Source of the DNA: Anaerolineae bacterium
Lineage (GTDB): Bacteria; Chloroflexota; Anaerolineae; Aggregatilineales; Phototrophicaceae
Reading direction: 5' to 3'
NCBI GenBank assembly: GCA_022824465.1
Contig: JAJDZV010000004.1
Coordinates: 558,001 to 622,000, forward strand
Length of the DNA stretch: 64,000 bases
A program made the position numbers and the translations under genes. This document shows positions 1 to 64,000 of the stretch, piece by piece. Position 1 is the first letter of the stretch; the number at the start of each line of letters is the position of its first letter. The notes beneath the pieces are model-generated. The model searched no databases. It saw nothing but the letters and a program-made list of their open reading frames with translations, and was not told the DNA's origin.

Positions 1-791
1 GATCGTCGGATCTTGTGCAGTTCTGTCTCGAAACTTTGCCAGTATCCAGATTCTTCAAATTTCAAATTTGCATTAGTATCGTAAACAAACAGGCTGTCTT
101 GAGCTTGCAAGAATCCAATCTGGCTGCGTCTGTGAGTAACAATTTCGAGACTGGTCTCATACAGTCGGGCAATGTCGATTGCCCACACAGCCATTCTCTC
201 GGGTGCCTCTGAAGGGTTTCCCTCAAAGCTGGATGCAAAGTACGCAGCAACTAGAGGCCTGAAAGTAAAATCAAGCAGTCTAGTTGGAATACCGTAATGT
301 TGGGCCAATGCAGTAAAGACTGAATTGGGATTAGTTCGCAACGCGACGAGGCTAGGATTTTTCTTCATCTCCGACTGCAATTCTACACGTCTCACCAAAT
401 CGCCAAACATATCTAGGCGCTCAACTCGCTCGAAGGGTAAAGAGAGACCGGACTTGTCAGCAAGGTCGGCAAAAGTTTGTACTAAGGTCAATTCAACCGT
501 CACTTGCTGCACGACCTGAAACCACCTGGATTGCTCGTCAACTTCAACGGATTCGTCTTTCGATCTAACGATCTGCTCCGCATCAGACCGACTTCCAAAG
601 AATTGGCATAGATATTTCTGTCGAAACGATTCTCGCATAGCACTCGGATTTAAAGGCAGACTTCCGTCAAGTTGGCCGCGATAAATCCACGTGCTGCCAG
701 CCCAACGTTTATGGCTTTCGTCAAGTTGGCGTAAGAGTCCATTTACCGTGCGGCAACGAATCTCTGGTATTCCATACTCGTCGGTCTTCAT
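1..791 (-). CDS. FRG domain protein (3' end cut by window edge)
   Basis: Translating the minus strand from the ATG at 791 gives an open frame of at least 263 codons running off the left edge. Residues 35-40 read WIYRGQ and residues 162-176 read LAQHYGIPTRLLDFT, the two hallmark blocks of the FRG domain (PF08867 family), whose charged motifs lie near a conserved RGQ and a TRLLDxT segment. FRG domains are of unknown biochemical activity and often occur in mobile or defence-linked genes. The gene starts 7 bp after the stop of the upstream nitrilase gene and has a G-rich ribosome site. Its base composition is clearly more AT-rich than the neighbouring genes, which suggests transfer. The C-terminal part is not visible, so a second domain cannot be excluded. 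Confidence 0.82.
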   Translation of the reverse strand, partial: MKTDEYGIPEIRCRTVNGLLRQLDESHKRWAGSTWIYRGQLDGSLPLNPSAMRESFRQKYLCQFFGSRSDAEQIVRSKDESVEVDEQSRWFQVVQQVTVELTLVQTFADLADKSGLSLPFERVERLDMFGDLVRRVELQSEMKKNPSLVALRTNPNSVFTALAQHYGIPTRLLDFTFRPLVAAYFASSFEGNPSEAPERMAVWAIDIARLYETSLEIVTHRRSQIGFLQAQDSLFVYDTNANLKFEESGYWQSFETELHKIRR

Positions 792-798
792 CCCCACC

Positions 799-1662
799 CT
801 ACCCCAGATTCTCGCTCAGAATCCGCCCCAGCTCCCGCCGCACCAGACCCGGCCGCTCGTCGCGCAGCAAAGGCAGACGCGCCCGCGTCCGGTGCAGTTG
901 ATTCAGGTCGATCTCTTGCGTGATCAGCGCCTCATCGAAGTAAAGCCCATGCGTCATGAACTCGCCATCCGGGTCGACCACCGATGAGCCGCCCCAGAAA
1001 TTCTTGCCGTCTTCGTAGCCGACGCGATTGCAGTGCAGGATGTACGAGGTGAACATGCTGCCGTAGGCTTGATTCACATGCTCGACCCAGCGCGTGCCCA
1101 TCAGCCGATCGCTGGCATTGAGTCCGCGCGAGGGGCTGGAACTGTTGAGGATGAGCATATCGGCGCCGTCCAGCCAGAGCAGGTAGGGCGGCGAGACGTG
1201 CCAGAAGTCTTCGCAGATCAACATGCCGACGCGGCCGAAGCGGGTATTGAAGGCGCGGACGCTGTTGCCTTGGGCGAAGTAGCGCGATTCATCGAACATG
1301 GCGTAGGTGGGCAGGTAGAGCTTGTGGTGGATGTGCACCGTCTCGCCGCCGGACAGGTAGGCGTTCGCGATGTAGAAGCGCTTGCGAAAGTCGACATGCG
1401 CGAAGCCGACCACGATGTCGAGTTCAAGCTGGCGGCTGGCTTTCAGCAGTTGGGCGAAGATCTGGTCGTCGGCATCGGCCGTCAGCGCCACCTCAGGCAC
1501 GAGGTCCTGAACTTGGTAGCCGGTGACCGAGAGCTCGGGGAAGACAAGCAGGTCGACATTTTCCGCGCGGGCGCGTCGGGCGTATTCCAGGTGCAGGGCG
1601 AGGTTGTGCCGCAGGTCACCGAGTTTTGGGTAGATTTGCGCCAAGCCGATCGTAATGCGCAT
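799..1662 (-). CDS. Nitrilase-superfamily amidase, NAD-synthetase glutaminase type
   Basis: A 287-residue carbon-nitrogen hydrolase. The Glu-Lys-Cys triad is visible: E43 in FPELSVTGY, K114 in HHKLYLP and C150 in LICEDFWH. The segment KLYLPTYAMFDESRYF and the motif ICEDFW resemble the N-terminal glutaminase domain of glutamine-dependent NAD synthetases more than generic nitrilases. Here the domain is a separate protein; an NH3-type NadE of 288 residues is encoded at 54236-55102. By inference it could supply ammonia from glutamine to that enzyme, but other omega-amidase-like roles are possible. The FRG gene follows immediately on the same strand. The start at 1662 fits the family (MRITIGLAQ). 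Confidence 0.8.
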   Translation of the reverse strand: MRITIGLAQIYPKLGDLRHNLALHLEYARRARAENVDLLVFPELSVTGYQVQDLVPEVALTADADDQIFAQLLKASRQLELDIVVGFAHVDFRKRFYIANAYLSGGETVHIHHKLYLPTYAMFDESRYFAQGNSVRAFNTRFGRVGMLICEDFWHVSPPYLLWLDGADMLILNSSSPSRGLNASDRLMGTRWVEHVNQAYGSMFTSYILHCNRVGYEDGKNFWGGSSVVDPDGEFMTHGLYFDEALITQEIDLNQLHRTRARLPLLRDERPGLVRRELGRILSENLG

Positions 1663-1804
1663 GGGCGCCGCTCCTGATAGGTCCGCCAGATGACATCATA
1701 ATGCAGCGGCGGGCAAGCGGCAATTCTTGAGCGAGAGCAGGTTGTGATCGCAAGGCGGCGTCGATTCGCCAGTTGCATCATCCCGCGTGGAGCAGTTGCC
1801 GCTT

Positions 1805-2368
1805 TCAGGCGCCGCGCTTGCGGGCTGTCGCGGCGTCGTGCCAGCGCTTGACCTGCGCCAGCCAGTCGATTTGCGCGCCATCAATGCCGCTTATGTGCAG
1901 GAGCGCGCGGCGGGCGATTGCCGCGTCTATGTCGCCGGCGTCGTGCTCAGCCACATCAAGGAGGCAGCACGCGTATTGATGACTTCCGGCGGCCGCGAGC
2001 AGTGCCGCGCCCAGTGTGATCTGTGTTTCGGCTTCGGCTTTGGCGTTCGCCAGTTCAAGGAATTCGGCTGTCGATGTCCGCGCGGTGATTTCATTGAGAT
2101 CCGAGCGAAGCGCTGTCGCCAAGTCGAGATCAAATCGCTTTCGCAGAACGTCCAACTGCGAGTCGACAATATGTCCTAGCGCGGTTGTGACCGACTCGGC
2201 AGCGCCATGCCGACCTCCTGTCGCGAGCGCCTGCGAGAGGTCGCGCCAGGCGTCCGCGCTAAGCGTTACGCCAGAGGCTGAAATCGCCGGGCGAAGACGG
2301 TCAAGCGCGATCCAAACGATGTCGGCAATGGGCAAGCTGTTTATGTCTTCAGTTGGTCTTGGGGGCAT
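1805..2368 (-). CDS. Hypothetical protein, 187 aa
   Basis: No family recognised. The protein is largely alpha-helical by composition, alanine-rich, with no signal peptide or membrane segment, and ends in a basic tail (TARKRGA). It begins 5 bp after the stop of the response-regulator gene at 2374-3093 and is almost certainly cotranscribed with it, so it may act in the same regulatory unit. The codon pattern agrees with neighbouring genes, which supports it as a real gene. Confidence 0.6.
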   Translation of the reverse strand: MPPRPTEDINSLPIADIVWIALDRLRPAISASGVTLSADAWRDLSQALATGGRHGAAESVTTALGHIVDSQLDVLRKRFDLDLATALRSDLNEITARTSTAEFLELANAKAEAETQITLGAALLAAAGSHQYACCLLDVAEHDAGDIDAAIARRALLHISGIDGAQIDWLAQVKRWHDAATARKRGA

Positions 2369-2373
2369 TTGCC

Positions 2374-3093
2374 TCAGCCATCATCGGGGAGCCATTCGCT
2401 GGGTCGGATGGTGAAGCGATAGCCGACGCCACGCTCAGTCCGAATATAGCGCGGATGATGGGGATCCGCTTCCAGTTTGCGGCGCAGTCGGTGCATGTGA
2501 ACGCGCAGGGTGTCTTCGTAGACTTCTTCGGCGGGCCAGACGCGGGCGAGCAGGGCGTTGTTTTGCACGACTCGGGGCGCATGGCGAATCAAGACATTGA
2601 GCAAGACGGATTCGGTCGGTGTCAGCCGGACAGTGCGGCCGGCGACCAAGGCGCGGTTATGGGCGAAGTCGACTCTCAGAAGCGCGTCGATGCGAATGGC
2701 CGGTTCGTCGCCATAGTCCAGCAGCGGCAATCGGCCGAGCACGATCTGGATGCGTGTTTCCAATTCATGCGGCTCGATCGGTTTGGTTACGAAATCCTCG
2801 GCGTATTTCTTCAAACCTTCGACGAGGTATTGCCTATCGGCGCGCGGCATGAGGAAGATAATGGGCACATCAGCCATCAACTTGAGACGGTTGGCGGCGC
2901 TAAAACCGCTCATGCTTGGCAGATTCATGCCGAGCAGGACGATTTTGGGCAAGCCCTGCGCGCGTGTGTATTCCAGGGCGGCCGGCGCATCTTCAAAAGT
3001 CGTAACTTGGTAGGCATGGCTCTCAAGGAATTCCGCGATAGTCTTGTTGTTGTCGTTGTCCGCGTCTATCACAAGAACGGTTGATTTTTTCAT
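2374..3093 (-). CDS. OmpR-type response regulator with degenerate receiver
   Basis: A 239-residue protein with an N-terminal receiver-like domain (about 1-120) and a C-terminal winged-helix DNA-binding domain (about 135-232; RLTPTESVLLNVL, then RVHMHRLRRKL and RTERGVGYRF). The acidic pocket is partly kept (D10, D12) and the conserved lysine is present (K104 in FVTKP). The phosphoacceptor aspartate at the end of beta-3 is glycine (G55 in IVLLGMNLPSMSGF), and the usual Thr/Ser before the lysine is M82. It should therefore not be regulated by ordinary aspartyl phosphorylation. No histidine kinase lies nearby. The small gene at 1805-2368 is its partner in the operon. Confidence 0.85.
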   Translation of the reverse strand: MKKSTVLVIDADNDNNKTIAEFLESHAYQVTTFEDAPAALEYTRAQGLPKIVLLGMNLPSMSGFSAANRLKLMADVPIIFLMPRADRQYLVEGLKKYAEDFVTKPIEPHELETRIQIVLGRLPLLDYGDEPAIRIDALLRVDFAHNRALVAGRTVRLTPTESVLLNVLIRHAPRVVQNNALLARVWPAEEVYEDTLRVHMHRLRRKLEADPHHPRYIRTERGVGYRFTIRPSEWLPDDG

Positions 3094-3385
3094 ATCGCAT
3101 CGCGCCTTGAGATTCCATGTAGTGCCGTGCAGTGGTGACGAACGTTAAGAAATATACACGGTCTCAGGGATTACGTCAAACCAAATACGAACCATTAGGC
3201 AATTATTAAGTCAATACTTATCAATACTAATGTCTATAGTCTTGTATGACTATTACTAACGCTACTGTAAGAATGTCCTAGGAATAATCGCGCCGATGCG
3301 CCGACATTAGAGACGTAAACCAGTCGGCAGCGAAGGTAGGCGCGCATAGCGTGGCGGCCGGGTTTTGTACGGGTGTATAAGCCGC
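3094..3385. promoter_or_regulatory. AT-rich intergenic region upstream of the regulator
   Basis: This 292-bp gap is much more AT-rich than its surroundings between about 3140 and 3290. It contains a spaced direct repeat TCAATACTTA/TCAATACTAA (3211-3230) and an imperfect palindrome, TAGTC-TTGTAT-GACTA, at 3237-3252. As it lies directly upstream of the minus-strand regulator gene it probably carries that gene's promoter and perhaps an autoregulatory operator. No convincing -35/-10 pair could be fixed and no gene is seen. Confidence 0.35.
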
Positions 3386-3901
3386 TCAGGCGCGAATGGG
3401 CTGAAGGCGGCGAAGCAGATCCAGGTTGCGAATCATCCAGGCGCGCAATTCGGGGGTCTTGATGTTGACGCGCTGCAATTCAAGAGCATCCAGCGGTACG
3501 GCAACGGGCAGGTATTCGCCGTTGGCGGGATCGTTGAACTCGGGACCGTAACGCTTGCTGAGGTCATAGTTGTGCAGATGACAGACGAAGAAGTGCTCCT
3601 CGAGCTGTTTGCCCGCCTTAAAGTGCTCCAGGACAAACGCCGTTCTTACGACCGTGGCGACAGCGCCCAATTCTTCATACAGCTCACGCTCCAGCGAGGC
3701 GATGAGGTCAGCATCGCCGGCCTCGACGCCGCCGCCTGGCGCTACCCAGTAACTGGCGGATCCGTTAGGCTTGATTCGCTCTATTAGCAGCACGGAATCG
3801 TCGCCGGTGAGGAGAATCGCCCTGACCCGCTGGTTGACTCGGCTTACTGGCTTGAGTTCGGTTAGCATCGTGTCAAACCGGCATTCATTTGGTTCCCGCA
3901 T
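3386..3901 (-). CDS. Nudix hydrolase
   Basis: A 171-residue protein with a near-consensus Nudix box, GGGVEAGDADLIAS followed by LERELYEELGA. The REL-EE-G core that binds Mg2+ is intact, but the first acidic position is Asp and the spacing to REL is one residue longer than the classical signature. Family members hydrolyse nucleoside diphosphates linked to another moiety; the substrate here cannot be read from sequence. The start is uncertain: an internal ATG 11 codons in (MLTELKPVSRV) would remove a segment with little family character. The gene stands alone between two regulators. Confidence 0.82.
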   Translation of the reverse strand: MREPNECRFDTMLTELKPVSRVNQRVRAILLTGDDSVLLIERIKPNGSASYWVAPGGGVEAGDADLIASLERELYEELGAVATVVRTAFVLEHFKAGKQLEEHFFVCHLHNYDLSKRYGPEFNDPANGEYLPVAVPLDALELQRVNIKTPELRAWMIRNLDLLRRLQPIRA

Positions 3902-4041
3902 ATAGTCTGAGCCGCGGCACAGGGCGCAACTTCATAAGCCAAGGCACAAGTTTTGCCAGCGCGATATCGCGATTCTTCAAAGTTCATGGCACGGCGCAGA
4001 ACTGCTGATTCGATCCCCACAGCGAAAATGGGGATTGGATG

Positions 4042-4734
4042 CTAGCACATTGGCTCGGAGAATTCAACAAGTATCGCAGACGCCATCTTGAAGCCGATTG
4101 TCTGGGTGTTGCCTGGCTTTATGACCACCACGATGGGACCGTCAAACTGGTCGCGCTCGACGACTTCCAGCGATTTGCCGATTTCCAAGCCGCGCTCAAG
4201 GGCATTGCGGAGCATGGCCGGGTCATCCATGACAAAGCGCCGGATGCGCGCCGGCGTGTTGAGCGCGAGCTCGGCCAGCGGGTGCAGGTCGCGCAGGCGC
4301 ATGACACCCGCGAGGTCGGGAATCGGGTCGCCATGCGGATCATAGAGGGGGTGATTCAACTTGCGCGAAATCGCCTCGACAAAGCGATCGGAGACGGTGT
4401 GCTCGAGCGCTTCGGCTTCGTCATGCACTTCGTGCAATTCGTAGCCGAGATCTTGCATCAGGTAGGTTTCGATCAATCGGTGGCGGCGCAGGATTCTCAG
4501 GGCGATGCGTTCCCCCTGTTCGGTGAGCCGAACGCCGCGATATTTCACGTAGTCGACGGCGCCTTCTTCCACGAGCCGCTGCGCCATGTCGGTCACCGCC
4601 GGGGCGCTGATTGTCAAGGCTTCGGACAGAGCGCTGGTGGAGACGCGATCGGTCTCGCGCTGCAAGTTGTAGATAGCCTTGAGGAAGTCCTCAACCGACT
4701 GAGACGAACCAGCCCGGATGTTCCGCTTGCTCAT
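4042..4734 (-). CDS. DtxR/MntR-family metal-dependent repressor
   Basis: A 230-residue regulator with an N-terminal winged helix (about 10-70; SVEDFLKAIYNL, then LTISAPAVTDMAQRLVEEG), a metal-binding/dimerisation domain containing HRLIETYL and a His/Glu-rich stretch (ELHEVHDEAEALEH), the family motif NHPLYDPHGDPIP, and a C-terminal FeoA/SH3-like domain (about 150-230). Such proteins repress metal uptake genes when Fe2+ or Mn2+ is bound. No transporter lies beside it, so its metal and targets are unknown. It is divergent from the dnaJ-like gene, with 278 bp between them. Confidence 0.88.
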   Translation of the reverse strand: MSKRNIRAGSSQSVEDFLKAIYNLQRETDRVSTSALSEALTISAPAVTDMAQRLVEEGAVDYVKYRGVRLTEQGERIALRILRRHRLIETYLMQDLGYELHEVHDEAEALEHTVSDRFVEAISRKLNHPLYDPHGDPIPDLAGVMRLRDLHPLAELALNTPARIRRFVMDDPAMLRNALERGLEIGKSLEVVERDQFDGPIVVVIKPGNTQTIGFKMASAILVEFSEPMC

Positions 4735-4954
4735 GGAATTGTCCTAGAGCCCGGCGCGATCCACGTTTATCGAGCCGATACGACATGCGCAGTTTCAAGC
4801 AGCGATGCGCGAAGAGTGAACTAATCATAACACAAAATGGGGGCGGTAGATCTTGAGCTGAAGCACCAACGCCGTTCTAATAGTCCAGGAGTAAGCTGGG
4901 TTTGGAGGCGCCTCTGAGGGTCGCGCCGCGGTTGTCTTCGGCAAGCGACATCAA

Positions 4955-4983
4955 TTGACCACAGACCTTGCAGACCGTACAAT
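4955..4983 (+). promoter_or_regulatory. Sigma70-type promoter of the DnaJ-like gene
   Basis: TTGACC (4955-4960), a 17-bp spacer and TACAAT (4978-4983) lie about 30 bp before the start codon at 5013. Five of six positions match consensus in each hexamer. No CIRCE-type inverted repeat is present, so heat control by HrcA is not indicated. Confidence 0.6.
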
Positions 4984-5012
4984 AGACGCGTAAGGCGCGT
5001 AACGGACAGGCC

Positions 5013-5876
5013 ATGAGCAAAGATTACTACGGTGTTTTGGGCGTATCACGCGACGCCAGCGATGACGACATCAAGCGAGCGTTTCGGCGGAAGGCGAAGC
5101 AGTATCATCCTGATGCCAATCCCGACAATCCGGTCGCGGAAGCGCGCTTCAAGGAAGTCAGCGAGGCTTATGAAGTGCTGAGCGACGAGGAGAAACGTTC
5201 GGCCTACAATCGGTTCGGCGAGAATTGGCGGCAATTCCAGGATGTTGATGGTCAAGGACCTTTCGCCAATGGCGGCGCGGCGTACACCGATGTTTCCGAA
5301 ATCTTTGATTCTTTTTTCGGCGGCGGCGGGCGCGGCGGCTTTCATAGCCATGCGAGTTATCCGCGCGCCGGTCGCAATATCGAGCAGGAGGTCACGATCA
5401 GTTTGCGGGAGGCTTACGAAGGCACGCAGCGAATCGTAAGCAAAGGCGGGCGCGACATCACGGTGCAGATCCCGAGGGGGGCGGCAACCGGCGCCAAGGT
5501 CCGGCTTGCGGGCGAAGGCAATCCGGGAGTCAACGGCGGCAGCGCGGGCCACCTGTATCTGGTGGTGAGCGTCAGCGAGGATCCGCAATTCCAGCGACAG
5601 GGAGATGACCTGCATGTCGATGTCAAAGTCGATGCATTGACCGCGATGTTGGGCGGCGAGGCGTCCGTGCCCACGTTTAACCGACCGCTGCGGCTGAAGA
5701 TAAAGCCCGGCACACAATCGGGCCAGAAGTTGCGCCTGAGCGGCAAAGGGATGCCGAAGCTGCGCCAGGGCGATGCCTTCGGCGACTTGTACGCCCGGGT
5801 CGTCATCACCGTGCCCGGAGCGCTTGATGAGAAACAGCGGGAGCTGGCGGAGAAGCTGCGCGCCAGCCTGGGATAG
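5013..5876 (+). CDS. DnaJ-class co-chaperone (CbpA-like)
   Basis: A 287-residue J-protein. The J domain occupies residues 1-70 with the HPD tripeptide at 32-34 that stimulates Hsp70 ATPase activity. A Gly/Phe/Ala linker (about 75-120) is followed by the two beta-sandwich substrate-binding domains (about 125-285; [16 protein letters not shown] near the beginning). There is no CxxCxGxG zinc-finger domain, so it is a class II/CbpA-type protein and not canonical DnaJ. Neither dnaK nor grpE is in the window. Confidence 0.92.
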
Positions 5877-6008
5877 TCTTCGCGGGCGCCGCCTCACACT
5901 TGCCTAATCGCATTGTGATAAATTGCTTGTCGCGCTTGGCGGGAACCTCGCGACCTTGCAGGGCTATGCTGTTACAATGGATACGTCAATGGAATTCGGT
6001 TGTTGTTG

Positions 6009-7232
6009 ATGCGCCAGATCCTCGTCATAGTCAGCAGCGCGATATTGATTGCGGCGTGCAGCTTCGGCAGCGACTTGCGGCGCGCCGGTGATAGTGACAC
6101 GCTTCGGTTGCCGGGCGAGCCGGACGCCGCGCTCCCGGCGACTGCCCTGCCAAGCGAAGTGGTCAGCGCGGCCGATGCCGAGTATCGGCTGCTCAGCAAT
6201 TTATACGAGCGGGCGAGTCCGTCGGTGGTGAATATCGAAGCGGTGACTCGTGACGGTGACGGCACGGAAAGCGATGTTCGCCGCGGTTCTGGATTCGTCT
6301 ACGACCGCGAAGGGCATATCGTCACCAACGCGCATCTGGTCAGCGCCGTCGAGAGCGTCAGCGTGACTTTGCAGAACGCGTACGTCCGGCCGGCGGAAGT
6401 CGTGGGCTTGGACAGCTTTAGCGATCTTGCGGTCTTGCGGATAAGCGCCGACGCGGAGAGCCTGCAGCCGTTGCGCATCGGCGAATCGGCACGGGTCCAG
6501 GTTGGTCAGCGTGTGGTCGTGATTGGCAATCCTTTTGGGCTCAGCAGTTCCATGACGACCGGCATCGTAAGTGGCTTGGGACGGACGCTGCCGTCGGCTG
6601 AGTTGCTTGACGCGGGGGTTGCGCCGGGCTTTGACAATCCCTCCATCATTCAAATTGACGCCACGATCAACCCCGGCAATTCGGGCGGGCCGCTGCTAGA
6701 CTCGCAGGGATTGGTGATCGGCATCACCACGGCGATTCGCACGGACAGCGGTTCGTTTCAAGGGATCGGTTTCGCGGTGCCGGCTGATACGATGCGGCGC
6801 GTGATTCCAGATCTGATAGAGCGGGGACGTGTAGAGTACTCCTGGATGGGCATATCGGTGATGCGCGAAGACGGCGGGTATGGCGTCGCTGGCTTAAGCG
6901 AGTCGCTGGAGTTGCCTGTTGAGCGCGGTGTCTTGCTGCGGGGCGTCACGGTCGGTTCGCCGGCGCATCGCGCTGGTTTGCTGGGCGGCAGCGTTTTGGT
7001 AGACGTGCGCGGCGAAGAGGTTTGCGCCGGCGGCGATGTGATCGTCGCCATCAACGATTTCCATTTTGACAATCTGGATGGATTGGTCACGTACCTGGTG
7101 CAGCAGACGAAGCCCGGCGATGAAGTCGAGCTGCTGGTCGTGCGCGGACGGGATACGCTGGAGCTAACGCTAAAGTTGGAAAGCCGGGCGGCCGACAGCG
7201 GGAAGCTACAAGATTGCCACTCGGAATCGTAG
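6009..7232 (+). CDS. HtrA/DegP-like trypsin-type serine protease, lipoprotein
   Basis: The likely start is the ATG at 6009; three TTG codons precede it in frame. Residues 1-17 form a lipoprotein signal ending in the lipobox IAAC (lipidated C17), which places the enzyme outside the membrane. The chymotrypsin-like domain (about 65-265) shows the triad H109 (TNAHLV), D139 (SDLAVL) and S225 (NPGNSGGPL). A single PDZ domain follows (about 285-385; GVLLRGVTVGSPAHRAGL). Family members degrade or refold damaged envelope proteins. It is followed within 11 bp by an acetyltransferase gene. Confidence 0.92.
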   Translation: MRQILVIVSSAILIAACSFGSDLRRAGDSDTLRLPGEPDAALPATALPSEVVSAADAEYRLLSNLYERASPSVVNIEAVTRDGDGTESDVRRGSGFVYDREGHIVTNAHLVSAVESVSVTLQNAYVRPAEVVGLDSFSDLAVLRISADAESLQPLRIGESARVQVGQRVVVIGNPFGLSSSMTTGIVSGLGRTLPSAELLDAGVAPGFDNPSIIQIDATINPGNSGGPLLDSQGLVIGITTAIRTDSGSFQGIGFAVPADTMRRVIPDLIERGRVEYSWMGISVMREDGGYGVAGLSESLELPVERGVLLRGVTVGSPAHRAGLLGGSVLVDVRGEEVCAGGDVIVAINDFHFDNLDGLVTYLVQQTKPGDEVELLVVRGRDTLELTLKLESRAADSGKLQDCHSES

Positions 7233-7242
7233 GGTGTTGGCT

Positions 7243-7818
7243 ATGAAAGAGACGGTCTTGCGGAGCGATGCGCTGCTTATGCGTCCCTTGGAAGCGGACG
7301 ACGCGGACGATATCCTGGCCCTGGCAACCGCCAAGTCAATAGTCGAGAACACGTTTGTGCCGGCGCCGTATCCGCCGGAAGCGGCGCATGAGTTCGTGCG
7401 GAAGAGCCAAGACCTCTGGAGCGATGGCGAGGCTTGCGTCTTTGGCATTGTCGAAGCGGGCAGCCAGCGTTTTGCCGGGTGCATGGGGCTTCACCCGGTT
7501 CTCGAGCATTCTCGCGCCGAGGTCGGCTATTGGATCGGCGAGCCATTTCAGGGTCGGGGCTTGGCGACGGTGGCCTTGAGCCTGCTGATTCAGTTCGGCT
7601 TTGAGTCGCTGAAGCTCAACCGCATAGAGGCGGGGCATTTCGCCGGCAATATCGCCTCGGGTCGGGTTATGCAGAAGGCGGGCATGCGCTTTGAGGGGAT
7701 ACGGCGAGGCGCCGCCTGGCATCGCGACCGTTTCAAGGATCTGCACTGGTATGCGCTGCTGCGTGAAGACTATGTCGCGCAGAAGTCCAGCCAAACGAAA
7801 GGGACCGCAGAGGATTAG
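7243..7818 (+). CDS. GNAT family N-acetyltransferase (RimJ/RimL type)
   Basis: A 191-residue GNAT fold protein. The acetyl-CoA-binding motif A region reads EVGYWIGEPFQGRGLATVAL, followed by LNRIEAGHFAGNIASGRVMQKAGM, typical of RimJ/RimL acetyltransferases that modify protein N termini or small molecules. The ATG at 7243 is preceded by AGGG at 8 nt; an in-frame GTG at 7234 is an alternative. It is closely linked to the HtrA gene. Its last codons overlap the terminator hairpin of the opposite-strand small RNA. Confidence 0.88.
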   Translation: MKETVLRSDALLMRPLEADDADDILALATAKSIVENTFVPAPYPPEAAHEFVRKSQDLWSDGEACVFGIVEAGSQRFAGCMGLHPVLEHSRAEVGYWIGEPFQGRGLATVALSLLIQFGFESLKLNRIEAGHFAGNIASGRVMQKAGMRFEGIRRGAAWHRDRFKDLHWYALLREDYVAQKSSQTKGTAED

Positions 7819-7830
7819 TCTGCGGTCCCT
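7800..7830 (-). terminator. Intrinsic terminator of the small RNA
   Basis: An 11-bp perfect stem (arms 7820-7830 and 7800-7810) with a 9-nt loop is followed on the minus strand by TTTCGTTT. On the plus strand there is no T-tract, so it works mainly for the minus-strand RNA, although it overlaps the stop codon of the acetyltransferase gene. Confidence 0.65.
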
Positions 7831-7917
7831 CGACTGTCAAATCCACAGTCTGACGGTTTTCGGGTTCACCCTCTAACAGAATTCACGCTAGAAGTGAAAC
7901 CTAGAGGTGTGAAACGG

Positions 7918-7947
7918 TTAGAGGGTAGCCCCCTTAGAACCTAACAT
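7918..7947 (-). CDS. 9-codon leader-like ORF in the small RNA
   Basis: ATG at 7947 opens the peptide MLGSKGATL and stops at TAA (7918-7920). A GGAGGTGA Shine-Dalgarno (7955-7962) sits 7 nt upstream, an ideal site and one of the best ribosome sites in the window. The final codons and the stop fall in the left arm of the long downstream stem, so ribosome movement would affect RNA folding. Translation is inferred from the ribosome site only. Confidence 0.4.
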   Translation of the reverse strand: MLGSKGATL

Positions 7948-7986
7948 GATCGAATCACCTCCCTTACTCGTCCAACAGATGGGATG

Positions 7987-8015
7987 AGTGTATCACAGTC
8001 AGAAGCGATTGGCAA
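7987..8015 (-). promoter_or_regulatory. Promoter of the small RNA (minus strand)
   Basis: On the minus strand TTGCCA (8010-8015), a 17-bp spacer and TACACT (7987-7992) with an extended -10 TG element (7996-7997, read TGTGATACACT) form a convincing sigma70 promoter about 40 nt upstream of the mini-ORF. Confidence 0.55.
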
Positions 8016-8050
8016 GTCTCTCCGGCGGCGGGGGCGCGAATTGCCTGTGT

Positions 8051-8056
8051 TATACT
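8051..8056 (+). promoter_or_regulatory. Extended -10 element of the exonuclease gene
   Basis: TGTTATACT (TG at 8048-8049, TATACT at 8051-8056) lies about 33 bp before the ATG at 8089. No clear -35 was found, as expected for an extended -10 promoter. It is back to back with the small-RNA promoter. Confidence 0.4.
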
Positions 8057-8088
8057 CGGCAGCGACAGAAGCAAGAGCACTGTGAGCC

Positions 8089-8667
8089 ATGACGCGGCAT
8101 TATCATCCAGCGCATCGCCGGCAATCAATACAGTGGGCGCGCAACTTGCTGGCTCACTCCTTCTTTGTGCTGGACACGGAAACGACCGGTTTGAGCAACG
8201 CGGATGAGATCGTGCAAATCGGCATCGTCGACCGGGAAGGCCTTGTTGTGATGAATCAAACGATCAAGCCGACGATTCCAATCGGACGCGGCGCCACCGC
8301 CATTCACGGCATCAGCGATCGCGATGTGGCTGACGCGCCGGATTTCACGCGTGTCTACATCCAGCTTTCGGCGCTGCTGGCCGGGCAGGTCGTGGTGGCG
8401 TACAACATGGATTTCGACTGGCGAATGCTGCAACAGACCGCGGCGCGTTACCGCCTGCCGGATGTGCGCATAGGCAAGCGGGACTGCGCGATGAGGCAGT
8501 ATGCGCGCTTCAAGGGAGTACGCAAGGACAGCGGCCGCAATTACGTTTGGCACAAACTAAGCGCGGCTGCGCGTCAAGAGGGTTTGGCGATCAGCCGAGC
8601 GCATGACGCCCTGGATGATGCCAGAATGACGCTGGCGCTGATCCGCCGGATGGCTGAAGCCGGCTGA
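8089..8667 (+). CDS. DEDDh 3'-5' exonuclease (DnaQ-like)
   Basis: A 192-residue exonuclease with all DEDDh motifs: D29 and E31 in FVLDTETTGL, D110 in AYNMDFDW, and H172/D177 in AHDALDDARM, with HGISDRDVADAPDF between the first two. This is the fold of the DNA polymerase III epsilon subunit and of stand-alone oligonucleases. The short length and lack of extra domains suggest a free proofreading or repair exonuclease. It is monocistronic. Confidence 0.9.
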   Translation: MTRHYHPAHRRQSIQWARNLLAHSFFVLDTETTGLSNADEIVQIGIVDREGLVVMNQTIKPTIPIGRGATAIHGISDRDVADAPDFTRVYIQLSALLAGQVVVAYNMDFDWRMLQQTAARYRLPDVRIGKRDCAMRQYARFKGVRKDSGRNYVWHKLSAAARQEGLAISRAHDALDDARMTLALIRRMAEAG

Positions 8668-8923
8668 GCCGCGCGCTTCATTTCGTTAGCTATTGGAATT
8701 GCGCCTCCGCGTGTGAAATACGTGGCTGTACCGTTTGTGCCAGAGAGCGAATCGTACTTAAATGGAGTTGGTCCATTTGTTGCTGTGGCGCGCGGTCAGA
8801 CGCTTGGCAGCCGTCGCATGGCGGCAAGCTGACCGCATGAGATCAGGCTGATATCTTCGCAGAGCCTCTGCGCTAGCCGGTCTCACTTCCGGTGATGCCG
8901 ATGATTTGGGATAGGAACCAACC
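8668..8923. other. Intergenic region, nothing recognised
   Basis: This 256-bp gap precedes the beta-helix gene. It lacks a convincing open frame, repeat or hairpin. The ribosome site ATAGGAACC just before the GTG at 8924 is the only element I can assign. Confidence 0.3.
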
Positions 8924-10909
8924 GTGAAAACACCATGTTTCGTTTCCAGGAAAAATATCATTCTGGCGATAGCGCTCTTGCTTCTGCCGATCGGGCAGAC
9001 GCTGGCGGCCGATATACTTGTGGATGCCGACTGCAGCTTGGCCAATGCGATCCGCTCGGCTAACGGCGCCGACATGGTCGAGCCGATGATCGATTGCGAG
9101 GCCGGCGACGGCGTCGACGCGAATAGTGATCAAGCCGATGACGAGACGATACCGGGGCTGGACACTATCACGATTGATGTCAGCGGCACGGACGAAGGCC
9201 TTATCGCGCTAGACGCGACCTTGTTTGTGACGTCCAATATTGTGATAGAAGGCAAGGGATTCAGCATTAATGGCGGCGGCAACCAGATCTTCAACGTGAA
9301 CACGGGATCGTTGACGATAAACGATCTAAATATGAGCAACGGCTTCGGCATCGAGAATGGCGGCGCAATTGCGGTAGCCGGCGGCACGCTTGCGCTAAAC
9401 AACAGCGTCGTCAGCCAGAGCGGCGCGCGCGGTTATGGCGGCGGCATTTACGCGAACGCCAGCGACGTTACTTTGACCGACAGCGTAGTCAGCGGCAATG
9501 CCACTGGCGCCTCGGCGGAAGACTACCCGCCGGTAGAAGTCGAAGATGAAGCGGACCAGGAGGGCGAGAGCCGGACCATTGGCACGGAAGCCGATGCGCA
9601 GGCGGAAGGGATCGAAACGGAAGCGCAAGCCGAGCAAGAGCCGACTGAAACGCTTGAGGAGGAAGTCGCTCTGCCGGAGGTCGATGGCGTGAATGGCGGC
9701 GGCATTTACTTCGCGGGCGATTCCAGCAATCTGGTCATTGAGCGCAGCGGGGTAGACAGCAATTCGTCGCCAGCCGATGGCGGCGGCGTCTACATCGACG
9801 GCGGCAGCGCCAGCATAAGCAACTCGACCTTCAGCGACAACAGCGCCGGCGGATTCGGCGGCGGCATTTACAACGCGGGGTCAAGCATCATCACGCACGC
9901 AACGGTGGTCGGCAATACGGCTGTCGAGGGCGGCGGGATCTATGATTTGACGGTGCTGCAATTGTACAATAGCATCCTGAGCTTCAATGTCGGCGGGGAT
10001 TGCGCCGGAACACTGAATGCCAATCTCGGCAATCTGATTGAGGATGACAGCTGCAATCACGATGGCTTAACGGCGGATCCCTTGCTGCTGCAGCTGGGCG
10101 GTTCGCCGGTGTATTACATGCCGCAAGAGGGCAGCCCAGTGATAGACTCGGCCTTTGCCGAGAATTGCTCGCCGCTTGATCAACGCGGGATTGAGCGCTT
10201 GCCGGAGGCATGCGACATAGGCGCGGCTGAATACCAGTCGGGCGTCTTCAGCTTCCAGATACAGAGCGCGCTTGCGGCGCTGACGCCGGGCGGAGATGGT
10301 GGAAGCTCAGCCGACGACGATGAAGAGGAGGCGGCGCCGACGCCGGTTGAGTCATCCTGCGACGAGCTTCCTGGTCACATTACCGTAGCTGGCGCGTCGT
10401 CAAGCGTATACTGCAAGATGCTAGACTGGAGCGGCGTCGGCAATCAGACGCTGGTGAACCATGGCGCCCTTTACGCCATAGACATCTACGGCTGGGTTCC
10501 GACGCCGTTGACTGTGTGCTTCCAACACGACTCGGGCGCGATCGTCTTGCTGGACGCCGCGTATTCTCCGCGAATTATTGTGCCGCTGCAGACCTGGCCA
10601 CAAGGCAGTTTCCAATGCGCGTCAGTCGATCGCGCGGGGTCGGCGGTCTATATGCCGCTGGCCTTCTTGACATCGGGCGCGATTGCGGAGCCCATTTGGA
10701 GTCTCAGCGAAGAATGCACTGTGACGACGACTGACATTCTGAACCTGCGGCAGGGTCCGACCAGCAGCAGTCCAATCCTTGCGAATGTGCTGAACGATGT
10801 CGAATTGGCGGCCGACCAGCGGGCGACGCACTTCTATCGCGTCAATTACTTCGGCATCATCGGTTGGCTGAGCAGTGATTACCTGACGTTGAAGGGCAGC
10901 TGCTACTAG
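8924..10909 (+). CDS. Secreted beta-helix protein with novel module and SH3 domain
   Basis: A 661-residue protein read from GTG at 8924 with an AGGA ribosome site. Residues 1-29 are a Sec signal peptide. Residues about 30-430 form a right-handed beta-helix of the polymorphic-outer-membrane/choice-of-anchor type (repeats such as NGGGIYFAGDSS, DGGGVYIDGGSA, GFGGGIYNAG). They are interrupted at about 200-255 by an acidic Glu/Ala-rich loop. An acidic linker leads to a module at about 478-577 that matches the core of the four secreted proteins at 36-40 kb (AIDIYGW, VCF, LLDAAYSPR, VDRAG). A C-terminal bacterial SH3 domain follows (about 592-661; LNLRQGP). It is exported and may bind cell wall or surfaces; the function is unknown. 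Confidence 0.85.
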   Translation: MKTPCFVSRKNIILAIALLLLPIGQTLAADILVDADCSLANAIRSANGADMVEPMIDCEAGDGVDANSDQADDETIPGLDTITIDVSGTDEGLIALDATLFVTSNIVIEGKGFSINGGGNQIFNVNTGSLTINDLNMSNGFGIENGGAIAVAGGTLALNNSVVSQSGARGYGGGIYANASDVTLTDSVVSGNATGASAEDYPPVEVEDEADQEGESRTIGTEADAQAEGIETEAQAEQEPTETLEEEVALPEVDGVNGGGIYFAGDSSNLVIERSGVDSNSSPADGGGVYIDGGSASISNSTFSDNSAGGFGGGIYNAGSSIITHATVVGNTAVEGGGIYDLTVLQLYNSILSFNVGGDCAGTLNANLGNLIEDDSCNHDGLTADPLLLQLGGSPVYYMPQEGSPVIDSAFAENCSPLDQRGIERLPEACDIGAAEYQSGVFSFQIQSALAALTPGGDGGSSADDDEEEAAPTPVESSCDELPGHITVAGASSSVYCKMLDWSGVGNQTLVNHGALYAIDIYGWVPTPLTVCFQHDSGAIVLLDAAYSPRIIVPLQTWPQGSFQCASVDRAGSAVYMPLAFLTSGAIAEPIWSLSEECTVTTTDILNLRQGPTSSSPILANVLNDVELAADQRATHFYRVNYFGIIGWLSSDYLTLKGSCY

Positions 10910-10939
10910 CGGCTGTCATCGCAGGCTGGTTGACAGAGC

Positions 10940-10976
10940 GCCCCTCCCGGCTCAATCACCGGAGGGGCGGTGCTTT
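10940..10976 (+). terminator. Rho-independent terminator after the beta-helix gene
   Basis: GCCCCTCC (10940-10947) pairs with GGAGGGGC (10961-10968), extended by GG/CC around a short loop, followed by GGTGCTTTT. It lies 30 bp after the stop codon. Confidence 0.75.
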
Positions 10977-11056
10977 TGCGGACGGGGTTGACTCTTCGCC
11001 GCCTGCAAGATCAGTTTGCAGTGTCTCTCGGCAATGACAAGCGGAAGGAGCTGTCG

Positions 11057-11815
11057 ATGCATTTTGACGGCAAAGCGATCTTGGTCACCGGCGCCTCACG
11101 CGGCATCGGCCGTGAGATCGCCAAAGCCTTTGCGGCACGAGGCGCGCGTGTCGCCCTGCATTATCGGTGTGAGCTGGAGGCGGCAGAAACGACAAGAAAC
11201 ATGCTCACTGGCGAGGGACATATCATAGCGCAAGCCGATCTGGCCGACCCGGCGGCGGTCAAGCGTATGGTGGACGAGGTTGTGGAGCGCATGGGGCGGA
11301 TCGACGTTCTGGTGAACAACGCGGGCATATACGAAGAGCTGCCCCTGCCAGAAGCGACCTACGACGAATGGGCGGCGTATTTTCCGCGGGTCCTGGGCGT
11401 GAATCTTTATGGCGCGGCCAATGCCACATATTGCGCGGCGAAATATATGATGAATCAGGGAGGCGGGCGCATCGTCAATATATCGTCTCGGGGCGCATTC
11501 CGCGGCGAGCCGGACGCGCCGGCTTATGGCGCCAGCAAGGCTGGGCTGAACAGTCTGGGGCAGTCATTGGCGAAACTGCTGGCGCCGCACAAAATCTTCA
11601 TCGGCACGGTGGCGCCGGGCTTCGTAGAAACGGACATGGCTGCTGAGCGGCTCGCACAGCCGGATGGCGCAGACATCCTTCGTCAATCGCCGCTGGGCCG
11701 TGTGGCCAAGCCCGAAGAAGTAGCGCATGTCGCTGTTTTCCTGGCATCCGAGGGCGCCGAATTTACGACTGGCGCAATCGTCGATGTCAATGGCGCCTCC
11801 TATCTGCGTAGCTGA
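11057..11815 (+). CDS. Short-chain dehydrogenase/reductase (FabG-like)
   Basis: A 252-residue classical SDR. The start at 11057 is fixed by AAGGAG 6 nt upstream; an upstream in-frame start would begin inside the preceding terminator. The NAD(P) motif TGASRGIG is at residues 12-19, NNAG follows, and the catalytic Ser, Tyr and Lys lie in ISSRGAF and YGASKAG. The C-terminal segment with PGFVETDM completes the family pattern. The oxidised substrate cannot be deduced; most relatives are 3-oxoacyl-ACP or sugar/polyol reductases. An acetyltransferase gene follows after 18 bp, suggesting a two-gene operon. Confidence 0.9.
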   Translation: MHFDGKAILVTGASRGIGREIAKAFAARGARVALHYRCELEAAETTRNMLTGEGHIIAQADLADPAAVKRMVDEVVERMGRIDVLVNNAGIYEELPLPEATYDEWAAYFPRVLGVNLYGAANATYCAAKYMMNQGGGRIVNISSRGAFRGEPDAPAYGASKAGLNSLGQSLAKLLAPHKIFIGTVAPGFVETDMAAERLAQPDGADILRQSPLGRVAKPEEVAHVAVFLASEGAEFTTGAIVDVNGASYLRS

Positions 11816-11833
11816 GCGGCGGGGTCGGGAGGC

Positions 11834-12397
11834 ATGAACCAGGGGCTGGAGCTAACTAGCGCGCGATTGCGCATCCGCCAGTTCGCCATGCGGGACCTGG
11901 ATGATTGCCTGCGTTTTCGGCAGGAGGTCTTTGGTTTGGACGCGGCCCGAGCTTCGGTACAAGCCTGGCTGCGCTGGACCGTTGACAGTTATCGCGAGTT
12001 GGCGCAGCTGGGGCAACCGCCCTATGCCGATTACGCCGTTGAGCTGCTCAGCGGCGGGGAATTCGTTGGCGCGGTGGGGATTGTGCCGACATTGGCGCCT
12101 TGGGCCGTCTTGGCCGGCGACGCATCCGACAGTCGACTAAGACCCGAAGTCGGGCTGTTTTGGGGCATCATGCCAGCGCATCGGCGGCGCGGTTACGCCA
12201 GCGAAGCCGCTGAAGCGCTGCTGGAGTATCTGTTCGGCAGGTTGAATCTCCGGCAGGTGGTGGCGACCACCGAGCATGACAATATCGCGTCTCAGAATAC
12301 GATGAAGCGACTGGGCATGAGGCTGCATGTCAATCCAATGCCGGAGCCGGCCTGGCTGCAGGTGATTGGCAAGCTGGAAAATCCTCGAAGCGGATAA
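11834..12397 (+). CDS. GNAT family N-acetyltransferase
   Basis: A 187-residue RimJ/RimL-type acetyltransferase. The CoA-binding segment reads GIMPAHRRRGYASEAAEALL, followed by LRQVVATTEHDNIASQNTMKRLGM. A GGGAGG ribosome site precedes the ATG. It is probably cotranscribed with the SDR gene. The acceptor substrate is unknown. Confidence 0.85.
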   Translation: MNQGLELTSARLRIRQFAMRDLDDCLRFRQEVFGLDAARASVQAWLRWTVDSYRELAQLGQPPYADYAVELLSGGEFVGAVGIVPTLAPWAVLAGDASDSRLRPEVGLFWGIMPAHRRRGYASEAAEALLEYLFGRLNLRQVVATTEHDNIASQNTMKRLGMRLHVNPMPEPAWLQVIGKLENPRSG

Positions 12398-12482
12398 GTC
12401 CGGCGCGCAGGTTGAGCGCTGCTGTTTGGCAATGGTCTAGCGCAATATTGCTCAAAAGATTGAATGCGGGATTCGAGGTCGG

Positions 12483-12488
12483 TATAAT
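12483..12488 (+). promoter_or_regulatory. -10 element (TATAAT) of the 5'-nucleotidase gene
   Basis: A perfect TATAAT at 12483-12488 lies 61 bp before the chosen start at 12550. This leader length supports the downstream start and argues against a start at 12412, which would lie upstream of the promoter. Confidence 0.45.
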
Positions 12489-12549
12489 TGCGGGACGGAT
12501 TCTCCGTTTACTAGGAGTGGACTTCAAGTTGCAGGATAAGGAGAAAGTC

Positions 12550-14139
12550 ATGAGTCACAAGCTACTAGTTCTATTGGCGGCGATTGTCTTGCTCGCCGGC
12601 GTTGCGAGCGCGCAGGACAGTTTTGAGATGACGATCATGCACACCAATGACGTGCACGGTCATCATGAGCCGCAGCGAAACGGCGACGGCGGCGCGGCGC
12701 GGCAGGCGACTGTCGTGCAACAGATTCGCGCCGAGGTGGACAATCACCTCTTGCTGGATGCTGGCGACCGCTTCACGGGCACGCTTTTCCATGTGCAACA
12801 TCGCGGGCAGGACAGCGTGGAGATCATGAATGCCCTCGATTACGATGCGGTAGCATTGGGCAACCACGAATTCAACGAGGGAAGCGACGGACTTGCGAAT
12901 TTTATAACTGGCCTCAACTTCCCTTCACTGAGCGCCAACATTGATTTCAGCGAAGATCCGTATCTGGCAGGATTGGTCGAGCCGTCGGTCATCCTCGAGG
13001 TCGGTGGCGAATCCATCGGCATCATCGGATTGACCACGCCGGAAACGGTGGTGCTCAACCGGCCAAGCGATGATCTTGTATTCAGTGATGACCTGGTCGG
13101 CATAACGCAGGCACAAGTTGACACGCTAAGTGCCGAGGGCATCAACAAGATCATTCTGCTGACGCATCTTGGCTATGCGCCTGATGTAGAATTGGCGCAA
13201 GCGGTAAGCGGCGTCGATATTGTCGTCGGCGGGCACACCAATACTTTCCTCAGCAATACCTACAGCGGCGCGCTGGGCGGATACCCGACTGTGTTGGAGA
13301 GCGCCAGCGGCGAGCCGATCCTGGTCGTGCAAGCCAATACTCGTACGCTATATCTGGGGCGTCTAGATGTCGAGTTTGACGCCGATGGCTTGCTGACGGA
13401 CTGGGATGGCGATGCGATATTGCTGAGCCGCTACATCAGCCCGGAACCGGCGATCAGCGATTTGATCGCCGGCTTGGCGGAGCCAATCGCGGAATTGCGC
13501 GCGCAGCCAGTCGGGGAGAGCGCGGTCGACTTGACCGGCACCAGCCCGCGTCTCTGCAGGATCGAGGAGTGTCTGTTGGGCAATCTAATTTCGGATGCGA
13601 TGCTGGAAGAGACCGGCGTCGATATCGTGATTCAAAATGGCGGCGGCATCCGCGCTGATATCGCGGCGGGCCAAGTATCGCTGGGCGATGTCTTGAATGT
13701 ATTGCCCTTCGGCAACTTGATCAGCACCTTCGACCTGAGCGGCGCTGATGTGATTGTTGCCTTGGAAAATGGGGTCAGCCGCGTGGAGGTCGACGAAAAC
13801 AACAATCCGGTGGTCGACGGCGCGGCGGGACGCTTCCCGCAAGTCGCCGGCATGCGCTATGTCTTTGATGCGACGCGGGAGGCGGGCAGCCGCATCGTCA
13901 GCGTTGAGGTGATGCAAGACGGCGAGTTCGTCCCGATCGAACCGGATGCGATGTATTCGGTCGCGTCAAATGATTACATGCGCGGCGGCGGCGACGCCTA
14001 TTCGGTGTTGGAGACCAACGCGGTCAACGCATACGACGCCGGTCGTCCGCTGGACCAGGTGGTTGCGGATTACATCGCCGCCAACAGTCCGATACATGTC
14101 GAGCTGGATGGGCGCATCGCGCATCAAGCGGCCGAGTAG
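12550..14139 (+). CDS. Secreted 5'-nucleotidase/UshA-like metallophosphatase
   Basis: A 529-residue protein starting at ATG 12550 (GGAGAAAG upstream) with a signal peptide cleaved after ASAQ near residue 22. The N-terminal calcineurin-like domain shows the dimetal motifs HTNDVHGH, DAGDRFTGT, GNHEFNEG and GGHTNT. The C-terminal 5'-nucleotidase domain (about 330-520) shows IQNGGGIRADIAAG and NDYMRGGGDAY. Family members hydrolyse extracellular nucleotides to nucleosides and phosphate. The metal ligands appear complete, so the enzyme should be active outside the cell. It stands alone with a terminator downstream. Confidence 0.93.
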   Translation: MSHKLLVLLAAIVLLAGVASAQDSFEMTIMHTNDVHGHHEPQRNGDGGAARQATVVQQIRAEVDNHLLLDAGDRFTGTLFHVQHRGQDSVEIMNALDYDAVALGNHEFNEGSDGLANFITGLNFPSLSANIDFSEDPYLAGLVEPSVILEVGGESIGIIGLTTPETVVLNRPSDDLVFSDDLVGITQAQVDTLSAEGINKIILLTHLGYAPDVELAQAVSGVDIVVGGHTNTFLSNTYSGALGGYPTVLESASGEPILVVQANTRTLYLGRLDVEFDADGLLTDWDGDAILLSRYISPEPAISDLIAGLAEPIAELRAQPVGESAVDLTGTSPRLCRIEECLLGNLISDAMLEETGVDIVIQNGGGIRADIAAGQVSLGDVLNVLPFGNLISTFDLSGADVIVALENGVSRVEVDENNNPVVDGAAGRFPQVAGMRYVFDATREAGSRIVSVEVMQDGEFVPIEPDAMYSVASNDYMRGGGDAYSVLETNAVNAYDAGRPLDQVVADYIAANSPIHVELDGRIAHQAAE

Positions 14140-14216
14140 TTCTGACAGTTGAGCATTGCCCCTCTCTCGGCAAGCGGGAGGGGTCCAGCATTCGAAAAAG
14201 AAACACAGGTCAAATG

Positions 14217-14253
14217 GCAGACCGTTGGCAGAGGCCGGCGGTCTGCTTTGTTT
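14217..14253 (+). terminator. Rho-independent terminator after the 5'-nucleotidase
   Basis: GCAGACCG (14217-14224) and CGGTCTGC (14239-14246) form an 8-bp stem followed by TTTGTTT. A weaker CCCCTC/GAGGGG hairpin at about 14160-14183 precedes it. Confidence 0.7.
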
Positions 14254-14300
14254 GGCCGCTGTAGCTATTGGCCTGCGGCGACATGCTGAGCGCGTATCTA

Positions 14301-14309
14301 TGCTATATT
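14301..14309 (+). promoter_or_regulatory. Extended -10 immediately upstream of the TIR-WD40 gene
   Basis: TGCTATATT (14301-14309) lies only 10 bp before the ATG at 14320, and no Shine-Dalgarno is present. If this promoter is used the mRNA would be leaderless or nearly so. Confidence 0.4.
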
Positions 14310-14319
14310 CATTAGTATC

Positions 14320-17300
14320 ATGTCCAACTTGGATGCCGCTCCCTTAAAAGTGTTTGAAGAACAACAGACTTACGATCTCTTCTTCGTTTACCATCCAGCC
14401 GATGTCTCGATCGTCAGGCGTATCGCCGCGCAACTGAGCGCCATGGGCAGCGCCTGCCGATTTGAAGAGGACGACTTTAGCAAGGCAGCCGTAGACATCG
14501 CGGCGCTGAAAGACTGCGTCTTGCGCTCGCACGCGGTCGGCGTCGTGCTCTCGCCGGACTCAGCCGCCAGTCAACTATGCAATGAGTTGATCCAGCACGC
14601 GGTGAACAACAGCAAGCGTTTGGTGAGCTTGATTCTCGATGACGAGATTGAGGTGGAGGTGCATCCGGCCATCGCGGACAACCCTTATGTGTACTTTCGC
14701 GAGCGCGACAATCTGGCGGAGCAGGTCGACGAACTGCGGCAATATTTGCGCTTTGATCACGAGACCAGGCTGCATACGAGCTTGCTGGTCGCGGCGGACA
14801 TTTGGCAGCGGCGGGGACGGCGTCCCAGCCAGTTGCTGCCGCAGGAGCGTGTGGCTGAGGCGCGGCAGTGGCTGGCAGATAGCAGCCTGCGCACCCTGAA
14901 GCCATCGCCTCTGCTGGTCGAATACATCCACAGCAGTCGGCGTCAGCGGCCGCCAAGCGCGAGCGCCTTGCCGCGTGCCAAGATAGGTCTGGCTCTCTTG
15001 GTTATGGTCGCGCTCGGGTTTGGGTTTCTGCTGTTGCGGGCGGCCTTGGCGGCAAATCAGGCGGGGCGAGCGGCGGCGGCGCAAACGAGTACCGCGCATG
15101 CGCGATTGGCGATAACGGAAGCGGCAGCCACCGCCGCCAGTGACAGCGCCTTGAGCCTTGTGGATTCGCTCGCGGCGACCAGCGCCCAGCTAGGCGAAAC
15201 TGTGAAACTGACCGAGATGGCGGTGGAAGAAGCGGCGACCCAAGCGGTGATCGCGACCGAAACGGCGCAGGCGCTTGCCACCATTGCGCGCGCCACCGAG
15301 GTTTACGAGCAGGCGCGCGATGCTGATGCGGCGCGTCTGGTGGACGCGGCTCAAGCGGCGCTGGACGCCGGCGATCGTGAACTGGCGCTGGCTTTGGCTT
15401 GGGTGGCGAAAGACGCCCTGGACGAGCCCAAGCCGGCTTACCGCGTGCTGCGGCGGGCGGCTTCCACGGCAAGAAGTTTGACCTTGGACACGGAATCTAT
15501 GCCCGGTTTTCGGCCTGACGCCGAGCAATTTGCGCTGATCGCCGATGGCGGCGCAACGGCAAAAATCTACGACAGCGCTAGTTGGAGCCTAGCGGCAACG
15601 ATAGACGACCACAATGCGCCTATTACGCAAGTAGCTTACAGTCCTGATGGCGGCAGTCTGGTCACCGCTTCCAGCGATGGCGAAATTGTCGTTCGCGCGA
15701 GTGATGGGGGCGATGCAAAACTTCGCCTGTCCGGGCACGCAGGGGCGGTCACGGCGATCGCCTTTCATCCGACTGGTTCCAGACTTTACAGCGCTGGCAG
15801 CGATCCCTTGTTGGCCGCCTGGGATATCGAGAGCGGTCAAAGGCTCGTGACAATCTCACTGGCGCCGGACGTGGAAATGACCATCGACAAGCTGCTGGCG
15901 ACGGCGGACGGCGAGAGAATCATCGGCTGGGGCGCCGCCAGCGGCGAGGCTATCATGCGCACATGGTCGGCTGACTCGCTTGAGATCTCGAGCCCGGCTG
16001 ACGACGACACCGTCTATCGCGGCGCTGATGCGGCTGGTCAATATGCCTATAGCGGCGGCAGCAGCTTGCCTGCCTACCGCGGCGATCCGAATACCGGCGC
16101 GCTCATCTTTTGGGATTTGCTGAGCGGCGACGAGATCGCGCGGCTGGATGATGGCTTCAATTGGTCTTTGGGCGACCTGTCTGCGCCGAGCGATGAACTG
16201 CAGTTCATCAGCTTTCACGACGGTCTAGCGCTGGCAGGCGTGGCGAGCAATGATGGCGGGCGGCGAGCGGTTGTGGTCGATCTCGCAGCGGGAGGCAGCA
16301 TCCGACTGCTCGATACAGATTTGACAGCCAATCTGCGGTCGGCGGCTTTTGTGGATCGACAGTCGCTGCTATCAGTGACGCTAGACGGGCGTCTAGTCCT
16401 GTGGTCGGCCGCTGACGGTGAAGTAGTCCAAGAATTCGGCAACGCTGGACGCGAAATCTCGGAGTTCAGCGTCAATGCGGCGGCGAACACCATCATCGGG
16501 CGGACCGCGGGCGCGCTGGCGACGCTTTGGCGCCTGGACGCGAGCTGGGGCGAGACTTCTAGGCCGCTATCCGGCGCGCTTGCGGGCAGCGGCATAAGCC
16601 CGGGTGGAGGCACGCTGCTATTGAGAGACGAAGCCGGGTTTCGGCTGGCGGCGATTGACACGCAGGAGATCAGGCTGGAAACTGAGGCTGAGCTTGTTGG
16701 TCACCGCGACGCCTTCATCGCCGCTTACGATGGCGCGCGCGTGACGCTCTACGATTTTGACAGCGGCGAGGCTTTGCGCAGCTGGACAGCGCCGTGGGAT
16801 AGTCTGTCAGCGCTGCATCTCTCGGCTGATGGCGAGGGCATTCTGGCGGTGGATGTTGACGAAGCCCTCTGGCTGCTCAGTCGCGGGCGCGATGAGCCGC
16901 TTAGCCTGGATGCCATCAGCGCGGGCGCGCCCAAGAAAGTCGCTTACTCTTCGGACGGACGCCGTATGTTGAGTCTGCATGAGGGGCGCGCTGTATTGTG
17001 GGACCTTGCGGCCGGGCATGCGCTTGGCTTGTATGCGCTTGACGCTGGGTCGGTAGTCGCCGTCGACGCCGCATTTGACGCGGATGACGACCGGCTGGTA
17101 TTCTTCACCGTGCTCGACAAGGGGCTAGCCAGCTTAACGACGATCGCGACGCCCGAAACTGTGCTGCTCCGCCATACGGTTATCGGCGTGGATGCGGGCA
17201 TTCTCGCGCGCGGCGGGGAGGCGCTCCTGCTAAAGCTGCGAGACGGGGGCATCAGAATCATCGACGCCGCCGGCGCCGAAACGATCACCACCTTGCCCCG

Positions 17301-17619
17301 AGCCACGGCGCCTCCAAGCGATTGGGAGTATCTGCTAGAGCGCGGCCTGTTGATTGTCGCATCGGGCAGCGAGCTCATAGTCTGGGACGTCAGCGACGAA
17401 GACGTTGATCACGTATTCAGGCACAGCCAGCCGATCATGAATTTCAGCGCGAGCGAAGATGGCGCCGGAATCGTGATTCGCGATGCCAGGGGCGAACACC
17501 ACTACTGGCGGGTAGAGAGCCCAGCTGAGTTGCTGCGGCGAATCGAAGCGGAGAATCCGCCGCGGGCCTTGACCTGCGTTGAACGCATCCGCTATCTTGT
17601 CCTGCCGCTCTGCGAGTGA
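14320..17619 (+). CDS. TIR - transmembrane - coiled-coil - WD40 protein
   Basis: A 1099-residue protein. Residues about 17-150 form a TIR domain (YDLFFVYHPADVSIVRRI; ACRFEEDDF; VVLSPDSAASQLCNEL) with the glutamate expected for TIR NADases at E89. One membrane helix follows at about 222-243. Then comes an Ala/Thr/Glu-rich helical stretch (about 245-375), probably coiled coil, with a degenerate helical repeat resembling the pre-WD40 segment of STAND proteins. WD40-like repeats run from about 395 to 1080, many degenerate, the clearest being ITQVAYSPDGGSLVTASSDG. No NB-ARC ATPase domain is present. By inference a membrane-anchored sensor in which the WD40 propeller receives the signal and TIR is the output. 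Confidence 0.82.
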   Translation: MSNLDAAPLKVFEEQQTYDLFFVYHPADVSIVRRIAAQLSAMGSACRFEEDDFSKAAVDIAALKDCVLRSHAVGVVLSPDSAASQLCNELIQHAVNNSKRLVSLILDDEIEVEVHPAIADNPYVYFRERDNLAEQVDELRQYLRFDHETRLHTSLLVAADIWQRRGRRPSQLLPQERVAEARQWLADSSLRTLKPSPLLVEYIHSSRRQRPPSASALPRAKIGLALLVMVALGFGFLLLRAALAANQAGRAAAAQTSTAHARLAITEAAATAASDSALSLVDSLAATSAQLGETVKLTEMAVEEAATQAVIATETAQALATIARATEVYEQARDADAARLVDAAQAALDAGDRELALALAWVAKDALDEPKPAYRVLRRAASTARSLTLDTESMPGFRPDAEQFALIADGGATAKIYDSASWSLAATIDDHNAPITQVAYSPDGGSLVTASSDGEIVVRASDGGDAKLRLSGHAGAVTAIAFHPTGSRLYSAGSDPLLAAWDIESGQRLVTISLAPDVEMTIDKLLATADGERIIGWGAASGEAIMRTWSADSLEISSPADDDTVYRGADAAGQYAYSGGSSLPAYRGDPNTGALIFWDLLSGDEIARLDDGFNWSLGDLSAPSDELQFISFHDGLALAGVASNDGGRRAVVVDLAAGGSIRLLDTDLTANLRSAAFVDRQSLLSVTLDGRLVLWSAADGEVVQEFGNAGREISEFSVNAAANTIIGRTAGALATLWRLDASWGETSRPLSGALAGSGISPGGGTLLLRDEAGFRLAAIDTQEIRLETEAELVGHRDAFIAAYDGARVTLYDFDSGEALRSWTAPWDSLSALHLSADGEGILAVDVDEALWLLSRGRDEPLSLDAISAGAPKKVAYSSDGRRMLSLHEGRAVLWDLAAGHALGLYALDAGSVVAVDAAFDADDDRLVFFTVLDKGLASLTTIATPETVLLRHTVIGVDAGILARGGEALLLKLRDGGIRIIDAAGAETITTLPRATAPPSDWEYLLERGLLIVASGSELIVWDVSDEDVDHVFRHSQPIMNFSASEDGAGIVIRDARGEHHYWRVESPAELLRRIEAENPPRALTCVERIRYLVLPLCE

Positions 17620-17626
17620 ATCAAAC

Positions 17627-18769
17627 ATGAAGCGCGTACTCTTCGCCTCGTGGTATACGGGCTTGGGCGGCGGCGAAACAGATCTGCTCTCTCTGTTCGA
17701 GAATCTCGACGCCAGCCAGTACGACAGCCATCTGCTTCTGCCCGCCGCTGGACGGCTGGGGGAGCGTTGGCGCGAGCGCGGCGGACGGACGCACTTCATC
17801 CCCTATCGCGGCGCGTCGACCGGTTTCGTGCCGGGGATCTGGGCGCGATTTCCAGTTGTGAGTCGCTTTGCCGATCTGATGGCGCGTGAAGGAATCGACC
17901 TGGTGCACAGCGATTACCATAGCTTGCCGCTGCTGGTTCCGGCGACGCGGCGTCTCAACATCCCGCTGCTGTGGACCGTCTGGGGGTGGTGGTTCAAGCC
18001 GAAAGCCTGGCAGCGCAGTTTTTTCCGCGGATTGCGGGCGGTGGCGCGCTCCAAGGCGATTCGGGATGGATTTTTGGGCACGCCTCCCTTCATGTCGCCG
18101 GACAGGCTGCCGGTTGTGTATGCGGGCATAAACACAGAGAGGTTTCATCCGCAGCGCGACGGACTGAAGATTCGGCGCGAACTCGGCCTAAGCGAGGGCG
18201 ATCCAGTGGTAGCGATGGTAGCGCGATTCCAGCGCGTCAAAGGGCATCATCGGTTTCAAGCGATGGCGGAGCGCGTGCTGGCGGAAGTTCCTGGCGCGCA
18301 ATTTGTCATAGCGGGCGACGAGACATTTGGCGCGGCCGCCGACGCCCGCTATCGCCGCGAGATACTGGCGCGCTGGCAATCAAGCGCGGTATTGCAAGAG
18401 CGCATGCACTACATCGGATATCGCGAAGACGTCGAATCGGTGTATGCGGCGGCTGATGTCGTTGTCTGTCCCTCCGACTTTGAGAGTTACGGGAAAGCCA
18501 ATCTCGAGGCGATGGCTTGCGCTGTGCCAGTCGTCAGCACAAGACGCGGCGGGCCGGCGGAGACTGTGATCAATGGCCTCACCGGTTTCCTGGTCGACAG
18601 TGACGACCAGGAGGCGCTGGCGGAGCGGGTTCTGCGATTGCTTGGCGACGCTGACTTGCGCGCGCAAATTGGCGCGGCGGGCCGGCAGCGGGTCGTCGCC
18701 ACGTTCTCGCTTGACTCGGCGACCGCCGCCTACCAGCAAATCTTTGAAGAGCTGCTGAGCGTCAGTTGA
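17627..18769 (+). CDS. Glycosyltransferase family 4 (GT-B fold)
   Basis: A 380-residue retaining glycosyltransferase. The start at 17627 (MKRVLFASWYTGLGGGE) lies 7 bp after the stop of the TIR-WD40 gene; an in-frame ATG upstream lies within that gene. The C-terminal domain carries VAMVARFQRVKGHHRF and the EX7E motif FESYGKANLEAMACAVPVV. The sugar donor and acceptor are unknown; likely polysaccharide or glycolipid synthesis. The gene overlaps the convergent gene at 18762-19715 by 8 bp. Confidence 0.9.
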   Translation: MKRVLFASWYTGLGGGETDLLSLFENLDASQYDSHLLLPAAGRLGERWRERGGRTHFIPYRGASTGFVPGIWARFPVVSRFADLMAREGIDLVHSDYHSLPLLVPATRRLNIPLLWTVWGWWFKPKAWQRSFFRGLRAVARSKAIRDGFLGTPPFMSPDRLPVVYAGINTERFHPQRDGLKIRRELGLSEGDPVVAMVARFQRVKGHHRFQAMAERVLAEVPGAQFVIAGDETFGAAADARYRREILARWQSSAVLQERMHYIGYREDVESVYAAADVVVCPSDFESYGKANLEAMACAVPVVSTRRGGPAETVINGLTGFLVDSDDQEALAERVLRLLGDADLRAQIGAAGRQRVVATFSLDSATAAYQQIFEELLSVS

Positions 18770-19715
18770 CGGTCGCGTTGCCGAAGAACTTCGCCAGGGT
18801 ATCGCTGAGCGTATTGTCGCGCAGGTAGGCGATATGTTCACCGGCGAAGGGAATCGGCTCTATCCCGAAGCGATTGACGAGCGCATTATCCGGCACGGTA
18901 TTGGGCGCCTCCAGCAGGTCAAGCAAGCTGGTGCTGACCGGCGAACCGGGCAGCACGGCTTGCATCAGGCGCACGACCGGGCGCAGCAGCGCGATTGGCA
19001 CAGGCAGCAGGAGACGCCAAGTGCCCAGCGTTTCAATGATTCGACGCTCGATTTCACCCAGGGTTAGCGTTTCCGGACCGCCAAGCGCAAGTTCGGCGCC
19101 GATTGTGCTATCGTCTTCCAGGCAGCGGATGACCGCCTCAACCACATCGTGCACATATACTGGCTGAAACTGTGCCACGCCGCCGCCAATCAGGGGAAAG
19201 ACGATAGGCGTCAGCTTGAGCAGGCGAGCGAAGGAATTGAAGAATTCGTCTTGGGGACCAAATATGGCGGAGGGACGCAGCGCCGTCCATTGCAACGAGG
19301 AAGCGGCGACATAATCCTGGGCGCGCCCCTTGCTGGCGAGGAAGCGATAAGGCAGATCCGCGCGGGCGCCGTTTTGGCTGATATTGATGAAGCGCGGGAC
19401 GCCGGCCGCCTCGGCCGCTTTCACCACATTGATCGTGCCCTGATAATTGACCGACTCGTAGGTCTGGCCGCCCTTTTCCATGGCAATGGCGACGGTGTGA
19501 ATCACCGCTTTTACGTCTCGCATGGCAGGCGCGAGAGTCGCCGGCTTCGTCACGTCGCCTTGGACGGTGTCTATATGTTCGGCAATGCTGCCCAAGCGCA
19601 ATTTGGCTTTGGCCGGCGTCCGCACCAGGGCGCGAACGGGCTGTCCCAAAGTCACGAGTTTCTTCGCAGTTTGATTGCCGACATAGCCGGCCGCGCCAGT
19701 GATCAAGATGGTCAT
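18762..19715 (-). CDS. NAD(P)-binding atypical SDR (NmrA/NDUFA9-like)
   Basis: A 317-residue protein beginning MTILITGAAGYVG, the Rossmann motif of atypical SDRs, with FINISQNGA and a YHD-type region (VYVHDVVEAVIRCLED) characteristic of the complex-I-associated NDUFA9/YwnB-like group. The classical YxxxK pair is not clear. The GGAGGG ribosome site lies 9 nt before the ATG. Relatives bind NAD(P)H as chaperones, quinone reductases or epimerases; the activity here is unknown. Confidence 0.82.
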   Translation of the reverse strand: MTILITGAAGYVGNQTAKKLVTLGQPVRALVRTPAKAKLRLGSIAEHIDTVQGDVTKPATLAPAMRDVKAVIHTVAIAMEKGGQTYESVNYQGTINVVKAAEAAGVPRFINISQNGARADLPYRFLASKGRAQDYVAASSLQWTALRPSAIFGPQDEFFNSFARLLKLTPIVFPLIGGGVAQFQPVYVHDVVEAVIRCLEDDSTIGAELALGGPETLTLGEIERRIIETLGTWRLLLPVPIALLRPVVRLMQAVLPGSPVSTSLLDLLEAPNTVPDNALVNRFGIEPIPFAGEHIAYLRDNTLSDTLAKFFGNATVN

Positions 19716-19869
19716 CGTTGCTTCCCTCCATCATCTTGCTTAATTTCATTATAAGTCTGGACAGCGGATTACGTCCAAGCAAGTTATGCGGCAATCATTG
19801 ACAATAGTAGCAGGGGGCGGACGTGGTAGAATGCTGGCGACAAGGTGAGAACGGTGAATTCAACGCAAC

Positions 19870-20931
19870 ATGAGGGCGCGCGCAGTCAGTCGTATCCAGC
19901 GAAGGGCGAAGAAAATTCGTCTTGAGGCGCATAGTCCGGCGGCGTCGGGAATACAGCTGGCGGCGGAGGCAATCAGAGCCGGGGGATTGGTCGCGTTTCC
20001 GACGGAGACTGTCTACGGCTTGGGGGCAAATGCTTGGGACGCGTCCGCCGTGGAGGATATTTTCCGCGCCAAAGGCAGACCGGCAAACGACCCGCTCATT
20101 GTGCATGTCGCCGAGTTCGACCAGCTGACGACGGTCGCTTGCGATGTGCCGGAATTAGCATGGGATCTTGGTCGTCGATTCTGGCCCGGCGCGCTTACGC
20201 TGGTGCTCAAGAAGTCGGCGCGGATCCCGGCGAATGTCACATCGGGGCTGGAAACGGTGGCCGTGCGCGTGCCCGATCATCCGATTGCCACTGCCCTGCT
20301 GGAGGCGGCCGCGGTTCCGATCGCTGCGCCGAGCGCCAACCGCTTTTCCGCGCCCAGCCCGACTCGCGCGCAGCATGTGCTTGATGATCTGGGTGACGCG
20401 GTCGATATTGTGTTGGACGCTGGCGAAACGGCGATTGGCGTGGAGTCTACGATCCTTAGCTTGGTTGACGGCATGCCGCGACTGCTGCGACCGGGTGGCG
20501 TACCGCTGGAAGACTTGCTCGAGCTCATCCCTGGGCTGGGCTACTCGCCGCATTTCCTGGGCGAAGAAGATGTGGCGCCGGCGCCGGGCGCCTTGCTCAA
20601 GCACTATTCGCCGCGCGCCCGCCTACTGCTGATACGCGGCGACGACGCGGCAGTGAGGGCGGCTATCGGCGCCGAGATCGCGCGCCACCCCAACAGTGGC
20701 GCCCTTGTGTTTGACGCTGATGCCGCTGCCCTCTCCCATTTGGACCTCAAGATCGAGCGTCTGGGCAATGATAACAGGCAGGCGGCGCGGCGTCTATTTG
20801 CAGCCATGCGCGCGTTAGACGCAAAAGGCGTCGACCTGATCATCGCGCGCGCCCCCAGAAGGCGGGGCTTGGGATTGGCGCTCTGGGATCGGCTGTTGCG
20901 CGCCGCTGAAGGCGCTGTGATCGACGTATGA
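19870..20931 (+). CDS. L-threonylcarbamoyladenylate synthase (Sua5 type)
   Basis: A 353-residue protein with an N-terminal YrdC domain (about 22-215; GLVAFPTETVYGLGANA, KGRPANDPLIVHV, PSANRFSAPSPT) and a C-terminal Sua5 domain (about 240-350), making it the long Sua5 form rather than short TsaC. It makes threonylcarbamoyl-AMP from threonine, bicarbonate and ATP, the first step of the t6A37 modification of ANN-decoding tRNAs. The KxR and SxN motifs that bind ATP are visible. It is divergent from the SDR gene; asnS follows on the same strand after about 100 bp. Confidence 0.93.
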   Translation: MRARAVSRIQRRAKKIRLEAHSPAASGIQLAAEAIRAGGLVAFPTETVYGLGANAWDASAVEDIFRAKGRPANDPLIVHVAEFDQLTTVACDVPELAWDLGRRFWPGALTLVLKKSARIPANVTSGLETVAVRVPDHPIATALLEAAAVPIAAPSANRFSAPSPTRAQHVLDDLGDAVDIVLDAGETAIGVESTILSLVDGMPRLLRPGGVPLEDLLELIPGLGYSPHFLGEEDVAPAPGALLKHYSPRARLLLIRGDDAAVRAAIGAEIARHPNSGALVFDADAAALSHLDLKIERLGNDNRQAARRLFAAMRALDAKGVDLIIARAPRRRGLGLALWDRLLRAAEGAVIDV

Positions 20932-20995
20932 TGCCAGTCGGGCGCTCACACGAGCAGCCAGGCGAGCGCGCTTTTGTCTTGCGCGGGTTTGGCTG

Positions 20996-21004
20996 TGCTA
21001 TAAT
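20996..21004 (+). promoter_or_regulatory. Extended -10 promoter of asnS
   Basis: TGCTATAAT (TG at 20996-20997, TATAAT at 20999-21004) lies 33 bp upstream of the start codon; the upstream T-rich TTGTCT at 20974 is a weak -35 with long spacing. Confidence 0.5.
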
Positions 21005-21037
21005 GCCGCCGAAGAAAATGGAAGCTCCCGCAGGAGA

Positions 21038-22381
21038 ATGACTTTGGCAACGGTCATACAGATCAAGGATATCGCCGCTTACGTTGGTAAGGCGGTCAGC
21101 GTGCGCGGCTGGGTCTACAACCGGACCGGCAAAGGGCGCTTGCAGTTCATTCTGCTGCGCGATGGCAGCGGCCAGGCGCAATGCGTCGCCTTCAGACGGG
21201 AAATGGACCCGGAAGAGTTTGCGGTCGCGCGCGGCTTGTCGCAGGAATCGTCGGTGATTATCGAAGGGGTCGTGCGGCAAGATGAACGCGCGCCCGGCAT
21301 CCCCGGGGGCTACGAGATCGGCATACAGCGACTGCAACTGGTGCAGCAAGCGGACGATTATCCGATCACGCCCAAGGAGCATGGCACCGAGTTTCTGATG
21401 AATCATCGCCACTTGTGGGTGCGCAGCAATCGTCAATGGGCGATATTGCGGATACGCGCGACAATCATCAAGGCGATGCGCGATTGGCTGGATGACCAGG
21501 GCTTTCTGCTGGTTGATACGCCAATCATCACGCCAGCCGCTGGCGAAGAGACCACGACGCTGTTTGACGTCGATTATTTTGGCGAGACCGCTTTCCTGGC
21601 GCAAACGGGTCAACTCTACAACGAAGCGAACATCATGGCTTTCGGCAAGGTCTACTGTTTTGGTCCGACCTTCCGCGCCGAAAAGTCGAAGACCCGGCGG
21701 CATTTGATCGAGTTTTGGATGCTCGAGCCAGAGATCGCGTTCTGCTCGCTTGAGGAGTTGATGGACATCGAGGAAGGCTTGGTCTGCAACGTGGTGGAGC
21801 AAGTCATGGCGAAGCATCAGCAAGATCTCGAAATCATTGAGCGCGATATCGACAAGCTTGAAGCAATATCGGCGCCCTTCGCCCGCATCAGTTACGATGA
21901 CGCGGTAGCGCGCTTGCAGGGGCTGCGATCAGAGATTGATGATCCTGAGGCGAAAGCCGAGCTGGCGATCGATTGGGGCGAGGACTTCGGCAGTCCGCAT
22001 GAGACCGCGTTGGCGGAGATGTTTGAGAAACCGGTCTTCGTCTATCACTATCCGACGGCGGTGAAAGCCTTTTATATGACGCCGGTTGCCGGGCGGCCCG
22101 AAGTCTGCCGCAGCGTCGATCTCCTGGCGCCCGAAGGCTATGGCGAGATCATCGGCGGCAGCGAGCGCATCCACGATCTGGACTTGCTCGCGGCGAATAT
22201 AGATGAGATGGGCTTGGGGCGCGAGGCTTATGAGTGGTATCTTGATCTGCGCAAATTCGGCACGGTCCCGCACGCCGGCTTTGGCATCGGCATTGAACGC
22301 ACGGTCGCCTGGATTTGCGGCTTGAGCCACGTACGCGAGACGATTCCATACGCGCGCCTGCTCAACCGGAAGTACCCCTAG
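21038..22381 (+). CDS. asnS: Asparaginyl-tRNA synthetase
   Basis: A 447-residue class IIb synthetase. The N-terminal OB fold binds the anticodon (VSVRGWVYNRTGKGRLQFILLRDG). The catalytic domain shows motif 2 (FGPTFRAEKSKTRRHLIEFW) and motif 3 (GFGIGIERTVAWICG). The substrate pocket (FWMLEPEIAF) is of AsnRS and not AspRS type. It charges tRNA-Asn with asparagine, so this organism need not make Asn-tRNA only by transamidation. The ATG at 21038 lies very close to its AGGAG; a TTG two codons later would have the usual spacing and may be the true start. The 3' end overlaps radA by 20 bp. Confidence 0.93.
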   Translation: MTLATVIQIKDIAAYVGKAVSVRGWVYNRTGKGRLQFILLRDGSGQAQCVAFRREMDPEEFAVARGLSQESSVIIEGVVRQDERAPGIPGGYEIGIQRLQLVQQADDYPITPKEHGTEFLMNHRHLWVRSNRQWAILRIRATIIKAMRDWLDDQGFLLVDTPIITPAAGEETTTLFDVDYFGETAFLAQTGQLYNEANIMAFGKVYCFGPTFRAEKSKTRRHLIEFWMLEPEIAFCSLEELMDIEEGLVCNVVEQVMAKHQQDLEIIERDIDKLEAISAPFARISYDDAVARLQGLRSEIDDPEAKAELAIDWGEDFGSPHETALAEMFEKPVFVYHYPTAVKAFYMTPVAGRPEVCRSVDLLAPEGYGEIIGGSERIHDLDLLAANIDEMGLGREAYEWYLDLRKFGTVPHAGFGIGIERTVAWICGLSHVRETIPYARLLNRKYP

Positions 22382-23762
22382 AGCCGGTTTCGGGCGAAAG
22401 CACAGCGCGCAGCGCCTCAGACACAGTCCGCACTTGGATAAGCTGGGCCTCGGCCGGCAAACCATTGGCGTGAGGCCGAAGCTTCGGCACAAGCGCGCGT
22501 TTAAAGCCAATCTTACGCGCTTCGTTGAGGCGCGCATCTAGTTGGCTCGCCCTTCTGACTTCGCCGCTCAAGCCGACTTCGCCGACGATTGCCAGGTCGG
22601 CTGGCAAGGCGCGATCGTAGTAGCTTGACACAATCGCCATCGCCATCGCCAGATCGGCAGCGGGTTCCGAAATGCGCAAACCGCCGATGACGTTCACAAA
22701 TATGTCCTGCTCCCAGAGCTTCAGCCCGAGGCGCTTGGACAGCACGGCTGCAATCAAGAGGAGCCGGTTCACATCGACGCCGTTGGGCGTGCGCCGCGGA
22801 TTGCCAAATGCCGACGGGCTGGTCAGCGCCTGCATCTCGACGAGCAGCGGGCGGGAACCTTCCATGGTGATGGCGATCGCGGAACCGGCGGCGTTAATCA
22901 AGCGCTCTTCCAGGAAGGCTTCGGAGGGGTTTGCCACCTGGACGAGACCGCGGCCGCGCATCTCGAATACGCCGACTTCGTTTGTCGCGCCAAAGCGATT
23001 CTTGACGCTGCGCAGGAGGCGATAATGCTGAAAGGGATCGCCCTCGAGATAGAGCACGGCATCGACAATATGCTCGAGGACGCGGGGACCCGCGATGTGG
23101 CCGTCCTTGGTCACATGGCCGATGAGCAGGATGCTGAGGCCGCCAGTCTTCGCCAGTTCCTGCAGTTTCGTGGCGCAGTGGCGCACTTGCGCGATCAAGC
23201 CCGGCGATGAGTTCAGCGCGGCGTCCCTGGTCGTTTGGATCGAGTCGATCACCAGAAGCTTCGGCTCCAGCGCGCGCGTGTGGTCGATGATGGCTTCCAG
23301 GTCGGTTTCCGCCAGCAAGTAGAGCCGCTCTGCGCTCAAGCCAAGGCGATCGGCGCGCAGCTTGATCTGCCTGGCGCTTTCCTCGCCGCTGACATAAAGG
23401 ACATTGCCACGCTCCCGCGCGAGCTGCGCAGACAACTCAAGCACCAGGGTGGACTTGCCGATGCCCGGTTCGCCGCCAAGCAGGATCAATGAGCCCGGCA
23501 CCAGCCCGCCGCCGAGCACGCGACTGAATTCGGCAATCGGCACAGGGATGCGGACATCGCGATCTGTATCTATCTGCGCCAAGGTCAGCGGCGGATTTGC
23601 GTTGTCGGTAGCGCGAACCACTGACCCCGCTCCGTCTCGCCGTGTTTGCTCGCGGCGCTCTGCCATCGTGCCGAAGGCTTTGCATCCCGGGCATAACTTG
23701 AATGGCTGCGGGCTGCGTTTTCCGCAATTTGAGCAGACGTAGGTGCTGCGCGTTTTTGCCAT
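22362..23762 (-). CDS. radA: DNA repair protein RadA/Sms
   Basis: A 466-residue protein. An N-terminal C4 zinc finger (CSNCGKRSPQPFKLCPGC, residues 11-28) is followed by a RecA-like ATPase (Walker A GGEPGIGKST) with the RadA signature KNRFG and a C-terminal Lon-protease-like domain (about 300-455). RadA is a branch-migration helicase acting in recombinational repair. It is convergent with asnS and overlaps its last 20 bp. Confidence 0.95.
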   Translation of the reverse strand: MAKTRSTYVCSNCGKRSPQPFKLCPGCKAFGTMAERREQTRRDGAGSVVRATDNANPPLTLAQIDTDRDVRIPVPIAEFSRVLGGGLVPGSLILLGGEPGIGKSTLVLELSAQLARERGNVLYVSGEESARQIKLRADRLGLSAERLYLLAETDLEAIIDHTRALEPKLLVIDSIQTTRDAALNSSPGLIAQVRHCATKLQELAKTGGLSILLIGHVTKDGHIAGPRVLEHIVDAVLYLEGDPFQHYRLLRSVKNRFGATNEVGVFEMRGRGLVQVANPSEAFLEERLINAAGSAIAITMEGSRPLLVEMQALTSPSAFGNPRRTPNGVDVNRLLLIAAVLSKRLGLKLWEQDIFVNVIGGLRISEPAADLAMAMAIVSSYYDRALPADLAIVGEVGLSGEVRRASQLDARLNEARKIGFKRALVPKLRPHANGLPAEAQLIQVRTVSEALRAVLSPETGSRGTSG

Positions 23763-23807
23763 TGCTCTGTGAGGCGCTCCGCCTAGTCCAGCATCTATGA
23801 ATATGGG

Positions 23808-25151
23808 TTAAGGCTGCTTAACAAGTACGCACTCGGAAAAGTCTCCGGCAGCGGCGAATGATGCGAGGCAGTCGTTCAGCAAAGCGCCGACTTTCTGATG
23901 ACCCGCGTTGTTCCAATGCCAGTCGGGCGCGTAGTCGTTCTGCGCATCGAGCAGGTCCAGCGGCGTGAAGTGGCTGATCTTGAGCTCCTCGAACAAGCGC
24001 AATGCCAAGCGGTAGTCTTTCCCTGGTTCAGCCAGGTCGGGCAAGCTGGGAATCAACATTATCAGTAGCGCAGAGCCTTGTCTAATGTTTGCGTCGCGCA
24101 GCTCTCGCAGATATGCGCGCGTGAGCTCCACCTTGAGGTTATCCTGAGCGCGCTGGGCGACGCCGCTGAGCTTGCCAGCATAATCAATGGCGCCGACCGC
24201 GATGGAGCCGAGCCGGGTGGAGCCGAGCAGTCGTTCCAACTCATTAGCCGGCGCCTCAATCCCGCGCCCGCGGTAGTAAGCCAGGCGATCCAGGTCCAGT
24301 TTGGTTACATTTCCCCAGGGGTCCAGGTGATACTGCTGCAGGCGGGTCACCGCGCCATCGGCGTCGATGCCAAGAAAATAGCCATCCACTGGGAAAAGGT
24401 TGTCAAAAAAGTCGTTGACATAAAACCCGTATAGCGTCGCCTGTGGCTTGAGGTCGGGCGCGAATCGCTTGAAGGCGTTTAGCGCTTGATTCGTGCCGAC
24501 GCCAAAGATGCCGGTGTTCCAGACTACGGCTTCGGGCGCGTTAGCCTCAATGGTTTCTACGTAGGACTTTCCTATATCAGCATCGGCGCCGAAGGTAAAC
24601 GAATCACCAAGTACAAGCACGCGCAGTCGCGCATCTAGTTCAGGCTGATAGATGAAGTCTTGCGAATCGTGGAAACCCTGCGCATTGACCAGACAGTCGC
24701 GCCCCGTCAGTTGTCCGCTTTCGCAGGCTTTGGTTGCTTCCGCCGGTATCGACCGGCAGAGCGCGCCTTGGCAGGTCCACCACGGCGCCGCGCGCAAGTC
24801 AGTTTCTGGCGCGCCCTGCGGAAAGTATGTCTCGTAGCCAAGCGCAGTGAGAATGAATTCCAGGACGAGCAAAGTGAAGAGCGTAATGGTGAGGATCGCA
24901 GCCAGGGCGCGCCATTGATTCGCCGCGAACCGCAGGCGGTCCCACCGCAAGACGGCGAGCGGGATGAGAATCAAAATCAGCCCCGACAGTATGGCAAGCA
25001 ACTGAAGCGTATGAATGCCGGGACGCGTACCGGGCAACAGGTCAAAGCCCAGGCCGGCGCCTAGCGCCAATATGCCGACAGCGATGACGAGTTGCAGCGC
25101 GTTGCGCCTCTGGAGCCCCCTGCCTGCTGTCATTCTAACGACGTATGGCAC
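23808..25151 (-). CDS. Membrane-anchored SGNH/GDSL-fold hydrolase
   Basis: A 447-residue protein with three hydrophobic helices in the first 110 residues and an extracytoplasmic SGNH domain. Block I reads VLGDSFTFGAD near residue 181 with the nucleophilic serine. GIFGVGTNQ is block II and VNDFFDN supplies a block III-like asparagine. DWHWNNAGHQ near residue 410 is block V with the Asp and His of the triad. Such proteins remove or transfer acyl groups on polysaccharides or lipids. Start may be 25151 or the ATG six codons in (MTAGRGLQ). A decayed paralogue lies upstream at 25286-25602. Confidence 0.8.
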   Translation of the reverse strand: MPYVVRMTAGRGLQRRNALQLVIAVGILALGAGLGFDLLPGTRPGIHTLQLLAILSGLILILIPLAVLRWDRLRFAANQWRALAAILTITLFTLLVLEFILTALGYETYFPQGAPETDLRAAPWWTCQGALCRSIPAEATKACESGQLTGRDCLVNAQGFHDSQDFIYQPELDARLRVLVLGDSFTFGADADIGKSYVETIEANAPEAVVWNTGIFGVGTNQALNAFKRFAPDLKPQATLYGFYVNDFFDNLFPVDGYFLGIDADGAVTRLQQYHLDPWGNVTKLDLDRLAYYRGRGIEAPANELERLLGSTRLGSIAVGAIDYAGKLSGVAQRAQDNLKVELTRAYLRELRDANIRQGSALLIMLIPSLPDLAEPGKDYRLALRLFEELKISHFTPLDLLDAQNDYAPDWHWNNAGHQKVGALLNDCLASFAAAGDFSECVLVKQP

Positions 25152-25285
25152 ATGCGGACGGGCGCCGCGAACGAGTGATTGGTGGAATAGGCATCGGCAT
25201 GTCCCTCCTTGAGCCTTCGACGCCCGCGTCGGATATTATTCGCTGGCGCGAGACTGCTCCCGTCCACGCCGCAGCCGAAAGTCTA

Positions 25286-25602
25286 CTATAGGGGCATTGT
25301 AACATACGGGCAATTTCCGATATCGTCGGCGTCCATGAAGACCTCGACGCATTCGCCCAGCAGCGGTCCTGTCTTCTGATGACCGGCATTGCTCCAGCAA
25401 TCATCGGGCGCAGGCGGTAGTCATTTGGTTCTGTCGAGTAACAGGGCGGCACACCGGCGTAACTCAGAGCCAGCTCACGAACAAGCAAATTCACCAGCGC
25501 GATAATGGCGAAGGCGACAAGCCTCCCCGGCCTTGGCTCGAAGCGAATTCGCAAGTGCAGCGTCCACTTCTGGTCTGCCTGTTGCTGCGCTGAAGCAGTC
25601 AA
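25286..25602 (-). pseudogene. Remnant of a second SGNH hydrolase gene
   Basis: Two fragments in different frames resemble the intact gene downstream. From 25602 the frame gives a membrane-helix segment (VAFAIIALVNLLVRELAL) matching the third helix region of the intact protein. Then, after a frameshift near 25412-25420, the frame APDDCWSNAGHQKTGPLLG and ECVEVFMDADDIGNCPYV aligns with its C terminus (APDWHWNNAGHQKVGALLND), ending at TAG 25286. Roughly 300 central residues, including the GDS block, are missing. This is best explained by tandem duplication followed by internal deletion. Confidence 0.7.
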
Positions 25603-25761
25603 GGCAAATTCAAGTTGTATTTCCGTGCCTCTGCCCCAAGTTACGCCTGCCCGGGACGCTCAAAGCAACAGGCGACAGATATGCAGCAGAGCGGGCGTAA
25701 CTGTATTGTAATGACCGCGATGTAGCCTAAGAGTCGGATTCTGCTTTCAGGGGACAATTGC

Positions 25762-26934
25762 ATGAAATGGGCGTTTGGACGTAAACATCGGGCGCGTTTG
25801 AGCTGGCTGATCGTTTTGGCGACAGGCCTTCTGCTAGTTGGCGCTTCACTTGCCAACGTGTCTGCCGACGGCGACTGCGCGCCTGGCCACCTGCGTACAT
25901 CCAACTGGTCTACCGACTTCTGCCAGAGCGTCGTGGATTTCGAGGAAATCATCGTCGGCAACCCGGTCAAGGATGGCATCCCCTCGGTTAGGAACCCGCT
26001 GATGGAATCGGTTGAAGCGGCCGCCGGCTGGCTCAGTGAACGTTCGCCGGTCATCGCGGTGGAAATCGACGGCGAGGCGCGCGCCTACCCCTTGGCCATA
26101 CTCATGTGGCATGAGATTGCCAACGATGTGATCGCCAATGTGCCTGTCGCCGTGACATTCTGCCCGCTCTGCAATAGCGCGGTGACCTTTGATCGCCGAG
26201 CGGAACACGATCTGCTGGAGTTTGGCGTTAGCGGGCTGCTGCGCCACAGCGATCTAATCATGTACGACTACGAGACGGAAACCTGGTGGCAGCAACTGAC
26301 CGGCGAGGGCTTGGTTGGCGAACACGCCGGTGTTCTGCTGGATATTGTGCCGTCCCAAGTGGTGAGCTTCGGCAGCTTCGCCGAACGGCGCCCGGATGGT
26401 TTGGTTATGTCGCGTGATACTGGACATGGACGTCAGTATGGCGTCAATCCCTACACGGGTTATGACAGCAATCCTGGCAGGCCATTCTTGTTCCGCGGCG
26501 AGATCGACGCGCGATTGAGTTCGCCGGTGGCGCGTGTGTTGGCGGCGGTGATTGATGGCGCGCCGGTGGCGTATCCCTTCGAAACGCTGCGCCGCGAAAT
26601 GGTGGTCAATGATCAGGTATCGGAAACGCCGATCGTCATTTTCTATCAGCCGGGCGTGGCCTCTGCTCTCGGCGACTACAAGATCGATAACTCCCGCGAT
26701 GTTGGCGCCGCCGGCATGTACGAGTCCTGGCTGGAGGGCGAAGTTCTCGTCTTCAGCGCCAATGGGGACGAGACATTCCGCGACGAAGCGACTGGCTCGA
26801 CCTGGAACGCTTACGGCGAAGCCATCGACGGCGAGCTTGCGGGTAGACGGCTGCGCTGGATCAACGCCTTTCCTCACTTCTGGTTCGCCTGGGCGGCATT
26901 TCATCCCGACACGCAGGTCTACGGGCTGGACTGA
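25762..26934 (+). CDS. Secreted DUF3179 domain protein (copy 1)
   Basis: A 390-residue protein with an N-terminal signal/anchor (about 12-36) and a DUF3179 domain over the rest. Family landmarks are VIAVEIDGEARAYPLAIL, HEIAND, VTFCPLCNSAVTFDR with the paired cysteines, FGVSGLLRHSDLIMYD, and the C-terminal FPHFWFAWAAFHP. The molecular function of DUF3179 is unknown; the CPLC pair could bind a metal or form a disulfide. It is followed by a paralogue, so the pair arose by tandem duplication. Confidence 0.88.
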   Translation: MKWAFGRKHRARLSWLIVLATGLLLVGASLANVSADGDCAPGHLRTSNWSTDFCQSVVDFEEIIVGNPVKDGIPSVRNPLMESVEAAAGWLSERSPVIAVEIDGEARAYPLAILMWHEIANDVIANVPVAVTFCPLCNSAVTFDRRAEHDLLEFGVSGLLRHSDLIMYDYETETWWQQLTGEGLVGEHAGVLLDIVPSQVVSFGSFAERRPDGLVMSRDTGHGRQYGVNPYTGYDSNPGRPFLFRGEIDARLSSPVARVLAAVIDGAPVAYPFETLRREMVVNDQVSETPIVIFYQPGVASALGDYKIDNSRDVGAAGMYESWLEGEVLVFSANGDETFRDEATGSTWNAYGEAIDGELAGRRLRWINAFPHFWFAWAAFHPDTQVYGLD

Positions 26935-27036
26935 AGCCGGGCGCAGACTCCAGGCGACGGATATGCGCCGGACATGGCAGGCCTTCGCGGGCATGTCAAC
27001 TCACAACGGAAGAGTTCTGTTTGCAAAGGAAGAACG

Positions 27037-28203
27037 ATGAACCTAAGTCTAAAGCGGGTCATGCTAGTCCTGTTCGTATTGATATTGGCGCCGGGCGCGG
27101 CATTCGCGCAACTCACCTGCGACAATCCGCCAGCGCCCTTCAACGATGAAGCGGTCCTGACAAATTGGCAGTCGGTTTGGAATCTGACAGATGTATGCAA
27201 GAGCGTTGATGGCGTCTTCAATGAGATCATGTCTGGCGGCGTCGGGCGCGATGGCATCCCGCCGATTGACAGTCCGCAATTCGACGATTTCGAGATTGCC
27301 GACCAGTGGTTGCAGCCGGCATCGCCCGTCATCGCCTTGGAGATTGACGGCGTCGCCCGCGCCTATCCGCTGGCGATCTTGACGCGGCACGAAATCGCCA
27401 ACGACTGGATCGGCGACAACCCGATCGCAGTCACCTTCTGTCCGCTCTGCAACAGCGCGATCGTATTCGATCGCCGGGTCGGGAATGATACCCTGCGCTT
27501 CGGCGTCAGCGGCTTCTTGCGCAACAGCGACTTGATTATGTGGGACGACCTGACGCAGTCGCTGTGGCAGCAGTTGACCGGCGAGGGCATCGTCGGCGCG
27601 CATACCGGCGCGCTTCTGGACATCGTCCCGTCGCAGTTGGTGGGATATGGGGCGTTTAAGGCGCAATACCCAGCGGGCGAAGTGCTTTCAACAGGCGGGG
27701 GCGTTTACGGACGGAATCCTTACGTGGGCTATGACAGCAGCACGACGCCTTTTCTGTTTCGCGGCGCGCCCGATCCGCGTTTGCCCGCCACCGAACGCGT
27801 CCTCGCTTGGGCGGTTGACGACCACAGCATCGCTTTCCCGTTCTCCCGACTGTCGGCGGAGAGGGTCGTCAATGCTTCGTTCGCGGACCGTGATGTCGCG
27901 GTCTTCTGGCAGCCGGGCGCCTACAGCGCGCTTGACGCCGCCAGAATTGACCAGTCATACGATACTGGCATGGCCGCGCTATTCGACCGCAACATCGACG
28001 GCCGGACGCTGACATTCCAGATTGACGAGGACGCGATCACCGACGCAGAAACGGGCAGCGTCTGGAATATATTCGGCAGCGCGGTCAGCGGCGAGCTCGC
28101 GGGCGCCCATCTGCGTGCGCTCAACGCCTTTCCCCATTTCTGGTTCGCTTGGGCGGCCTTTCATCCGGATACGGAAGTTTACGGCCTGGAGCGGATGGAA
28201 TGA
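27037..28203 (+). CDS. Secreted DUF3179 domain protein (copy 2)
   Basis: A 388-residue paralogue of the preceding gene. The start at 27037 is chosen because AAGGAAG lies just before it and because it opens a clean signal peptide (MNLSLKRVMLVLFVLILAPG, cleaved after AFAQ). The same landmarks are present (VTFCPLCNSAIVFDR, FPHFWFAWAAFHPDTEVYGL). The two copies clearly differ in sequence, so the duplication is not recent. The gene ends at a strong terminator that separates it from the convergent ABC operon. Confidence 0.88.
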   Translation: MNLSLKRVMLVLFVLILAPGAAFAQLTCDNPPAPFNDEAVLTNWQSVWNLTDVCKSVDGVFNEIMSGGVGRDGIPPIDSPQFDDFEIADQWLQPASPVIALEIDGVARAYPLAILTRHEIANDWIGDNPIAVTFCPLCNSAIVFDRRVGNDTLRFGVSGFLRNSDLIMWDDLTQSLWQQLTGEGIVGAHTGALLDIVPSQLVGYGAFKAQYPAGEVLSTGGGVYGRNPYVGYDSSTTPFLFRGAPDPRLPATERVLAWAVDDHSIAFPFSRLSAERVVNASFADRDVAVFWQPGAYSALDAARIDQSYDTGMAALFDRNIDGRTLTFQIDEDAITDAETGSVWNIFGSAVSGELAGAHLRALNAFPHFWFAWAAFHPDTEVYGLERME

Positions 28204-28251
28204 CGGGCTGACGCTGGCGCTTTGCGGCACGCGAGTCAACGTACAATCAAG

Positions 28252-28285
28252 CAGGGAGAGAGCAGGCTGCGCGCCGCTCTCCCTG
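28252..28285. terminator. Bidirectional-type hairpin between convergent genes
   Basis: CAGGGAGAG (28252-28260) pairs perfectly with CTCTCCCTG (28277-28285), flanked by further complementary TACAA/TTGTA. It lies between the DUF3179 gene and the convergent ABC ATPase gene. The flanks have no long T-tracts. Confidence 0.55.
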
Positions 28286-28322
28286 GTTGTATCGAAGCCG
28301 GTGGAGGCAGCATCAGACGCGG

Positions 28323-29093
28323 CTACAGGATCTGGTCTAGAAACTCTTGCGTGCGTGGATGATGCACGATATCGGGGCTGAAGAAGTTCTCCGGCGGACC
28401 CTGCTCGACAATGCGCCCCATGTCCATGAAGATGACGCGGTCGGCTACTTCCCGCGCGAAGCCCATCTCGTGCGTGACGACCAGCATTGTCATGCCGGTG
28501 CGCGCCAACTCCTTCATGACGTCGAGCACTTCTTTGATCATTTCCGGGTCGAGCGCGGAGGTCGGTTCATCGAAGAGCATGATCTTCGGCTCCATCGCCA
28601 GGGCCCGGGCAATGGCGACACGCTGTTGCTGCCCGCCCGAGAGTTGGCCCGGGTACTTAAAGGCTTGCTCGGGGATTTCGACGCGCTCGAGCAGATCCAT
28701 CGCCCGTTGTTCCGCTCGGTCGCGCGCCCAATGGCGCACCTTCATAGGCGCCAGCGTGATATTGTCCATCACGGTCAGGTGCGGGAATAGGTTGAATTGC
28801 TGGAACACCATGCCGGTCTCGCGCCGGATCTCGGCGATATTCTGTACATCGTGGCTCAACTCAATGCCATTGACGATGATGGTTCCGTCTTGATGTTCTT
28901 CCAGCCGATTGATGCAGCGGATCAAGGTTGACTTGCCCGAACCGGACGGTCCAATGATCACCAATACTTCCTGCGGCATCACTTCCAGCGAGATATTGCG
29001 CAGCACATGAAAGTCGCCGAACCACTTGTTCATTTCGCGACAAGTAATTATCGGCTCGTCGCTCGCCATTACTTGGGTGCTGGTTTCTTGCAT
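28323..29093 (-). CDS. Polar amino-acid ABC transporter ATPase (AapP/GlnQ type)
   Basis: A 256-residue ATPase. The start at 29093 follows GGAGG by 6 nt; an upstream in-frame start would overlap the permease gene. Walker [11 protein letters not shown]-loop, signature [15 protein letters not shown], Walker [13 protein letters not shown] and the switch histidine (VVTHEMGFA) are all intact. It closes the operon begun by the binding-protein and permease genes upstream and energises uptake of polar amino acids. Confidence 0.95.
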
Positions 29094-29147
29094 GTGAACC
29101 TCCGCAAACTTATCCGCGCGATTTTTGCGCTTGAGCGAGCGGCGCAA

Positions 29148-32100
29148 TCACAGACGATCCGCGCGTATCGCGCCGGAGCCAGTCGCCTCGATTCGCCGGC
29201 TGATGTATGACATGATATAGCTGAAGACGAAATAGATGATGGCGGCGTACAGAAAAGTCTCTTGGCGCCGTTGCAGGAATTCCGGCTGCGCGACCACGCG
29301 GTTGGCGATGCCGGTGATATCCGCCAGGCCGATGATAGAGACCAGCGACGTATCCTTGAAGAGCGAGATGAACTGCCCCACCAGCGCGGGAATGACTGCG
29401 CGCAAAGCCTGCGGCAGCAAGATGTGGAGCGTGGTCTGCCAAGTGGACAAGCCAACGGCAAGCGCCGCTTCGGTCTGACCATGATCAAGCGATTGCAAGC
29501 CGCCGCGGACATTCTCCGCCAGGTAGGCCGCGCTGAACATGGTGATGGCGACCCAGGCGCGCACCGCGTTCTCGATGGTCGCAAGCGTAGGATCGACCAG
29601 CGGCACCAACAGCACCGCCAAGAAGAGAAGCGTAATGAGCGGCACGCCGCGCACCACTTCAATATAGAGAATGCAGGCGTACTTGACAGCCGGCATATTG
29701 CTGCGCCGTCCGAGCGCCAGCGCCAAGCCTATCGGGAAGGAAGCGCCGATGCCCAAGACAGTCAGTTGCATCGTCAGCATCAGCCCGCCCCAAAGGCGCT
29801 TGTCCGATAGCGGCAGCAGGTCATCGGGCGATGTTTGCAGCATGCCGCGCGCGTCCAACCCGGCGACCAGACTGGGCAGGAACAAAAGCACGGCGAGCCA
29901 AATAGCGAATGCGGCAAGCAAGCCCTCCCGGGCGAAACGATGGAAGAGCGCGCCGCCCTTGAGGTCTTCTGCCTTGCGGGCGTCTTCCTGCGCGCCTTCG
30001 CCACGCTTGAAAGCCAGAGCGCCAACAATCAGCCAGACGATGAAGTAAATCGTCGACCAGCGATCGACCAGCGTCCAACTCTGCATCCACAGGTAAGTCA
30101 GCAACAGTATTCCCACAATGATCCGATTGGAACTCCAGCGAGTCGCGCCGCTGAAGAACATCCAGCCGAGCCAGAATGCGATCGCCAAGCCCGCCAAAAG
30201 CGGCAAGGAGTCGCCGCCGGCGGCCGCCAACGCGCTGCTATCAAGCAGGACGAAGAGAAAGGCGATGCTGGCGATGAGATAGCCGACGCGCTTCGCATTG
30301 GCGCCAATCGCGTCAGACAGCGCTGCGCCACGCGCGCCGGCAAAGACGCCGACGATGGCCGCCGTCAGCCAGATCAACAGCGCGCCGGTCGGATCGCTGT
30401 ACCACCCATCCCAGACAAGGTTTACGACTGCGGCTTGCGCCACTTGCGCGAAGAAACCCGCTACCAGCAGGGCATAACCCAAAGCGCCGCGGAAGTTCAA
30501 GCCGATGAAATACATGAGGAGCAGCCAGACCAAGCCGCCGGCGATGCTGCCGAGCGCCGCGCCGGAGAGGCCGCCGACTCCGGCCGCCATCATGAACATG
30601 GCAAAGGGAAATACGCCCCAGCCATATAGCAGCATTCTATTGAGCGATCCTTCGGCGCCCTCGCCGCGATTGGTGGTGTTGAGCCAGGTCTCTATGCGCC
30701 GCGCCAGCAGGACAACGCCAAAGGCGGCAGCCAGCCTGAGAATGACTGCCGGCGCGCCGACAATCGCGCTCGGTCCATCGAGGAGCATGAAATATGCCAG
30801 CAGAATGAGCAGAGGCGAAAGCGCCGCGGCCAGCACCGCCAAGCGATTCTCCCGACTGTTGAATACGGAGTTCTCGCCTAGCAAGTGTGCAAAGACGCGG
30901 CCAAGCAGATAACCCCATACGATTGTGATGAAGAATGGCAGCAGCAGCGCCTGAATCTGCTGGAAGAAGGGCGGTATGTAATGAACCAGATAGGTCTGCA
31001 CGTCGCGCAAGCCGCGGAACTGATTGTCGATCAACACAACAAATGGCGCGCTCCTGCCGTCGATCAGCGGGCGGCTATCGGTGACTACCAACTCATTATC
31101 GGTCAGCCGGACAAAGCGCGATTCGGTGGCGCTTAGGGTACGTTCGACGATAGGGTGTACGCCCGACACGGACAGGATGGCGATGCCTTCCTCTCCCTCG
31201 GCCGCGTCCTTGGTCAGGATGTACCAGCCGTCCGACGGAATCGTATAGGATACGGCATCGTCGACGCTGCGGAGTTCGCCGGCAGCCAGCGGTTCAAGCG
31301 TGTTGGCGTCGCGGATGGCCACGGACATGGCCGTGTTTCCTAGATCATATAGCTCGAGGACCGATTGCGGCGTCAGCAAGCGCACAAACATATCGCGGAG
31401 AAATTCGGCTTCTCGCGCGCTTGGCTCCAGCAGTTCCTCCTGGTCGTCGCTCTGGTCGGGCGCGCCGATGAAATCTTCCGAGAGCTGCACGACTAGAAGC
31501 TCGCCCAGGTCCTCCAATTGTTCGCTGGCGAGCGTCACCGTGGTCAAATGTATAATTGCTTCGCCCAGGTCGGCGGGAATGTTGTCGGCCATGGACAGGT
31601 TGGTGGCGCTGTCTTCCACCGCTTCCATGGCGTCCAGAATCGCGGACTCGGGCGGATCCAATCCCGTGGCGGCGCGCTCCAGCCGCTCCAGCCACAGGCG
31701 CAGTAAAGACACCTGGCTGTCGTCCGCCGTCAGACGTCCGCCGATATGCGCGACGTACTGGCTAGTCGAGGCGAGCATATCGTTGGTGCGCGTAAAGGTG
31801 CGAATGCCAAGGCGCGTGCGTTCTTCCAAGCCTTCGGTCAATTCGCCGCTGCGCATGCGGTCGAAGGTATCGCCGGTTGTGACCTGCTGGTCCAGACGAT
31901 TGCGCGCCGCATTCGCCAGCGCGTTGGAAGCTCGATCGGAGAAGCCGGAGAGATTGCTCAAGGTATGGATGTCGGCTGCTTCGTCGAGCGCCAAGCGAAT
32001 AGATACGGTCTCGCCTGCCTGCGCGATGAATGCCAGGTCACGCTGCGGCTTTATGGTCGAGGCGCGATCCACGACTTCAATATTGCCGGCTGTGAAAAAG

Positions 32101-32546
32101 GAGTTCGGCTGCGGCAAGGTCGCCTCGATGATCGGCTGCAGCAGCGCCAATGCTGTGAGCAAGCCAAGCGAGACGATAACGAGCATGCGCAGCGAACGCC
32201 GCACCCAGGCGGCCAGGCTGATGCCCGTCAGCAGCGCCGCGACAAGCACAGTCAGCGCCAGGCGCCATTCAAAGATAGGCTCATATGATTCCATCATGAA
32301 GAGGCGCTGATTGTTGATAATGGTGAACCAGTTTGCCGTGCCGATTGCCCAATCGAAGAAGCCAACGACCAGAATGATGATCAGCAGTGACGAAAGCAGG
32401 GTGACCGCGCCATCGGCCGGCGACCCAAATAGATTCTGTCGCATCCAGCCGACAAGCCCGACCTCCAGAGTCGGCGGCGGACGAGAGCCTTCGTCGTGAT
32501 GATGGATAATTGTTTTGGTCGCGTCAACGTTCGGCTGTTCCGACAT
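29148..32546 (-). CDS. Amino-acid ABC permease with very long N-terminal extension
   Basis: A 1132-residue membrane protein. Only the C-terminal part (about 895-1125) is the MetI-type permease domain of the polar amino-acid group (LTMQLTVLGIG; YIEVVRGVPLITLLFL; the EAA loop EAALAVGLSTWQTTLHILLPQA). Ahead of it lie a membrane segment, a large probably extracytoplasmic region (about 150-540), then many further helices. Typical AapM/BztC proteins have about 380-430 residues, so more than half of this protein is additional. It follows the other permease gene by 7 bp and should form the heterodimeric channel with it. Confidence 0.85.
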   Translation of the reverse strand: MSEQPNVDATKTIIHHHDEGSRPPPTLEVGLVGWMRQNLFGSPADGAVTLLSSLLIIILVVGFFDWAIGTANWFTIINNQRLFMMESYEPIFEWRLALTVLVAALLTGISLAAWVRRSLRMLVIVSLGLLTALALLQPIIEATLPQPNSFFTAGNIEVVDRASTIKPQRDLAFIAQAGETVSIRLALDEAADIHTLSNLSGFSDRASNALANAARNRLDQQVTTGDTFDRMRSGELTEGLEERTRLGIRTFTRTNDMLASTSQYVAHIGGRLTADDSQVSLLRLWLERLERAATGLDPPESAILDAMEAVEDSATNLSMADNIPADLGEAIIHLTTVTLASEQLEDLGELLVVQLSEDFIGAPDQSDDQEELLEPSAREAEFLRDMFVRLLTPQSVLELYDLGNTAMSVAIRDANTLEPLAAGELRSVDDAVSYTIPSDGWYILTKDAAEGEEGIAILSVSGVHPIVERTLSATESRFVRLTDNELVVTDSRPLIDGRSAPFVVLIDNQFRGLRDVQTYLVHYIPPFFQQIQALLLPFFITIVWGYLLGRVFAHLLGENSVFNSRENRLAVLAAALSPLLILLAYFMLLDGPSAIVGAPAVILRLAAAFGVVLLARRIETWLNTTNRGEGAEGSLNRMLLYGWGVFPFAMFMMAAGVGGLSGAALGSIAGGLVWLLLMYFIGLNFRGALGYALLVAGFFAQVAQAAVVNLVWDGWYSDPTGALLIWLTAAIVGVFAGARGAALSDAIGANAKRVGYLIASIAFLFVLLDSSALAAAGGDSLPLLAGLAIAFWLGWMFFSGATRWSSNRIIVGILLLTYLWMQSWTLVDRWSTIYFIVWLIVGALAFKRGEGAQEDARKAEDLKGGALFHRFAREGLLAAFAIWLAVLLFLPSLVAGLDARGMLQTSPDDLLPLSDKRLWGGLMLTMQLTVLGIGASFPIGLALALGRRSNMPAVKYACILYIEVVRGVPLITLLFLAVLLVPLVDPTLATIENAVRAWVAITMFSAAYLAENVRGGLQSLDHGQTEAALAVGLSTWQTTLHILLPQALRAVIPALVGQFISLFKDTSLVSIIGLADITGIANRVVAQPEFLQRRQETFLYAAIIYFVFSYIMSYISRRIEATGSGAIRADRL

Positions 32547-32553
32547 TGAGCCC

Positions 32554-34101
32554 CTACCTCGTTACCAATTGAAAACGTTGGTTGACCAAATTCATGACCA
32601 GCGAAATACACAGACTTATGAGCAGATAGGCGAGCAGGACCATCAAGATGCCAGTTACGGACTGGCCCGACTGGTTGATAATGGTGAATGTCACCTGATA
32701 GATATCGGTATAGGCGACGGCGATGGCCAGGCTGGAATTCTTCGACAAGTTCAGAAACTGGTTGCCAAGCGGCGGGATAATAACGCGCAGCGCTTGCGGC
32801 AAGACAACCAGCCGCAGCATGTCGCCGCGCGAAAGACCAAGCGCCCGCGACGCTTCGAGTTGGCCTTTGGGCACCGCCTGGATGCCCGCTCGCACGACTT
32901 CCGCGATGAATGAAGAGGTATAGATGACGACGCCAAGGAAGACCGCTAGATAAGACGGCGAAATCTCGATGCCGGTTTCCACGTTGCGGCCCCGGCGATC
33001 GAGGGTCGGCGGGCGGAATATGATGGGCTGACGGGTGTACTCCAATTCTTGTTCAATCGTCAGCCTGCCCGATTCAAAGGCGTCGTCGTATGACAAATCG
33101 ACGAACTCTTCATTCTCGTCGTCATAAACCGTGATAATCGACGGCGTGGGGCGCATGCCCATTATCAGCCAGCCAACAAGGATAAAGCCGACCAGGGCGA
33201 CCAGAGCGATGCGCGTCTTGGCGATCGGCTGGCCCGTCGTTTCGGTGATATAGCCGAAGTAGCGCCACAAGAGGATCGCCACGACGATGCCAATCACGAC
33301 GAAGACCATCCAGACGCCGAAGAGCGATGAGGGGATCAACTCAAAGATGGCGACGCCTTTGATGCTTATGTAGATGCCGGGCAAGAATTCAATCGGCGTG
33401 CCCGCGCCAATCAGGACAACGCCCAATAGATTGACCAGAACAACGATAGCGATGCCCACTTGCCGCACGCCCGTTCGCCAGGCGGGTCGGCGCAGGCTAT
33501 TGCTGTACTGCCATATCAAGGCGATGACAAGCAACGAAAACGCGTATTGCAGCAGCGGTAGACTGCGGATGCCTTCTTGCGGAAAGGCAATGGATTCTTG
33601 CTGCGGCGGCAGGGCGAATATCACGATGTAGAACCAGGCGAATATCTGCAGCAGGACTGGCGTATTGCGCAGAACCTCCACGTATGATCGCGAGAGCGTG
33701 CGCAGCAGGAAGTTGCGACTGAGCAAGAATATGCCGACCATGATGCCGATGACTGTGGTCGCCACCAAGCCCAGCAGCACAACGCGCAAGGTGTTGATGA
33801 AGCCGACGCGGAAGGCGTCAATATAACGGTCGCGCGAGGTGTAATCGCCGGAATCAGCTAGATCAAAGCCGGCGCGGTTTTGCAGGAATTCGAAATTTGG
33901 GGTCTGATTGGTTGCTTCAAGGGCGGAGTTTATGCGAAAGCCGAGGTTGTTCATCACCATGACGACAACCACGACGAAGATCAGTTGAGAGATGCCTTGC
34001 AGAATGCGGGCGTCGCGGAACACGGCCGGCAGCAGGTTTGCGCTCTGCCTGCTATCTCGCTGCATCGCCATAGATACGTTCCCGTATGCGTTGCTTGACA
34101 T
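32554..34101 (-). CDS. Polar amino-acid ABC transporter permease (AapQ/BztB type)
   Basis: A 515-residue permease. One N-terminal helix, the first part of the MetI domain (FRVGFINTLRVVLLG; RSYVEVLRNTPVLLQIF) and, after a long inserted region with further helices and an acidic extracytoplasmic loop (about 300-375), the EAA loop segment (EASRALGLSRGDMLRLVVLPQALRVIIPPLG). The split permease domain is normal for AapQ/BztB, though this version is longer than usual. It lies downstream of the binding-protein gene and its terminator. Confidence 0.88.
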   Translation of the reverse strand: MSSNAYGNVSMAMQRDSRQSANLLPAVFRDARILQGISQLIFVVVVVMVMNNLGFRINSALEATNQTPNFEFLQNRAGFDLADSGDYTSRDRYIDAFRVGFINTLRVVLLGLVATTVIGIMVGIFLLSRNFLLRTLSRSYVEVLRNTPVLLQIFAWFYIVIFALPPQQESIAFPQEGIRSLPLLQYAFSLLVIALIWQYSNSLRRPAWRTGVRQVGIAIVVLVNLLGVVLIGAGTPIEFLPGIYISIKGVAIFELIPSSLFGVWMVFVVIGIVVAILLWRYFGYITETTGQPIAKTRIALVALVGFILVGWLIMGMRPTPSIITVYDDENEEFVDLSYDDAFESGRLTIEQELEYTRQPIIFRPPTLDRRGRNVETGIEISPSYLAVFLGVVIYTSSFIAEVVRAGIQAVPKGQLEASRALGLSRGDMLRLVVLPQALRVIIPPLGNQFLNLSKNSSLAIAVAYTDIYQVTFTIINQSGQSVTGILMVLLAYLLISLCISLVMNLVNQRFQLVTR

Positions 34102-34228
34102 TCGTACGACTCAACCAATGAGACAATTGTAAGCAAAAGGCTGGCGGCTGGCAACTATTGCCTCGTCGGCGCGCTAGCCGCTTTGCTCTATTAGGAGGGA
34201 GGCGCCCGCACAAATGCGTTTCGCAAAC

Positions 34229-34263
34229 AAAAAAGGCTGCGCCATCGCGTGGATGACGCAGCC
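34229..34263 (-). terminator. Terminator between binding-protein and permease genes
   Basis: On the minus strand GGCTGCG-CAT pairs with ATG-CGCAGCC (34235-34263), followed by six T residues (34229-34234). It lies after the binding-protein stop codon and before the permease gene. Partial read-through here would give more binding protein than membrane components. Confidence 0.8.
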
Positions 34264-34295
34264 AGCAAATCTACACCTTTGAGGCGCGGCGCGGT

Positions 34296-35336
34296 CTAAC
34301 GGAATGGCGCCGCGTAGAGCAGACCGCCGTCGGTCCACAGGGCGTTGACGCCGCGTTCCAAACCAAAGATGGTATCGGGACCCAGCCAGCGATCATAGAT
34401 CTCGCCGTAGTTGCCCAGTTGCGTGATGACGTTCACCATGAAGTCATCGTCGATGCCGAGGTATTCGCCGGCGACGTTGTCGCCCAAGCCGAGCAAACGG
34501 CCGATGCCGGCATCGTCGCTATCCATGAAGTCGCCGATGTTCATGCTGTTGACGCCGAATTCCTCAGCTTGGACCAGACCCCAGACCGTCCAGCGGATGA
34601 TGTCGGCGAACTGCGCATCGCTTTGCGGGCTGACGGGACCAAGCGGCTCCTTGCTGATCACTTCGGGCAGAATGAAGTGCGCCGCGGGATCCGCCGAGGT
34701 GGCTTTGCGCGAGACGAGGCTGCTGACATCGCTGGTGAAGGCGTCGCAGGCGCCCGCTTCATAGGCGTCCATGATGGCGTCGAAATCGGGGAAGGTGTTG
34801 AGTTCCCAATCGGCGCCGAGGCGATCAGCCGTATCCGTGATGTTCAACTCAGTAGTCGTGCCGGCGGTGGCGCACATGGTGACGCTTTCCTCAGCCAGTT
34901 CAGCCAGGTTGCTAACGCCGAATTCAACCTTAACCATGATGCCCTGACCATCGTAGAAGGTCGTGGGACCGAAGGTGGCGCCCCATTCCGTGTCGCGGCT
35001 GAGCGTCCATGTGGTATTGCGGCTCAGCATGTCGATTTCACCGCTGGCTAGCGCTGTCGGGCGCTCGGCGGCAGTCAGCGGCCGGAACGCGATCGCGCCG
35101 GCGTCGCCAAGGATAGCGGCGGCGACCGCGCGGCAAATGTCTACGTCAAATCCTTCAAATTCGCCAGCGTCATTCTGTGTGCCGAAGCCCGGCAAGACCG
35201 AGTTCACGCCGCAGATGAGCTCGCCGCGATCCATGATGCGAGCCACGATGTGGCCATCGTCCTGAGCCGTCGTCAGAACCGCGCCAAGCGCGAGCATGGC
35301 GACCAGCAAAAGTGTTACCAGTACAGTGCGTTTCAT
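34296..35336 (-). CDS. Amino-acid ABC transporter substrate-binding protein (AapJ type)
   Basis: A 346-residue periplasmic-binding-protein family 3 member. The start at 35336 is fixed by AGGAGG and gives a signal peptide ending near LTTAQDD. The fold markers are RGELICGVNSVLPGFG, FEGFDVDICRAVAAAILGD and the AapJ-like segment LASGEIDMLSRNTTWTLSRD. It should capture a polar or general L-amino acid and deliver it to the two permeases downstream. It is the first gene of the transporter operon. Confidence 0.93.
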   Translation of the reverse strand: MKRTVLVTLLLVAMLALGAVLTTAQDDGHIVARIMDRGELICGVNSVLPGFGTQNDAGEFEGFDVDICRAVAAAILGDAGAIAFRPLTAAERPTALASGEIDMLSRNTTWTLSRDTEWGATFGPTTFYDGQGIMVKVEFGVSNLAELAEESVTMCATAGTTTELNITDTADRLGADWELNTFPDFDAIMDAYEAGACDAFTSDVSSLVSRKATSADPAAHFILPEVISKEPLGPVSPQSDAQFADIIRWTVWGLVQAEEFGVNSMNIGDFMDSDDAGIGRLLGLGDNVAGEYLGIDDDFMVNVITQLGNYGEIYDRWLGPDTIFGLERGVNALWTDGGLLYAAPFR

Positions 35337-35486
35337 TACTGCAATCCTCCTATAGAAACGTGGAACATATCGATACGAGGTGCGAGCGACGCGCTTTAGC
35401 GGACGGTTTTCCCGCACTCTGTCTCTTTAGTAGTATAGTCGAAGTTTGGGCTAATGTAAACTCTGTCGCGGCCAATCCCGAAAGCA

Positions 35487-35519
35487 AAACCGCCCGGCGG
35501 GATACCCTGCCAGAGCGGT
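35487..35519 (-). terminator. Terminator of the SelW-like gene
   Basis: On the minus strand ACCGC (35515-35519) pairs with GCGGT at the end of a hairpin containing inner GGG/CCC pairs, followed by TTTGCTTT (about 35480-35487). It lies about 50 bp after the stop codon at 35566. Confidence 0.5.
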
Positions 35520-35565
35520 CGCTTGCTTACCGGAAGCTGTGGTTGTCAGCGCGCGGCTGCGCCGA

Positions 35566-35859
35566 TTATTTGGCCGCCAACTCAAAATCGGCTGGGCGCA
35601 CCGTGTCCAGAACTTTCTGAATGCCGGCTCTCACCTCGCCCGGTTCGGCATGCCTGCCAACGGCTTTCTTCGAGAAGACGAGCTCGCCATTGACCAAGAC
35701 ATCAAAGACGCCGCCCGTGCTGGGAATAAGCTTCCAACTGCTGATGAAATACTCAATCTCACGTTCGTTCAGAATTTCGTCCGTCAAACTGACGGCATTA
35801 GGTTGGTGTCCTCAAGTAGCGCAATACTTGATGACGATATCCATTCCGCCTTCTTGCAT
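35566..35859 (-). CDS. SelW/Rdx-family selenoprotein (in-frame TGA = Sec)
   Basis: Read from ATG 35859 (or ATG 35844), the frame begins MQEGGMDIVIKYCAT, meets TGA at 35812-35814, then continues GHQPNAVSLTDEILNER without a stop to 35566. The downstream part (FISSWKLIPSTGGVFDVLV; ELVFSKKAVGRHAEPGEV) is a clear Rdx/SelW-type thioredoxin-like domain. The TGA falls exactly at the second position of the family CxxC/CxxU redox motif (C-A-T-U). Twenty-two nt after the TGA lies the loop of a hairpin with a perfect 6-bp stem and a G as first loop base, within the range of bacterial SECIS elements. A strong promoter and terminator flank it. The full product is 97 residues. A nonsense mutation is the alternative. 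Confidence 0.82.
35781..35795 (-). promoter_or_regulatory. SECIS-like hairpin downstream of the Sec codon
   Basis: On the coding strand CCGTCA-GTT-TGACGG forms a 6-bp perfect stem with a 3-nt loop beginning with G. The distance from the TGA to the loop is 22 nt. Bacterial SECIS elements are hairpins just downstream of the UGA, within the coding region, with a G near the start of the apical loop. Confidence 0.55.
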
Positions 35860-35898
35860 GATGAAGCCTTTCCAATCGCTAAGGGATACGATGCCCAC

Positions 35899-35926
35899 AT
35901 TATAACCAAGGGCGGGAAATTGGCAA
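35899..35926 (-). promoter_or_regulatory. Promoter of the SelW-like gene
   Basis: On the minus strand TTGCCA (35921-35926), a 16-bp spacer and a perfect TATAAT (35899-35904) lie 40 bp before the ATG at 35859; GGAAAGG (about 35865-35871) is the ribosome site. Confidence 0.6.
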
Positions 35927-36015
35927 GTGACGTGTCCGCCAGCAGCGATTCGCCTGTCTTCCCTACCCCCAGCCTACGCGAATGAGACGCTATGGCGGCG
36001 ATTGTCTCACCCCGC

Positions 36016-36043
36016 TTGACTTGCCCCGGCCCGCGCCTATGCT
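36016..36043 (+). promoter_or_regulatory. Promoter of secreted SH3 paralogue 1
   Basis: TTGACT (36016-36021), 16 bp, TATGCT (36038-36043). The same architecture (TTGACT or TTGACG, 16 bp, TAnnCT) precedes the three other paralogues. Confidence 0.55.
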
Positions 36044-36077
36044 TGGCATAGAGTAAACCGCGGGAAGGAGCGAACAG

Positions 36078-36884
36078 ATGAATGCGAAACGATGCTGGAC
36101 TGCTGCGATTGCGCTCGGCATATTCTGCATTGCGCTGCTGGCTTCGTCTGCGCAGGCGCAAGAATTCCGCGGCTTTACTTGCGAAGGCCTGCTTGAGCAT
36201 ATTCGCGCCGGCGGCCACGTAATATTTGAAGAAACCAATAGGTGGTACTACAGCCATTGCCCGAGAGTAGCTGAAGACGACGAAGATGCGAACGCGCCAG
36301 CGAACAGGCGCACAGTAGCGACCTGCCCCCAATTGCCGCCCAGGGTCACTGTGTTTGGCTATGTCGAAGGCACTCAATGCCGAATGGTGGGCGCGGCCGG
36401 CGTCGGGCGCGAGGATTTGGTAGAACGCGGCGTAATCGACGCGGTGGATATATGGAGCTACGTCAATGGCGGGCTGGAAGTCTGCTTCCGCAACCGCGGC
36501 GCGCTAGTCTTCCTGGATGCCGCGTACGCGCCGCGCATGCTCATGGAACTGGCGGCTTTTCAGCGCGATGGCATGACTTGCGGCAAGATCGACCGGGCCG
36601 GCACGGTGGTCCTCCTCCACGAATCGGCGCCAAATCCTGCCCCGCCAGCGGATGACGCCTTGCCCGTCTATGATGCCATCCCGACGAGCAGTTGCCTGGT
36701 CAAACTGGAGGAGACGCTCTTCCTGCGCGCCGAGCCGGCCGGCGAGATCATCGGCTTGGCCTGGCTCTATTCTGAAGTGCCGGTCTATGAAATCAGCGGC
36801 GACTGGTACAAGACTGAATTCGAGGGAAAGACCGGCTACATCAGCAGCCGCTACAGCCGGGTGGTTTACGGCGGTTGCGTCTGA
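36078..36884 (+). CDS. Secreted SH3-domain protein, tandem paralogue 1
   Basis: A 268-residue exported protein. Signal peptide about 1-27 (cleaved after AQAQ). A short N-terminal region with two cysteines (TCEGLL, SHCPRV) is followed by an acidic linker. Residues about 83-178 are the shared module (TCPQLPPRVTVFGYV; AVDIWSYVNGGLEVCF; VFLDAAYAPR; TCGKIDRAGTVVLL). A Pro/Ala-rich linker leads to a C-terminal SH3 domain (about 200-268; LFLRAEPAGEIIGLAWL, KTGYIS). Cysteines begin and end the SH3 domain and may form a disulfide. The ribosome site is GGAAGGAG. Function unknown; a surface or cell-wall binding role is inference. Confidence 0.82.
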   Translation: MNAKRCWTAAIALGIFCIALLASSAQAQEFRGFTCEGLLEHIRAGGHVIFEETNRWYYSHCPRVAEDDEDANAPANRRTVATCPQLPPRVTVFGYVEGTQCRMVGAAGVGREDLVERGVIDAVDIWSYVNGGLEVCFRNRGALVFLDAAYAPRMLMELAAFQRDGMTCGKIDRAGTVVLLHESAPNPAPPADDALPVYDAIPTSSCLVKLEETLFLRAEPAGEIIGLAWLYSEVPVYEISGDWYKTEFEGKTGYISSRYSRVVYGGCV

Positions 36885-36908
36885 GCCCGGCGCAGCGCCC
36901 CTTCCGGC

Positions 36909-36946
36909 AACGCCCCGTCTTGAACAATCGAGGCGGGGCGTTTTGA
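36909..36946 (+). terminator. Terminator of paralogue 1
   Basis: ACGCCCCG (36910-36917) pairs with CGGGGCGT (36934-36941), followed by TTTTGATTT. Confidence 0.8.
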
Positions 36947-37016
36947 TTTCCCGCCGCAGAAACCTACGGCGAGCCTACGGATAATGCGCGCATCGCCTGC
37001 TATCGAAGCATATCGC

Positions 37017-37044
37017 TTGACTGGCGTATCGCCGCGTCTAGACT
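37017..37044 (+). promoter_or_regulatory. Promoter of secreted SH3 paralogue 2
   Basis: TTGACT (37017-37022), 16 bp, TAGACT (37039-37044), 35 bp before the ATG at 37079, with GAAGGAG as ribosome site. Confidence 0.55.
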
Positions 37045-37078
37045 TGGGGCACAAGAAATACAACGAAGGAGCAGCACT

Positions 37079-37867
37079 ATGAAAAACAAGCGAATGGGAA
37101 TGGTAGCGCTGCTGGTATGCTGGCTCTGCCTTCTGGCGGCAGCCCCGGCGACGCAAGCCCAGTACACTTGCGAGTATATGCTGAACGAGAATTATCTGAG
37201 CTCCACTGAGTGGAGTTGGTATAAAGCCAACTGCATGAACTTGCAGGAAGACGAGGACGAAGAAGAACCAGAAGTATATCGGCCGCCGGATGTCACTTGC
37301 CCGCACCTGCCGACGCGGGTCGCCGTCTTTGGCTTTGTCGTAAACACTCAGTGCCAGATGGTCGGCGAGGTTGTCATCGGGAAGCATCCGGAGCTGATGC
37401 AGCGCGGCTTCATTGACGCGGTCGATATCTGGAGCTACGTCAATGGCGGGCTTGAAGTCTGTTTCCGCAATGAAGGTTGGCCGGTCTTCCTGGATGCCGC
37501 CTACGCGCCGCGCATCGCCATGGAGCTGCAACCTACTTACCGTGACGGCATGACTTGCGGTGAGATAGACGGCGCCGGCACGGTGGTCCTGCTCGCCTCA
37601 GGCCCCGCCTCGGCGCCAGTTACTCAGCCAACGCAATACACCCTGCCACTATTTGACGCGATCCCGCTGAGCGAATGCCTGATCAAACTAGAGGAGACGC
37701 TCTTCCTGCGCGCTGAGCCAGGCGGGGAGATCATCGGCTTGGTCTGGCTGAATTCCGAAGTCTTCGTCTCAGAGATCAGTGGCTACTGGTATAGGGTCGA
37801 GTTCGAGGGCAGGACCGGCTATATCAGCCGCTACTATCGGCGTGTGTTGCGCGGCGGTTGCGGCTGA
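37079..37867 (+). CDS. Secreted SH3-domain protein, tandem paralogue 2
   Basis: A 262-residue exported protein built as paralogue 1: signal peptide (about 1-23, cleaved after TQAQ), a cysteine-paired N-terminal segment (YTCEYML, ANCMNL), a strongly acidic linker (EDEDEEEPE), the shared module (about 74-172; VTCPHLPTRVAVFGFVV, TQCQMVGEVVIG, AVDIWSYVNGG, LDAAYAPR, TCGEIDGAG), a Pro/Thr linker and the C-terminal SH3 domain (LFLRAEPGGEIIGLVWLNSE; TGYISRYYRRVLRGGCG). One residue of the IDRAG signature is changed to IDGAG. It has its own promoter and terminator. Confidence 0.82.
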   Translation: MKNKRMGMVALLVCWLCLLAAAPATQAQYTCEYMLNENYLSSTEWSWYKANCMNLQEDEDEEEPEVYRPPDVTCPHLPTRVAVFGFVVNTQCQMVGEVVIGKHPELMQRGFIDAVDIWSYVNGGLEVCFRNEGWPVFLDAAYAPRIAMELQPTYRDGMTCGEIDGAGTVVLLASGPASAPVTQPTQYTLPLFDAIPLSECLIKLEETLFLRAEPGGEIIGLVWLNSEVFVSEISGYWYRVEFEGRTGYISRYYRRVLRGGCG

Positions 37868-37895
37868 CCTTAGCAAATCAAGTCAACCATGCAGA

Positions 37896-37933
37896 CGCCC
37901 GGTCTCAGTCGCGAGGCCGGGCGCTTTCTTTTG
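37896..37933 (+). terminator. Terminator of paralogue 2
   Basis: CGCCCGG (37896-37902) pairs with CCGGGCG (37917-37923), with inner CTC/GAG pairs, followed by CTTTCTTTT. Confidence 0.8.
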
Positions 37934-38002
37934 ACGCGGCAGGGGAACCCTACTGCAAGCCTTCGGGAAGACTGCGCCAGGCCTGTGGTCGAGGCAGACT
38001 GC

Positions 38003-38030
38003 TTGACGTGTGTATCGCCGGACATAAACT
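38003..38030 (+). promoter_or_regulatory. Promoter of secreted SH3 paralogue 3
   Basis: TTGACG (38003-38008), 16 bp, TAAACT (38025-38030), 37 bp before the ATG at 38067; the ribosome site is AGGAGG. Confidence 0.55.
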
Positions 38031-38066
38031 ATCGGCAGGGTCTGATCTGAATCAGGAGGCGTCACA

Positions 38067-39029
38067 ATGGCACATCATCACCACCCGCGCAATATCTGTA
38101 TCATTCTCTTGATTTCGCTGGCTGCGGCGCTGCCCGCGCTCGCGCAAGACGGGGTCAGAAATCTTCGCGCAACCAAGACCCGCAGCGACTCGATCTCAAT
38201 ACGATGGGACCCTTCGCCCGGGTCCTCCGGCTACGGCTATTATGTTTATATTGGCTCCGCGCGCGGCGACACCAACGACCCGGTTGGCGGGACGAACGGG
38301 ACATCGTACACCATCAAAGGGCTGCGTCCGGACACGACGTACCGCATTACAGTCGTTGTTGCCGGCAACCCGGGTTTGGGGCAAAGCGTGATCACTGTAC
38401 GTACGGCGGAGAAGCGTAAAGATAAAACACCAACGAGGTACATGCCCGCGCCGGTCACCTGCCCTCACTTGCCGCCCCGAGTCGTCGTCACGGGCCACGT
38501 CGTCAATACCCAATGTCAGATGGTCGGCGAAGTCGTCATCGCCTGGCAGCCCGCATTGATGAAGCGCGGCTTTATCGACGCGGTGGATGTGTGGAACTAC
38601 ATCAATGGCGGCCTGGAAGTCTGCTTCCATAGTCCAGGCTGGCTGGTCTTCCTGGATGCCGCCTATTCGCCGCGCATCGCCATGGAGCTGCAACCTACTT
38701 ACCGTGACGGCATGACCTGCGGCGAGATCGACCGCGCCGGCACGGTGGTGCTGCTGGAATCGCCGCCATCGTCAGACCCGGCGCCGCCGCCGGCGCAAGC
38801 GACTCTGCCCGTCTTCGAGTCCATCCCGCTGCATGATTGTCAGGTTAAGCTAGAGGAGACTCTCTTCCTGCGCTCCGAGCCGGCCGGCGAGATCATCGGC
38901 TTGGTTTGGCTGAATTCCGAGGTATCCGCCTTTGAGATTAACGGCTACTGGTACAAGGTCGAGTTCGAGGGACAGACGGGCTACATCAGCCGCTACTATC
39001 GGCGTGTGTTGCGCGGCGGCTGCGGCTGA
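38067..39029 (+). CDS. Secreted FN3 + novel module + SH3 protein, paralogue 3
   Basis: A 320-residue exported protein. It starts MAHHHHPRN, a natural four-histidine run ahead of the signal peptide hydrophobic core (cleaved after ALAQ near 27). The N-terminal cysteine segment of the other paralogues is replaced by a fibronectin type III domain (about 29-115; VRNLRATKTRSDSISIRWDP, TSYTIKGLRPDTTYRITVVV). The shared module follows (about 128-232; VTCPHLPPRVVVTGHVV, AVDVWNYINGG, LDAAYSPR, TCGEIDRAG). A Pro-rich linker and the SH3 domain complete it (LFLRSEPAGEIIGLVWLNSE, RVLRGGCG). FN3 domains mediate extracellular binding, which supports an adhesive or carbohydrate-surface role. Confidence 0.83.
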   Translation: MAHHHHPRNICIILLISLAAALPALAQDGVRNLRATKTRSDSISIRWDPSPGSSGYGYYVYIGSARGDTNDPVGGTNGTSYTIKGLRPDTTYRITVVVAGNPGLGQSVITVRTAEKRKDKTPTRYMPAPVTCPHLPPRVVVTGHVVNTQCQMVGEVVIAWQPALMKRGFIDAVDVWNYINGGLEVCFHSPGWLVFLDAAYSPRIAMELQPTYRDGMTCGEIDRAGTVVLLESPPSSDPAPPPAQATLPVFESIPLHDCQVKLEETLFLRSEPAGEIIGLVWLNSEVSAFEINGYWYKVEFEGQTGYISRYYRRVLRGGCG

Positions 39030-39056
39030 GCCCGGCGCAGCGCCAAGTTCCGCAAG

Positions 39057-39093
39057 GCTCCGCCCGGAGAGACTCGAGGCGGGGCTTTTCTTT
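39057..39093 (+). terminator. Terminator of paralogue 3
   Basis: GCTCCGCC (39057-39064) pairs with GGCGGGGC (39078-39085, one G-U pair), followed by TTTTCTTTG. Confidence 0.75.
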
Positions 39094-39165
39094 GAAGAGC
39101 GGCGAGGGAAACCTACCGCAAGCCTACGCACAATACGCGTCCGGTCTGCTATCTGTCAGACTTGC

Positions 39166-39193
39166 TTGACGCTCGTCTTCGCGCCCGTAGACT
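39166..39193 (+). promoter_or_regulatory. Promoter of secreted SH3 paralogue 4
   Basis: TTGACG (39166-39171), 16 bp, TAGACT (39188-39193), 37 bp before the ATG at 39230. Confidence 0.55.
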
Positions 39194-39229
39194 AGAGACA
39201 TAAGTAGTATTTGGCGAGGGGGGCGCGCA

Positions 39230-40018
39230 ATGAACTACTGGAGAATAGGCTTGGCGTCGCTGCTGGTTTGCTGGCTTTGCCTTCTGCTCGCAGGCCCGGC
39301 GGCGCAAGCGCAAGAGCCCATCTGTGAGCTGATGAGGGCCGACTATGACGTGCTGTACGAAAGCGATCGGCTATGGTTTGAAGAAAACTGCCGGAACGAG
39401 CAAGAAGACGACGACGAAGCAGCACTAGAATATCGGCCGCCAGATGTCACCTGCCCTCACCTGCCGGACCGTGTCGTCGTCACGGGCTATGTCATAAACA
39501 CGCAATGTCAGATGGTCGGCGAAGTCGTAATCGCCTGGCAGCCGCATTTGCATGAGCGCGGCTTCATTGATGCGGTCGATGTGTGGAGCGTCATGCCAGC
39601 AGGCGGCGTCGAAGTCTGCTTCCATTATCACGGCTGGCTGGTCTTCCTGGACGCCGCCTATGCGCCGCGCATGGTAACGGAGCTGGCGCATTTTCACCGC
39701 GATGGCATGACATGCGGCGTCATCAACCGCGCCGGCACGGTGGTCCTGCTGCGCCAGGCGCCCGCGCCAGTAACGCAGCCAGCGGAAGACAACTTGCCCC
39801 TGTTTGACGCGGTCCCCCTTAGCGGTTGCCTGATCAAACTGGTGGAGACGCTCTTCCTGCGCGCCGAGCCAGGCGGCGAGATCATCGGCTTGGTCTGGCT
39901 GAATTCCGAAGTCTCGGTCTCGGAGATCAACGGCTACTGGTACAAGGTCGAGTTTGAGGGGGTGACGGGTTATATCAGCCGCTATCACCGCAAAGTCTTG
40001 CGCGGCGGCTGCGGCTGA
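39230..40018 (+). CDS. Secreted SH3-domain protein, tandem paralogue 4
   Basis: A 262-residue exported protein with the same plan as paralogue 2: signal peptide (cleaved after AQAQ near 26), cysteine-paired N-terminal segment (PICELM, ENCRNE), acidic linker (EDDDEAALE), shared module (about 74-172; VTCPHLPDRVVVTGYVI, AVDVWSVMPAGGVEVCF, FLDAAYAPR, TCGVINRAG) and SH3 domain (LFLRAEPGGEIIGLVWLNSE; RYHRKVLRGGCG). In the module the usual YVNGGLEVCF is altered by a two-residue change (MPAGGVEVCF). No clear T-tailed terminator follows. Confidence 0.82.
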   Translation: MNYWRIGLASLLVCWLCLLLAGPAAQAQEPICELMRADYDVLYESDRLWFEENCRNEQEDDDEAALEYRPPDVTCPHLPDRVVVTGYVINTQCQMVGEVVIAWQPHLHERGFIDAVDVWSVMPAGGVEVCFHYHGWLVFLDAAYAPRMVTELAHFHRDGMTCGVINRAGTVVLLRQAPAPVTQPAEDNLPLFDAVPLSGCLIKLVETLFLRAEPGGEIIGLVWLNSEVSVSEINGYWYKVEFEGVTGYISRYHRKVLRGGCG

Positions 40019-40320
40019 GCGGAATACTTGCCCCCACCCCAAGCCCCTCCGCCAAGATGAGCTGAGGAGCGGACGCCTTTGGGATTGGAGCGTCGCTGCG
40101 CTCTACCTCGCCCCCGTCCCCCTCACCTAACCATCAGAGAGGGGGAAGGCGCTGCAAGAAGATGGAAGCATCAGGGCATATGTGCGTCCCGCAAGCGATA
40201 ATGCGCGAATTCTTGGTCGAGTCACCTGTCGTTGTTGAACCGGGGACATGCGGAGAATCGGGTACAAGAGCATGTCCGCTCCTCCGCCCAACATGAGGGA
40301 GAGACTGTCATTTCCCTTCG
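40019..40320. other. Intergenic region between convergent genes
   Basis: This 302-bp C-rich gap separates paralogue 4 from leuS. A CCCCCTC/GAGGGGG hairpin (40118-40145) could end transcription from either side, but it lacks a T-tract. No gene is seen. Confidence 0.3.
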
Positions 40321-43206
40321 TCACACCACGATATTCACTTTGGGATCGCTGCCATTCCGCCCCGGAATGAAGATCGTGCGCTTCGGCGCTTGCCCGCCCA
40401 GGCTGCGCTGAGCCGCCCCGCTGGCCAGTGCCATCTCCTGCGCCCGCTCCCGCTCAATATCAACCGCGACCGTGATCGTCTCACGCGGTTTGCCGTTGAT
40501 CATCACCACCAGATCGACCATTTCTTCACGCGCTTTATCGGCGTCATATTGGGGCCAGCGCTGCGTATGCACGCTGTATTCCCAGCCCAGCCGCGCCCAG
40601 ATTTCCTCGGCGATGTGGGGCGCAAAAGGCGCCAGCAATCTGATCACCTGGCTCATCACATCGCGCCACATCTCCGCGCCGATCGCGCCATCGCGCAAAG
40701 TCGCCTTGAACGAATTCTTGAACTTCATCTGCTCGGCGATAGCCGTGTTGAAGCTGAAGTCTTCCAAGCCGCGGTTGATAACGGCGATGGTCTGATGCAG
40801 TTTCCGCTCGATATCGCGCTCGGCAGCGGCGTCCCCCGGCGCAGTTGGCGCGCCGGCTGCGGCGATCTCCCAGATATCGTGCAGCCAGCCCTGCGGACCC
40901 TTGATGTTGTTCTCGTTCCAGGGACCGCCCTTTTGCCAATCGAAGTTGAACATCAGGTAACAGCGCACGACATCCGCGCCGTATTTCGCCACCAGTTCGT
41001 CCGGATTGACCACATTGCCCTTGCTCTTCGACATCCGCTGGATATCCAGGTGATGCCGCAGTTGATTGACATTGTTGGCGCCGGGGATATCGGAGATGAT
41101 AGTTTCAGCCTCGGGCAAGACCTCGACGAACTGCGTGACGCCTGCCATATTCACATGCAGCACATTCTCGGTACGGTGCGCGATCTCGCCAAAGACGCCA
41201 GCGAAACCGGCCGGCACTTGATTCCAGTCAACCACCTCAACCCGCTCCGCCAGCATCTTTCCACCAATAAGCCGACCGCTGCACAGAACAAAATCGCCCT
41301 GCCGTTCGGCGCCCAGGACTTGCCCCTGATTGCGCAGGACGATCATGGGTTCGTCGAAAGCGCCATCGGGATCGCGTCCATGGCGGCGCATCGCTTCGGC
41401 AGCGTCAGCGTAAACACCGATATCACGCAGTACCTTGTTGAAGAAGCGGGTGTAAAGCAGGTGCATCACGGCGTGCTCGGCGCCGCCGGTATAGACATCG
41501 ACCGGCAACCAGTACGCCGCTTCCTCCGCGTCGAAGGGCGCGGTATCCAGGTCGGGCGAAAGATAACGCAACTGATACCAGGATGAGCACATGAAGGTGT
41601 CCAGGGTATCGGTTTCGCGCCGCACTGTCTCGTTCACCTTGAAAAAGGGTTCGTGATAGGTCAGCGGGCTGCGACCGGTGGGCATGAAGTCGACGTCTTC
41701 CGGCAGCAAAACGGGCAAGTCTTCGTCTGGGACGGGGATGATTATGTCGCCGTCGTACATCATCGGAATGGGTCCGCCCCAATAACGCTGTCGGCTGATT
41801 AGCCAGTCGCGCAAGCGGTAGTTGACCGCTTCTTCGCCCTTGCCGGTTTCTTCCAGCCAGTCGATGACGCGGTTGATGGCCGGGTTGGCGCGGCCTTTGG
41901 CGAAGGTGCTGACGCTGCCGTCCATCGCATCGGAATTGACCATGACGCCGGGACCATCATATGCTTCGCTCATCGCGTCGGGCCTCAGCGGCTCGGTCAT
42001 GCCTTCCGGCTGAATGACAACCCGAATCGGCAAGGCCTGCGCGCGGGCAAATTCGAAGTCGCGCTGGTCGTGCGCCGGCACCGCCATAATCGCGCCGGTG
42101 CCATAGGTGATCATGACATAATCGGCGATCCAGATGGGAATCGCTTCATCGTTGACCGGATTGATGGCGTAGGCGCCGGTGAAGACGCCCGTCCGTTCCC
42201 GGTCCTCAACCATCCGCTCGATCTCCGTCTCCAGCGCAGTCTGCCGCACGTACGCCTCGACCGCTTCCCGCTGCTCCTCCGCCGTGATCACGTCAACCAG
42301 ATCATGCTCGGGCGCCAAGACCATGAAGGTCGCGCCCCAGAGTGTATCCGGTCGAGTGGTGTAGATTTCGATGGGATGGCCGCTGCTTTCGGTTGGGGAC
42401 GAGCCACCGGCTCGCCCGTACGCGCTCTCTGCATTTGAGGCGGCATCGTCGTTAGGCGCGCCCTCAGCATTTGAGGTAGCGTCGCCGCCACTCGCGCTTG
42501 CGGCGGTGCGGAAGGTCGCGCGGGCGCCTTCGCTCCGGCCGATCCAGTTGGTCTGCATGATCTTGATGGACTCGGGCCAGTCCATGCCATCAAAGTCCAG
42601 CAACTCGTCAGCGTAGTTGGTGATGGCGAAGAACCACTGTTCCATCATTTTGTGCGCGACCGGCTGGCCAGTGCGCTCGTCCTTGCCATCGATGACCTGC
42701 TCATTCGCCAGGACGGTTTGCAGCGACTCCGACCAGTTGACCAGCGCCGAGCCACGATAGGCGATGCCATGCTCATAGAAGCGCTTGAAAAACCACTCCG
42801 ACCACTTGTAATACTCCGGCGTGCAAGAGATGGCTTCGCGCTCCCAATCGAACATGGCGCCCATGCTGCGCAACTGCTCGCGCATCCGCTCGATATTGGC
42901 GTAGGTCCACTTCCAGGGGTGGATGTTGCGCGAGATAGCCGCTTGCTCAGCCGGCAAGCCAAAGGCGTCGAAACCCATAGGGAAGAGCACGTTGTAACCC
43001 TTCATGCGCATCCAACGGGCGCGGGCATCGGAGGGCGTCATGGCGAACCAGTGGCCGATGTGCAAATCGCCCGAGGGATAGGGCAGCATGGTCAAGGCGT
43101 AATGCTTGGGCTTGTCCCAATCCACCTTCGCCCGGTAGAGTTTGGTCTCGTCCCACCTTTGCTGCCATTTCACTTCGATCGCATGTGGTTGGTAAGTTTC
43201 AGTCAT
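40321..43206 (-). CDS. leuS: Leucyl-tRNA synthetase with in-frame insertion
   Basis: A 961-residue class Ia synthetase; the start at 43206 (MTETYQPHAIEVKWQQRW) fits the family better than an in-frame ATG nine codons upstream. The HIGH signature is HIGH at 49-52 (DLHIGHWF) and KMSKS is MSKSKG late in the chain; the CP1 editing domain (IEIYTTRPDTLWGATFMVLAPEH, HDQRDFEFA) is present. Just before the editing domain, at about residues 230-274, lies a Gly/Ser/Asn/Ala-rich insertion absent from normal LeuRS. Part of it is encoded by a palindromic repeat (42395-42421). It lies where two domains join and may be tolerated as a loop. Confidence 0.95.
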   Translation of the reverse strand: MTETYQPHAIEVKWQQRWDETKLYRAKVDWDKPKHYALTMLPYPSGDLHIGHWFAMTPSDARARWMRMKGYNVLFPMGFDAFGLPAEQAAISRNIHPWKWTYANIERMREQLRSMGAMFDWEREAISCTPEYYKWSEWFFKRFYEHGIAYRGSALVNWSESLQTVLANEQVIDGKDERTGQPVAHKMMEQWFFAITNYADELLDFDGMDWPESIKIMQTNWIGRSEGARATFRTAASASGGDATSNAEGAPNDDAASNAESAYGRAGGSSPTESSGHPIEIYTTRPDTLWGATFMVLAPEHDLVDVITAEEQREAVEAYVRQTALETEIERMVEDRERTGVFTGAYAINPVNDEAIPIWIADYVMITYGTGAIMAVPAHDQRDFEFARAQALPIRVVIQPEGMTEPLRPDAMSEAYDGPGVMVNSDAMDGSVSTFAKGRANPAINRVIDWLEETGKGEEAVNYRLRDWLISRQRYWGGPIPMMYDGDIIIPVPDEDLPVLLPEDVDFMPTGRSPLTYHEPFFKVNETVRRETDTLDTFMCSSWYQLRYLSPDLDTAPFDAEEAAYWLPVDVYTGGAEHAVMHLLYTRFFNKVLRDIGVYADAAEAMRRHGRDPDGAFDEPMIVLRNQGQVLGAERQGDFVLCSGRLIGGKMLAERVEVVDWNQVPAGFAGVFGEIAHRTENVLHVNMAGVTQFVEVLPEAETIISDIPGANNVNQLRHHLDIQRMSKSKGNVVNPDELVAKYGADVVRCYLMFNFDWQKGGPWNENNIKGPQGWLHDIWEIAAAGAPTAPGDAAAERDIERKLHQTIAVINRGLEDFSFNTAIAEQMKFKNSFKATLRDGAIGAEMWRDVMSQVIRLLAPFAPHIAEEIWARLGWEYSVHTQRWPQYDADKAREEMVDLVVMINGKPRETITVAVDIERERAQEMALASGAAQRSLGGQAPKRTIFIPGRNGSDPKVNIVV
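42395..42421 (+). repeat. Palindromic repeat copy inside leuS
   Basis: GGACGAGCC-ACC-GGCTCGCCCGTAC aligns with the intergenic palindromes at 43513 and 60524. It is in frame with leuS and encodes YGRAGGSSP of the insertion. Confidence 0.5.
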
Positions 43207-43473
43207 GTGCTTTCTCTGTTTCTCTTTCAGCAATGGATATGCAAAGAACGCGTCAGGCGCGCGCGATAAAAGACCTGATCATTCAATCGGGTTAGCAGTG
43301 CGAAGCTTGGCGCAAGTCGTGGGGCAAAACGAAGCAAACGGCCATCGCGGCCTACATAAGGAAAGAGCGGGTCACCCCGAAGCCCGAAGATGCTTTTGCT
43401 TTCATGTCATGCTTGCTTTCGTCTTGTGTGGCGCAGACCATAACATAGTGCGGAAAGTCTGTAAATGGCGGAT

Positions 43474-43500
43474 GCGGGCGGGACAAGTTTCGCCCCTACA
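43474..43500 (+). repeat. Short palindromic repeat ending CGCCCCTACA (copy a)
   Basis: GGGCGGGACAAGTTTCGCCC followed by CTACA; arms GGGCG/CGCCC. It shares the terminal decamer with copies b and c. Confidence 0.4.
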
Positions 43501-43512
43501 TTGTCCTCTAGT

Positions 43513-43541
43513 GACGGGCGACTCACAGAGCCGCCCCTACA
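43513..43541 (+). repeat. Short palindromic repeat ending CGCCCCTACA (copy b)
   Basis: GACGGGCGACTC-ACA-GAG-CCGCCCCTACA; the arms are imperfectly complementary. It lies 12 bp after copy a in the same orientation. Confidence 0.45.
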
Positions 43542-43583
43542 TATTTGACCTTGGGCGGGCGCGGCCGCAAGCGACCGACGTGC

Positions 43584-44633
43584 CTAGCCGCCCCAAGTCT
43601 GGCGCAGGACGCGCAGCCAATTCTGATGCGCCAGCTTATTCAGCAGGTCGTCATTGTAACCGGCCTCGCGCAGCGCCGCGATCAGATTGGGCAGCTTGGA
43701 GACATCGCCCACGGCATCAGGCACGCGCGCGCCATCATAATCCGAGCCCAAGCCGACGCGCGTCTCGCCCAAGCGCTCCACCAGGTAGTCGAGGTGCCGC
43801 ACCATAATATCGAGCGGACGATCGCTGTCCCAGGCGCCATCTTCATTGAGGAAGCCGGTGGCGAAGTTCAAGCCGACCATGCCGTCCGAGGCTTTGATCG
43901 CATCCAACTGCTTGTCGGTGAGATTGCGCGAGATCGGGCAGATGGCATGGACGTTGGAGTGCGTGGCTACCAGCGGCGCATCGCTCAATTCGGCGATATC
44001 CCAGAAGCCCGCTTCATTCATGTGTGAGAGGTCAATCATGATGCCGAGTTCGTTGCAGCGCTTGACCAGACGCGCCCCGGCCTCGGTCAGCCCGGGCCCG
44101 ATATCGGGCGTCGAGGGAAAGGCGATGGGCACGCCCTGCGCGAAAATCGTCGGTCGGCTCCAGACGATGCCTAAGGAGCGCAAGCCGGCTTGGTAATAGA
44201 CTTCCAGCGCATCGAGATCTTCATCAATCGCTTCCGCGCCTTCGAAATGCAGGATAGCGGCGAAGACGTCATTGTCGATGCAGCGCTGCAATTCTTCGGC
44301 GCTGCGCACAACCTTGATCAGCCCTTCTGAAACCGCTTCGAGCCGAAAGAGGTCGGCTGTCAAGCGATTGGCGGCAATCTGCGCAAATCCGAAGTCGACC
44401 GCGGGCGATGTATACGGTTTGGACAGGTCGGGCATATTGTCCGGGTCAATCCGCTCCTTATTGGGCACGAAGACGGCGAAGAAGCCGCCGGCGAAGCCAC
44501 CGCGCCGCGCCCGCGCGAGGTCGATATGCCCGCCGTCCATTTCCTGCAGAAAGTCGCTCATCTGCAGATCGTCATGGTTGTAGAAACGCAGCAAAGTATC
44601 GTTATGTCCGTCAAATATCTTGAAAGCGGCCAT
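43584..44633 (-). CDS. Membrane dipeptidase family (M19) hydrolase
   Basis: A 349-residue TIM-barrel metallopeptidase. The start at 44633 is set by GGGAGGGCG; an upstream ATG is in frame but without family character. Metal ligands are visible as HND in FDGHNDTLLRF near residue 10, E in ILHFEGAEAI, H in IDLSHMNEAG and H in VATHSNVHAI, and the late Asp in GLGSDYDGA. Relatives hydrolyse dipeptides with a D-residue at the C terminus. No signal peptide is present, so it is cytoplasmic, unlike the animal enzyme. It is monocistronic. Confidence 0.92.
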   Translation of the reverse strand: MAAFKIFDGHNDTLLRFYNHDDLQMSDFLQEMDGGHIDLARARRGGFAGGFFAVFVPNKERIDPDNMPDLSKPYTSPAVDFGFAQIAANRLTADLFRLEAVSEGLIKVVRSAEELQRCIDNDVFAAILHFEGAEAIDEDLDALEVYYQAGLRSLGIVWSRPTIFAQGVPIAFPSTPDIGPGLTEAGARLVKRCNELGIMIDLSHMNEAGFWDIAELSDAPLVATHSNVHAICPISRNLTDKQLDAIKASDGMVGLNFATGFLNEDGAWDSDRPLDIMVRHLDYLVERLGETRVGLGSDYDGARVPDAVGDVSKLPNLIAALREAGYNDDLLNKLAHQNWLRVLRQTWGG

Positions 44634-44785
44634 GATCGCCCTCCCGTCCAAAAGGCAAGTAATTGTCAACCGATGATGTCATTTATCGCGCCGCCTTGCA
44701 ACTGCGAAACCTTCCCGGGCGTAGCGCAAAGAAAAAGCGCAGGTCAATTCTCTGTGTTTCTTGGAAAACCTAGGGTGAGGGCTGT

Positions 44786-44956
44786 TTATTCTTTGGGCTG
44801 CCGATCACGCCCTTCACGGACCGGCACGGGCACGGGCACGCGCGCCGGCTTGCGCGGCTGCCGCGCTTTGGGGTCAAGGAAGTCGTCGAGTTCCTTCAGG
44901 ATGCGACGCCCGACTTCAAGCATCTCTTCCCATACGCTGCGCCTGTGTTTCGCCAT
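44786..44956 (-). CDS. Small basic hypothetical protein, 56 aa
   Basis: ATG at 44956 opens a 56-residue frame: MAKHRRSVWEEMLEVGRRIL, then KELDDFLDPKARQPRKP, a PVPVPV run and a charged end. It lies 21 bp after the stop of the small membrane protein gene on the same strand and has neighbour-like codon use. The N-terminal half should form an amphipathic helix. I do not recognise the family. The ribosome site is weak. Confidence 0.45.
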   Translation of the reverse strand: MAKHRRSVWEEMLEVGRRILKELDDFLDPKARQPRKPARVPVPVPVREGRDRQPKE

Positions 44957-44977
44957 AGTAGAGGTTTTCTCTCGAGA

Positions 44978-45199
44978 TCAGGCGGCCGGGGGCGCCGGGA
45001 ACAAGCCAAACAGCATAGATGCGATGGCCAGCGCGATGCCAGAATTCAGCGCGATAAGGATGCGCAATGAAACGCGCAATTCGGCAATATCTGCCTTTAG
45101 ATCAGCGGTGTCGGCTTTGGTGGCAAAATGCGACAGGGCTTCATAGACGCGCCCTTCCAAGCGGGCGATTCTTCCTTCCGATTGCAAGGCCGACTCCAT
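44978..45199 (-). CDS. Small coiled-coil membrane protein, 73 aa
   Basis: The start at 45199 (MESALQSEGRIARLEGRVYE) follows GGAGGGAG; a longer frame would run into the tRNA. Residues 1-48 form a heptad-like helix with repeated TKADTADLKADIAEL, and residues about 50-68 are a membrane helix, followed by PAPPAA. Such short coiled-coil-plus-helix proteins are common next to phage or DUF1640-like genes but no function can be assigned. It lies 31 bp downstream of tRNA-Ala. Confidence 0.6.
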   Translation of the reverse strand: MESALQSEGRIARLEGRVYEALSHFATKADTADLKADIAELRVSLRILIALNSGIALAIASMLFGLFPAPPAA

Positions 45200-45229
45200 T
45201 GGCGCTCCCTCCGCTGGCAGGCCTTCGTG

Positions 45230-45302
45230 TGGACCTGAGGGGACTCGAACCCCTGACTTCCACAATGCCATTGTGGCGCTCTCCCAACTGAGCTACAGGC
45301 CC
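45230..45302 (-). tRNA. tRNA-Ala (anticodon GGC)
   Basis: A 73-nt cloverleaf on the minus strand. The acceptor stem is GGGCCTG/CAGGTCC, the D-arm is GTAGCTCAGTTGGGAGAGC, and the anticodon arm is CCACA-ATGGCAT-TGTGG with anticodon GGC. The T-arm is GTCAGGGGTTCGAGTCCCCT-like. The discriminator base is A and CCA is not encoded. The anticodon reads GCC and GCU alanine codons. Confidence 0.95.
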
Positions 45303-45466
45303 CTATGACTCACAATATTAGCGGCGCGATGGCGGGCTGTCAATAGAAAGCGCCCGTCGCGCCAGTATCCAGCGAATGCCCGTTCAGCCCGGAAATGCGC
45401 CGTGCCAAGTTTCGGCCTGGTATGGCATAATGGCGGGATACTTTCCCTGCTGAGAAAGAGGGCGGC

Positions 45467-46699
45467 ATGGCTGAAGCGAGCAATCCGAAGAGTGTATTTG
45501 TCACCGGCGGCGCCGAAGACGCGGGCTTGGCGACAGTGCGGGCGCTGCTGAAACGCGGGCACAGGGTCGTAGCGAGCGCCGGCAATGCCGACGGCGCGCT
45601 GGCGATTCGTCAAGCTGGCGCCTTGCCAGTCTACCCGGATTTGAGCCGCGCCAGCGAGGTGTTGAGCGTCTTGCAAATGGCCGAGGCCGACGCGGTCATA
45701 CACGCCGGCCCGCAGTCGTGCGGCGGCGCGCCGCAAGCCGATGTCGATTATGCCGCGAATAGCGAGCAATTGACGCGTGTCACTCGCGCGGTCGTGGAAG
45801 CGGCGGCCAGCTATGGCGTCAGCCGATTCGTAGCGCTTAGCTTCGGCTATCTGTACGGACCCGGTCGCAGCGCCGCCAAAGAAGGCGATCGCGACGCGCG
45901 CGACAGCGACTACGCCCCCATGCTGGCGTCAGAGGCGATGGTTAGAGACAGCGGCTTATGCGGCTTCATCCTGCGCAGCGGCTGCCTGTATGGCGGGAAC
46001 AATCCGACTACCAACCTGCTTGCCAGCGCGATCAAAGCCTCGAAAAGACTGCCCGCCGGGACGCATGCGGTTTCTTGGATTCACGAAGATGACATGGCGG
46101 CGGCGATAGTGGCGCTGCTTGAGACGGAGGCCGATGTCAGCGGCATCGAGATTCTGAATGCCGCCGACGACGCGCCGCGCAGCCCGAACGAGTTCGCGGC
46201 CGCCGTCGGCGAGGCGCTCGGACTGGGAAGCCCGTCTTTCGCCGGCGCCGGTCCCTTTGGCATGCTGCGGCAGCAGACCTTTCAAGACAAACTATTGGCG
46301 CGAGAAATCGTCATTAACAGCGACGACTTGCGCACGCGCTTTGGCTGGCAGCCGCAACACGGCGGCATCGAGAGCGGCTTGGAAGCCAGCGCGCTGGTCT
46401 GGCGCATGAAAGATGCCATCGAACCCGATGACTTTTACAACGTGTACGAGGACAAAGCCGCTGAAGCGATCGAAGCCTTTGCCTATGACATCGCTTTGCC
46501 CGAAGCAGTCGCTGAGGCTGAAGCGCCTGCTGTTGAAAAAGCCGCGGCAGCGCCGGAGCCTGCTGCGGTCAAAGCCGCCCCGCCACCGCCATCAGACGGA
46601 CCCACGCCCTGGAGTGAAGACGAAGCCAAGCGCGAAGAGCGACGCCGCAAGGCGCTGGAACGCAAAGCCAAGCGCGCCGCCAAACAAGCCAAAGGCTAA
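45467..46699 (+). CDS. NAD-dependent epimerase/dehydratase family protein
   Basis: A 410-residue extended-SDR protein. The N terminus reads SVFVTGGAEDAGLATVRALLKRGH, a slightly divergent Rossmann motif; FVALSFGYLYGPG corresponds to the active-site region, but the classical YxxxK is not clear. The C-terminal 80 residues are Ala/Pro-rich and end in a basic helix (EERRRKALERKAKRAAKQAKG), not part of the fold and possibly a nucleic-acid or membrane contact. The substrate is unknown. The HAD phosphatase gene starts 5 bp downstream, so the two are cotranscribed. Confidence 0.82.
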   Translation: MAEASNPKSVFVTGGAEDAGLATVRALLKRGHRVVASAGNADGALAIRQAGALPVYPDLSRASEVLSVLQMAEADAVIHAGPQSCGGAPQADVDYAANSEQLTRVTRAVVEAAASYGVSRFVALSFGYLYGPGRSAAKEGDRDARDSDYAPMLASEAMVRDSGLCGFILRSGCLYGGNNPTTNLLASAIKASKRLPAGTHAVSWIHEDDMAAAIVALLETEADVSGIEILNAADDAPRSPNEFAAAVGEALGLGSPSFAGAGPFGMLRQQTFQDKLLAREIVINSDDLRTRFGWQPQHGGIESGLEASALVWRMKDAIEPDDFYNVYEDKAAEAIEAFAYDIALPEAVAEAEAPAVEKAAAAPEPAAVKAAPPPPSDGPTPWSEDEAKREERRRKALERKAKRAAKQAKG

Positions 46700-46704
46700 T
46701 CGCC

Positions 46705-47523
46705 GTGCCGCCCCAACTGAGAGGCCTGCTCTTTGACTTCGACGACACGCTTATCGACTGGAGCGGCGTCGGTCACGGCTGGTACGATCTCGAGGCGCCG
46801 CGTCTGTTGCGCGTCCACAAGCATATCCGCGACCGGTCGCCAGGCACACCCGTCGGCGCCGACCGTCTGATAAAGCTCTATAACGAGCGAACCAGGCAGG
46901 CTTGGTCCGAGGCGAGAGAGAGCCTGCGCGCGCCGCACATGCCGAACATTCTGTTCGACGCCCTGCAAGAACTTGGGATCGACTGTGAAGGCCTTGACCG
47001 AGACGCGGTCTTGCGCGCCTACGATTGGAATGTTGTGCCGGGCACGGTCGTCTTTCCTGATGTCCCGCCTATGCTGGATGCGCTGCGGTCGGCGGGCGTC
47101 AAGTTGGGCATTGTGACCAACGCCTCCCAGCCGATGGCGCTGCGTGATGCCGAACTGGTCGGGCACGGTCTCATCGAGTATTTCCCCGATTGTCGTTTAG
47201 CGGCCGCCGATACCGGTTACCTGAAGCCGCATCGGCGCATGTTTGAAACGGCCTTGGCGCAGTTGGGCGCCGCGCCGCAGGAGACAGTCTTCATAGGCGA
47301 CAACCCGCGCGCGGATATCGCGGGAGCCCTCGGCGTCGGCATGCGCGCGGTTCTGCGGATAACTCAGCGCGTATTCCATGGTGGCGCAAGAGCAGTCGAG
47401 CGGGATACGCCGAGCGTGTCCGCCGCCGACGAGAGCGACCGGCAAGCCAGCTTGCATTCCTTGGATGAGCTGCCGGCGATTCTCGACCGGTGGTACCCTG
47501 AATGGCGCAATGGCCGCGCCTGA
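46705..47523 (+). CDS. HAD-superfamily hydrolase
   Basis: A 272-residue phosphatase read from GTG at 46705. Motif I is LLFDFDDTLIDW (D11 and D13), motif II is GIVTNAS, the lysine is in GYLKPHRRMFETAL and motif IV is FIGDNPRADIAGA. The helical cap between motifs I and II is of the C1 type. It should hydrolyse a small phosphoester; the substrate is not evident. Its end overlaps the start of the shikimate-kinase-like gene by 14 bp, implying translational coupling. Confidence 0.88.
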   Translation: MPPQLRGLLFDFDDTLIDWSGVGHGWYDLEAPRLLRVHKHIRDRSPGTPVGADRLIKLYNERTRQAWSEARESLRAPHMPNILFDALQELGIDCEGLDRDAVLRAYDWNVVPGTVVFPDVPPMLDALRSAGVKLGIVTNASQPMALRDAELVGHGLIEYFPDCRLAAADTGYLKPHRRMFETALAQLGAAPQETVFIGDNPRADIAGALGVGMRAVLRITQRVFHGGARAVERDTPSVSAADESDRQASLHSLDELPAILDRWYPEWRNGRA

Positions 47524-48061
47524 ATACGCCCTTACTGGCGATCTCAATCTTATCCTTACGGGTTACGTGGAGCCGAATCGGCCGCGAATCGCGCTGCAGC
47601 TCGCCCAGCGACTGGGCTTGGAGCTGATTGATGTCGAGCGCGCGCTGGAGGAGCGGCTGGAGGATACCATCGAGCGCATCCGCGCCAGTTATGGCGAACG
47701 CCATCTTAGAACCATCGAGACAGAGATCATGGACGAGGTCGTTCTGCATCGGCGCGCGCTGTTTCGGGTACCGGGACATACCTTGATGACCTGCGGGCAT
47801 CTATCCGAGTTGCAGCGGAATGGCGTCATCATCTGCCTGGTAGCCTCGCTTGATTCGATTTTGCGCCGGATTCATCTGATGCTGGGCGCGCGCTACCACG
47901 AACCGGGCGAGCGGGCGCGCGCAATCGGCGAAGTGCAGCGCGACTGGCGAATACGCGAAATTCCGGGCGTCGTCGAATTTGACGCGACAACCGTCAACGA
48001 CGCGATCTTGATCGAGCGGATCATAGCTTATTGGCGGGATCTCGCTATCCGGCGCGGCTAA
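47510..48061 (+). CDS. Shikimate-kinase-like protein lacking the P-loop
   Basis: A 183-residue protein. The start at 47510 overlaps the HAD gene. The order of segments follows shikimate kinase: a beta strand and loop (NLILTGYVEPNRPRIALQLA), LGLELIDVERALEERLEDTI, and ASYGERHLRTIETEIMDEV corresponding to GExxFRxxE. The Walker A GxxGxGKS/T is replaced by GYVEPNRPRIA with neither Gly-Lys nor Ser/Thr. ATP-dependent kinase activity is therefore unlikely. It may be a regulatory or binding homologue of the kinase. Confidence 0.7.
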   Translation: MAAPEYALTGDLNLILTGYVEPNRPRIALQLAQRLGLELIDVERALEERLEDTIERIRASYGERHLRTIETEIMDEVVLHRRALFRVPGHTLMTCGHLSELQRNGVIICLVASLDSILRRIHLMLGARYHEPGERARAIGEVQRDWRIREIPGVVEFDATTVNDAILIERIIAYWRDLAIRRG

Positions 48062-48083
48062 CGCAATATTAGTCTGCGCCGAT

Positions 48084-50741
48084 CTAGAACGACACGCCAA
48101 TCAAGCCGCGCGTCACCTGGAAGTCCTCGGCGCCTGTCAGTTGATGCTTGGCGATGTGTTCGCCTTTCAGCGTCGAGATGATAAGCGCCAGCAATTCAGT
48201 GGCCAGGTCGTCGTCGGCCGACAGCCGGGCGTCCAGATTCGAGGCGGCGCCGCGGTCGCTAAACTGCAGCACCGGCACGAGCGGATGCCCGGCCAAGGGG
48301 AAGCCCGCGACATAACCGAGCATAAGCTCAACGCCGCTTGCGCCCAAGCCGGCCAAGGTCTCGCCCCAGTGCTGCCGTGGGTTCGCCATGATATGGAAGC
48401 CGGCTTTGGCCGCAATCTGCCCGTAGCCGAGCGATGGCGTCGGCTGAACGCCCAGTTGCAGCGCTCGGGCAAATGACGATGCGCCGAGGCTGTCTTTATC
48501 CGAAATGACGACGGAACCGCCGCCCTTGACGATGATCTTGCTGAGCTGCGCCAGCCCCCGCGCCACGAAATCGGGAACAGCGCCCTGGGTAAGAAGGCCG
48601 ACGCGCAGAGCCTCCATTCCGGCCGCGGTTCGCTCAAGCGGCCTGTCATTGCGCAAGCGTTCGTGGAACCAGCGCTTGATCTTCAGCATCACGGCGTCGA
48701 TGCCGCCATCCAACTGAATGCTCGCCCAGCCGAATGTCTCTGGGGCAAGCCCGCGCTCCTTTAGCAAAGCGCGGAAATAGCTGTTGTGAGTGATCTCGCA
48801 GCCATGCTCAAGCAGCAAGACATGGCGGAGCTTGGGGTGCTGCAAATAACCAAGCTGCATCTCCTTGTATTCAGGCACGACAGTGCCGCCGCAGCCTTCG
48901 GTATGCACCAGGGTGGCAAAGCGCGACAATCCATACGCGCTTCCGAGGTCGCTGGCGTTAAGCGCGTCTACGGTCATTTTGGCGATCTGGCCCGAGCAGA
49001 GGCTGGTAGGCAAGACCAGGGCGATCTGCTCGCTCGTTAAGCCGCGTTCGGTCTGGAATACCGGCGCTTCGACCGGCGGCAGGGATACATCCTCGGGAAT
49101 GGAGATCGGTTCGCCGGTGTAAGATCGGGCTTCGGTCAGTGTTACGCTTGCCGGGCGCGCGCGCTGCCAATCACGCCAGATTTGCACCTGACTGTGCCCG
49201 GCTCTGTCGCCGACCGACAATTGGCCGCTTGCGACATCGACGGTCAGATCCAGCGTGCGCGCTCCGAGCGCGGCAAGCGGCGCCCCGTCTAGATATGCGC
49301 CCGCATTGACGTCCATATCCTTGCTCAGCAGTTCATAACGCGCGGTGGTGGTGACGAACTTGATGGTGGGCACGAAAGGAAAGTTTGTGATTGAGCCATT
49401 GCCGGTGACAAAGAAGATCATGTTGCAGCCGCTGGCGACTTGGCCCGCGACGCTTTCGAGGTCGTTGCCCGGGCTGTCCATGAAATAGAAGCCGCCGCTG
49501 GTCATGCGCTGGCTGTATTCGATTACATCATGCAAGGGCGCATCGGGATGCCGCTTGGCTGCCGCGCCGAGCGATTTCAGGTAGATGTTGTACAAGCCGC
49601 GATACTTGTTGCCGCCGGAAGGATTGCCTTCTGCGGTCTGGCCATGCCAGCCGACCCACTCCTTATACCGCTCCACCATCGCCAGGAATCTATGGGCGGT
49701 TTCTATACGCTCAACCTTGTCCAGCATATAGGCTTCGGCGCCGATAAGTTCGTCGGTTTCAGCCAGATTGGCGGCGCCGCCGTAACGAATCACTTCCTTG
49801 GCGACCCAGGCAGCTAAGGGGTTGCCGCTGATGCCGGAGAAGGCGTCTGAGCCGCCGCATTGCAGCGCGATTTTCAATTCGCTCAGCGGCTGCGGGCTGC
49901 GCTCGTGACGATTCACGCGGGGCAACCACTCGGCGAAGAGGTCTTTGAACCAGGCGACGTTGGCTTCGAAACTGGGCGACAGGGAGTGAAAGCGATGCTC
50001 GACGGCATCCAAGGGATAGTCGCGCTCCAAGAGGTAATGGCGCAGATCGGCATTGGTAATCGCTTCGACGCCGAAATCGACCGGGACCACTGCGCCGACG
50101 TTGGGATGCGTCATGAAGCCGGCGAGCGTGCGCAGGAGCAGTTCCCGGTTGTTCGGGTTGTGATGCCCGCCTTCGGTATGCGCGACCGGCACGATACCCG
50201 CCACATTTGGAAAGTCCGCCGCCATCGGCGCCGTCAGCTGCGCCAGCCGTCGTACAAAGCCGGCCGTCAGCGAGGATGTGCCGAGGATGACAATCGCATT
50301 GCGCGTGCCGACGCCGCGCCCGCCCGCCCGCGGATAACCCATAAAATGACGTATCTCGTCATACAGCGGGAGCGCCGGCGCCGGCGAGAAATTCGCTGCA
50401 TCAAACTGATAGGGCGTGATCATGTTGTCGAAGTTTGCTTGCGGCGGCAGCGCGAAATCGAGGTTGCGCCGCGCCAACTCAATTTGCACGCCTTCATTAA
50501 TGACATAGTCGCCCGGCGCGATGTCGCGGCTGGCGATGCCGAAGCGCTGGCGCCAGGACGTCAACTCGGCGCCGCGTGGAATCGGCTCAACCGCAAAGCG
50601 GTGGCCTTCGAGCACAGTATGGGACAGCGCGAATGTCCGCTCGCCCGTCTGCGCCACCGTGCCAGCTGGCAGGTCGCGAATGGCGATGGCGCAGTTGTCG
50701 GCTGGATCGGGCAAGCGTCCAATCTCATGCAAGTGAGGCAT
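48084..50741 (-). CDS. UxaA/GarD-family sugar-acid dehydratase, double-length
   Basis: An 885-residue protein; the start at 50741 follows AGGAG by 6 nt. Residues about 1-110 resemble the SAF domain of altronate/galactarate dehydratases. The GYPRAGGRGVGTRNAIVILG segment opens the UxaA core. A second segment later in the chain (ALVLPTSLCSGQIAKMTVDALN, LVHTEGCGGT, LLLEHGCEITHN) repeats the same pattern with its cysteines. Normal UxaA or GarD has about 500 residues, so this looks like an enlarged or internally duplicated form. Relatives dehydrate aldonic or aldaric acids using Fe2+. The substrate is unknown; no sugar-acid genes are adjacent. Confidence 0.75.
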   Translation of the reverse strand: MPHLHEIGRLPDPADNCAIAIRDLPAGTVAQTGERTFALSHTVLEGHRFAVEPIPRGAELTSWRQRFGIASRDIAPGDYVINEGVQIELARRNLDFALPPQANFDNMITPYQFDAANFSPAPALPLYDEIRHFMGYPRAGGRGVGTRNAIVILGTSSLTAGFVRRLAQLTAPMAADFPNVAGIVPVAHTEGGHHNPNNRELLLRTLAGFMTHPNVGAVVPVDFGVEAITNADLRHYLLERDYPLDAVEHRFHSLSPSFEANVAWFKDLFAEWLPRVNRHERSPQPLSELKIALQCGGSDAFSGISGNPLAAWVAKEVIRYGGAANLAETDELIGAEAYMLDKVERIETAHRFLAMVERYKEWVGWHGQTAEGNPSGGNKYRGLYNIYLKSLGAAAKRHPDAPLHDVIEYSQRMTSGGFYFMDSPGNDLESVAGQVASGCNMIFFVTGNGSITNFPFVPTIKFVTTTARYELLSKDMDVNAGAYLDGAPLAALGARTLDLTVDVASGQLSVGDRAGHSQVQIWRDWQRARPASVTLTEARSYTGEPISIPEDVSLPPVEAPVFQTERGLTSEQIALVLPTSLCSGQIAKMTVDALNASDLGSAYGLSRFATLVHTEGCGGTVVPEYKEMQLGYLQHPKLRHVLLLEHGCEITHNSYFRALLKERGLAPETFGWASIQLDGGIDAVMLKIKRWFHERLRNDRPLERTAAGMEALRVGLLTQGAVPDFVARGLAQLSKIIVKGGGSVVISDKDSLGASSFARALQLGVQPTPSLGYGQIAAKAGFHIMANPRQHWGETLAGLGASGVELMLGYVAGFPLAGHPLVPVLQFSDRGAASNLDARLSADDDLATELLALIISTLKGEHIAKHQLTGAEDFQVTRGLIGVSF

Positions 50742-51131
50742 CTCAACTCCTGAAAACGCGGCGGCCCTTTCGCAAGAATATACCATAGCGCCATGCTCGC
50801 GGCGATCAGTTTTGCGACGGCATTGACATTGTAAGCAGGGCGGCCTCACGAATTGATTATGTGCCGGTCAGATGACGAGATTGGCGCGGACGCAGGGAAA
50901 GATTTTTTTCGGCAATCTGGCAATCTGGCAACCTGACTACAAAGGCGGCTTCGCTTATGAGGCGCGACAACACAACGATAGCACAAATGTTAGCACAATG
51001 GGCGACCAAATGTTCTCGTACGGCGTCAGTTGCGCAGAGATGAGATCGGCAAAATGCGACTCCCTTGCATATCGCGCCGTTGTTTCGTATGGTTGGGGCT
51101 TGGGCAATCGCAGAGAGTTTGACGCGGCAAA
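50742..51131. other. Divergent intergenic region
   Basis: A 390-bp gap between the divergent UxaA-family and EthD-family genes. It holds short direct repeats (GGCAATCTGGCAATCTGGCAA at about 50915) and a plausible plus-strand promoter (TTGCAT 51065-51070, 17 bp, TATGGT 51088-51093). No gene is supported. Confidence 0.35.
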
Positions 51132-51569
51132 ATGATCAAATTCATGATTCTCTTTCGGCAGCCGGAAGATGTCGACGAATTCGAGAATGTTTATCAGGAC
51201 TTTCTTGCGCTGGTCGAGCGCATGCCGCATATACTGCGGCGACAGGTCGTCCATGTCACAGGAAGTCCGCAAGGCGCGCCCGAACATTACCGAATCCTAG
51301 AACTGTATTTCGAGTCGCATGAAATAGGGTATGAAGCGCTGCTGACCCCCAGCGGTCAAGAGGCGGGTAACGAATTGGCGCGCCTGCCCAAAGACTCTTA
51401 CCAACTCCTGCTTTGCGATGTTTATGAGGAAGCCGGCGGAAGCACGCCGCGAGCGATCGACGACAAGGCGGCGGTTACAAAGACGAAATCAACGAGCGCC
51501 GGTGACGCTGCGGATGAAGAGCCGGCGTGGGCGGACTCGGATACAGTCGTCCCGTCAAGCGCTGAATGA
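51132..51569 (+). CDS. EthD-family (dimeric alpha-beta barrel) protein
   Basis: A 145-residue protein whose first 100 residues (MIKFMILFRQPEDVDEFENV; RMPHILRRQVVHVTGSPQG; YRILELYFES) fit the EthD ferredoxin-like fold, found in ring-cleavage and other small dimeric enzymes. The C-terminal 45 residues are a disordered acidic/Thr/Ser tail. The catalytic role is unknown. The last 15 bp overlap the convergent uracil-DNA-glycosylase-like gene. Confidence 0.75.
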   Translation: MIKFMILFRQPEDVDEFENVYQDFLALVERMPHILRRQVVHVTGSPQGAPEHYRILELYFESHEIGYEALLTPSGQEAGNELARLPKDSYQLLLCDVYEEAGGSTPRAIDDKAAVTKTKSTSAGDAADEEPAWADSDTVVPSSAE

Positions 51570-52211
51570 CAGCAGTTGGCGTATGCCGGCGACGAAATCG
51601 GCTTTTCCGCCGTGCGCCGGATGCCGCAGGTTGGCGCAATCGATTCCCTTTGCGGTCAAGGTATCGCGCGCGACATTGCCAACCGCCACCACCAGCTTGA
51701 AGCGCCAGAGTTCAAGCAAACGAAGCAGAATTGACGCGCCGAGCTCCAGTTCCGATTTGCGTGGGCGGCGATTGCTAAGCGGTTTGTCTGGCTGGTGCGG
51801 ATGGAAGGGAAAGGCATTCCAGATCAAAGGCAGCGACTTCATTTCCGCCAGGGTTCCCCAAACGATCGTGGCGGATTGCTCGCCTTGGACGCGCTCAAAC
51901 CCGCGGTCGCTTACATCGCGAAAGCCGGCTGACTCGCCAAACAAGTTCAAGCCGGGAACGCCTTCCAGCAAAACCTTACGGCTGGTCACTGGCACGCCGG
52001 TCAAGCGGCATCCGCGATAACCGGGCGCTTCCATAAGCAGCAGCGCCTTGGGCTGGCGCGCTAGCACCGTCTGAAGGTAGAGCACAAGGTTCGCGCGTCT
52101 GATGGCGTTGTCCTCGTCGCCCGGCGCGTATTGGTTGCAGGCGTCGCTGTCGAGCTGAATCTGCGACAAGCGGCCAACGAGCGCGTTGATCTGTTGTGCA
52201 TCCGGGGGCAT
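51555..52211 (-). CDS. Uracil-DNA glycosylase-like protein
   Basis: A 218-residue protein; the start at 52211 excludes an upstream in-frame stretch lacking family similarity. Landmarks are LLLMEAPGYRGCRLTGVPVTS near residue 55, corresponding to the water-activating GE/DxPG motif, then LIWNAFPFHPH, and LRHPAHGG corresponding to the HPSP-like motif 2. This fits a divergent branch of the UDG superfamily that removes uracil or related bases. No Fe-S cysteine set is seen. Activity is inferred. Confidence 0.75.
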   Translation of the reverse strand: MPPDAQQINALVGRLSQIQLDSDACNQYAPGDEDNAIRRANLVLYLQTVLARQPKALLLMEAPGYRGCRLTGVPVTSRKVLLEGVPGLNLFGESAGFRDVSDRGFERVQGEQSATIVWGTLAEMKSLPLIWNAFPFHPHQPDKPLSNRRPRKSELELGASILLRLLELWRFKLVVAVGNVARDTLTAKGIDCANLRHPAHGGKADFVAGIRQLLSFSA

Positions 52212-52298
52212 AGACCTAGCCTTTCGATCACTATGTGGCACTGGGCGAATGGGAGAGCGACGACGCGCCCTAACGCGCAGCCGGTCGTATACTAATGA

Positions 52299-52304
52299 TA
52301 TAAT
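52299..52304 (+). promoter_or_regulatory. TATAAT element of the membrane protein gene
   Basis: A perfect -10 hexamer 59 bp upstream of the start at 52363. It overlaps an in-frame ATG at 52303, which therefore cannot be the start. Confidence 0.4.
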
Positions 52305-52362
52305 GGCTGCGTGGAATGAAGGCAGTCTTACGCTTCCAAAAACGGCGCGCAGGATACCTGAT

Positions 52363-53766
52363 ATGATTCGACTTGTCATTATCGCTGTGATCATTTTTGG
52401 CAGCAGCGCAGTCGCCGCCCAAATTGAACCACGCGATTACGCTATTTCGGCGCCGCGCGTCACCTTCAGCGACGATGGCGCGACGGCCATTATTAGCTTC
52501 GTCGTCAACAATCAGGGCGGCGACGCGGTAGAAGCATCGCGCGTAGAAATCACCGAGCATCAGTCTGGCGATATGTTGGCGACCGAGTCCTTGCCGCGCC
52601 TGCCCGCTGGCGGCGAGCAGTCTTTTCGCATTGAAGCGCGGCTGGCGGAATTGCCAGCGCCCGACCTCTTTTTCAAGATTGAAGCCGGCATCGACGACTA
52701 CGAACTGGCGGACAGCCCGATCGCGCGCGATAACGTTCAGATCTTTCGCATTAACAAGGCGGATGCCGCCGCGGCGACCGGCGCCGACCCGGCCGACTTG
52801 GCCGCCAGGCCGGCGGTTGACTTGTATCTTCCGCTGGTGAATATCGGCATAAACTTTCTGTCGGATGGGGTAGAAATCAACGAGGTCCGGTATGGCTCGG
52901 GCGACTTGCTCGGCTTCGGCGGGCTCATCCTGGTGGCGCTGTTCTGTTTGTGGCTGCTTAGCCTGGCGCTGCGGTTGGTTTTTCGCCGGCCGCCCAAGTT
53001 CGAGACCTGGCAGCCGCCCTATGCCGTAAGCGCCTGGCACGACCCCAATTCGGCGCTCGGGCGGCGACAAGGCTGGCAGTTTCACGCGCAGAATTGCATG
53101 ATCGACGCGCCGCGCGCGCCAAATCAAGTGACGGTCATCAAACGGCTGACGGACGATAACGGCGTGAGTTTGGGCGCATGGCGAATACAGGCTGTGCGTA
53201 CGACGCAGTATGACATTTACGGGCGCATCAGCCGCAGCGAAGTCGTCATGCCGCAACGAATCAACAAGCAACTGACGCGGATCGCCAGACAGGCGCCGGT
53301 TCTTGACAGTGACGAACTTAGAACGGCGATACAACCGGTGGCGCAGCGCCTGTGCCGTCACGCATTGGCGGCTGTAGAAAAGCAGAACCGCATGCTGCCT
53401 TTAGCGCTGGATATGCGCTTTGAGGGCGCGCTCGGCGAGGCGCGCGTGCACTTTGAGCTGTACCAATATCGCAGCGACGCCTGGCATCTTATTGACCACT
53501 GGGAGCCGGAGTTGGGCAAGCTGGGCGCGCGGATTCCGGAGCAATTCACATTTTCGCTGAACGGGCAACTGCCAGGGGAGAGCTACCGCGAATTCAAAAG
53601 CCGCCTGCGCGATGACTTGACCCAGCTGCTGATAGGATTGCTCAGCGAGCGCCGTCATGATTCCGAAGCGGACGTTCAGGCGCCAGATCAACCTCAGCCT
53701 GCGCCGGCTGATGGCGGCGGCGCCTGGAACGATGCCGCGCCTGATGATGAGACTGACGCGCGCTAG
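52363..53766 (+). CDS. Exported single-pass membrane protein, unknown function
   Basis: A 467-residue protein beginning with a signal peptide (MIRLVIIAVIIFGSSAVAAQ). Residues about 20-170 are extracytoplasmic and resemble a CARDB/Ig-like beta-sandwich (VTFSDDGATAIISFVVNNQG, then LPAGGEQSFRIEA). A membrane helix lies at about 185-208. The remaining 260 residues are cytoplasmic with no recognised domain and an acidic Pro-rich end. The start is supported by the upstream TATAAT. It may link an outside ligand to a cytoplasmic partner, but this is speculation. Confidence 0.7.
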   Translation: MIRLVIIAVIIFGSSAVAAQIEPRDYAISAPRVTFSDDGATAIISFVVNNQGGDAVEASRVEITEHQSGDMLATESLPRLPAGGEQSFRIEARLAELPAPDLFFKIEAGIDDYELADSPIARDNVQIFRINKADAAAATGADPADLAARPAVDLYLPLVNIGINFLSDGVEINEVRYGSGDLLGFGGLILVALFCLWLLSLALRLVFRRPPKFETWQPPYAVSAWHDPNSALGRRQGWQFHAQNCMIDAPRAPNQVTVIKRLTDDNGVSLGAWRIQAVRTTQYDIYGRISRSEVVMPQRINKQLTRIARQAPVLDSDELRTAIQPVAQRLCRHALAAVEKQNRMLPLALDMRFEGALGEARVHFELYQYRSDAWHLIDHWEPELGKLGARIPEQFTFSLNGQLPGESYREFKSRLRDDLTQLLIGLLSERRHDSEADVQAPDQPQPAPADGGGAWNDAAPDDETDAR

Positions 53767-53818
53767 AGCTTTCAGCTACAATGCCGCTGCAATGGTGGAT
53801 GTAAAGGAGCTGCAGACG

Positions 53819-54229
53819 ATGTCAGTGACGATACCCGAAAACGTAAGGGACTTGCTCGACCGCCCGGTGGTGGTTGCCATCGCGACGATTAATCCGGATG
53901 GTCAACCGCAGGTGACGCCGGTTTGGGCGAGCCTGGAAGGCGATCAAGTGTGGATTAACTCTGCCGTGGGACGGCGCAAGGACCGCAACCTCCGCGCCAA
54001 CCCCAAAGTGACGGTGATGGCGTTGGACCCGGAAAGTCCATTTAACTGGGCGGAGATTCGCGGCGAAGTGATCGAGTTTGATGAGACGGACGCGGCGCTG
54101 GCGCATATCAACAAGCTGTCGGGCCTGTATGCAGGCAATGATGACTACTATTCCTTCAATCCCGACGGTCGCGGCAAGGAGCAGCGCGTCATTTATAAAA
54201 TTCAGCCGAGCAAGATCAACACGATGTAG
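53819..54229 (+). CDS. PPOX-class (F420/FMN split-barrel) oxidoreductase
   Basis: A 136-residue protein. The start at 53819 follows AAAGGAG at 9 nt, with TACAAT at 53776-53781 as likely -10; an in-frame ATG at 53792 lies too near that -10. The split-barrel fold is shown by VVVAIATINPDGQPQVTPVWASL and VWINSAVGRRKDRNLRANPKVTV, as in pyridoxamine-5'-phosphate-oxidase-like proteins of the TIGR03618 type, which bind F420 or FMN. The cofactor cannot be decided from sequence alone. Confidence 0.85.
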   Translation: MSVTIPENVRDLLDRPVVVAIATINPDGQPQVTPVWASLEGDQVWINSAVGRRKDRNLRANPKVTVMALDPESPFNWAEIRGEVIEFDETDAALAHINKLSGLYAGNDDYYSFNPDGRGKEQRVIYKIQPSKINTM

Positions 54230-54235
54230 CTGCGA

Positions 54236-55102
54236 TCAGACGCGGCCCGGGCGCCCGGTGTAATCGCGCAGATACAAGAAATCATGGCCGATGCTGCGCT
54301 TGCTCAGCTTTGCGACATTGGGCATCGTGCGTTTGTAGTGATTGGCTTTGACGCGCTCCCAAATCCTGACGACGAAGTCACGGTCGACGCCCTCATCCGC
54401 TACTTCGTCGACTGTGTAACGTTCGTCCACCAGCAGGAATAGCGCTTGGTCGGCCTCGTCATAAGTGAAGCCGAGTTCATCTTCGTCGGTCTGCCCCACC
54501 CAGAGATCGGCGGAAGGCGGCTTGTCGATGATTGAGCGCGGCACGCATAGATAGCGAGCCAACTGTCGGATCTGGCATTTGTAGAGGTCGGCGATAGGAT
54601 GCAGGGCGACGCCGCTATCGCCGTAGATGGTGCTGTAGCCCAGGAGGAACTCGGTCTTGTTGCTGGTGCCCATGACCAAGCCGCCCCAAGCCATGGATTG
54701 ATCGTAGAGCGTGGTCATGCGCATGCGCGCCATGATATTGCCGCGGCGCAGCTTGTTCATCTCGGGGAAGCGCGCTATCAGCGCATCCGCCATTTCGCTG
54801 ATGGGGATGGTAATATGCGGGAGGCTGAGGTCTTCAATGACGGCTTCGGCATCGCGCAAGCTGGCGGCCGACGAGGTCTTATATGGCATGCGCAAGGCGA
54901 GCACATTTTCAGGACCAAGAGCGCGCGCTGACAAGTAGGCGGAAACCGCTGAATCTATCCCGCCGGATAAGCCGATGACCGCCCGGGACATGCCCGCCTT
55001 GGCGACGCTGTCGCGAATGAATCCGGTCAGGATGCGGGTCGCTAGCGCGGTATTTATCTTCAGGCGCGGCACAATCGACATGGCTGCGTGTTGCATCATC
55101 AA
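54236..55102 (-). CDS. nadE: NAD+ synthase (NH3-type NadE domain)
   Basis: A 288-residue synthetase with the PP-loop GLSGGIDS (residues 44-51) and the late motifs GTSNKTEFLLGYSTIYGDSG and HPIADLYKCQI of NadE. It amidates nicotinic-acid adenine dinucleotide to NAD+. There is no fused glutaminase domain; a matching stand-alone glutaminase-type nitrilase is encoded at 799-1662. A small gene of unknown function lies 6 bp upstream on the same strand. Confidence 0.93.
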   Translation of the reverse strand: MMMQHAAMSIVPRLKINTALATRILTGFIRDSVAKAGMSRAVIGLSGGIDSAVSAYLSARALGPENVLALRMPYKTSSAASLRDAEAVIEDLSLPHITIPISEMADALIARFPEMNKLRRGNIMARMRMTTLYDQSMAWGGLVMGTSNKTEFLLGYSTIYGDSGVALHPIADLYKCQIRQLARYLCVPRSIIDKPPSADLWVGQTDEDELGFTYDEADQALFLLVDERYTVDEVADEGVDRDFVVRIWERVKANHYKRTMPNVAKLSKRSIGHDFLYLRDYTGRPGRV

Positions 55103-55108
55103 GCCGCC

Positions 55109-55495
55109 TCAGTCTTCGTTGTCTAGCGGCTGCAGCAAATAATGCGTAATCTGATGCGGATAGCTTTCATTGACATTCAGGTTCAAGCGCAAGCGCGTCC
55201 CGCCTTTCTCGCCAGTCAGTATGAGTTGAATGGCGTAGTCTTCCGCCGCTTCAACCTCCGCCACTTTCAGCCGGCCATGGAGGCGGCGTGTGGCCTTGAG
55301 ATCGAGCAAGCGCCGTTTGACCGGGTTTTCCATCAGCGCCAAGTCGTAGTAGCCGCTGCGCATGAAGCCGCGAAGTTTACGGAAGTCGCCAGCGTTGTAA
55401 TAGCGCATCTGGGCGATGAAACGGCGGCCCGCTTTGCTCGCGCCAATCCTTTGGCGAAGATTTTCCTGCATACGCGGCTTGTCTGATGCGGCCAT
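55109..55495 (-). CDS. Hypothetical protein, 128 aa, NTF2-like
   Basis: A basic 128-residue protein. The C-terminal half (DYAIQLILTGEKGGTRLRLNLNV, HQITHYLLQPLD) looks like the last strands of an NTF2-like/SnoaL fold with the common ending xHYLLQP. No catalytic residues can be named. The gene is cotranscribed with nadE. Confidence 0.55.
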   Translation of the reverse strand: MAASDKPRMQENLRQRIGASKAGRRFIAQMRYYNAGDFRKLRGFMRSGYYDLALMENPVKRRLLDLKATRRLHGRLKVAEVEAAEDYAIQLILTGEKGGTRLRLNLNVNESYPHQITHYLLQPLDNED

Positions 55496-55594
55496 GGCGC
55501 CTTCGCCGGGTCTCTACGTGAGCCGTATCATAACACATTGGCTTAGAAATCAGGTATGATAGCCAGGAATCATTAAGCGTGGCGAAGGACAGCT

Positions 55595-56392
55595 ATGGCG
55601 GACAGATTGGCGGAAATACGAGCGGCGATTGACCGCTTCCAAATGGCGGAGGCGCGCGCGCTCGTCGCCGACGAATTGAAGGAGAATCCAAGCGCTGAAG
55701 CGAATTATCTGGCGGCTATGGCGGCGCTTAGACAGGGCGATAAGGTGGCCTACCTGGAGAGGGCGCTGGAGCTTGATCCGGCTCACGAAGGCGCGCGAAA
55801 AGAACTGGCTGGCGTTCGCCGTCCGGAAGACGCCGCGCCAGCGCGCAAGCCAGAGCCGGAGCGCGAGCAGAAGCGGATAGCGACGCCAGCGCAAGCGAGC
55901 CCTAGCGCGCAGCCGGCCGCGGCCCAGTTCAAGCTGGCGTCGATAGGAAGACGTTTCATCGCCCTCTGCATCGACGGCTTCATCATCGCCGTGTTTACCG
56001 TTGCCGTTATGATCTCGCTTGGGCATTTCGCGCAATTGTACGAGGCGATGGCTACCTTCGACGAGGCGGTTGTCGCAGCGGCGATGGCGCAGTTCCAGTC
56101 GGATGCGATCCCGGTGAACCTGGTGGTCAGCGGGATATACAATGTCGTATTGATGAAGATCTTCAATGGGCAGACGCTGGGGAAGATGGCGCTGGGGATG
56201 CGCGTGGTCAAGAAGCGGGGCGGGCGCATCACCTTGCTGGATGCTGTCGTGCGCAATGTCTTCGGCTACGCTGTCAGCCAGATCTTCATGCTGGGTTATA
56301 TGTGGGCGGCTTGGGATCGCGAGCGGCAAGCCTGGCACGACAAGCTGGCGGGGACGGTGGTGGTTGAGGAGCGGCGGACGGTCTCGATGTGA
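55595..56392 (+). CDS. RDD family membrane protein with TPR-like N terminus
   Basis: A 265-residue protein. Residues 1-70 look like one or two TPR helices-turn-helices (LVADELKENPSAEANYLAAMAALRQG). A Pro/Ala linker leads to the RDD domain (about 115-260), named for Arg-Asp-Asp; here GRRFIALCIDGFIIAVF supplies the R-D pair, and the domain has three membrane helices and the motif GQTLGKMALGMRVVKKRG. Some RDD proteins are ion antiporters. The role here is unknown. Confidence 0.83.
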   Translation: MADRLAEIRAAIDRFQMAEARALVADELKENPSAEANYLAAMAALRQGDKVAYLERALELDPAHEGARKELAGVRRPEDAAPARKPEPEREQKRIATPAQASPSAQPAAAQFKLASIGRRFIALCIDGFIIAVFTVAVMISLGHFAQLYEAMATFDEAVVAAAMAQFQSDAIPVNLVVSGIYNVVLMKIFNGQTLGKMALGMRVVKKRGGRITLLDAVVRNVFGYAVSQIFMLGYMWAAWDRERQAWHDKLAGTVVVEERRTVSM

Positions 56393-56450
56393 CCGAGTTA
56401 TCACTATATTTGATACAATAGCTTTGTAGTTACAGAGTCAGGATAAGGCC

Positions 56451-56924
56451 ATGAATACCATTGAGAGCATCGACCTTATCTACCGCAATCCCAAAGTCAG
56501 GAGCGGGCGGCACTGTGTTGTCGGTACCGGTTTACGCGTGATTGACATCGTCATGGCGATGCAATTTGGCAATCGGACGCCTGAACAGATGGCTGGGGAC
56601 TACGATATTTCCTTGGCGCAGGTTCATGCCGCGCTGGCGTACTACTACGAGAACAAGGCGGAAACCGACGACGACATTCGCGAGGATATTCGGATTGGTC
56701 TGGAGTTGGCGAAGGAAGGTTGGGGTAGACCGGAAAAGTCGCTCAGCTCGCGGCTAAGGCATTTTATGCAGAATGAAGACTTTCACGCCGCGATTTCCGA
56801 GGCGGTTGAATCTTCTAACGAATACCGTCCGGCGCTCGTCAAGGCCCTGTTTGCAAAGATGAATGTACTGGAGCTTGGCTCGCATGAGGCTCTAGTCAAG
56901 CAGGCGCGCGAGTCAAGTGAGTGA
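56451..56924 (+). CDS. DUF433 antitoxin of toxin-antitoxin pair 1
   Basis: A 157-residue protein whose first 75 residues are a DUF433 domain (SIDLIYRNPKVRSGRHCVVGTGLRVIDIV, HAALAYYYENK), a helix-turn-helix-type antitoxin paired with DUF5615 toxins. The extra C-terminal half is helical and may be the toxin-binding part. The stop overlaps the toxin start by 8 bp (GTGAGTGA). A TACAAT -10 lies at 56414-56419. Antitoxin-first order is typical. Confidence 0.85.
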   Translation: MNTIESIDLIYRNPKVRSGRHCVVGTGLRVIDIVMAMQFGNRTPEQMAGDYDISLAQVHAALAYYYENKAETDDDIREDIRIGLELAKEGWGRPEKSLSSRLRHFMQNEDFHAAISEAVESSNEYRPALVKALFAKMNVLELGSHEALVKQARESSE

Positions 56925-57267
56925 GGACTTACCGCGCTTCTATCTTGATGAACATGCGCCCGTTGAGATAGCACGACAACTCAATGAGATCGGCATAGAT
57001 ACGGTCACTGTTCGAGACCAGAAAACGAGAGGTAAGGATGACCCAAGCCAACTGCAAATCGCCACTGACCAAGGACGTGTGCTATGCACGTTGGATAGCG
57101 ACTACATTGGACTTGCGCAGGACGGGGCGATACACGCTGGAATTGTATTCATTCCCAACGAGAACACTGAAATCGGAGTAGTCGTTACTTATCTAGCCCT
57201 TATGGCTAAAGTATTCACAGTTGATGAAGCGCGAAATCACGTGGAATTCCTGACACAGCTCGAGTGA
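56917..57267 (+). CDS. DUF5615 PIN-like toxin of pair 1
   Basis: A 116-residue protein read from GTG at 56917. It has the DUF5615 pattern: FYLDEHAPVEIARQLNEIG with the first acidic pair, the RDQKTRGKDD loop, and RVLCTLDSDYIGLAQ with the second acidic set, followed by HAGIVFIP. This is a short PIN-like nuclease fold; acidic residues are intact. It is coupled to the antitoxin gene by an 8-bp overlap. Confidence 0.85.
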   Translation: MSEDLPRFYLDEHAPVEIARQLNEIGIDTVTVRDQKTRGKDDPSQLQIATDQGRVLCTLDSDYIGLAQDGAIHAGIVFIPNENTEIGVVVTYLALMAKVFTVDEARNHVEFLTQLE

Positions 57268-57322
57268 TTTGGGTGCAATTTGTGTAGCCTCGCCACGGAA
57301 CGCGCAATTAGCCGCCACTCCC

Positions 57323-57390
57323 ATACCGCCGCACCCGCAAATCACACTGCTCCTTGTGCCCCATAAATCCTTCCAGGTCGCGGAGCCGAT
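57323..57390 (+). repeat. Decayed copy 1 of the hisD-family 3' end
   Basis: This segment closely resembles the 3' coding end of the hisD-family gene at 59191-59256, sharing ATACCGCCGCA, then CACTGCTCCTTGTGCCCCAT and CCTTCCAGGTCGC with only scattered differences. It lies between toxin-antitoxin pairs 1 and 2. Confidence 0.7.
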
Positions 57391-57458
57391 CCCGACATGA
57401 CATTATTGCGCCAGTTTAAGGTACAATGCAAGACACTACAGTCAGCTAGGAGCCGGCA

Positions 57459-57890
57459 ATGAATACGATTGAGAGCATCAATCTGATCTATCGGGATCCT
57501 GAGATCCGCGGGGGACGGCCATGCGTTGTGGGCACAGACCTGCGAGTACTCGATATCGTGGTCGCAATGATCTTTGATGAGCGCAATCCCGATCAATTGG
57601 CGCAAGACTATGCGCTTTCAATGGCAGAGGTCCATGCCGCATTGTCATATTATCACTGCAACAAAGCTGAAATCGATGAAGACATTCGTGAGGATATCAA
57701 GAGAAGCGAGGCGATTGGAAAAGGTGGCATTGCCAAGGAGCAGAGACCCGTTCACGAAGACGTAGAAGCGGTGAAGGTTGGAGACACATCCAAGGACCTA
57801 ATTGAGGGATTGATCCACGAGGCGCTAAGGAAAGTCGCAGATGACACGGCTAAGGAAGTGCTGGAGCTGATGGGAAAAGACGTTGAATGA
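57459..57890 (+). CDS. DUF433 antitoxin of pair 2
   Basis: A 143-residue DUF433 protein (SINLIYRDPEIRGGRPCVVGTDLRVLDIV) with a helical charged C-terminal half. TACAAT at 57422-57427 and AGGAGCC before the ATG are shared almost base for base with pair 3. The stop overlaps the toxin start by 8 bp. Confidence 0.85.
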   Translation: MNTIESINLIYRDPEIRGGRPCVVGTDLRVLDIVVAMIFDERNPDQLAQDYALSMAEVHAALSYYHCNKAEIDEDIREDIKRSEAIGKGGIAKEQRPVHEDVEAVKVGDTSKDLIEGLIHEALRKVADDTAKEVLELMGKDVE

Positions 57891-58239
57891 CCAGCAGATC
57901 GCGTTTTACTTCGACGCATGCGTACAAGTAGCGATTGCTGAACAATTGGAGCTTTCTGGCTCTGATGCGGTAACTGCGCGCGATTTGGACAAACTCAACG
58001 ACGACGATTCAAGTCATTTGCGGCGCGCGACTGAACAAAATCGTGTTTTGGTGACTTACGATGACGATTTTGTCGAAATGGCGCAACAGGGCGAAGTGCA
58101 CACCGGCATAGTGTTTGTGCCAACCAAATACCGCAGGATTGGCATCGTTGTAAAGGAACTGAGAAAGTTTGAGGCGATGTTTCGACCTGAACGAGTGAGA
58201 AACCTAGTCTGGTATCTTACCGACACCACGTCAAGCTGA
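57883..58239 (+). CDS. DUF5615 PIN-like toxin of pair 2
   Basis: A 118-residue toxin read from TTG at 57883. It keeps the DUF5615 pattern (LNDDDSSHLRRATEQNRVLVTYDDDFVEMAQ, HTGIVFVP), but the N-terminal acidic motif is FDACVQ where pair 1 has LDEH, so the usual Glu after the first Asp is missing. Activity may be altered. Confidence 0.8.
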   Translation: MNDQQIAFYFDACVQVAIAEQLELSGSDAVTARDLDKLNDDDSSHLRRATEQNRVLVTYDDDFVEMAQQGEVHTGIVFVPTKYRRIGIVVKELRKFEAMFRPERVRNLVWYLTDTTSS

Positions 58240-58352
58240 ATTCGCTTGGCGTCCGATATGGGGCGGTGTGAATTCTGTCGACTGACCAGTGCTGCGGGTT
58301 GAGTCAGAGTCGGAACGAACATATCAGAATGCGAATAAGCTAACTGCGTTTA

Positions 58353-58418
58353 TATCGCCTAACGCGTAAATCACATTGTCCCTTGTACTTCATGAAGCCT
58401 TCGAGGTCGCGGAGCCGA
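58353..58418 (+). repeat. Decayed copy 2 of the hisD-family 3' end
   Basis: A second, more diverged copy (AAATCACATTG, CATGAAGCCTTCGAGGTCGC) lies between pairs 2 and 3. Both copies are followed by an almost identical stretch running into the next antitoxin gene (57381-57550 and 58409-58576). Confidence 0.65.
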
Positions 58419-58487
58419 TCCCGACATGACATTATTGCGTCAGTTTAAGGTACAATGCCAGATACTACTGTAAGCCAGGAGCCAGCG

Positions 58488-58793
58488 ATGAAGACGATAG
58501 AGAGCATCAATCTGATCTATCGGGATCCTGAGATCCGCGGGGGGCGTCCCTGCGTTGTGGGCACAGGCTTGCGCGTGATAGATATTGTGATGGCGATGCA
58601 ATATGGGCAGCGCAGTCCGGACGAGATAGCGGAGGATTTTCAGGTGTCGCTGGCGAAGGTGCATGCTTCGCTGGCTTACTATTATGAGCGCCGGGAGGAA
58701 ATCGACGACGACATCCGCGACCATATCCGAGTAAGCAAGGAATACAAGGAAAAGCGCGTTGGCAGCCGACGAGATCCGGTACTATTTCGATGA
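58488..58793 (+). CDS. DUF433 antitoxin of pair 3
   Basis: A 101-residue DUF433 protein; the start at 58488 matches that of pair 2 (MKTIESINLIYRDPEIRGGR). It is shorter than the other two antitoxins, ending soon after the DUF433 core. Its 3' end overlaps the broken toxin frame by about 35 bp. Confidence 0.82.
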   Translation: MKTIESINLIYRDPEIRGGRPCVVGTGLRVIDIVMAMQYGQRSPDEIAEDFQVSLAKVHASLAYYYERREEIDDDIRDHIRVSKEYKEKRVGSRRDPVLFR

Positions 58794-59107
58794 AAACATG
58801 CCAGTAGTCATAGCGGCAGAGTTAAAGAAGCGGGGTATAGATAGACGCTGTCACCGTTAGCGACCTCAGAGAATTCGGAGATGACGACAGGAATCATCTG
58901 CGGCGGGCAACCGAGCAGAGTCGCGTGCTATGCACATTTGACAGTGATTTTCTTGAAATTGCCCGCGAGGGCGGGCCGCACGCTGGAATAATCTTCGGCC
59001 AACAGGAAGAAGACGTTCACAATATTGGAAAGTGGGTGTTGCGCTTGTCCGAATTCCATGAGTATTTGAATTCAGAAGACATGACGGATCATGTGGAATA
59101 CTTGTAG
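58759..59107 (+). pseudogene. Frameshifted DUF5615 toxin of pair 3
   Basis: From TTG 58759 the frame gives ADEIRYYFDENMPVVIAAEL, KKRGID, then shifts and stops at TAG 58858-58860. The rest continues in another frame: DAVTVSDLREFGDDD, RRATEQSRVLCTFDSDFLEI, HAGIIFGQQ, ending at 59107. The break lies at ATAGATAG (58837-58844). Deleting one ATAG restores a full-length toxin, so a 4-bp tandem duplication inactivated it. Confidence 0.85.
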
Positions 59108-59172
59108 ACGCTTGCCAGCGAGTTCCTGCACTTGCAAGCCAATGTACACAGTGCAAGGCGAACGTATTTTGC

Positions 59173-60459
59173 CTACTTTAGCGTAGCACTATACCGCCGC
59201 AGACGCAGATCGCACTGCTCCTTGTGCCCCATGAAGCCTTCCAGGTCGCAGAGGCGGCTGCCATATTCGCCGATGAGGGCGCTGGCCTCCTCGGTCACGC
59301 GCTGGTAAGTCACGGTCTTGATGAACTTGCCCACCCATAGACCGCCGGTGTAGCGCCCGGCTTTCCTGGTCGGCAGGGTGTGATTGGTGCCGATGACTTT
59401 GTCGCCGTAAGCCACGTTGGTCTCCGGGCCCAGGAATAGCGCCCCGTAATTGCTCATATTCCGCAGGAAATAATCCGGGTCGCGCGTCAGAATCTCGACG
59501 TGCTCGCTGGCGATTTCGTCGGCGACCTGCACCATCTCCTCGTCGCTGTCGACCAGGATGACCTCGCCATAATCGCGCCAGGCGATGCCGGCCAGATCAG
59601 CGGTGGGCAGGGCTTCCAGCTGCGAGCCTATTTCCGCTTCAATGCTTTCAGCGAGGCGGCGGCTGGTGGTCAGCAGCACGGCTGGCGAGGTCGGACCGTG
59701 CTCGGCTTGGCCCAGCAAGTCGACCGCGCACATTTCGGCGTCAGCGGTGTCGTCGGCGACGACCAGGACTTCGGTCGGTCCGGCGAGGAGGTCAATGCCG
59801 ACCAAGCCGAAGAGCTGCCGTTTGGCTTCGGCGACATAGGCGTTGCCAGGACCGACGATCATGTCTACGGGTTCAATGCCGAGGGCGCCATAAGCCATGG
59901 CCGCCAGCGCCTGGACACCGCCGAGGATGTAGATTTCGTCGGCGCCGCCGAAGTGCATCGCAGCGATGGTGGCCGCCGGGAGCTCGCCCTTGATCGGCGG
60001 GGTGCAAGCGGTGATGCGTTTGACGCCGGCTGTCTTGGCGGTGACCACGCTCATGTGCGCCGATGCCACCATCGGGTAGCGCCCGCCGGGCACGTAGCAG
60101 CCGACCCGATTGACCGGGATATTCTTGTGGCCAAGGACGACGCCGGGCAAAGTCTCGACTTCAATGTCCGTCAGGGCGGAGCGCTGTGCCTCGGCGAAGT
60201 TGCGCACCTGGGCTTGAGCGAATTTGATATCGGCGACGACTTGCTCGGGCAAGCCGCCGATAATCTGCTGAATTTCGCTATCTGACAGCTTGAAATCGGG
60301 GGGATTCCAATGGTCAAATTTTCTTGACATGTCGCGGACGGCGTCGTCCCTGCGAGCCTGTATGTCCGCCAGGATGCCGCGCACGACGCCTTGCACTTTG
60401 GCGTCGGCCTCGGCTTTCTGCTCGACTGTGACCCCGCGTTTGATGTATCGAATAGTCAT
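59173..60459 (-). CDS. HisD-family dehydrogenase (histidinol or sulfopropanediol type)
   Basis: A 428-residue member of the histidinol-dehydrogenase fold. Landmarks are [38 protein letters not shown], the zinc site region [23 protein letters not shown] with the catalytic Glu-His, and GTNHTLPT. The AEHGP and [18 protein letters not shown] variants resemble HisD relatives such as HpsN, which oxidise other substrates. No his genes are in the window and neighbours are a MetE-like protein and a cupin, so histidine biosynthesis is not the only possibility. Fragments of its 3' end occur in the toxin-antitoxin array. Confidence 0.85.
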
Positions 60460-60523
60460 TGATTGCCTCGTGTCAGCAGTATCAGTTTAGTCGCGTGAAA
60501 ACCAAAGTAATAGTAGATGGCAC

Positions 60524-60552
60524 AGGCGGACGACTCAAGAGTCGCCCCTACA
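60524..60552 (+). repeat. Short palindromic repeat ending CGCCCCTACA (copy c)
   Basis: GGCGGACGACTC-AA-GAGTCGCCCCTACA; the arms GACTC/GAGTC are perfect. It lies in the gap between the MetE-like gene and the hisD-family gene. Confidence 0.5.
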
Positions 60553-60580
60553 AAAATGCCGTTGAGACGAACGATTCTCG

Positions 60581-61729
60581 TTATGCCCAGAGTCGTTCGC
60601 TGGCGATGCGGGCGCCTTCTGCCAGGGAGCGCAACTTGGCGTAGGCGATATCCGGATGCACCGCGCCAAACCCGGCAAAGGTGCCGAAGCCGCAGTCGGT
60701 GCCAGCGATAACCCGCTCTTTGCCGACGATGCCGCTGTAGCGTTCAATTCGCTGCGCCACCAGTTCCGGATGTTCGATGAAGTTCGTGGTGGTATCGAGC
60801 GCGCCGGGGATCAGGATTTTGTCATCGGGGATATTGGCTTCCGCCCAGATTGCCCATTCGTGCTGGTGTCGTGGGTTGGCGCCTTCAAACTGAATAGCCT
60901 GCGGTTTGGCGGAAAGCACAATATCGATAATTTCTCGCAGGTCGATATCGTGGTGGTGCGGTCCTTCATAGTTGCCCCAGCAAAGATGCATGCGCGCGCG
61001 ATCCGTCGGGACGTTTTCCAGGGCGTAGTTTAGCGCCTCGACCTGTGCTTGCGCCGCTCTTTTGAATGTCGCGGTATCGGCGTCGCGGAAACGGATATGC
61101 CGTCCCATCGCCAGGTCAGGGCAGTCCACCTGCAGTATGAGTCCGGCGTCGGTGATCTTCTCGTATTCGACTTTCATCACATCCGCCAGCGCGGCCAGGA
61201 AAGCCTCGTCGTCGGGATAATATTCGTTGGGCTGGAAGACGGCGATCACACCCGGTGAGGCGGAGTTCATGAAGGCTTCGGTCGCGCCGGTCGCCGCTTT
61301 CGCCGCCAGCAGATTGGCGATGTCATTTTCCAGAGGGCTCAGGTCTTTGATCTTGATCGCTTCGCGGACCACGGGGCGATGATATTTTGGTGTGCCGCCG
61401 GCCTCCGCCAAACGTTGCTTGTAGGCGGGGAAGTCGTCCAAGTCTTTTGGGGTGGCGCGGGGAACTTCGTCGATTTCGAAGCCGGTGAAACGGTGGCGGA
61501 TGTAGGTGGCGTAGCTGATCTTGCTCATCTCGCCATCGCTGATCACATCGACGCCAGCCTCGACTTGTTTCGCAGCCGCCTCGCGCACGGCACGGCGCAT
61601 CACTTGGTCGAACTCAGCCTGGTCGTAGCCCTCGCCGCGATCCTGGGCGAAGAGCTGGTCGACGACATATTGCGGGCGCGGCATGCTGCCGACGTGAGTT
61701 GTCAGGATTCGTTCTGAACTCGTCTTCAT
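60581..61729 (-). CDS. MetE C-terminal-like (cobalamin-independent methyltransferase fold)
   Basis: A 382-residue TIM-barrel protein of the UROD/MetE-like superfamily. It opens with ILTTHVGSMPRP and EAGVDVISDGEM, typical of this group. Candidate zinc ligands are H and C in MHLCWGN, E in QFEGANPRH and C in AGTDCGFGTF, matching the His-Cys-Glu-Cys set of MetE. It lacks the N-terminal MetE domain, so it is a single-domain relative; a methyl- or thiol-transfer role is likely but the substrate is not known. It lies 24 bp downstream of the cupin gene. Confidence 0.82.
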   Translation of the reverse strand: MKTSSERILTTHVGSMPRPQYVVDQLFAQDRGEGYDQAEFDQVMRRAVREAAAKQVEAGVDVISDGEMSKISYATYIRHRFTGFEIDEVPRATPKDLDDFPAYKQRLAEAGGTPKYHRPVVREAIKIKDLSPLENDIANLLAAKAATGATEAFMNSASPGVIAVFQPNEYYPDDEAFLAALADVMKVEYEKITDAGLILQVDCPDLAMGRHIRFRDADTATFKRAAQAQVEALNYALENVPTDRARMHLCWGNYEGPHHHDIDLREIIDIVLSAKPQAIQFEGANPRHQHEWAIWAEANIPDDKILIPGALDTTTNFIEHPELVAQRIERYSGIVGKERVIAGTDCGFGTFAGFGAVHPDIAYAKLRSLAEGARIASERLWA

Positions 61730-61753
61730 ATTCGCCTGCCTCGAGTTAACCTG

Positions 61754-62410
61754 TTATCTGGGAGGACGGAAGTCTTTCAATTCGATGCCTGTCAGATCAC
61801 GGAAGGTGTTCAAGAGATATTCGTTCTGCCGGTTCTTCTGGGTTTCGTAGTCGGGCGGGTGAACCATCTTGCCGCGGGCGTCGGCTTCGTAGCCGTTATC
61901 CCGCGCTTGCGCTTCGATCTGCGGCGCCCAGTAGGGGTCTTTGCCTTCGTAGACTTTGTGCGATTCCAAGACTGCGAAGAACCAGCCGATCGTGTCGCCG
62001 CTATATTCAAAGCTGCGGTACATGCCCGGCGGCAGCGAGATCAAGTCCCATTCGTTCAGAACGAATTCGCCCTCGACCTTGTCCGGATCGTCTTCGTTGC
62101 CCCAGTAAAAGGTCCAGGGTCCGGCAAGAATGAAGAAGGACTCGACGTAGTCATGGGTATGCCAGGCAGGACCGCAGCCGGGCGGCGCCCAAGCCATGCC
62201 GATCTGGTAACGATGCGGCTCTGTGATGGCGCGTTGAATGCTGTAATCGGGATTTTCGGCGGCGGTGTCGCCGATCACCGCGTAATTCATGCGCAGGTGG
62301 CCGGGCAACATGCTGTCGATGAACATGATGGGGATGCCCTTATGCTTGAGTTCCTCAAAGCGCATGATGCGGGCGGCCATGCTTTCCTGCGTCTGTTTCG
62401 GATGCTTCAT
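61754..62410 (-). CDS. Cupin-domain protein
   Basis: A 218-residue protein with a single cupin barrel in the middle. Motif 1 reads PAWHTHDYVESFFILAG with the metal-binding His, His and Glu; motif 2 lies around LISLPPGMYRSFEYSG, where the usual histidine is replaced. A C-terminal helical segment of about 60 residues follows. Probably an Fe2+- or Mn2+-dependent dioxygenase or isomerase. It is cotranscribed with the MetE-like gene. Confidence 0.78.
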   Translation of the reverse strand: MKHPKQTQESMAARIMRFEELKHKGIPIMFIDSMLPGHLRMNYAVIGDTAAENPDYSIQRAITEPHRYQIGMAWAPPGCGPAWHTHDYVESFFILAGPWTFYWGNEDDPDKVEGEFVLNEWDLISLPPGMYRSFEYSGDTIGWFFAVLESHKVYEGKDPYWAPQIEAQARDNGYEADARGKMVHPPDYETQKNRQNEYLLNTFRDLTGIELKDFRPPR

Positions 62411-62496
62411 TACTTAGCTCTCCCGGCCGAGTCGAAGTGGCGGAACACCAAGACCGAAGGCTACTGAATTGCTCCGCCTTTGTCAATCAGCGACCT

Positions 62497-63255
62497 TCAT
62501 TTCCGCGCGATGATTAGCGTGGAGAAGTTGAATGCCCAAGGCAGAATGCGTTTCAACAAGGCGCCCAGGCTCTCGGCGAGATGGTTCGTCCGGTAGTAGC
62601 CGGGCGCGCGAAAGAGCTTGCCCAGCCCCCAAAGCGCGAAGGAGTGACTGGTAGCTTCGCAGTGTTCTACTGTGAAGCCGGCTTCCGCCAGCACCGCTGC
62701 CAACTGCCGCCGGGTGTATGTACTTTCGTAGAAATCGTCGTCAGCAAGCGGTCCAGCGCCGGCGCGCTTCCGGCGCGATTGCACCAGCCGGTAAATAACA
62801 TTGGGATAGGGGATCGTCAGGACGATGACGCCGTTCGGCTTCAACACGCGATTCGCCTCTTTTAGCGCGGGCAGCATGCCCTGTTCAAAATGCTCCAGCA
62901 CGCCAAAGGAAAGATAGCCGCCGAAGCAATTGTCGCGATAGGGCAACTGATGCACATCGCCGGCGGTCAATGGTAGCGCATCATCATGGCGGCGTGAGGC
63001 GCGCAAGGCGTTGACGGCGTAATCCAGACCGTGCACATCGTAGCCGAGACTCCGCAAGGTGATGACGATCGCGCTCAAGCCGCTGCCCGCCTCCAAATGA
63101 ACATCATGTTTGGAGAGATAGGGCAAATAGGCGCCGATGGTCGCCTGCGCCCGGGCATAAGCAGCAGCCTCCAACTCGACTTCCATCGAGGCTTTGTCCC
63201 AGATATCTTCCCAAGACTTGCGCGTGCTTTCGTAGCGGTCGCCGTGTTGAGTCAT
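62497..63255 (-). CDS. Class I SAM-dependent methyltransferase
   Basis: A 252-residue Rossmann-fold methyltransferase. Motif I is HLEAGSGLSAIVITLRSLGY; motif II/post I is VHGLDYAVNALRASRR; motif IV is DNCFGGYLSFGVLEHFEQ; motif V follows as LKPNGVIVLTIPYPN. The substrate is unknown. It lies 9 bp after the FolC-like gene on the same strand. Confidence 0.87.
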   Translation of the reverse strand: MTQHGDRYESTRKSWEDIWDKASMEVELEAAAYARAQATIGAYLPYLSKHDVHLEAGSGLSAIVITLRSLGYDVHGLDYAVNALRASRRHDDALPLTAGDVHQLPYRDNCFGGYLSFGVLEHFEQGMLPALKEANRVLKPNGVIVLTIPYPNVIYRLVQSRRKRAGAGPLADDDFYESTYTRRQLAAVLAEAGFTVEHCEATSHSFALWGLGKLFRAPGYYRTNHLAESLGALLKRILPWAFNFSTLIIARK

Positions 63256-63264
63256 GGCAGTCGA

Positions 63265-64000
63265 TCAATTCGCAGTCGTATCAATATTCCAGATGAGCAT
63301 ACATTCGCCAACGAGCATCAGGGAAACAGCCAGCAGTATTGTTCCCGAGGGACCCGCAAGCTCCCGCGCCAAATCTAGCGCGGCTGGCAAATCCTCGCGA
63401 TAGTGAGCGCAGTTATGCAGATCCTGCGCGGCGGAAAGCGCCTCCTCCCGAGTGGGGAAGCGCGTATTGGGATTGATATCGGTCTCGGTGATGATCAGCG
63501 CCTGACTGGTTTTCGCCATCACCTTGTACACGCCGGCGTAGTCACGGTCGCGAGGAATGCCGACGATTGATAACACAGGTTGCCGCAAACGGGGCGTCAG
63601 ACTCGCGACGAAGGATTTTGCCGACCGCACTGTAATGGCGCCATCGACGTAGGTCAGCGGCATATCGTCCAGCTTCTGCACCCGTCCCAGCCACTTGACC
63701 CGGCTCAAGCCGAGGCGAATGACATCCATCCAAGCCGGGTCTATCCCGGTTTCGCGCCGCGCCATCAGCTCCACCGCGCGAATCGCGAGCGAAGCATTCT
63801 CGATCTGATAGCGGCCCAGCATGGGCAAGTCAAGCTCGCCGTAGGGACACAGATGAATTCGTTGGCCGTCTCTGCGATCGGCGACCCAACGCGCCAAGTC
63901 GTCGCCATTCAAACAGACCAGCCTCGCCGTTTTGCGGGCGGATTCACGGCGCAGGACGTCGATGACGGCGGGCGCTTGCGGCAGTGTTATGGCGGCGCCG
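63265..64000 (-). CDS. FolC/Mur-ligase-like protein (5' end cut by window edge)
   Basis: The frame is open from the right edge (AAITLPQAPAVIDVLRRE) to 63265. It matches the C-terminal half of folylpolyglutamate/dihydrofolate synthase: LGRYQIENASLAIRAVELM, VKWLGRVQKLDDMPLTYVDG, and the C-terminal domain strands (VLSIVGIPRDRDYAGVYKVM). The DGAHN motif of FolC is DGAIT here, so the usual His-Asn is lost. The ATP-binding half lies outside the window. The methyltransferase gene follows closely. Confidence 0.75.
   Translation of the reverse strand, partial: GAAITLPQAPAVIDVLRRESARKTARLVCLNGDDLARWVADRRDGQRIHLCPYGELDLPMLGRYQIENASLAIRAVELMARRETGIDPAWMDVIRLGLSRVKWLGRVQKLDDMPLTYVDGAITVRSAKSFVASLTPRLRQPVLSIVGIPRDRDYAGVYKVMAKTSQALIITETDINPNTRFPTREEALSAAQDLHNCAHYREDLPAALDLARELAGPSGTILLAVSLMLVGECMLIWNIDTTAN

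Follow-up and report, generated by a model that had tools for sequence, protein, structure and literature searches.

The question raised by this locus is whether a TGA codon in the frame of a SelW-like gene ends one protein or is translated within a longer one. The window analysed here is the whole stretch of 64,000 nucleotides from an Anaerolineae bacterium, in which a first-pass annotation had noticed a frame that passes through a TGA and runs into an Rdx/SelW domain. That annotation gave no strand; translation places the frame on the minus strand, where it reads downwards from position 35859 as MQEGGMDIVIKYCAT-TGA-GHQPNAV and continues, for 97 residues in all, to a TAA stop. The plus-strand translation of the same interval is unrelated to this frame. 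With TGA read as selenocysteine (U), the product is MQEGGMDIVIKYCATUGHQPNAVSLTDEILNEREIEYFISSWKLIPSTGGVFDVLVNGELVFSKKAVGRHAEPGEVRAGIQKVLDTVRPADFELAAK and contains the redox motif Cys13-A-T-U16 (CATU), which upholds the earlier placing of the TGA at the second redox Cys or Sec site of the family. We conclude, with a probability of about 96%, that this is a SelW/Rdx gene in which the tRNA-Sec, SelA, SelB and SelD of the same genome are predicted to decode the in-frame TGA as selenocysteine. The features on which this reading draws, together with the putative expression signals, are collected in Table 1.

Table 1. Features of the SelW locus and of the host selD (window positions, except where a locus is named)
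Feature	Position	Strand	Basis
SelW/Rdx-family coding sequence (CDS), TGA at codon 16, 97 residues plus stop TAA	35566..35859	-	Translation, Pfam Rdx, TIGR02174, fold match
In-frame TGA, codon 16, second position of CxxU, predicted Sec codon	35812..35814	-	Position; TGA conservation
SECIS-like stem-loop CCGUCA-GUU-UGACGG, within the CDS	35781..35795	-	Position; frozen synonymous codons; covariation; consensus fold
Sigma-70-type promoter-like site TTGCCA-16-TATAAT	35899..35926	-	11/12 consensus matches only
RBS-like GGAAAGG, 7 nt ahead of ATG at 35859	35867..35873	-	Position
Strong hairpin 3' of the stop codon, terminator-like, contains GGTTTTGC	35476..35535	-	Folding, -34.7 kcal/mol
selD in-frame TGA, then 26 nt, then hairpin GGCGCA-GGTCT-TGCGCC	L017:2380-2455	-	Read by eye

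The assignment to the SelW family is supported by profiles, sequence relatives and predicted structure. The whole frame scores 56.1 bits with Pfam Rdx (PF10262; cut-off 22.6) and 46.1 bits with TIGR02174 (cut-off 34.2), whereas the fragment that follows the TGA scores 33.0 bits with the former and 29.2 bits, below the cut-off, with the latter; no other Rdx match at E <= 0.001 was found in the genome. Among the NCBI models the best score was obtained with NF041051 (SelT/SelW/SelH family (seleno)protein, Campylobacter-type; 71.1 bits, E 6.7e-20), although the product is not an equivalog of that model because its score lies below the cut-off of 88. A structure predicted from 10 sequences (mean pLDDT 76.5) places the CxxU motif where the first strand (E6-13) ends, as in SelW/Rdx proteins, and has, by prediction, the thioredoxin-like SelW fold: its top PDB matches in a Foldseek search are SelW-related proteins, the best of them 2fa8_B (E 3.1e-8, rmsd 1.4). 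Bacterial SelW-related proteins are likewise the best sequence matches among solved structures, and in the two alignments inspected, those of the Cys-form relatives 2fa8 and 3dex, Cys is aligned with the TGA of the gene. Mouse selenoprotein W (2npb), a CxxU protein, belongs to the same fold family (Foldseek E 3.6e-4), and its sequence match is weak (E 0.02). The closest named records are metagenome-assembled genomes (MAGs) called Chloroflexi or Anaerolineae bacterium, with a SelW protein at most 92% identical; judging by isolate names, several of these MAGs presumably come from sponge or marine surveys.

The TGA is conserved among the relatives of the gene. A SelW gene was found in 36 of 61 genomes (the host's own and 60 relatives), and all 36 matches contain in-frame TGA, one codon in 35 of them and two in the remaining genome (G055). 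Codon 16 is TGA in all 30 distinct close sequences, which come from separate genomes of the same genus and include that of the window. When same-class genomes and six Gemmatimonadota loci are added to the close sequences, the set grows to 56 distinct sequences spanning two phyla; codon 16 is TGA in 55 of these, including all six Gemmatimonadota loci, and TGT in one (L075), so that the comparison with Cys homologues proposed at first pass turned up a Cys form at the very site of the TGA. Because Cys stood at this position in the queries, the searches were not biased towards TGA. Broader searches matched 179 of 396 genomes of the class and 186 of 400 of the phylum; hand counts among the 150 matches listed from each gave 148 with in-frame TGA and 2 without for the class, and 121 with and 29 without for the phylum. 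The two sets overlap in genomes, and within them the TGA was confirmed to lie at this site only for loci read individually. On both sides of the codon the close sequences have the marks of a translated frame: the 15 codons ahead of it keep the frame and the conserved residues (MQ.G..DIV.KYCAT), and past it pairwise differences number 4236, 2898 and 12021 at codon positions 1, 2 and 3, respectively.

Downstream of the TGA, the first-pass annotation had described a 6-bp hairpin with a G-first loop at a distance of 22 nt. The hairpin is present and the distance is correct for the loop, whereas the stem begins 16 nt past the TGA. Taken by itself this hairpin says little, because in the window sequence it folds no better than shuffled versions (z = -0.73) and a comparable hairpin follows 29 of 2036 TGA triplets when both strands and all frames of the window are counted; conservation is what decides. 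Single-sequence folding was accordingly discarded as a proof of a SECIS element and a comparative test was used instead. In the 30 close sequences, synonymous entropy averages 0.07 bits over codons 22-27, which lie over the hairpin, versus 0.88 bits for the other degenerate codons; a single codon is used in all 30 sequences at positions 22, 23, 24 and 26, with one exception each at positions 25 and 27. In the alignment of 55 TGA-bearing sequences (37 distinct rows), 98.6% of the cells are paired, and four of the six pairs have changed on both sides and are still paired (C-G to U-A, C-G to G-C, U-A to C-G, and C-G to G-C). None of 500 shuffles attained either the covariation score (0.292) or the proportion of paired cells; 6 of them attained the observed number of pairs changed on both sides, and 12 that of further pair types. 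When the partner was shifted by 1-3 columns, pairing fell to 18-52%, and an unguided consensus fold recovered the same helix. The first base of the loop is G in 55 of 55 TGA sequences.

The Cys homologue has no such hairpin at that place. In one TGA-bearing sequence of the same class (L109:1675-1713, minus strand) two of the six pairs are broken, which may reflect another SECIS or decay. The check for a SECIS element suggested at first pass thus yielded a hairpin conserved with compensatory changes, which show that it is kept as an RNA structure within the coding sequence. A conserved stem-loop directly after the UGA, inside the coding sequence and with a small apical loop bearing G, is what passages of PMC1088965 give for the bacterial SECIS, and the hairpin behaves like such an element; in eukaryotic SelW, by contrast, the same passages place the SECIS in the 3' untranslated region.

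The genome of the host encodes the machinery that selenocysteine insertion calls for. A tRNA-Sec with the anticodon TCA (UCA) scored 69.3 bits against a gathering threshold of 47, and profile scores for selA (557.8 bits), selB (329.7 bits) and selD (369.7 bits) each exceeded the cut-off, so that all four genes that the first-pass annotation had proposed to look for are present in the same genome. The host selD itself has one in-frame TGA (...ANCAG-TGA-ASK...), and the loop of the hairpin that follows, GGTCT, resembles those of the SelW hairpins of relatives (GGUCU, AGGUU, AGUUU). Among the 61 genomes, SelB scored over the cut-off in 36 of the 36 with the SelW gene versus 15 of the 25 without (Fisher p = 3.6e-5, ignoring relatedness); three genomes of the same genus (G005, G019 and G030) have SelB with the SelW gene unmatched, through an assembly gap or loss. 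A pattern scan for GGTCT after TGA across the host genome, intended to reveal more selenoproteins, produced 688 forward and 648 reverse hits versus 383 and 420 in a reversed control; it was dropped because it has no power against that control. Beside selD, the analysis identified no further host selenoproteins. Rfam at gathering thresholds detected one tRNA in the window and nothing else. The first-pass annotation had named a lack of Sec machinery, TGC or TGT in sister strains, and decay of the downstream domain as grounds for abandoning its reading; none of these was encountered.

In the protein database, this gene is represented by a predicted fragment of 73 residues (P0004, 99% identical), just as had been expected of ordinary start calling, which was to truncate the protein to about that length. 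A protein search returned 309 homologues, and most of those listed (97 of 120) are fragments of 67-76 residues that start past the Sec codon, the other 23 being 86-100 residues long. The fragments are devoid of both active-site residues of the CxxU motif, and any annotation or model built on them would lack the catalytic residues. The 23 full-length homologues have Cys at the site in 19 cases, W in three (P0002, P0007 and P0021) and R in one (P0003); the W-bearing proteins are probably gene calls made under a code in which TGA means Trp.

Several other readings of the TGA have to be weighed against selenocysteine. The UGA could be read through by a near-cognate tRNA with the help of the hairpin and without selenium; such read-through would also yield the full-length protein and is compatible with the position of the hairpin. 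Nevertheless, the codon stands where, according to passages of PMC1088965, SelW-family proteins have Sec or Cys, SelB accompanies the gene in all 36 genomes in which the gene was found, and the loops of the relatives look like that of selD, all of which makes selenium-free read-through very unlikely. The choice made by gene callers, an ordinary stop, would leave either a real product of 73 residues from the TTG at 35787 or a decaying remnant. The preponderance of short records among the listed homologues agrees with a stop, but the frame and the conserved residues are maintained in the 15 codons ahead of the TGA, and the fragment loses both active-site residues and much of its score with either family model (33.0 vs 56.1 and 29.2 vs 46.1 bits). 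Moreover, neutral decay should have produced other codons at a site that is TGA in 55 of 56 distinct sequences, and the covariation of the hairpin fits neither version, so we consider an ordinary stop or decay to be extremely unlikely.

If the genome used a table-4-like code, the site would be Trp, in line with the W found in the three listed homologues mentioned above. However, TGA otherwise acts as an ordinary stop: of 41 long open reading frames in the window, chosen by a mechanical rule (200 codons or more, overlapping little), 21 end in it, an argument against TGA being read as Trp in general. A tRNA-Sec with a TCA anticodon is present along with SelA, SelB and SelD, and Cys is the residue at this position in the solved structures 2fa8 and 3dex. 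A Trp code is therefore hardly conceivable. A sequencing or assembly error that turned a Cys codon into TGA could invoke the TGT of the single Cys homologue, but the 30 distinct genus sequences, obtained from separate genomes, and the six Gemmatimonadota loci all have TGA, which renders an error practically inconceivable.

Decoding of the UGA as selenocysteine, which the first-pass annotation had put forward, is supported by the machinery genes, the TGA in all 36 genomes found to carry the gene, the Cys homologue and the covarying hairpin. We infer such decoding, which is very likely, and also a selenium-containing product with a redox function. The steps can be proposed from the general biology of bacterial selenocysteine. 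SelD would supply selenophosphate, with which SelA would convert seryl-tRNA-Sec into selenocysteyl-tRNA-Sec; SelB would bring the latter to the ribosome and bind the hairpin 16 nt past the UGA, which would then be decoded as Sec instead of stop. The predicted product is a thioredoxin-like protein of 97 residues, whose Cys13-x-x-Sec16 pair could undergo reversible thiol/selenol redox chemistry.

SelW-like CxxU selenoproteins have been known in bacteria since 2005 at the latest and are abundant in marine samples. Passages of PMC1088965 list 48 SelW-like genes with CxxU and a bacterial SECIS, and a passage of PMC2398784 counts 427 Sec and 56 Cys forms. PMC1794560, in the passages concerned, reports 10 SelW-like selenoproteins and, for Chloroflexi, three selenoproteins whose families are unnamed there. 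A selenoprotein inventory has an entry for PF10262 with CxxU (PMC13188914), and related literature includes PMC9312934 and PMC4513850. With the bacterial SelW-like (SELENOW-like) selenoproteins of PF10262 the gene described here shares the Rdx domain, the CxxU motif and a bacterial SECIS right after the UGA, and it differs from them only in lineage and in details of the hairpin sequence. Biologically, the gene is a further example of an established arrangement in a protein family that is already known. Neither SelW nor Chloroflexi turned up in term searches of PMC12013277 and PMC5029168, and searches by title and abstract, in a collection that mostly leaves out subscription journals, listed no publication about a SelW selenoprotein from this genus or lineage of Chloroflexota. 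To a lineage without a SelW selenoprotein in the literature searched, our analysis adds a strongly supported predicted one. Passages of PMC1794560 also note that Sec-using organisms have few Cys homologues of SelW-like proteins, which was taken there to suggest that Sec is the original form. Tentatively, and as a possibility to which we give somewhat less than an even chance, Sec may be the ancestral state of SelW throughout Chloroflexota, maintained by selection, and may reach Gemmatimonadota with one homologous in-frame SECIS, much of the family being hidden as database fragments; SelW may then be among the proteins through which the Sec trait persists in these uncultured lineages.

The gene is flanked by putative expression signals. 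The promoter with TATAAT claimed at first pass was located as a consensus match (Table 1), and purine-rich stretches of the AAGG/GAGG type were seen by eye at about the place of the ribosome-binding site in the close homologues listed. The downstream terminator that had been claimed with it fared less evenly: folding revealed a strong hairpin, whereas a terminator pattern scan of the minus strand of the window detected none; a terminator downstream of the SelW gene is plausible. Further downstream, on the same strand, are the genes for the binding protein, two permeases and the ATPase of an ABC transporter of the amino-acid type (28323-35417, minus strand). Neighbourhoods were compared in 35 sources (34 loci and the window, with flanks of up to 3 kb), and the order of selW and transporter is conserved, because the cluster of the binding-protein open reading frame is present in 27 of the 35 and that of the permease in 25. 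Upstream of selW lies a leucyl-tRNA synthetase gene (40321-43233, minus strand), and a related upstream open reading frame was seen in 19 of the 35 sources. Between the two, divergent from selW, four similar open reading frames of 262-320 residues are arranged in tandem (36078-40018, plus strand). The two that were scanned each contain a bacterial SH3 domain, which in one is accompanied by a fibronectin type III domain; the products of the tandem frames look secreted.
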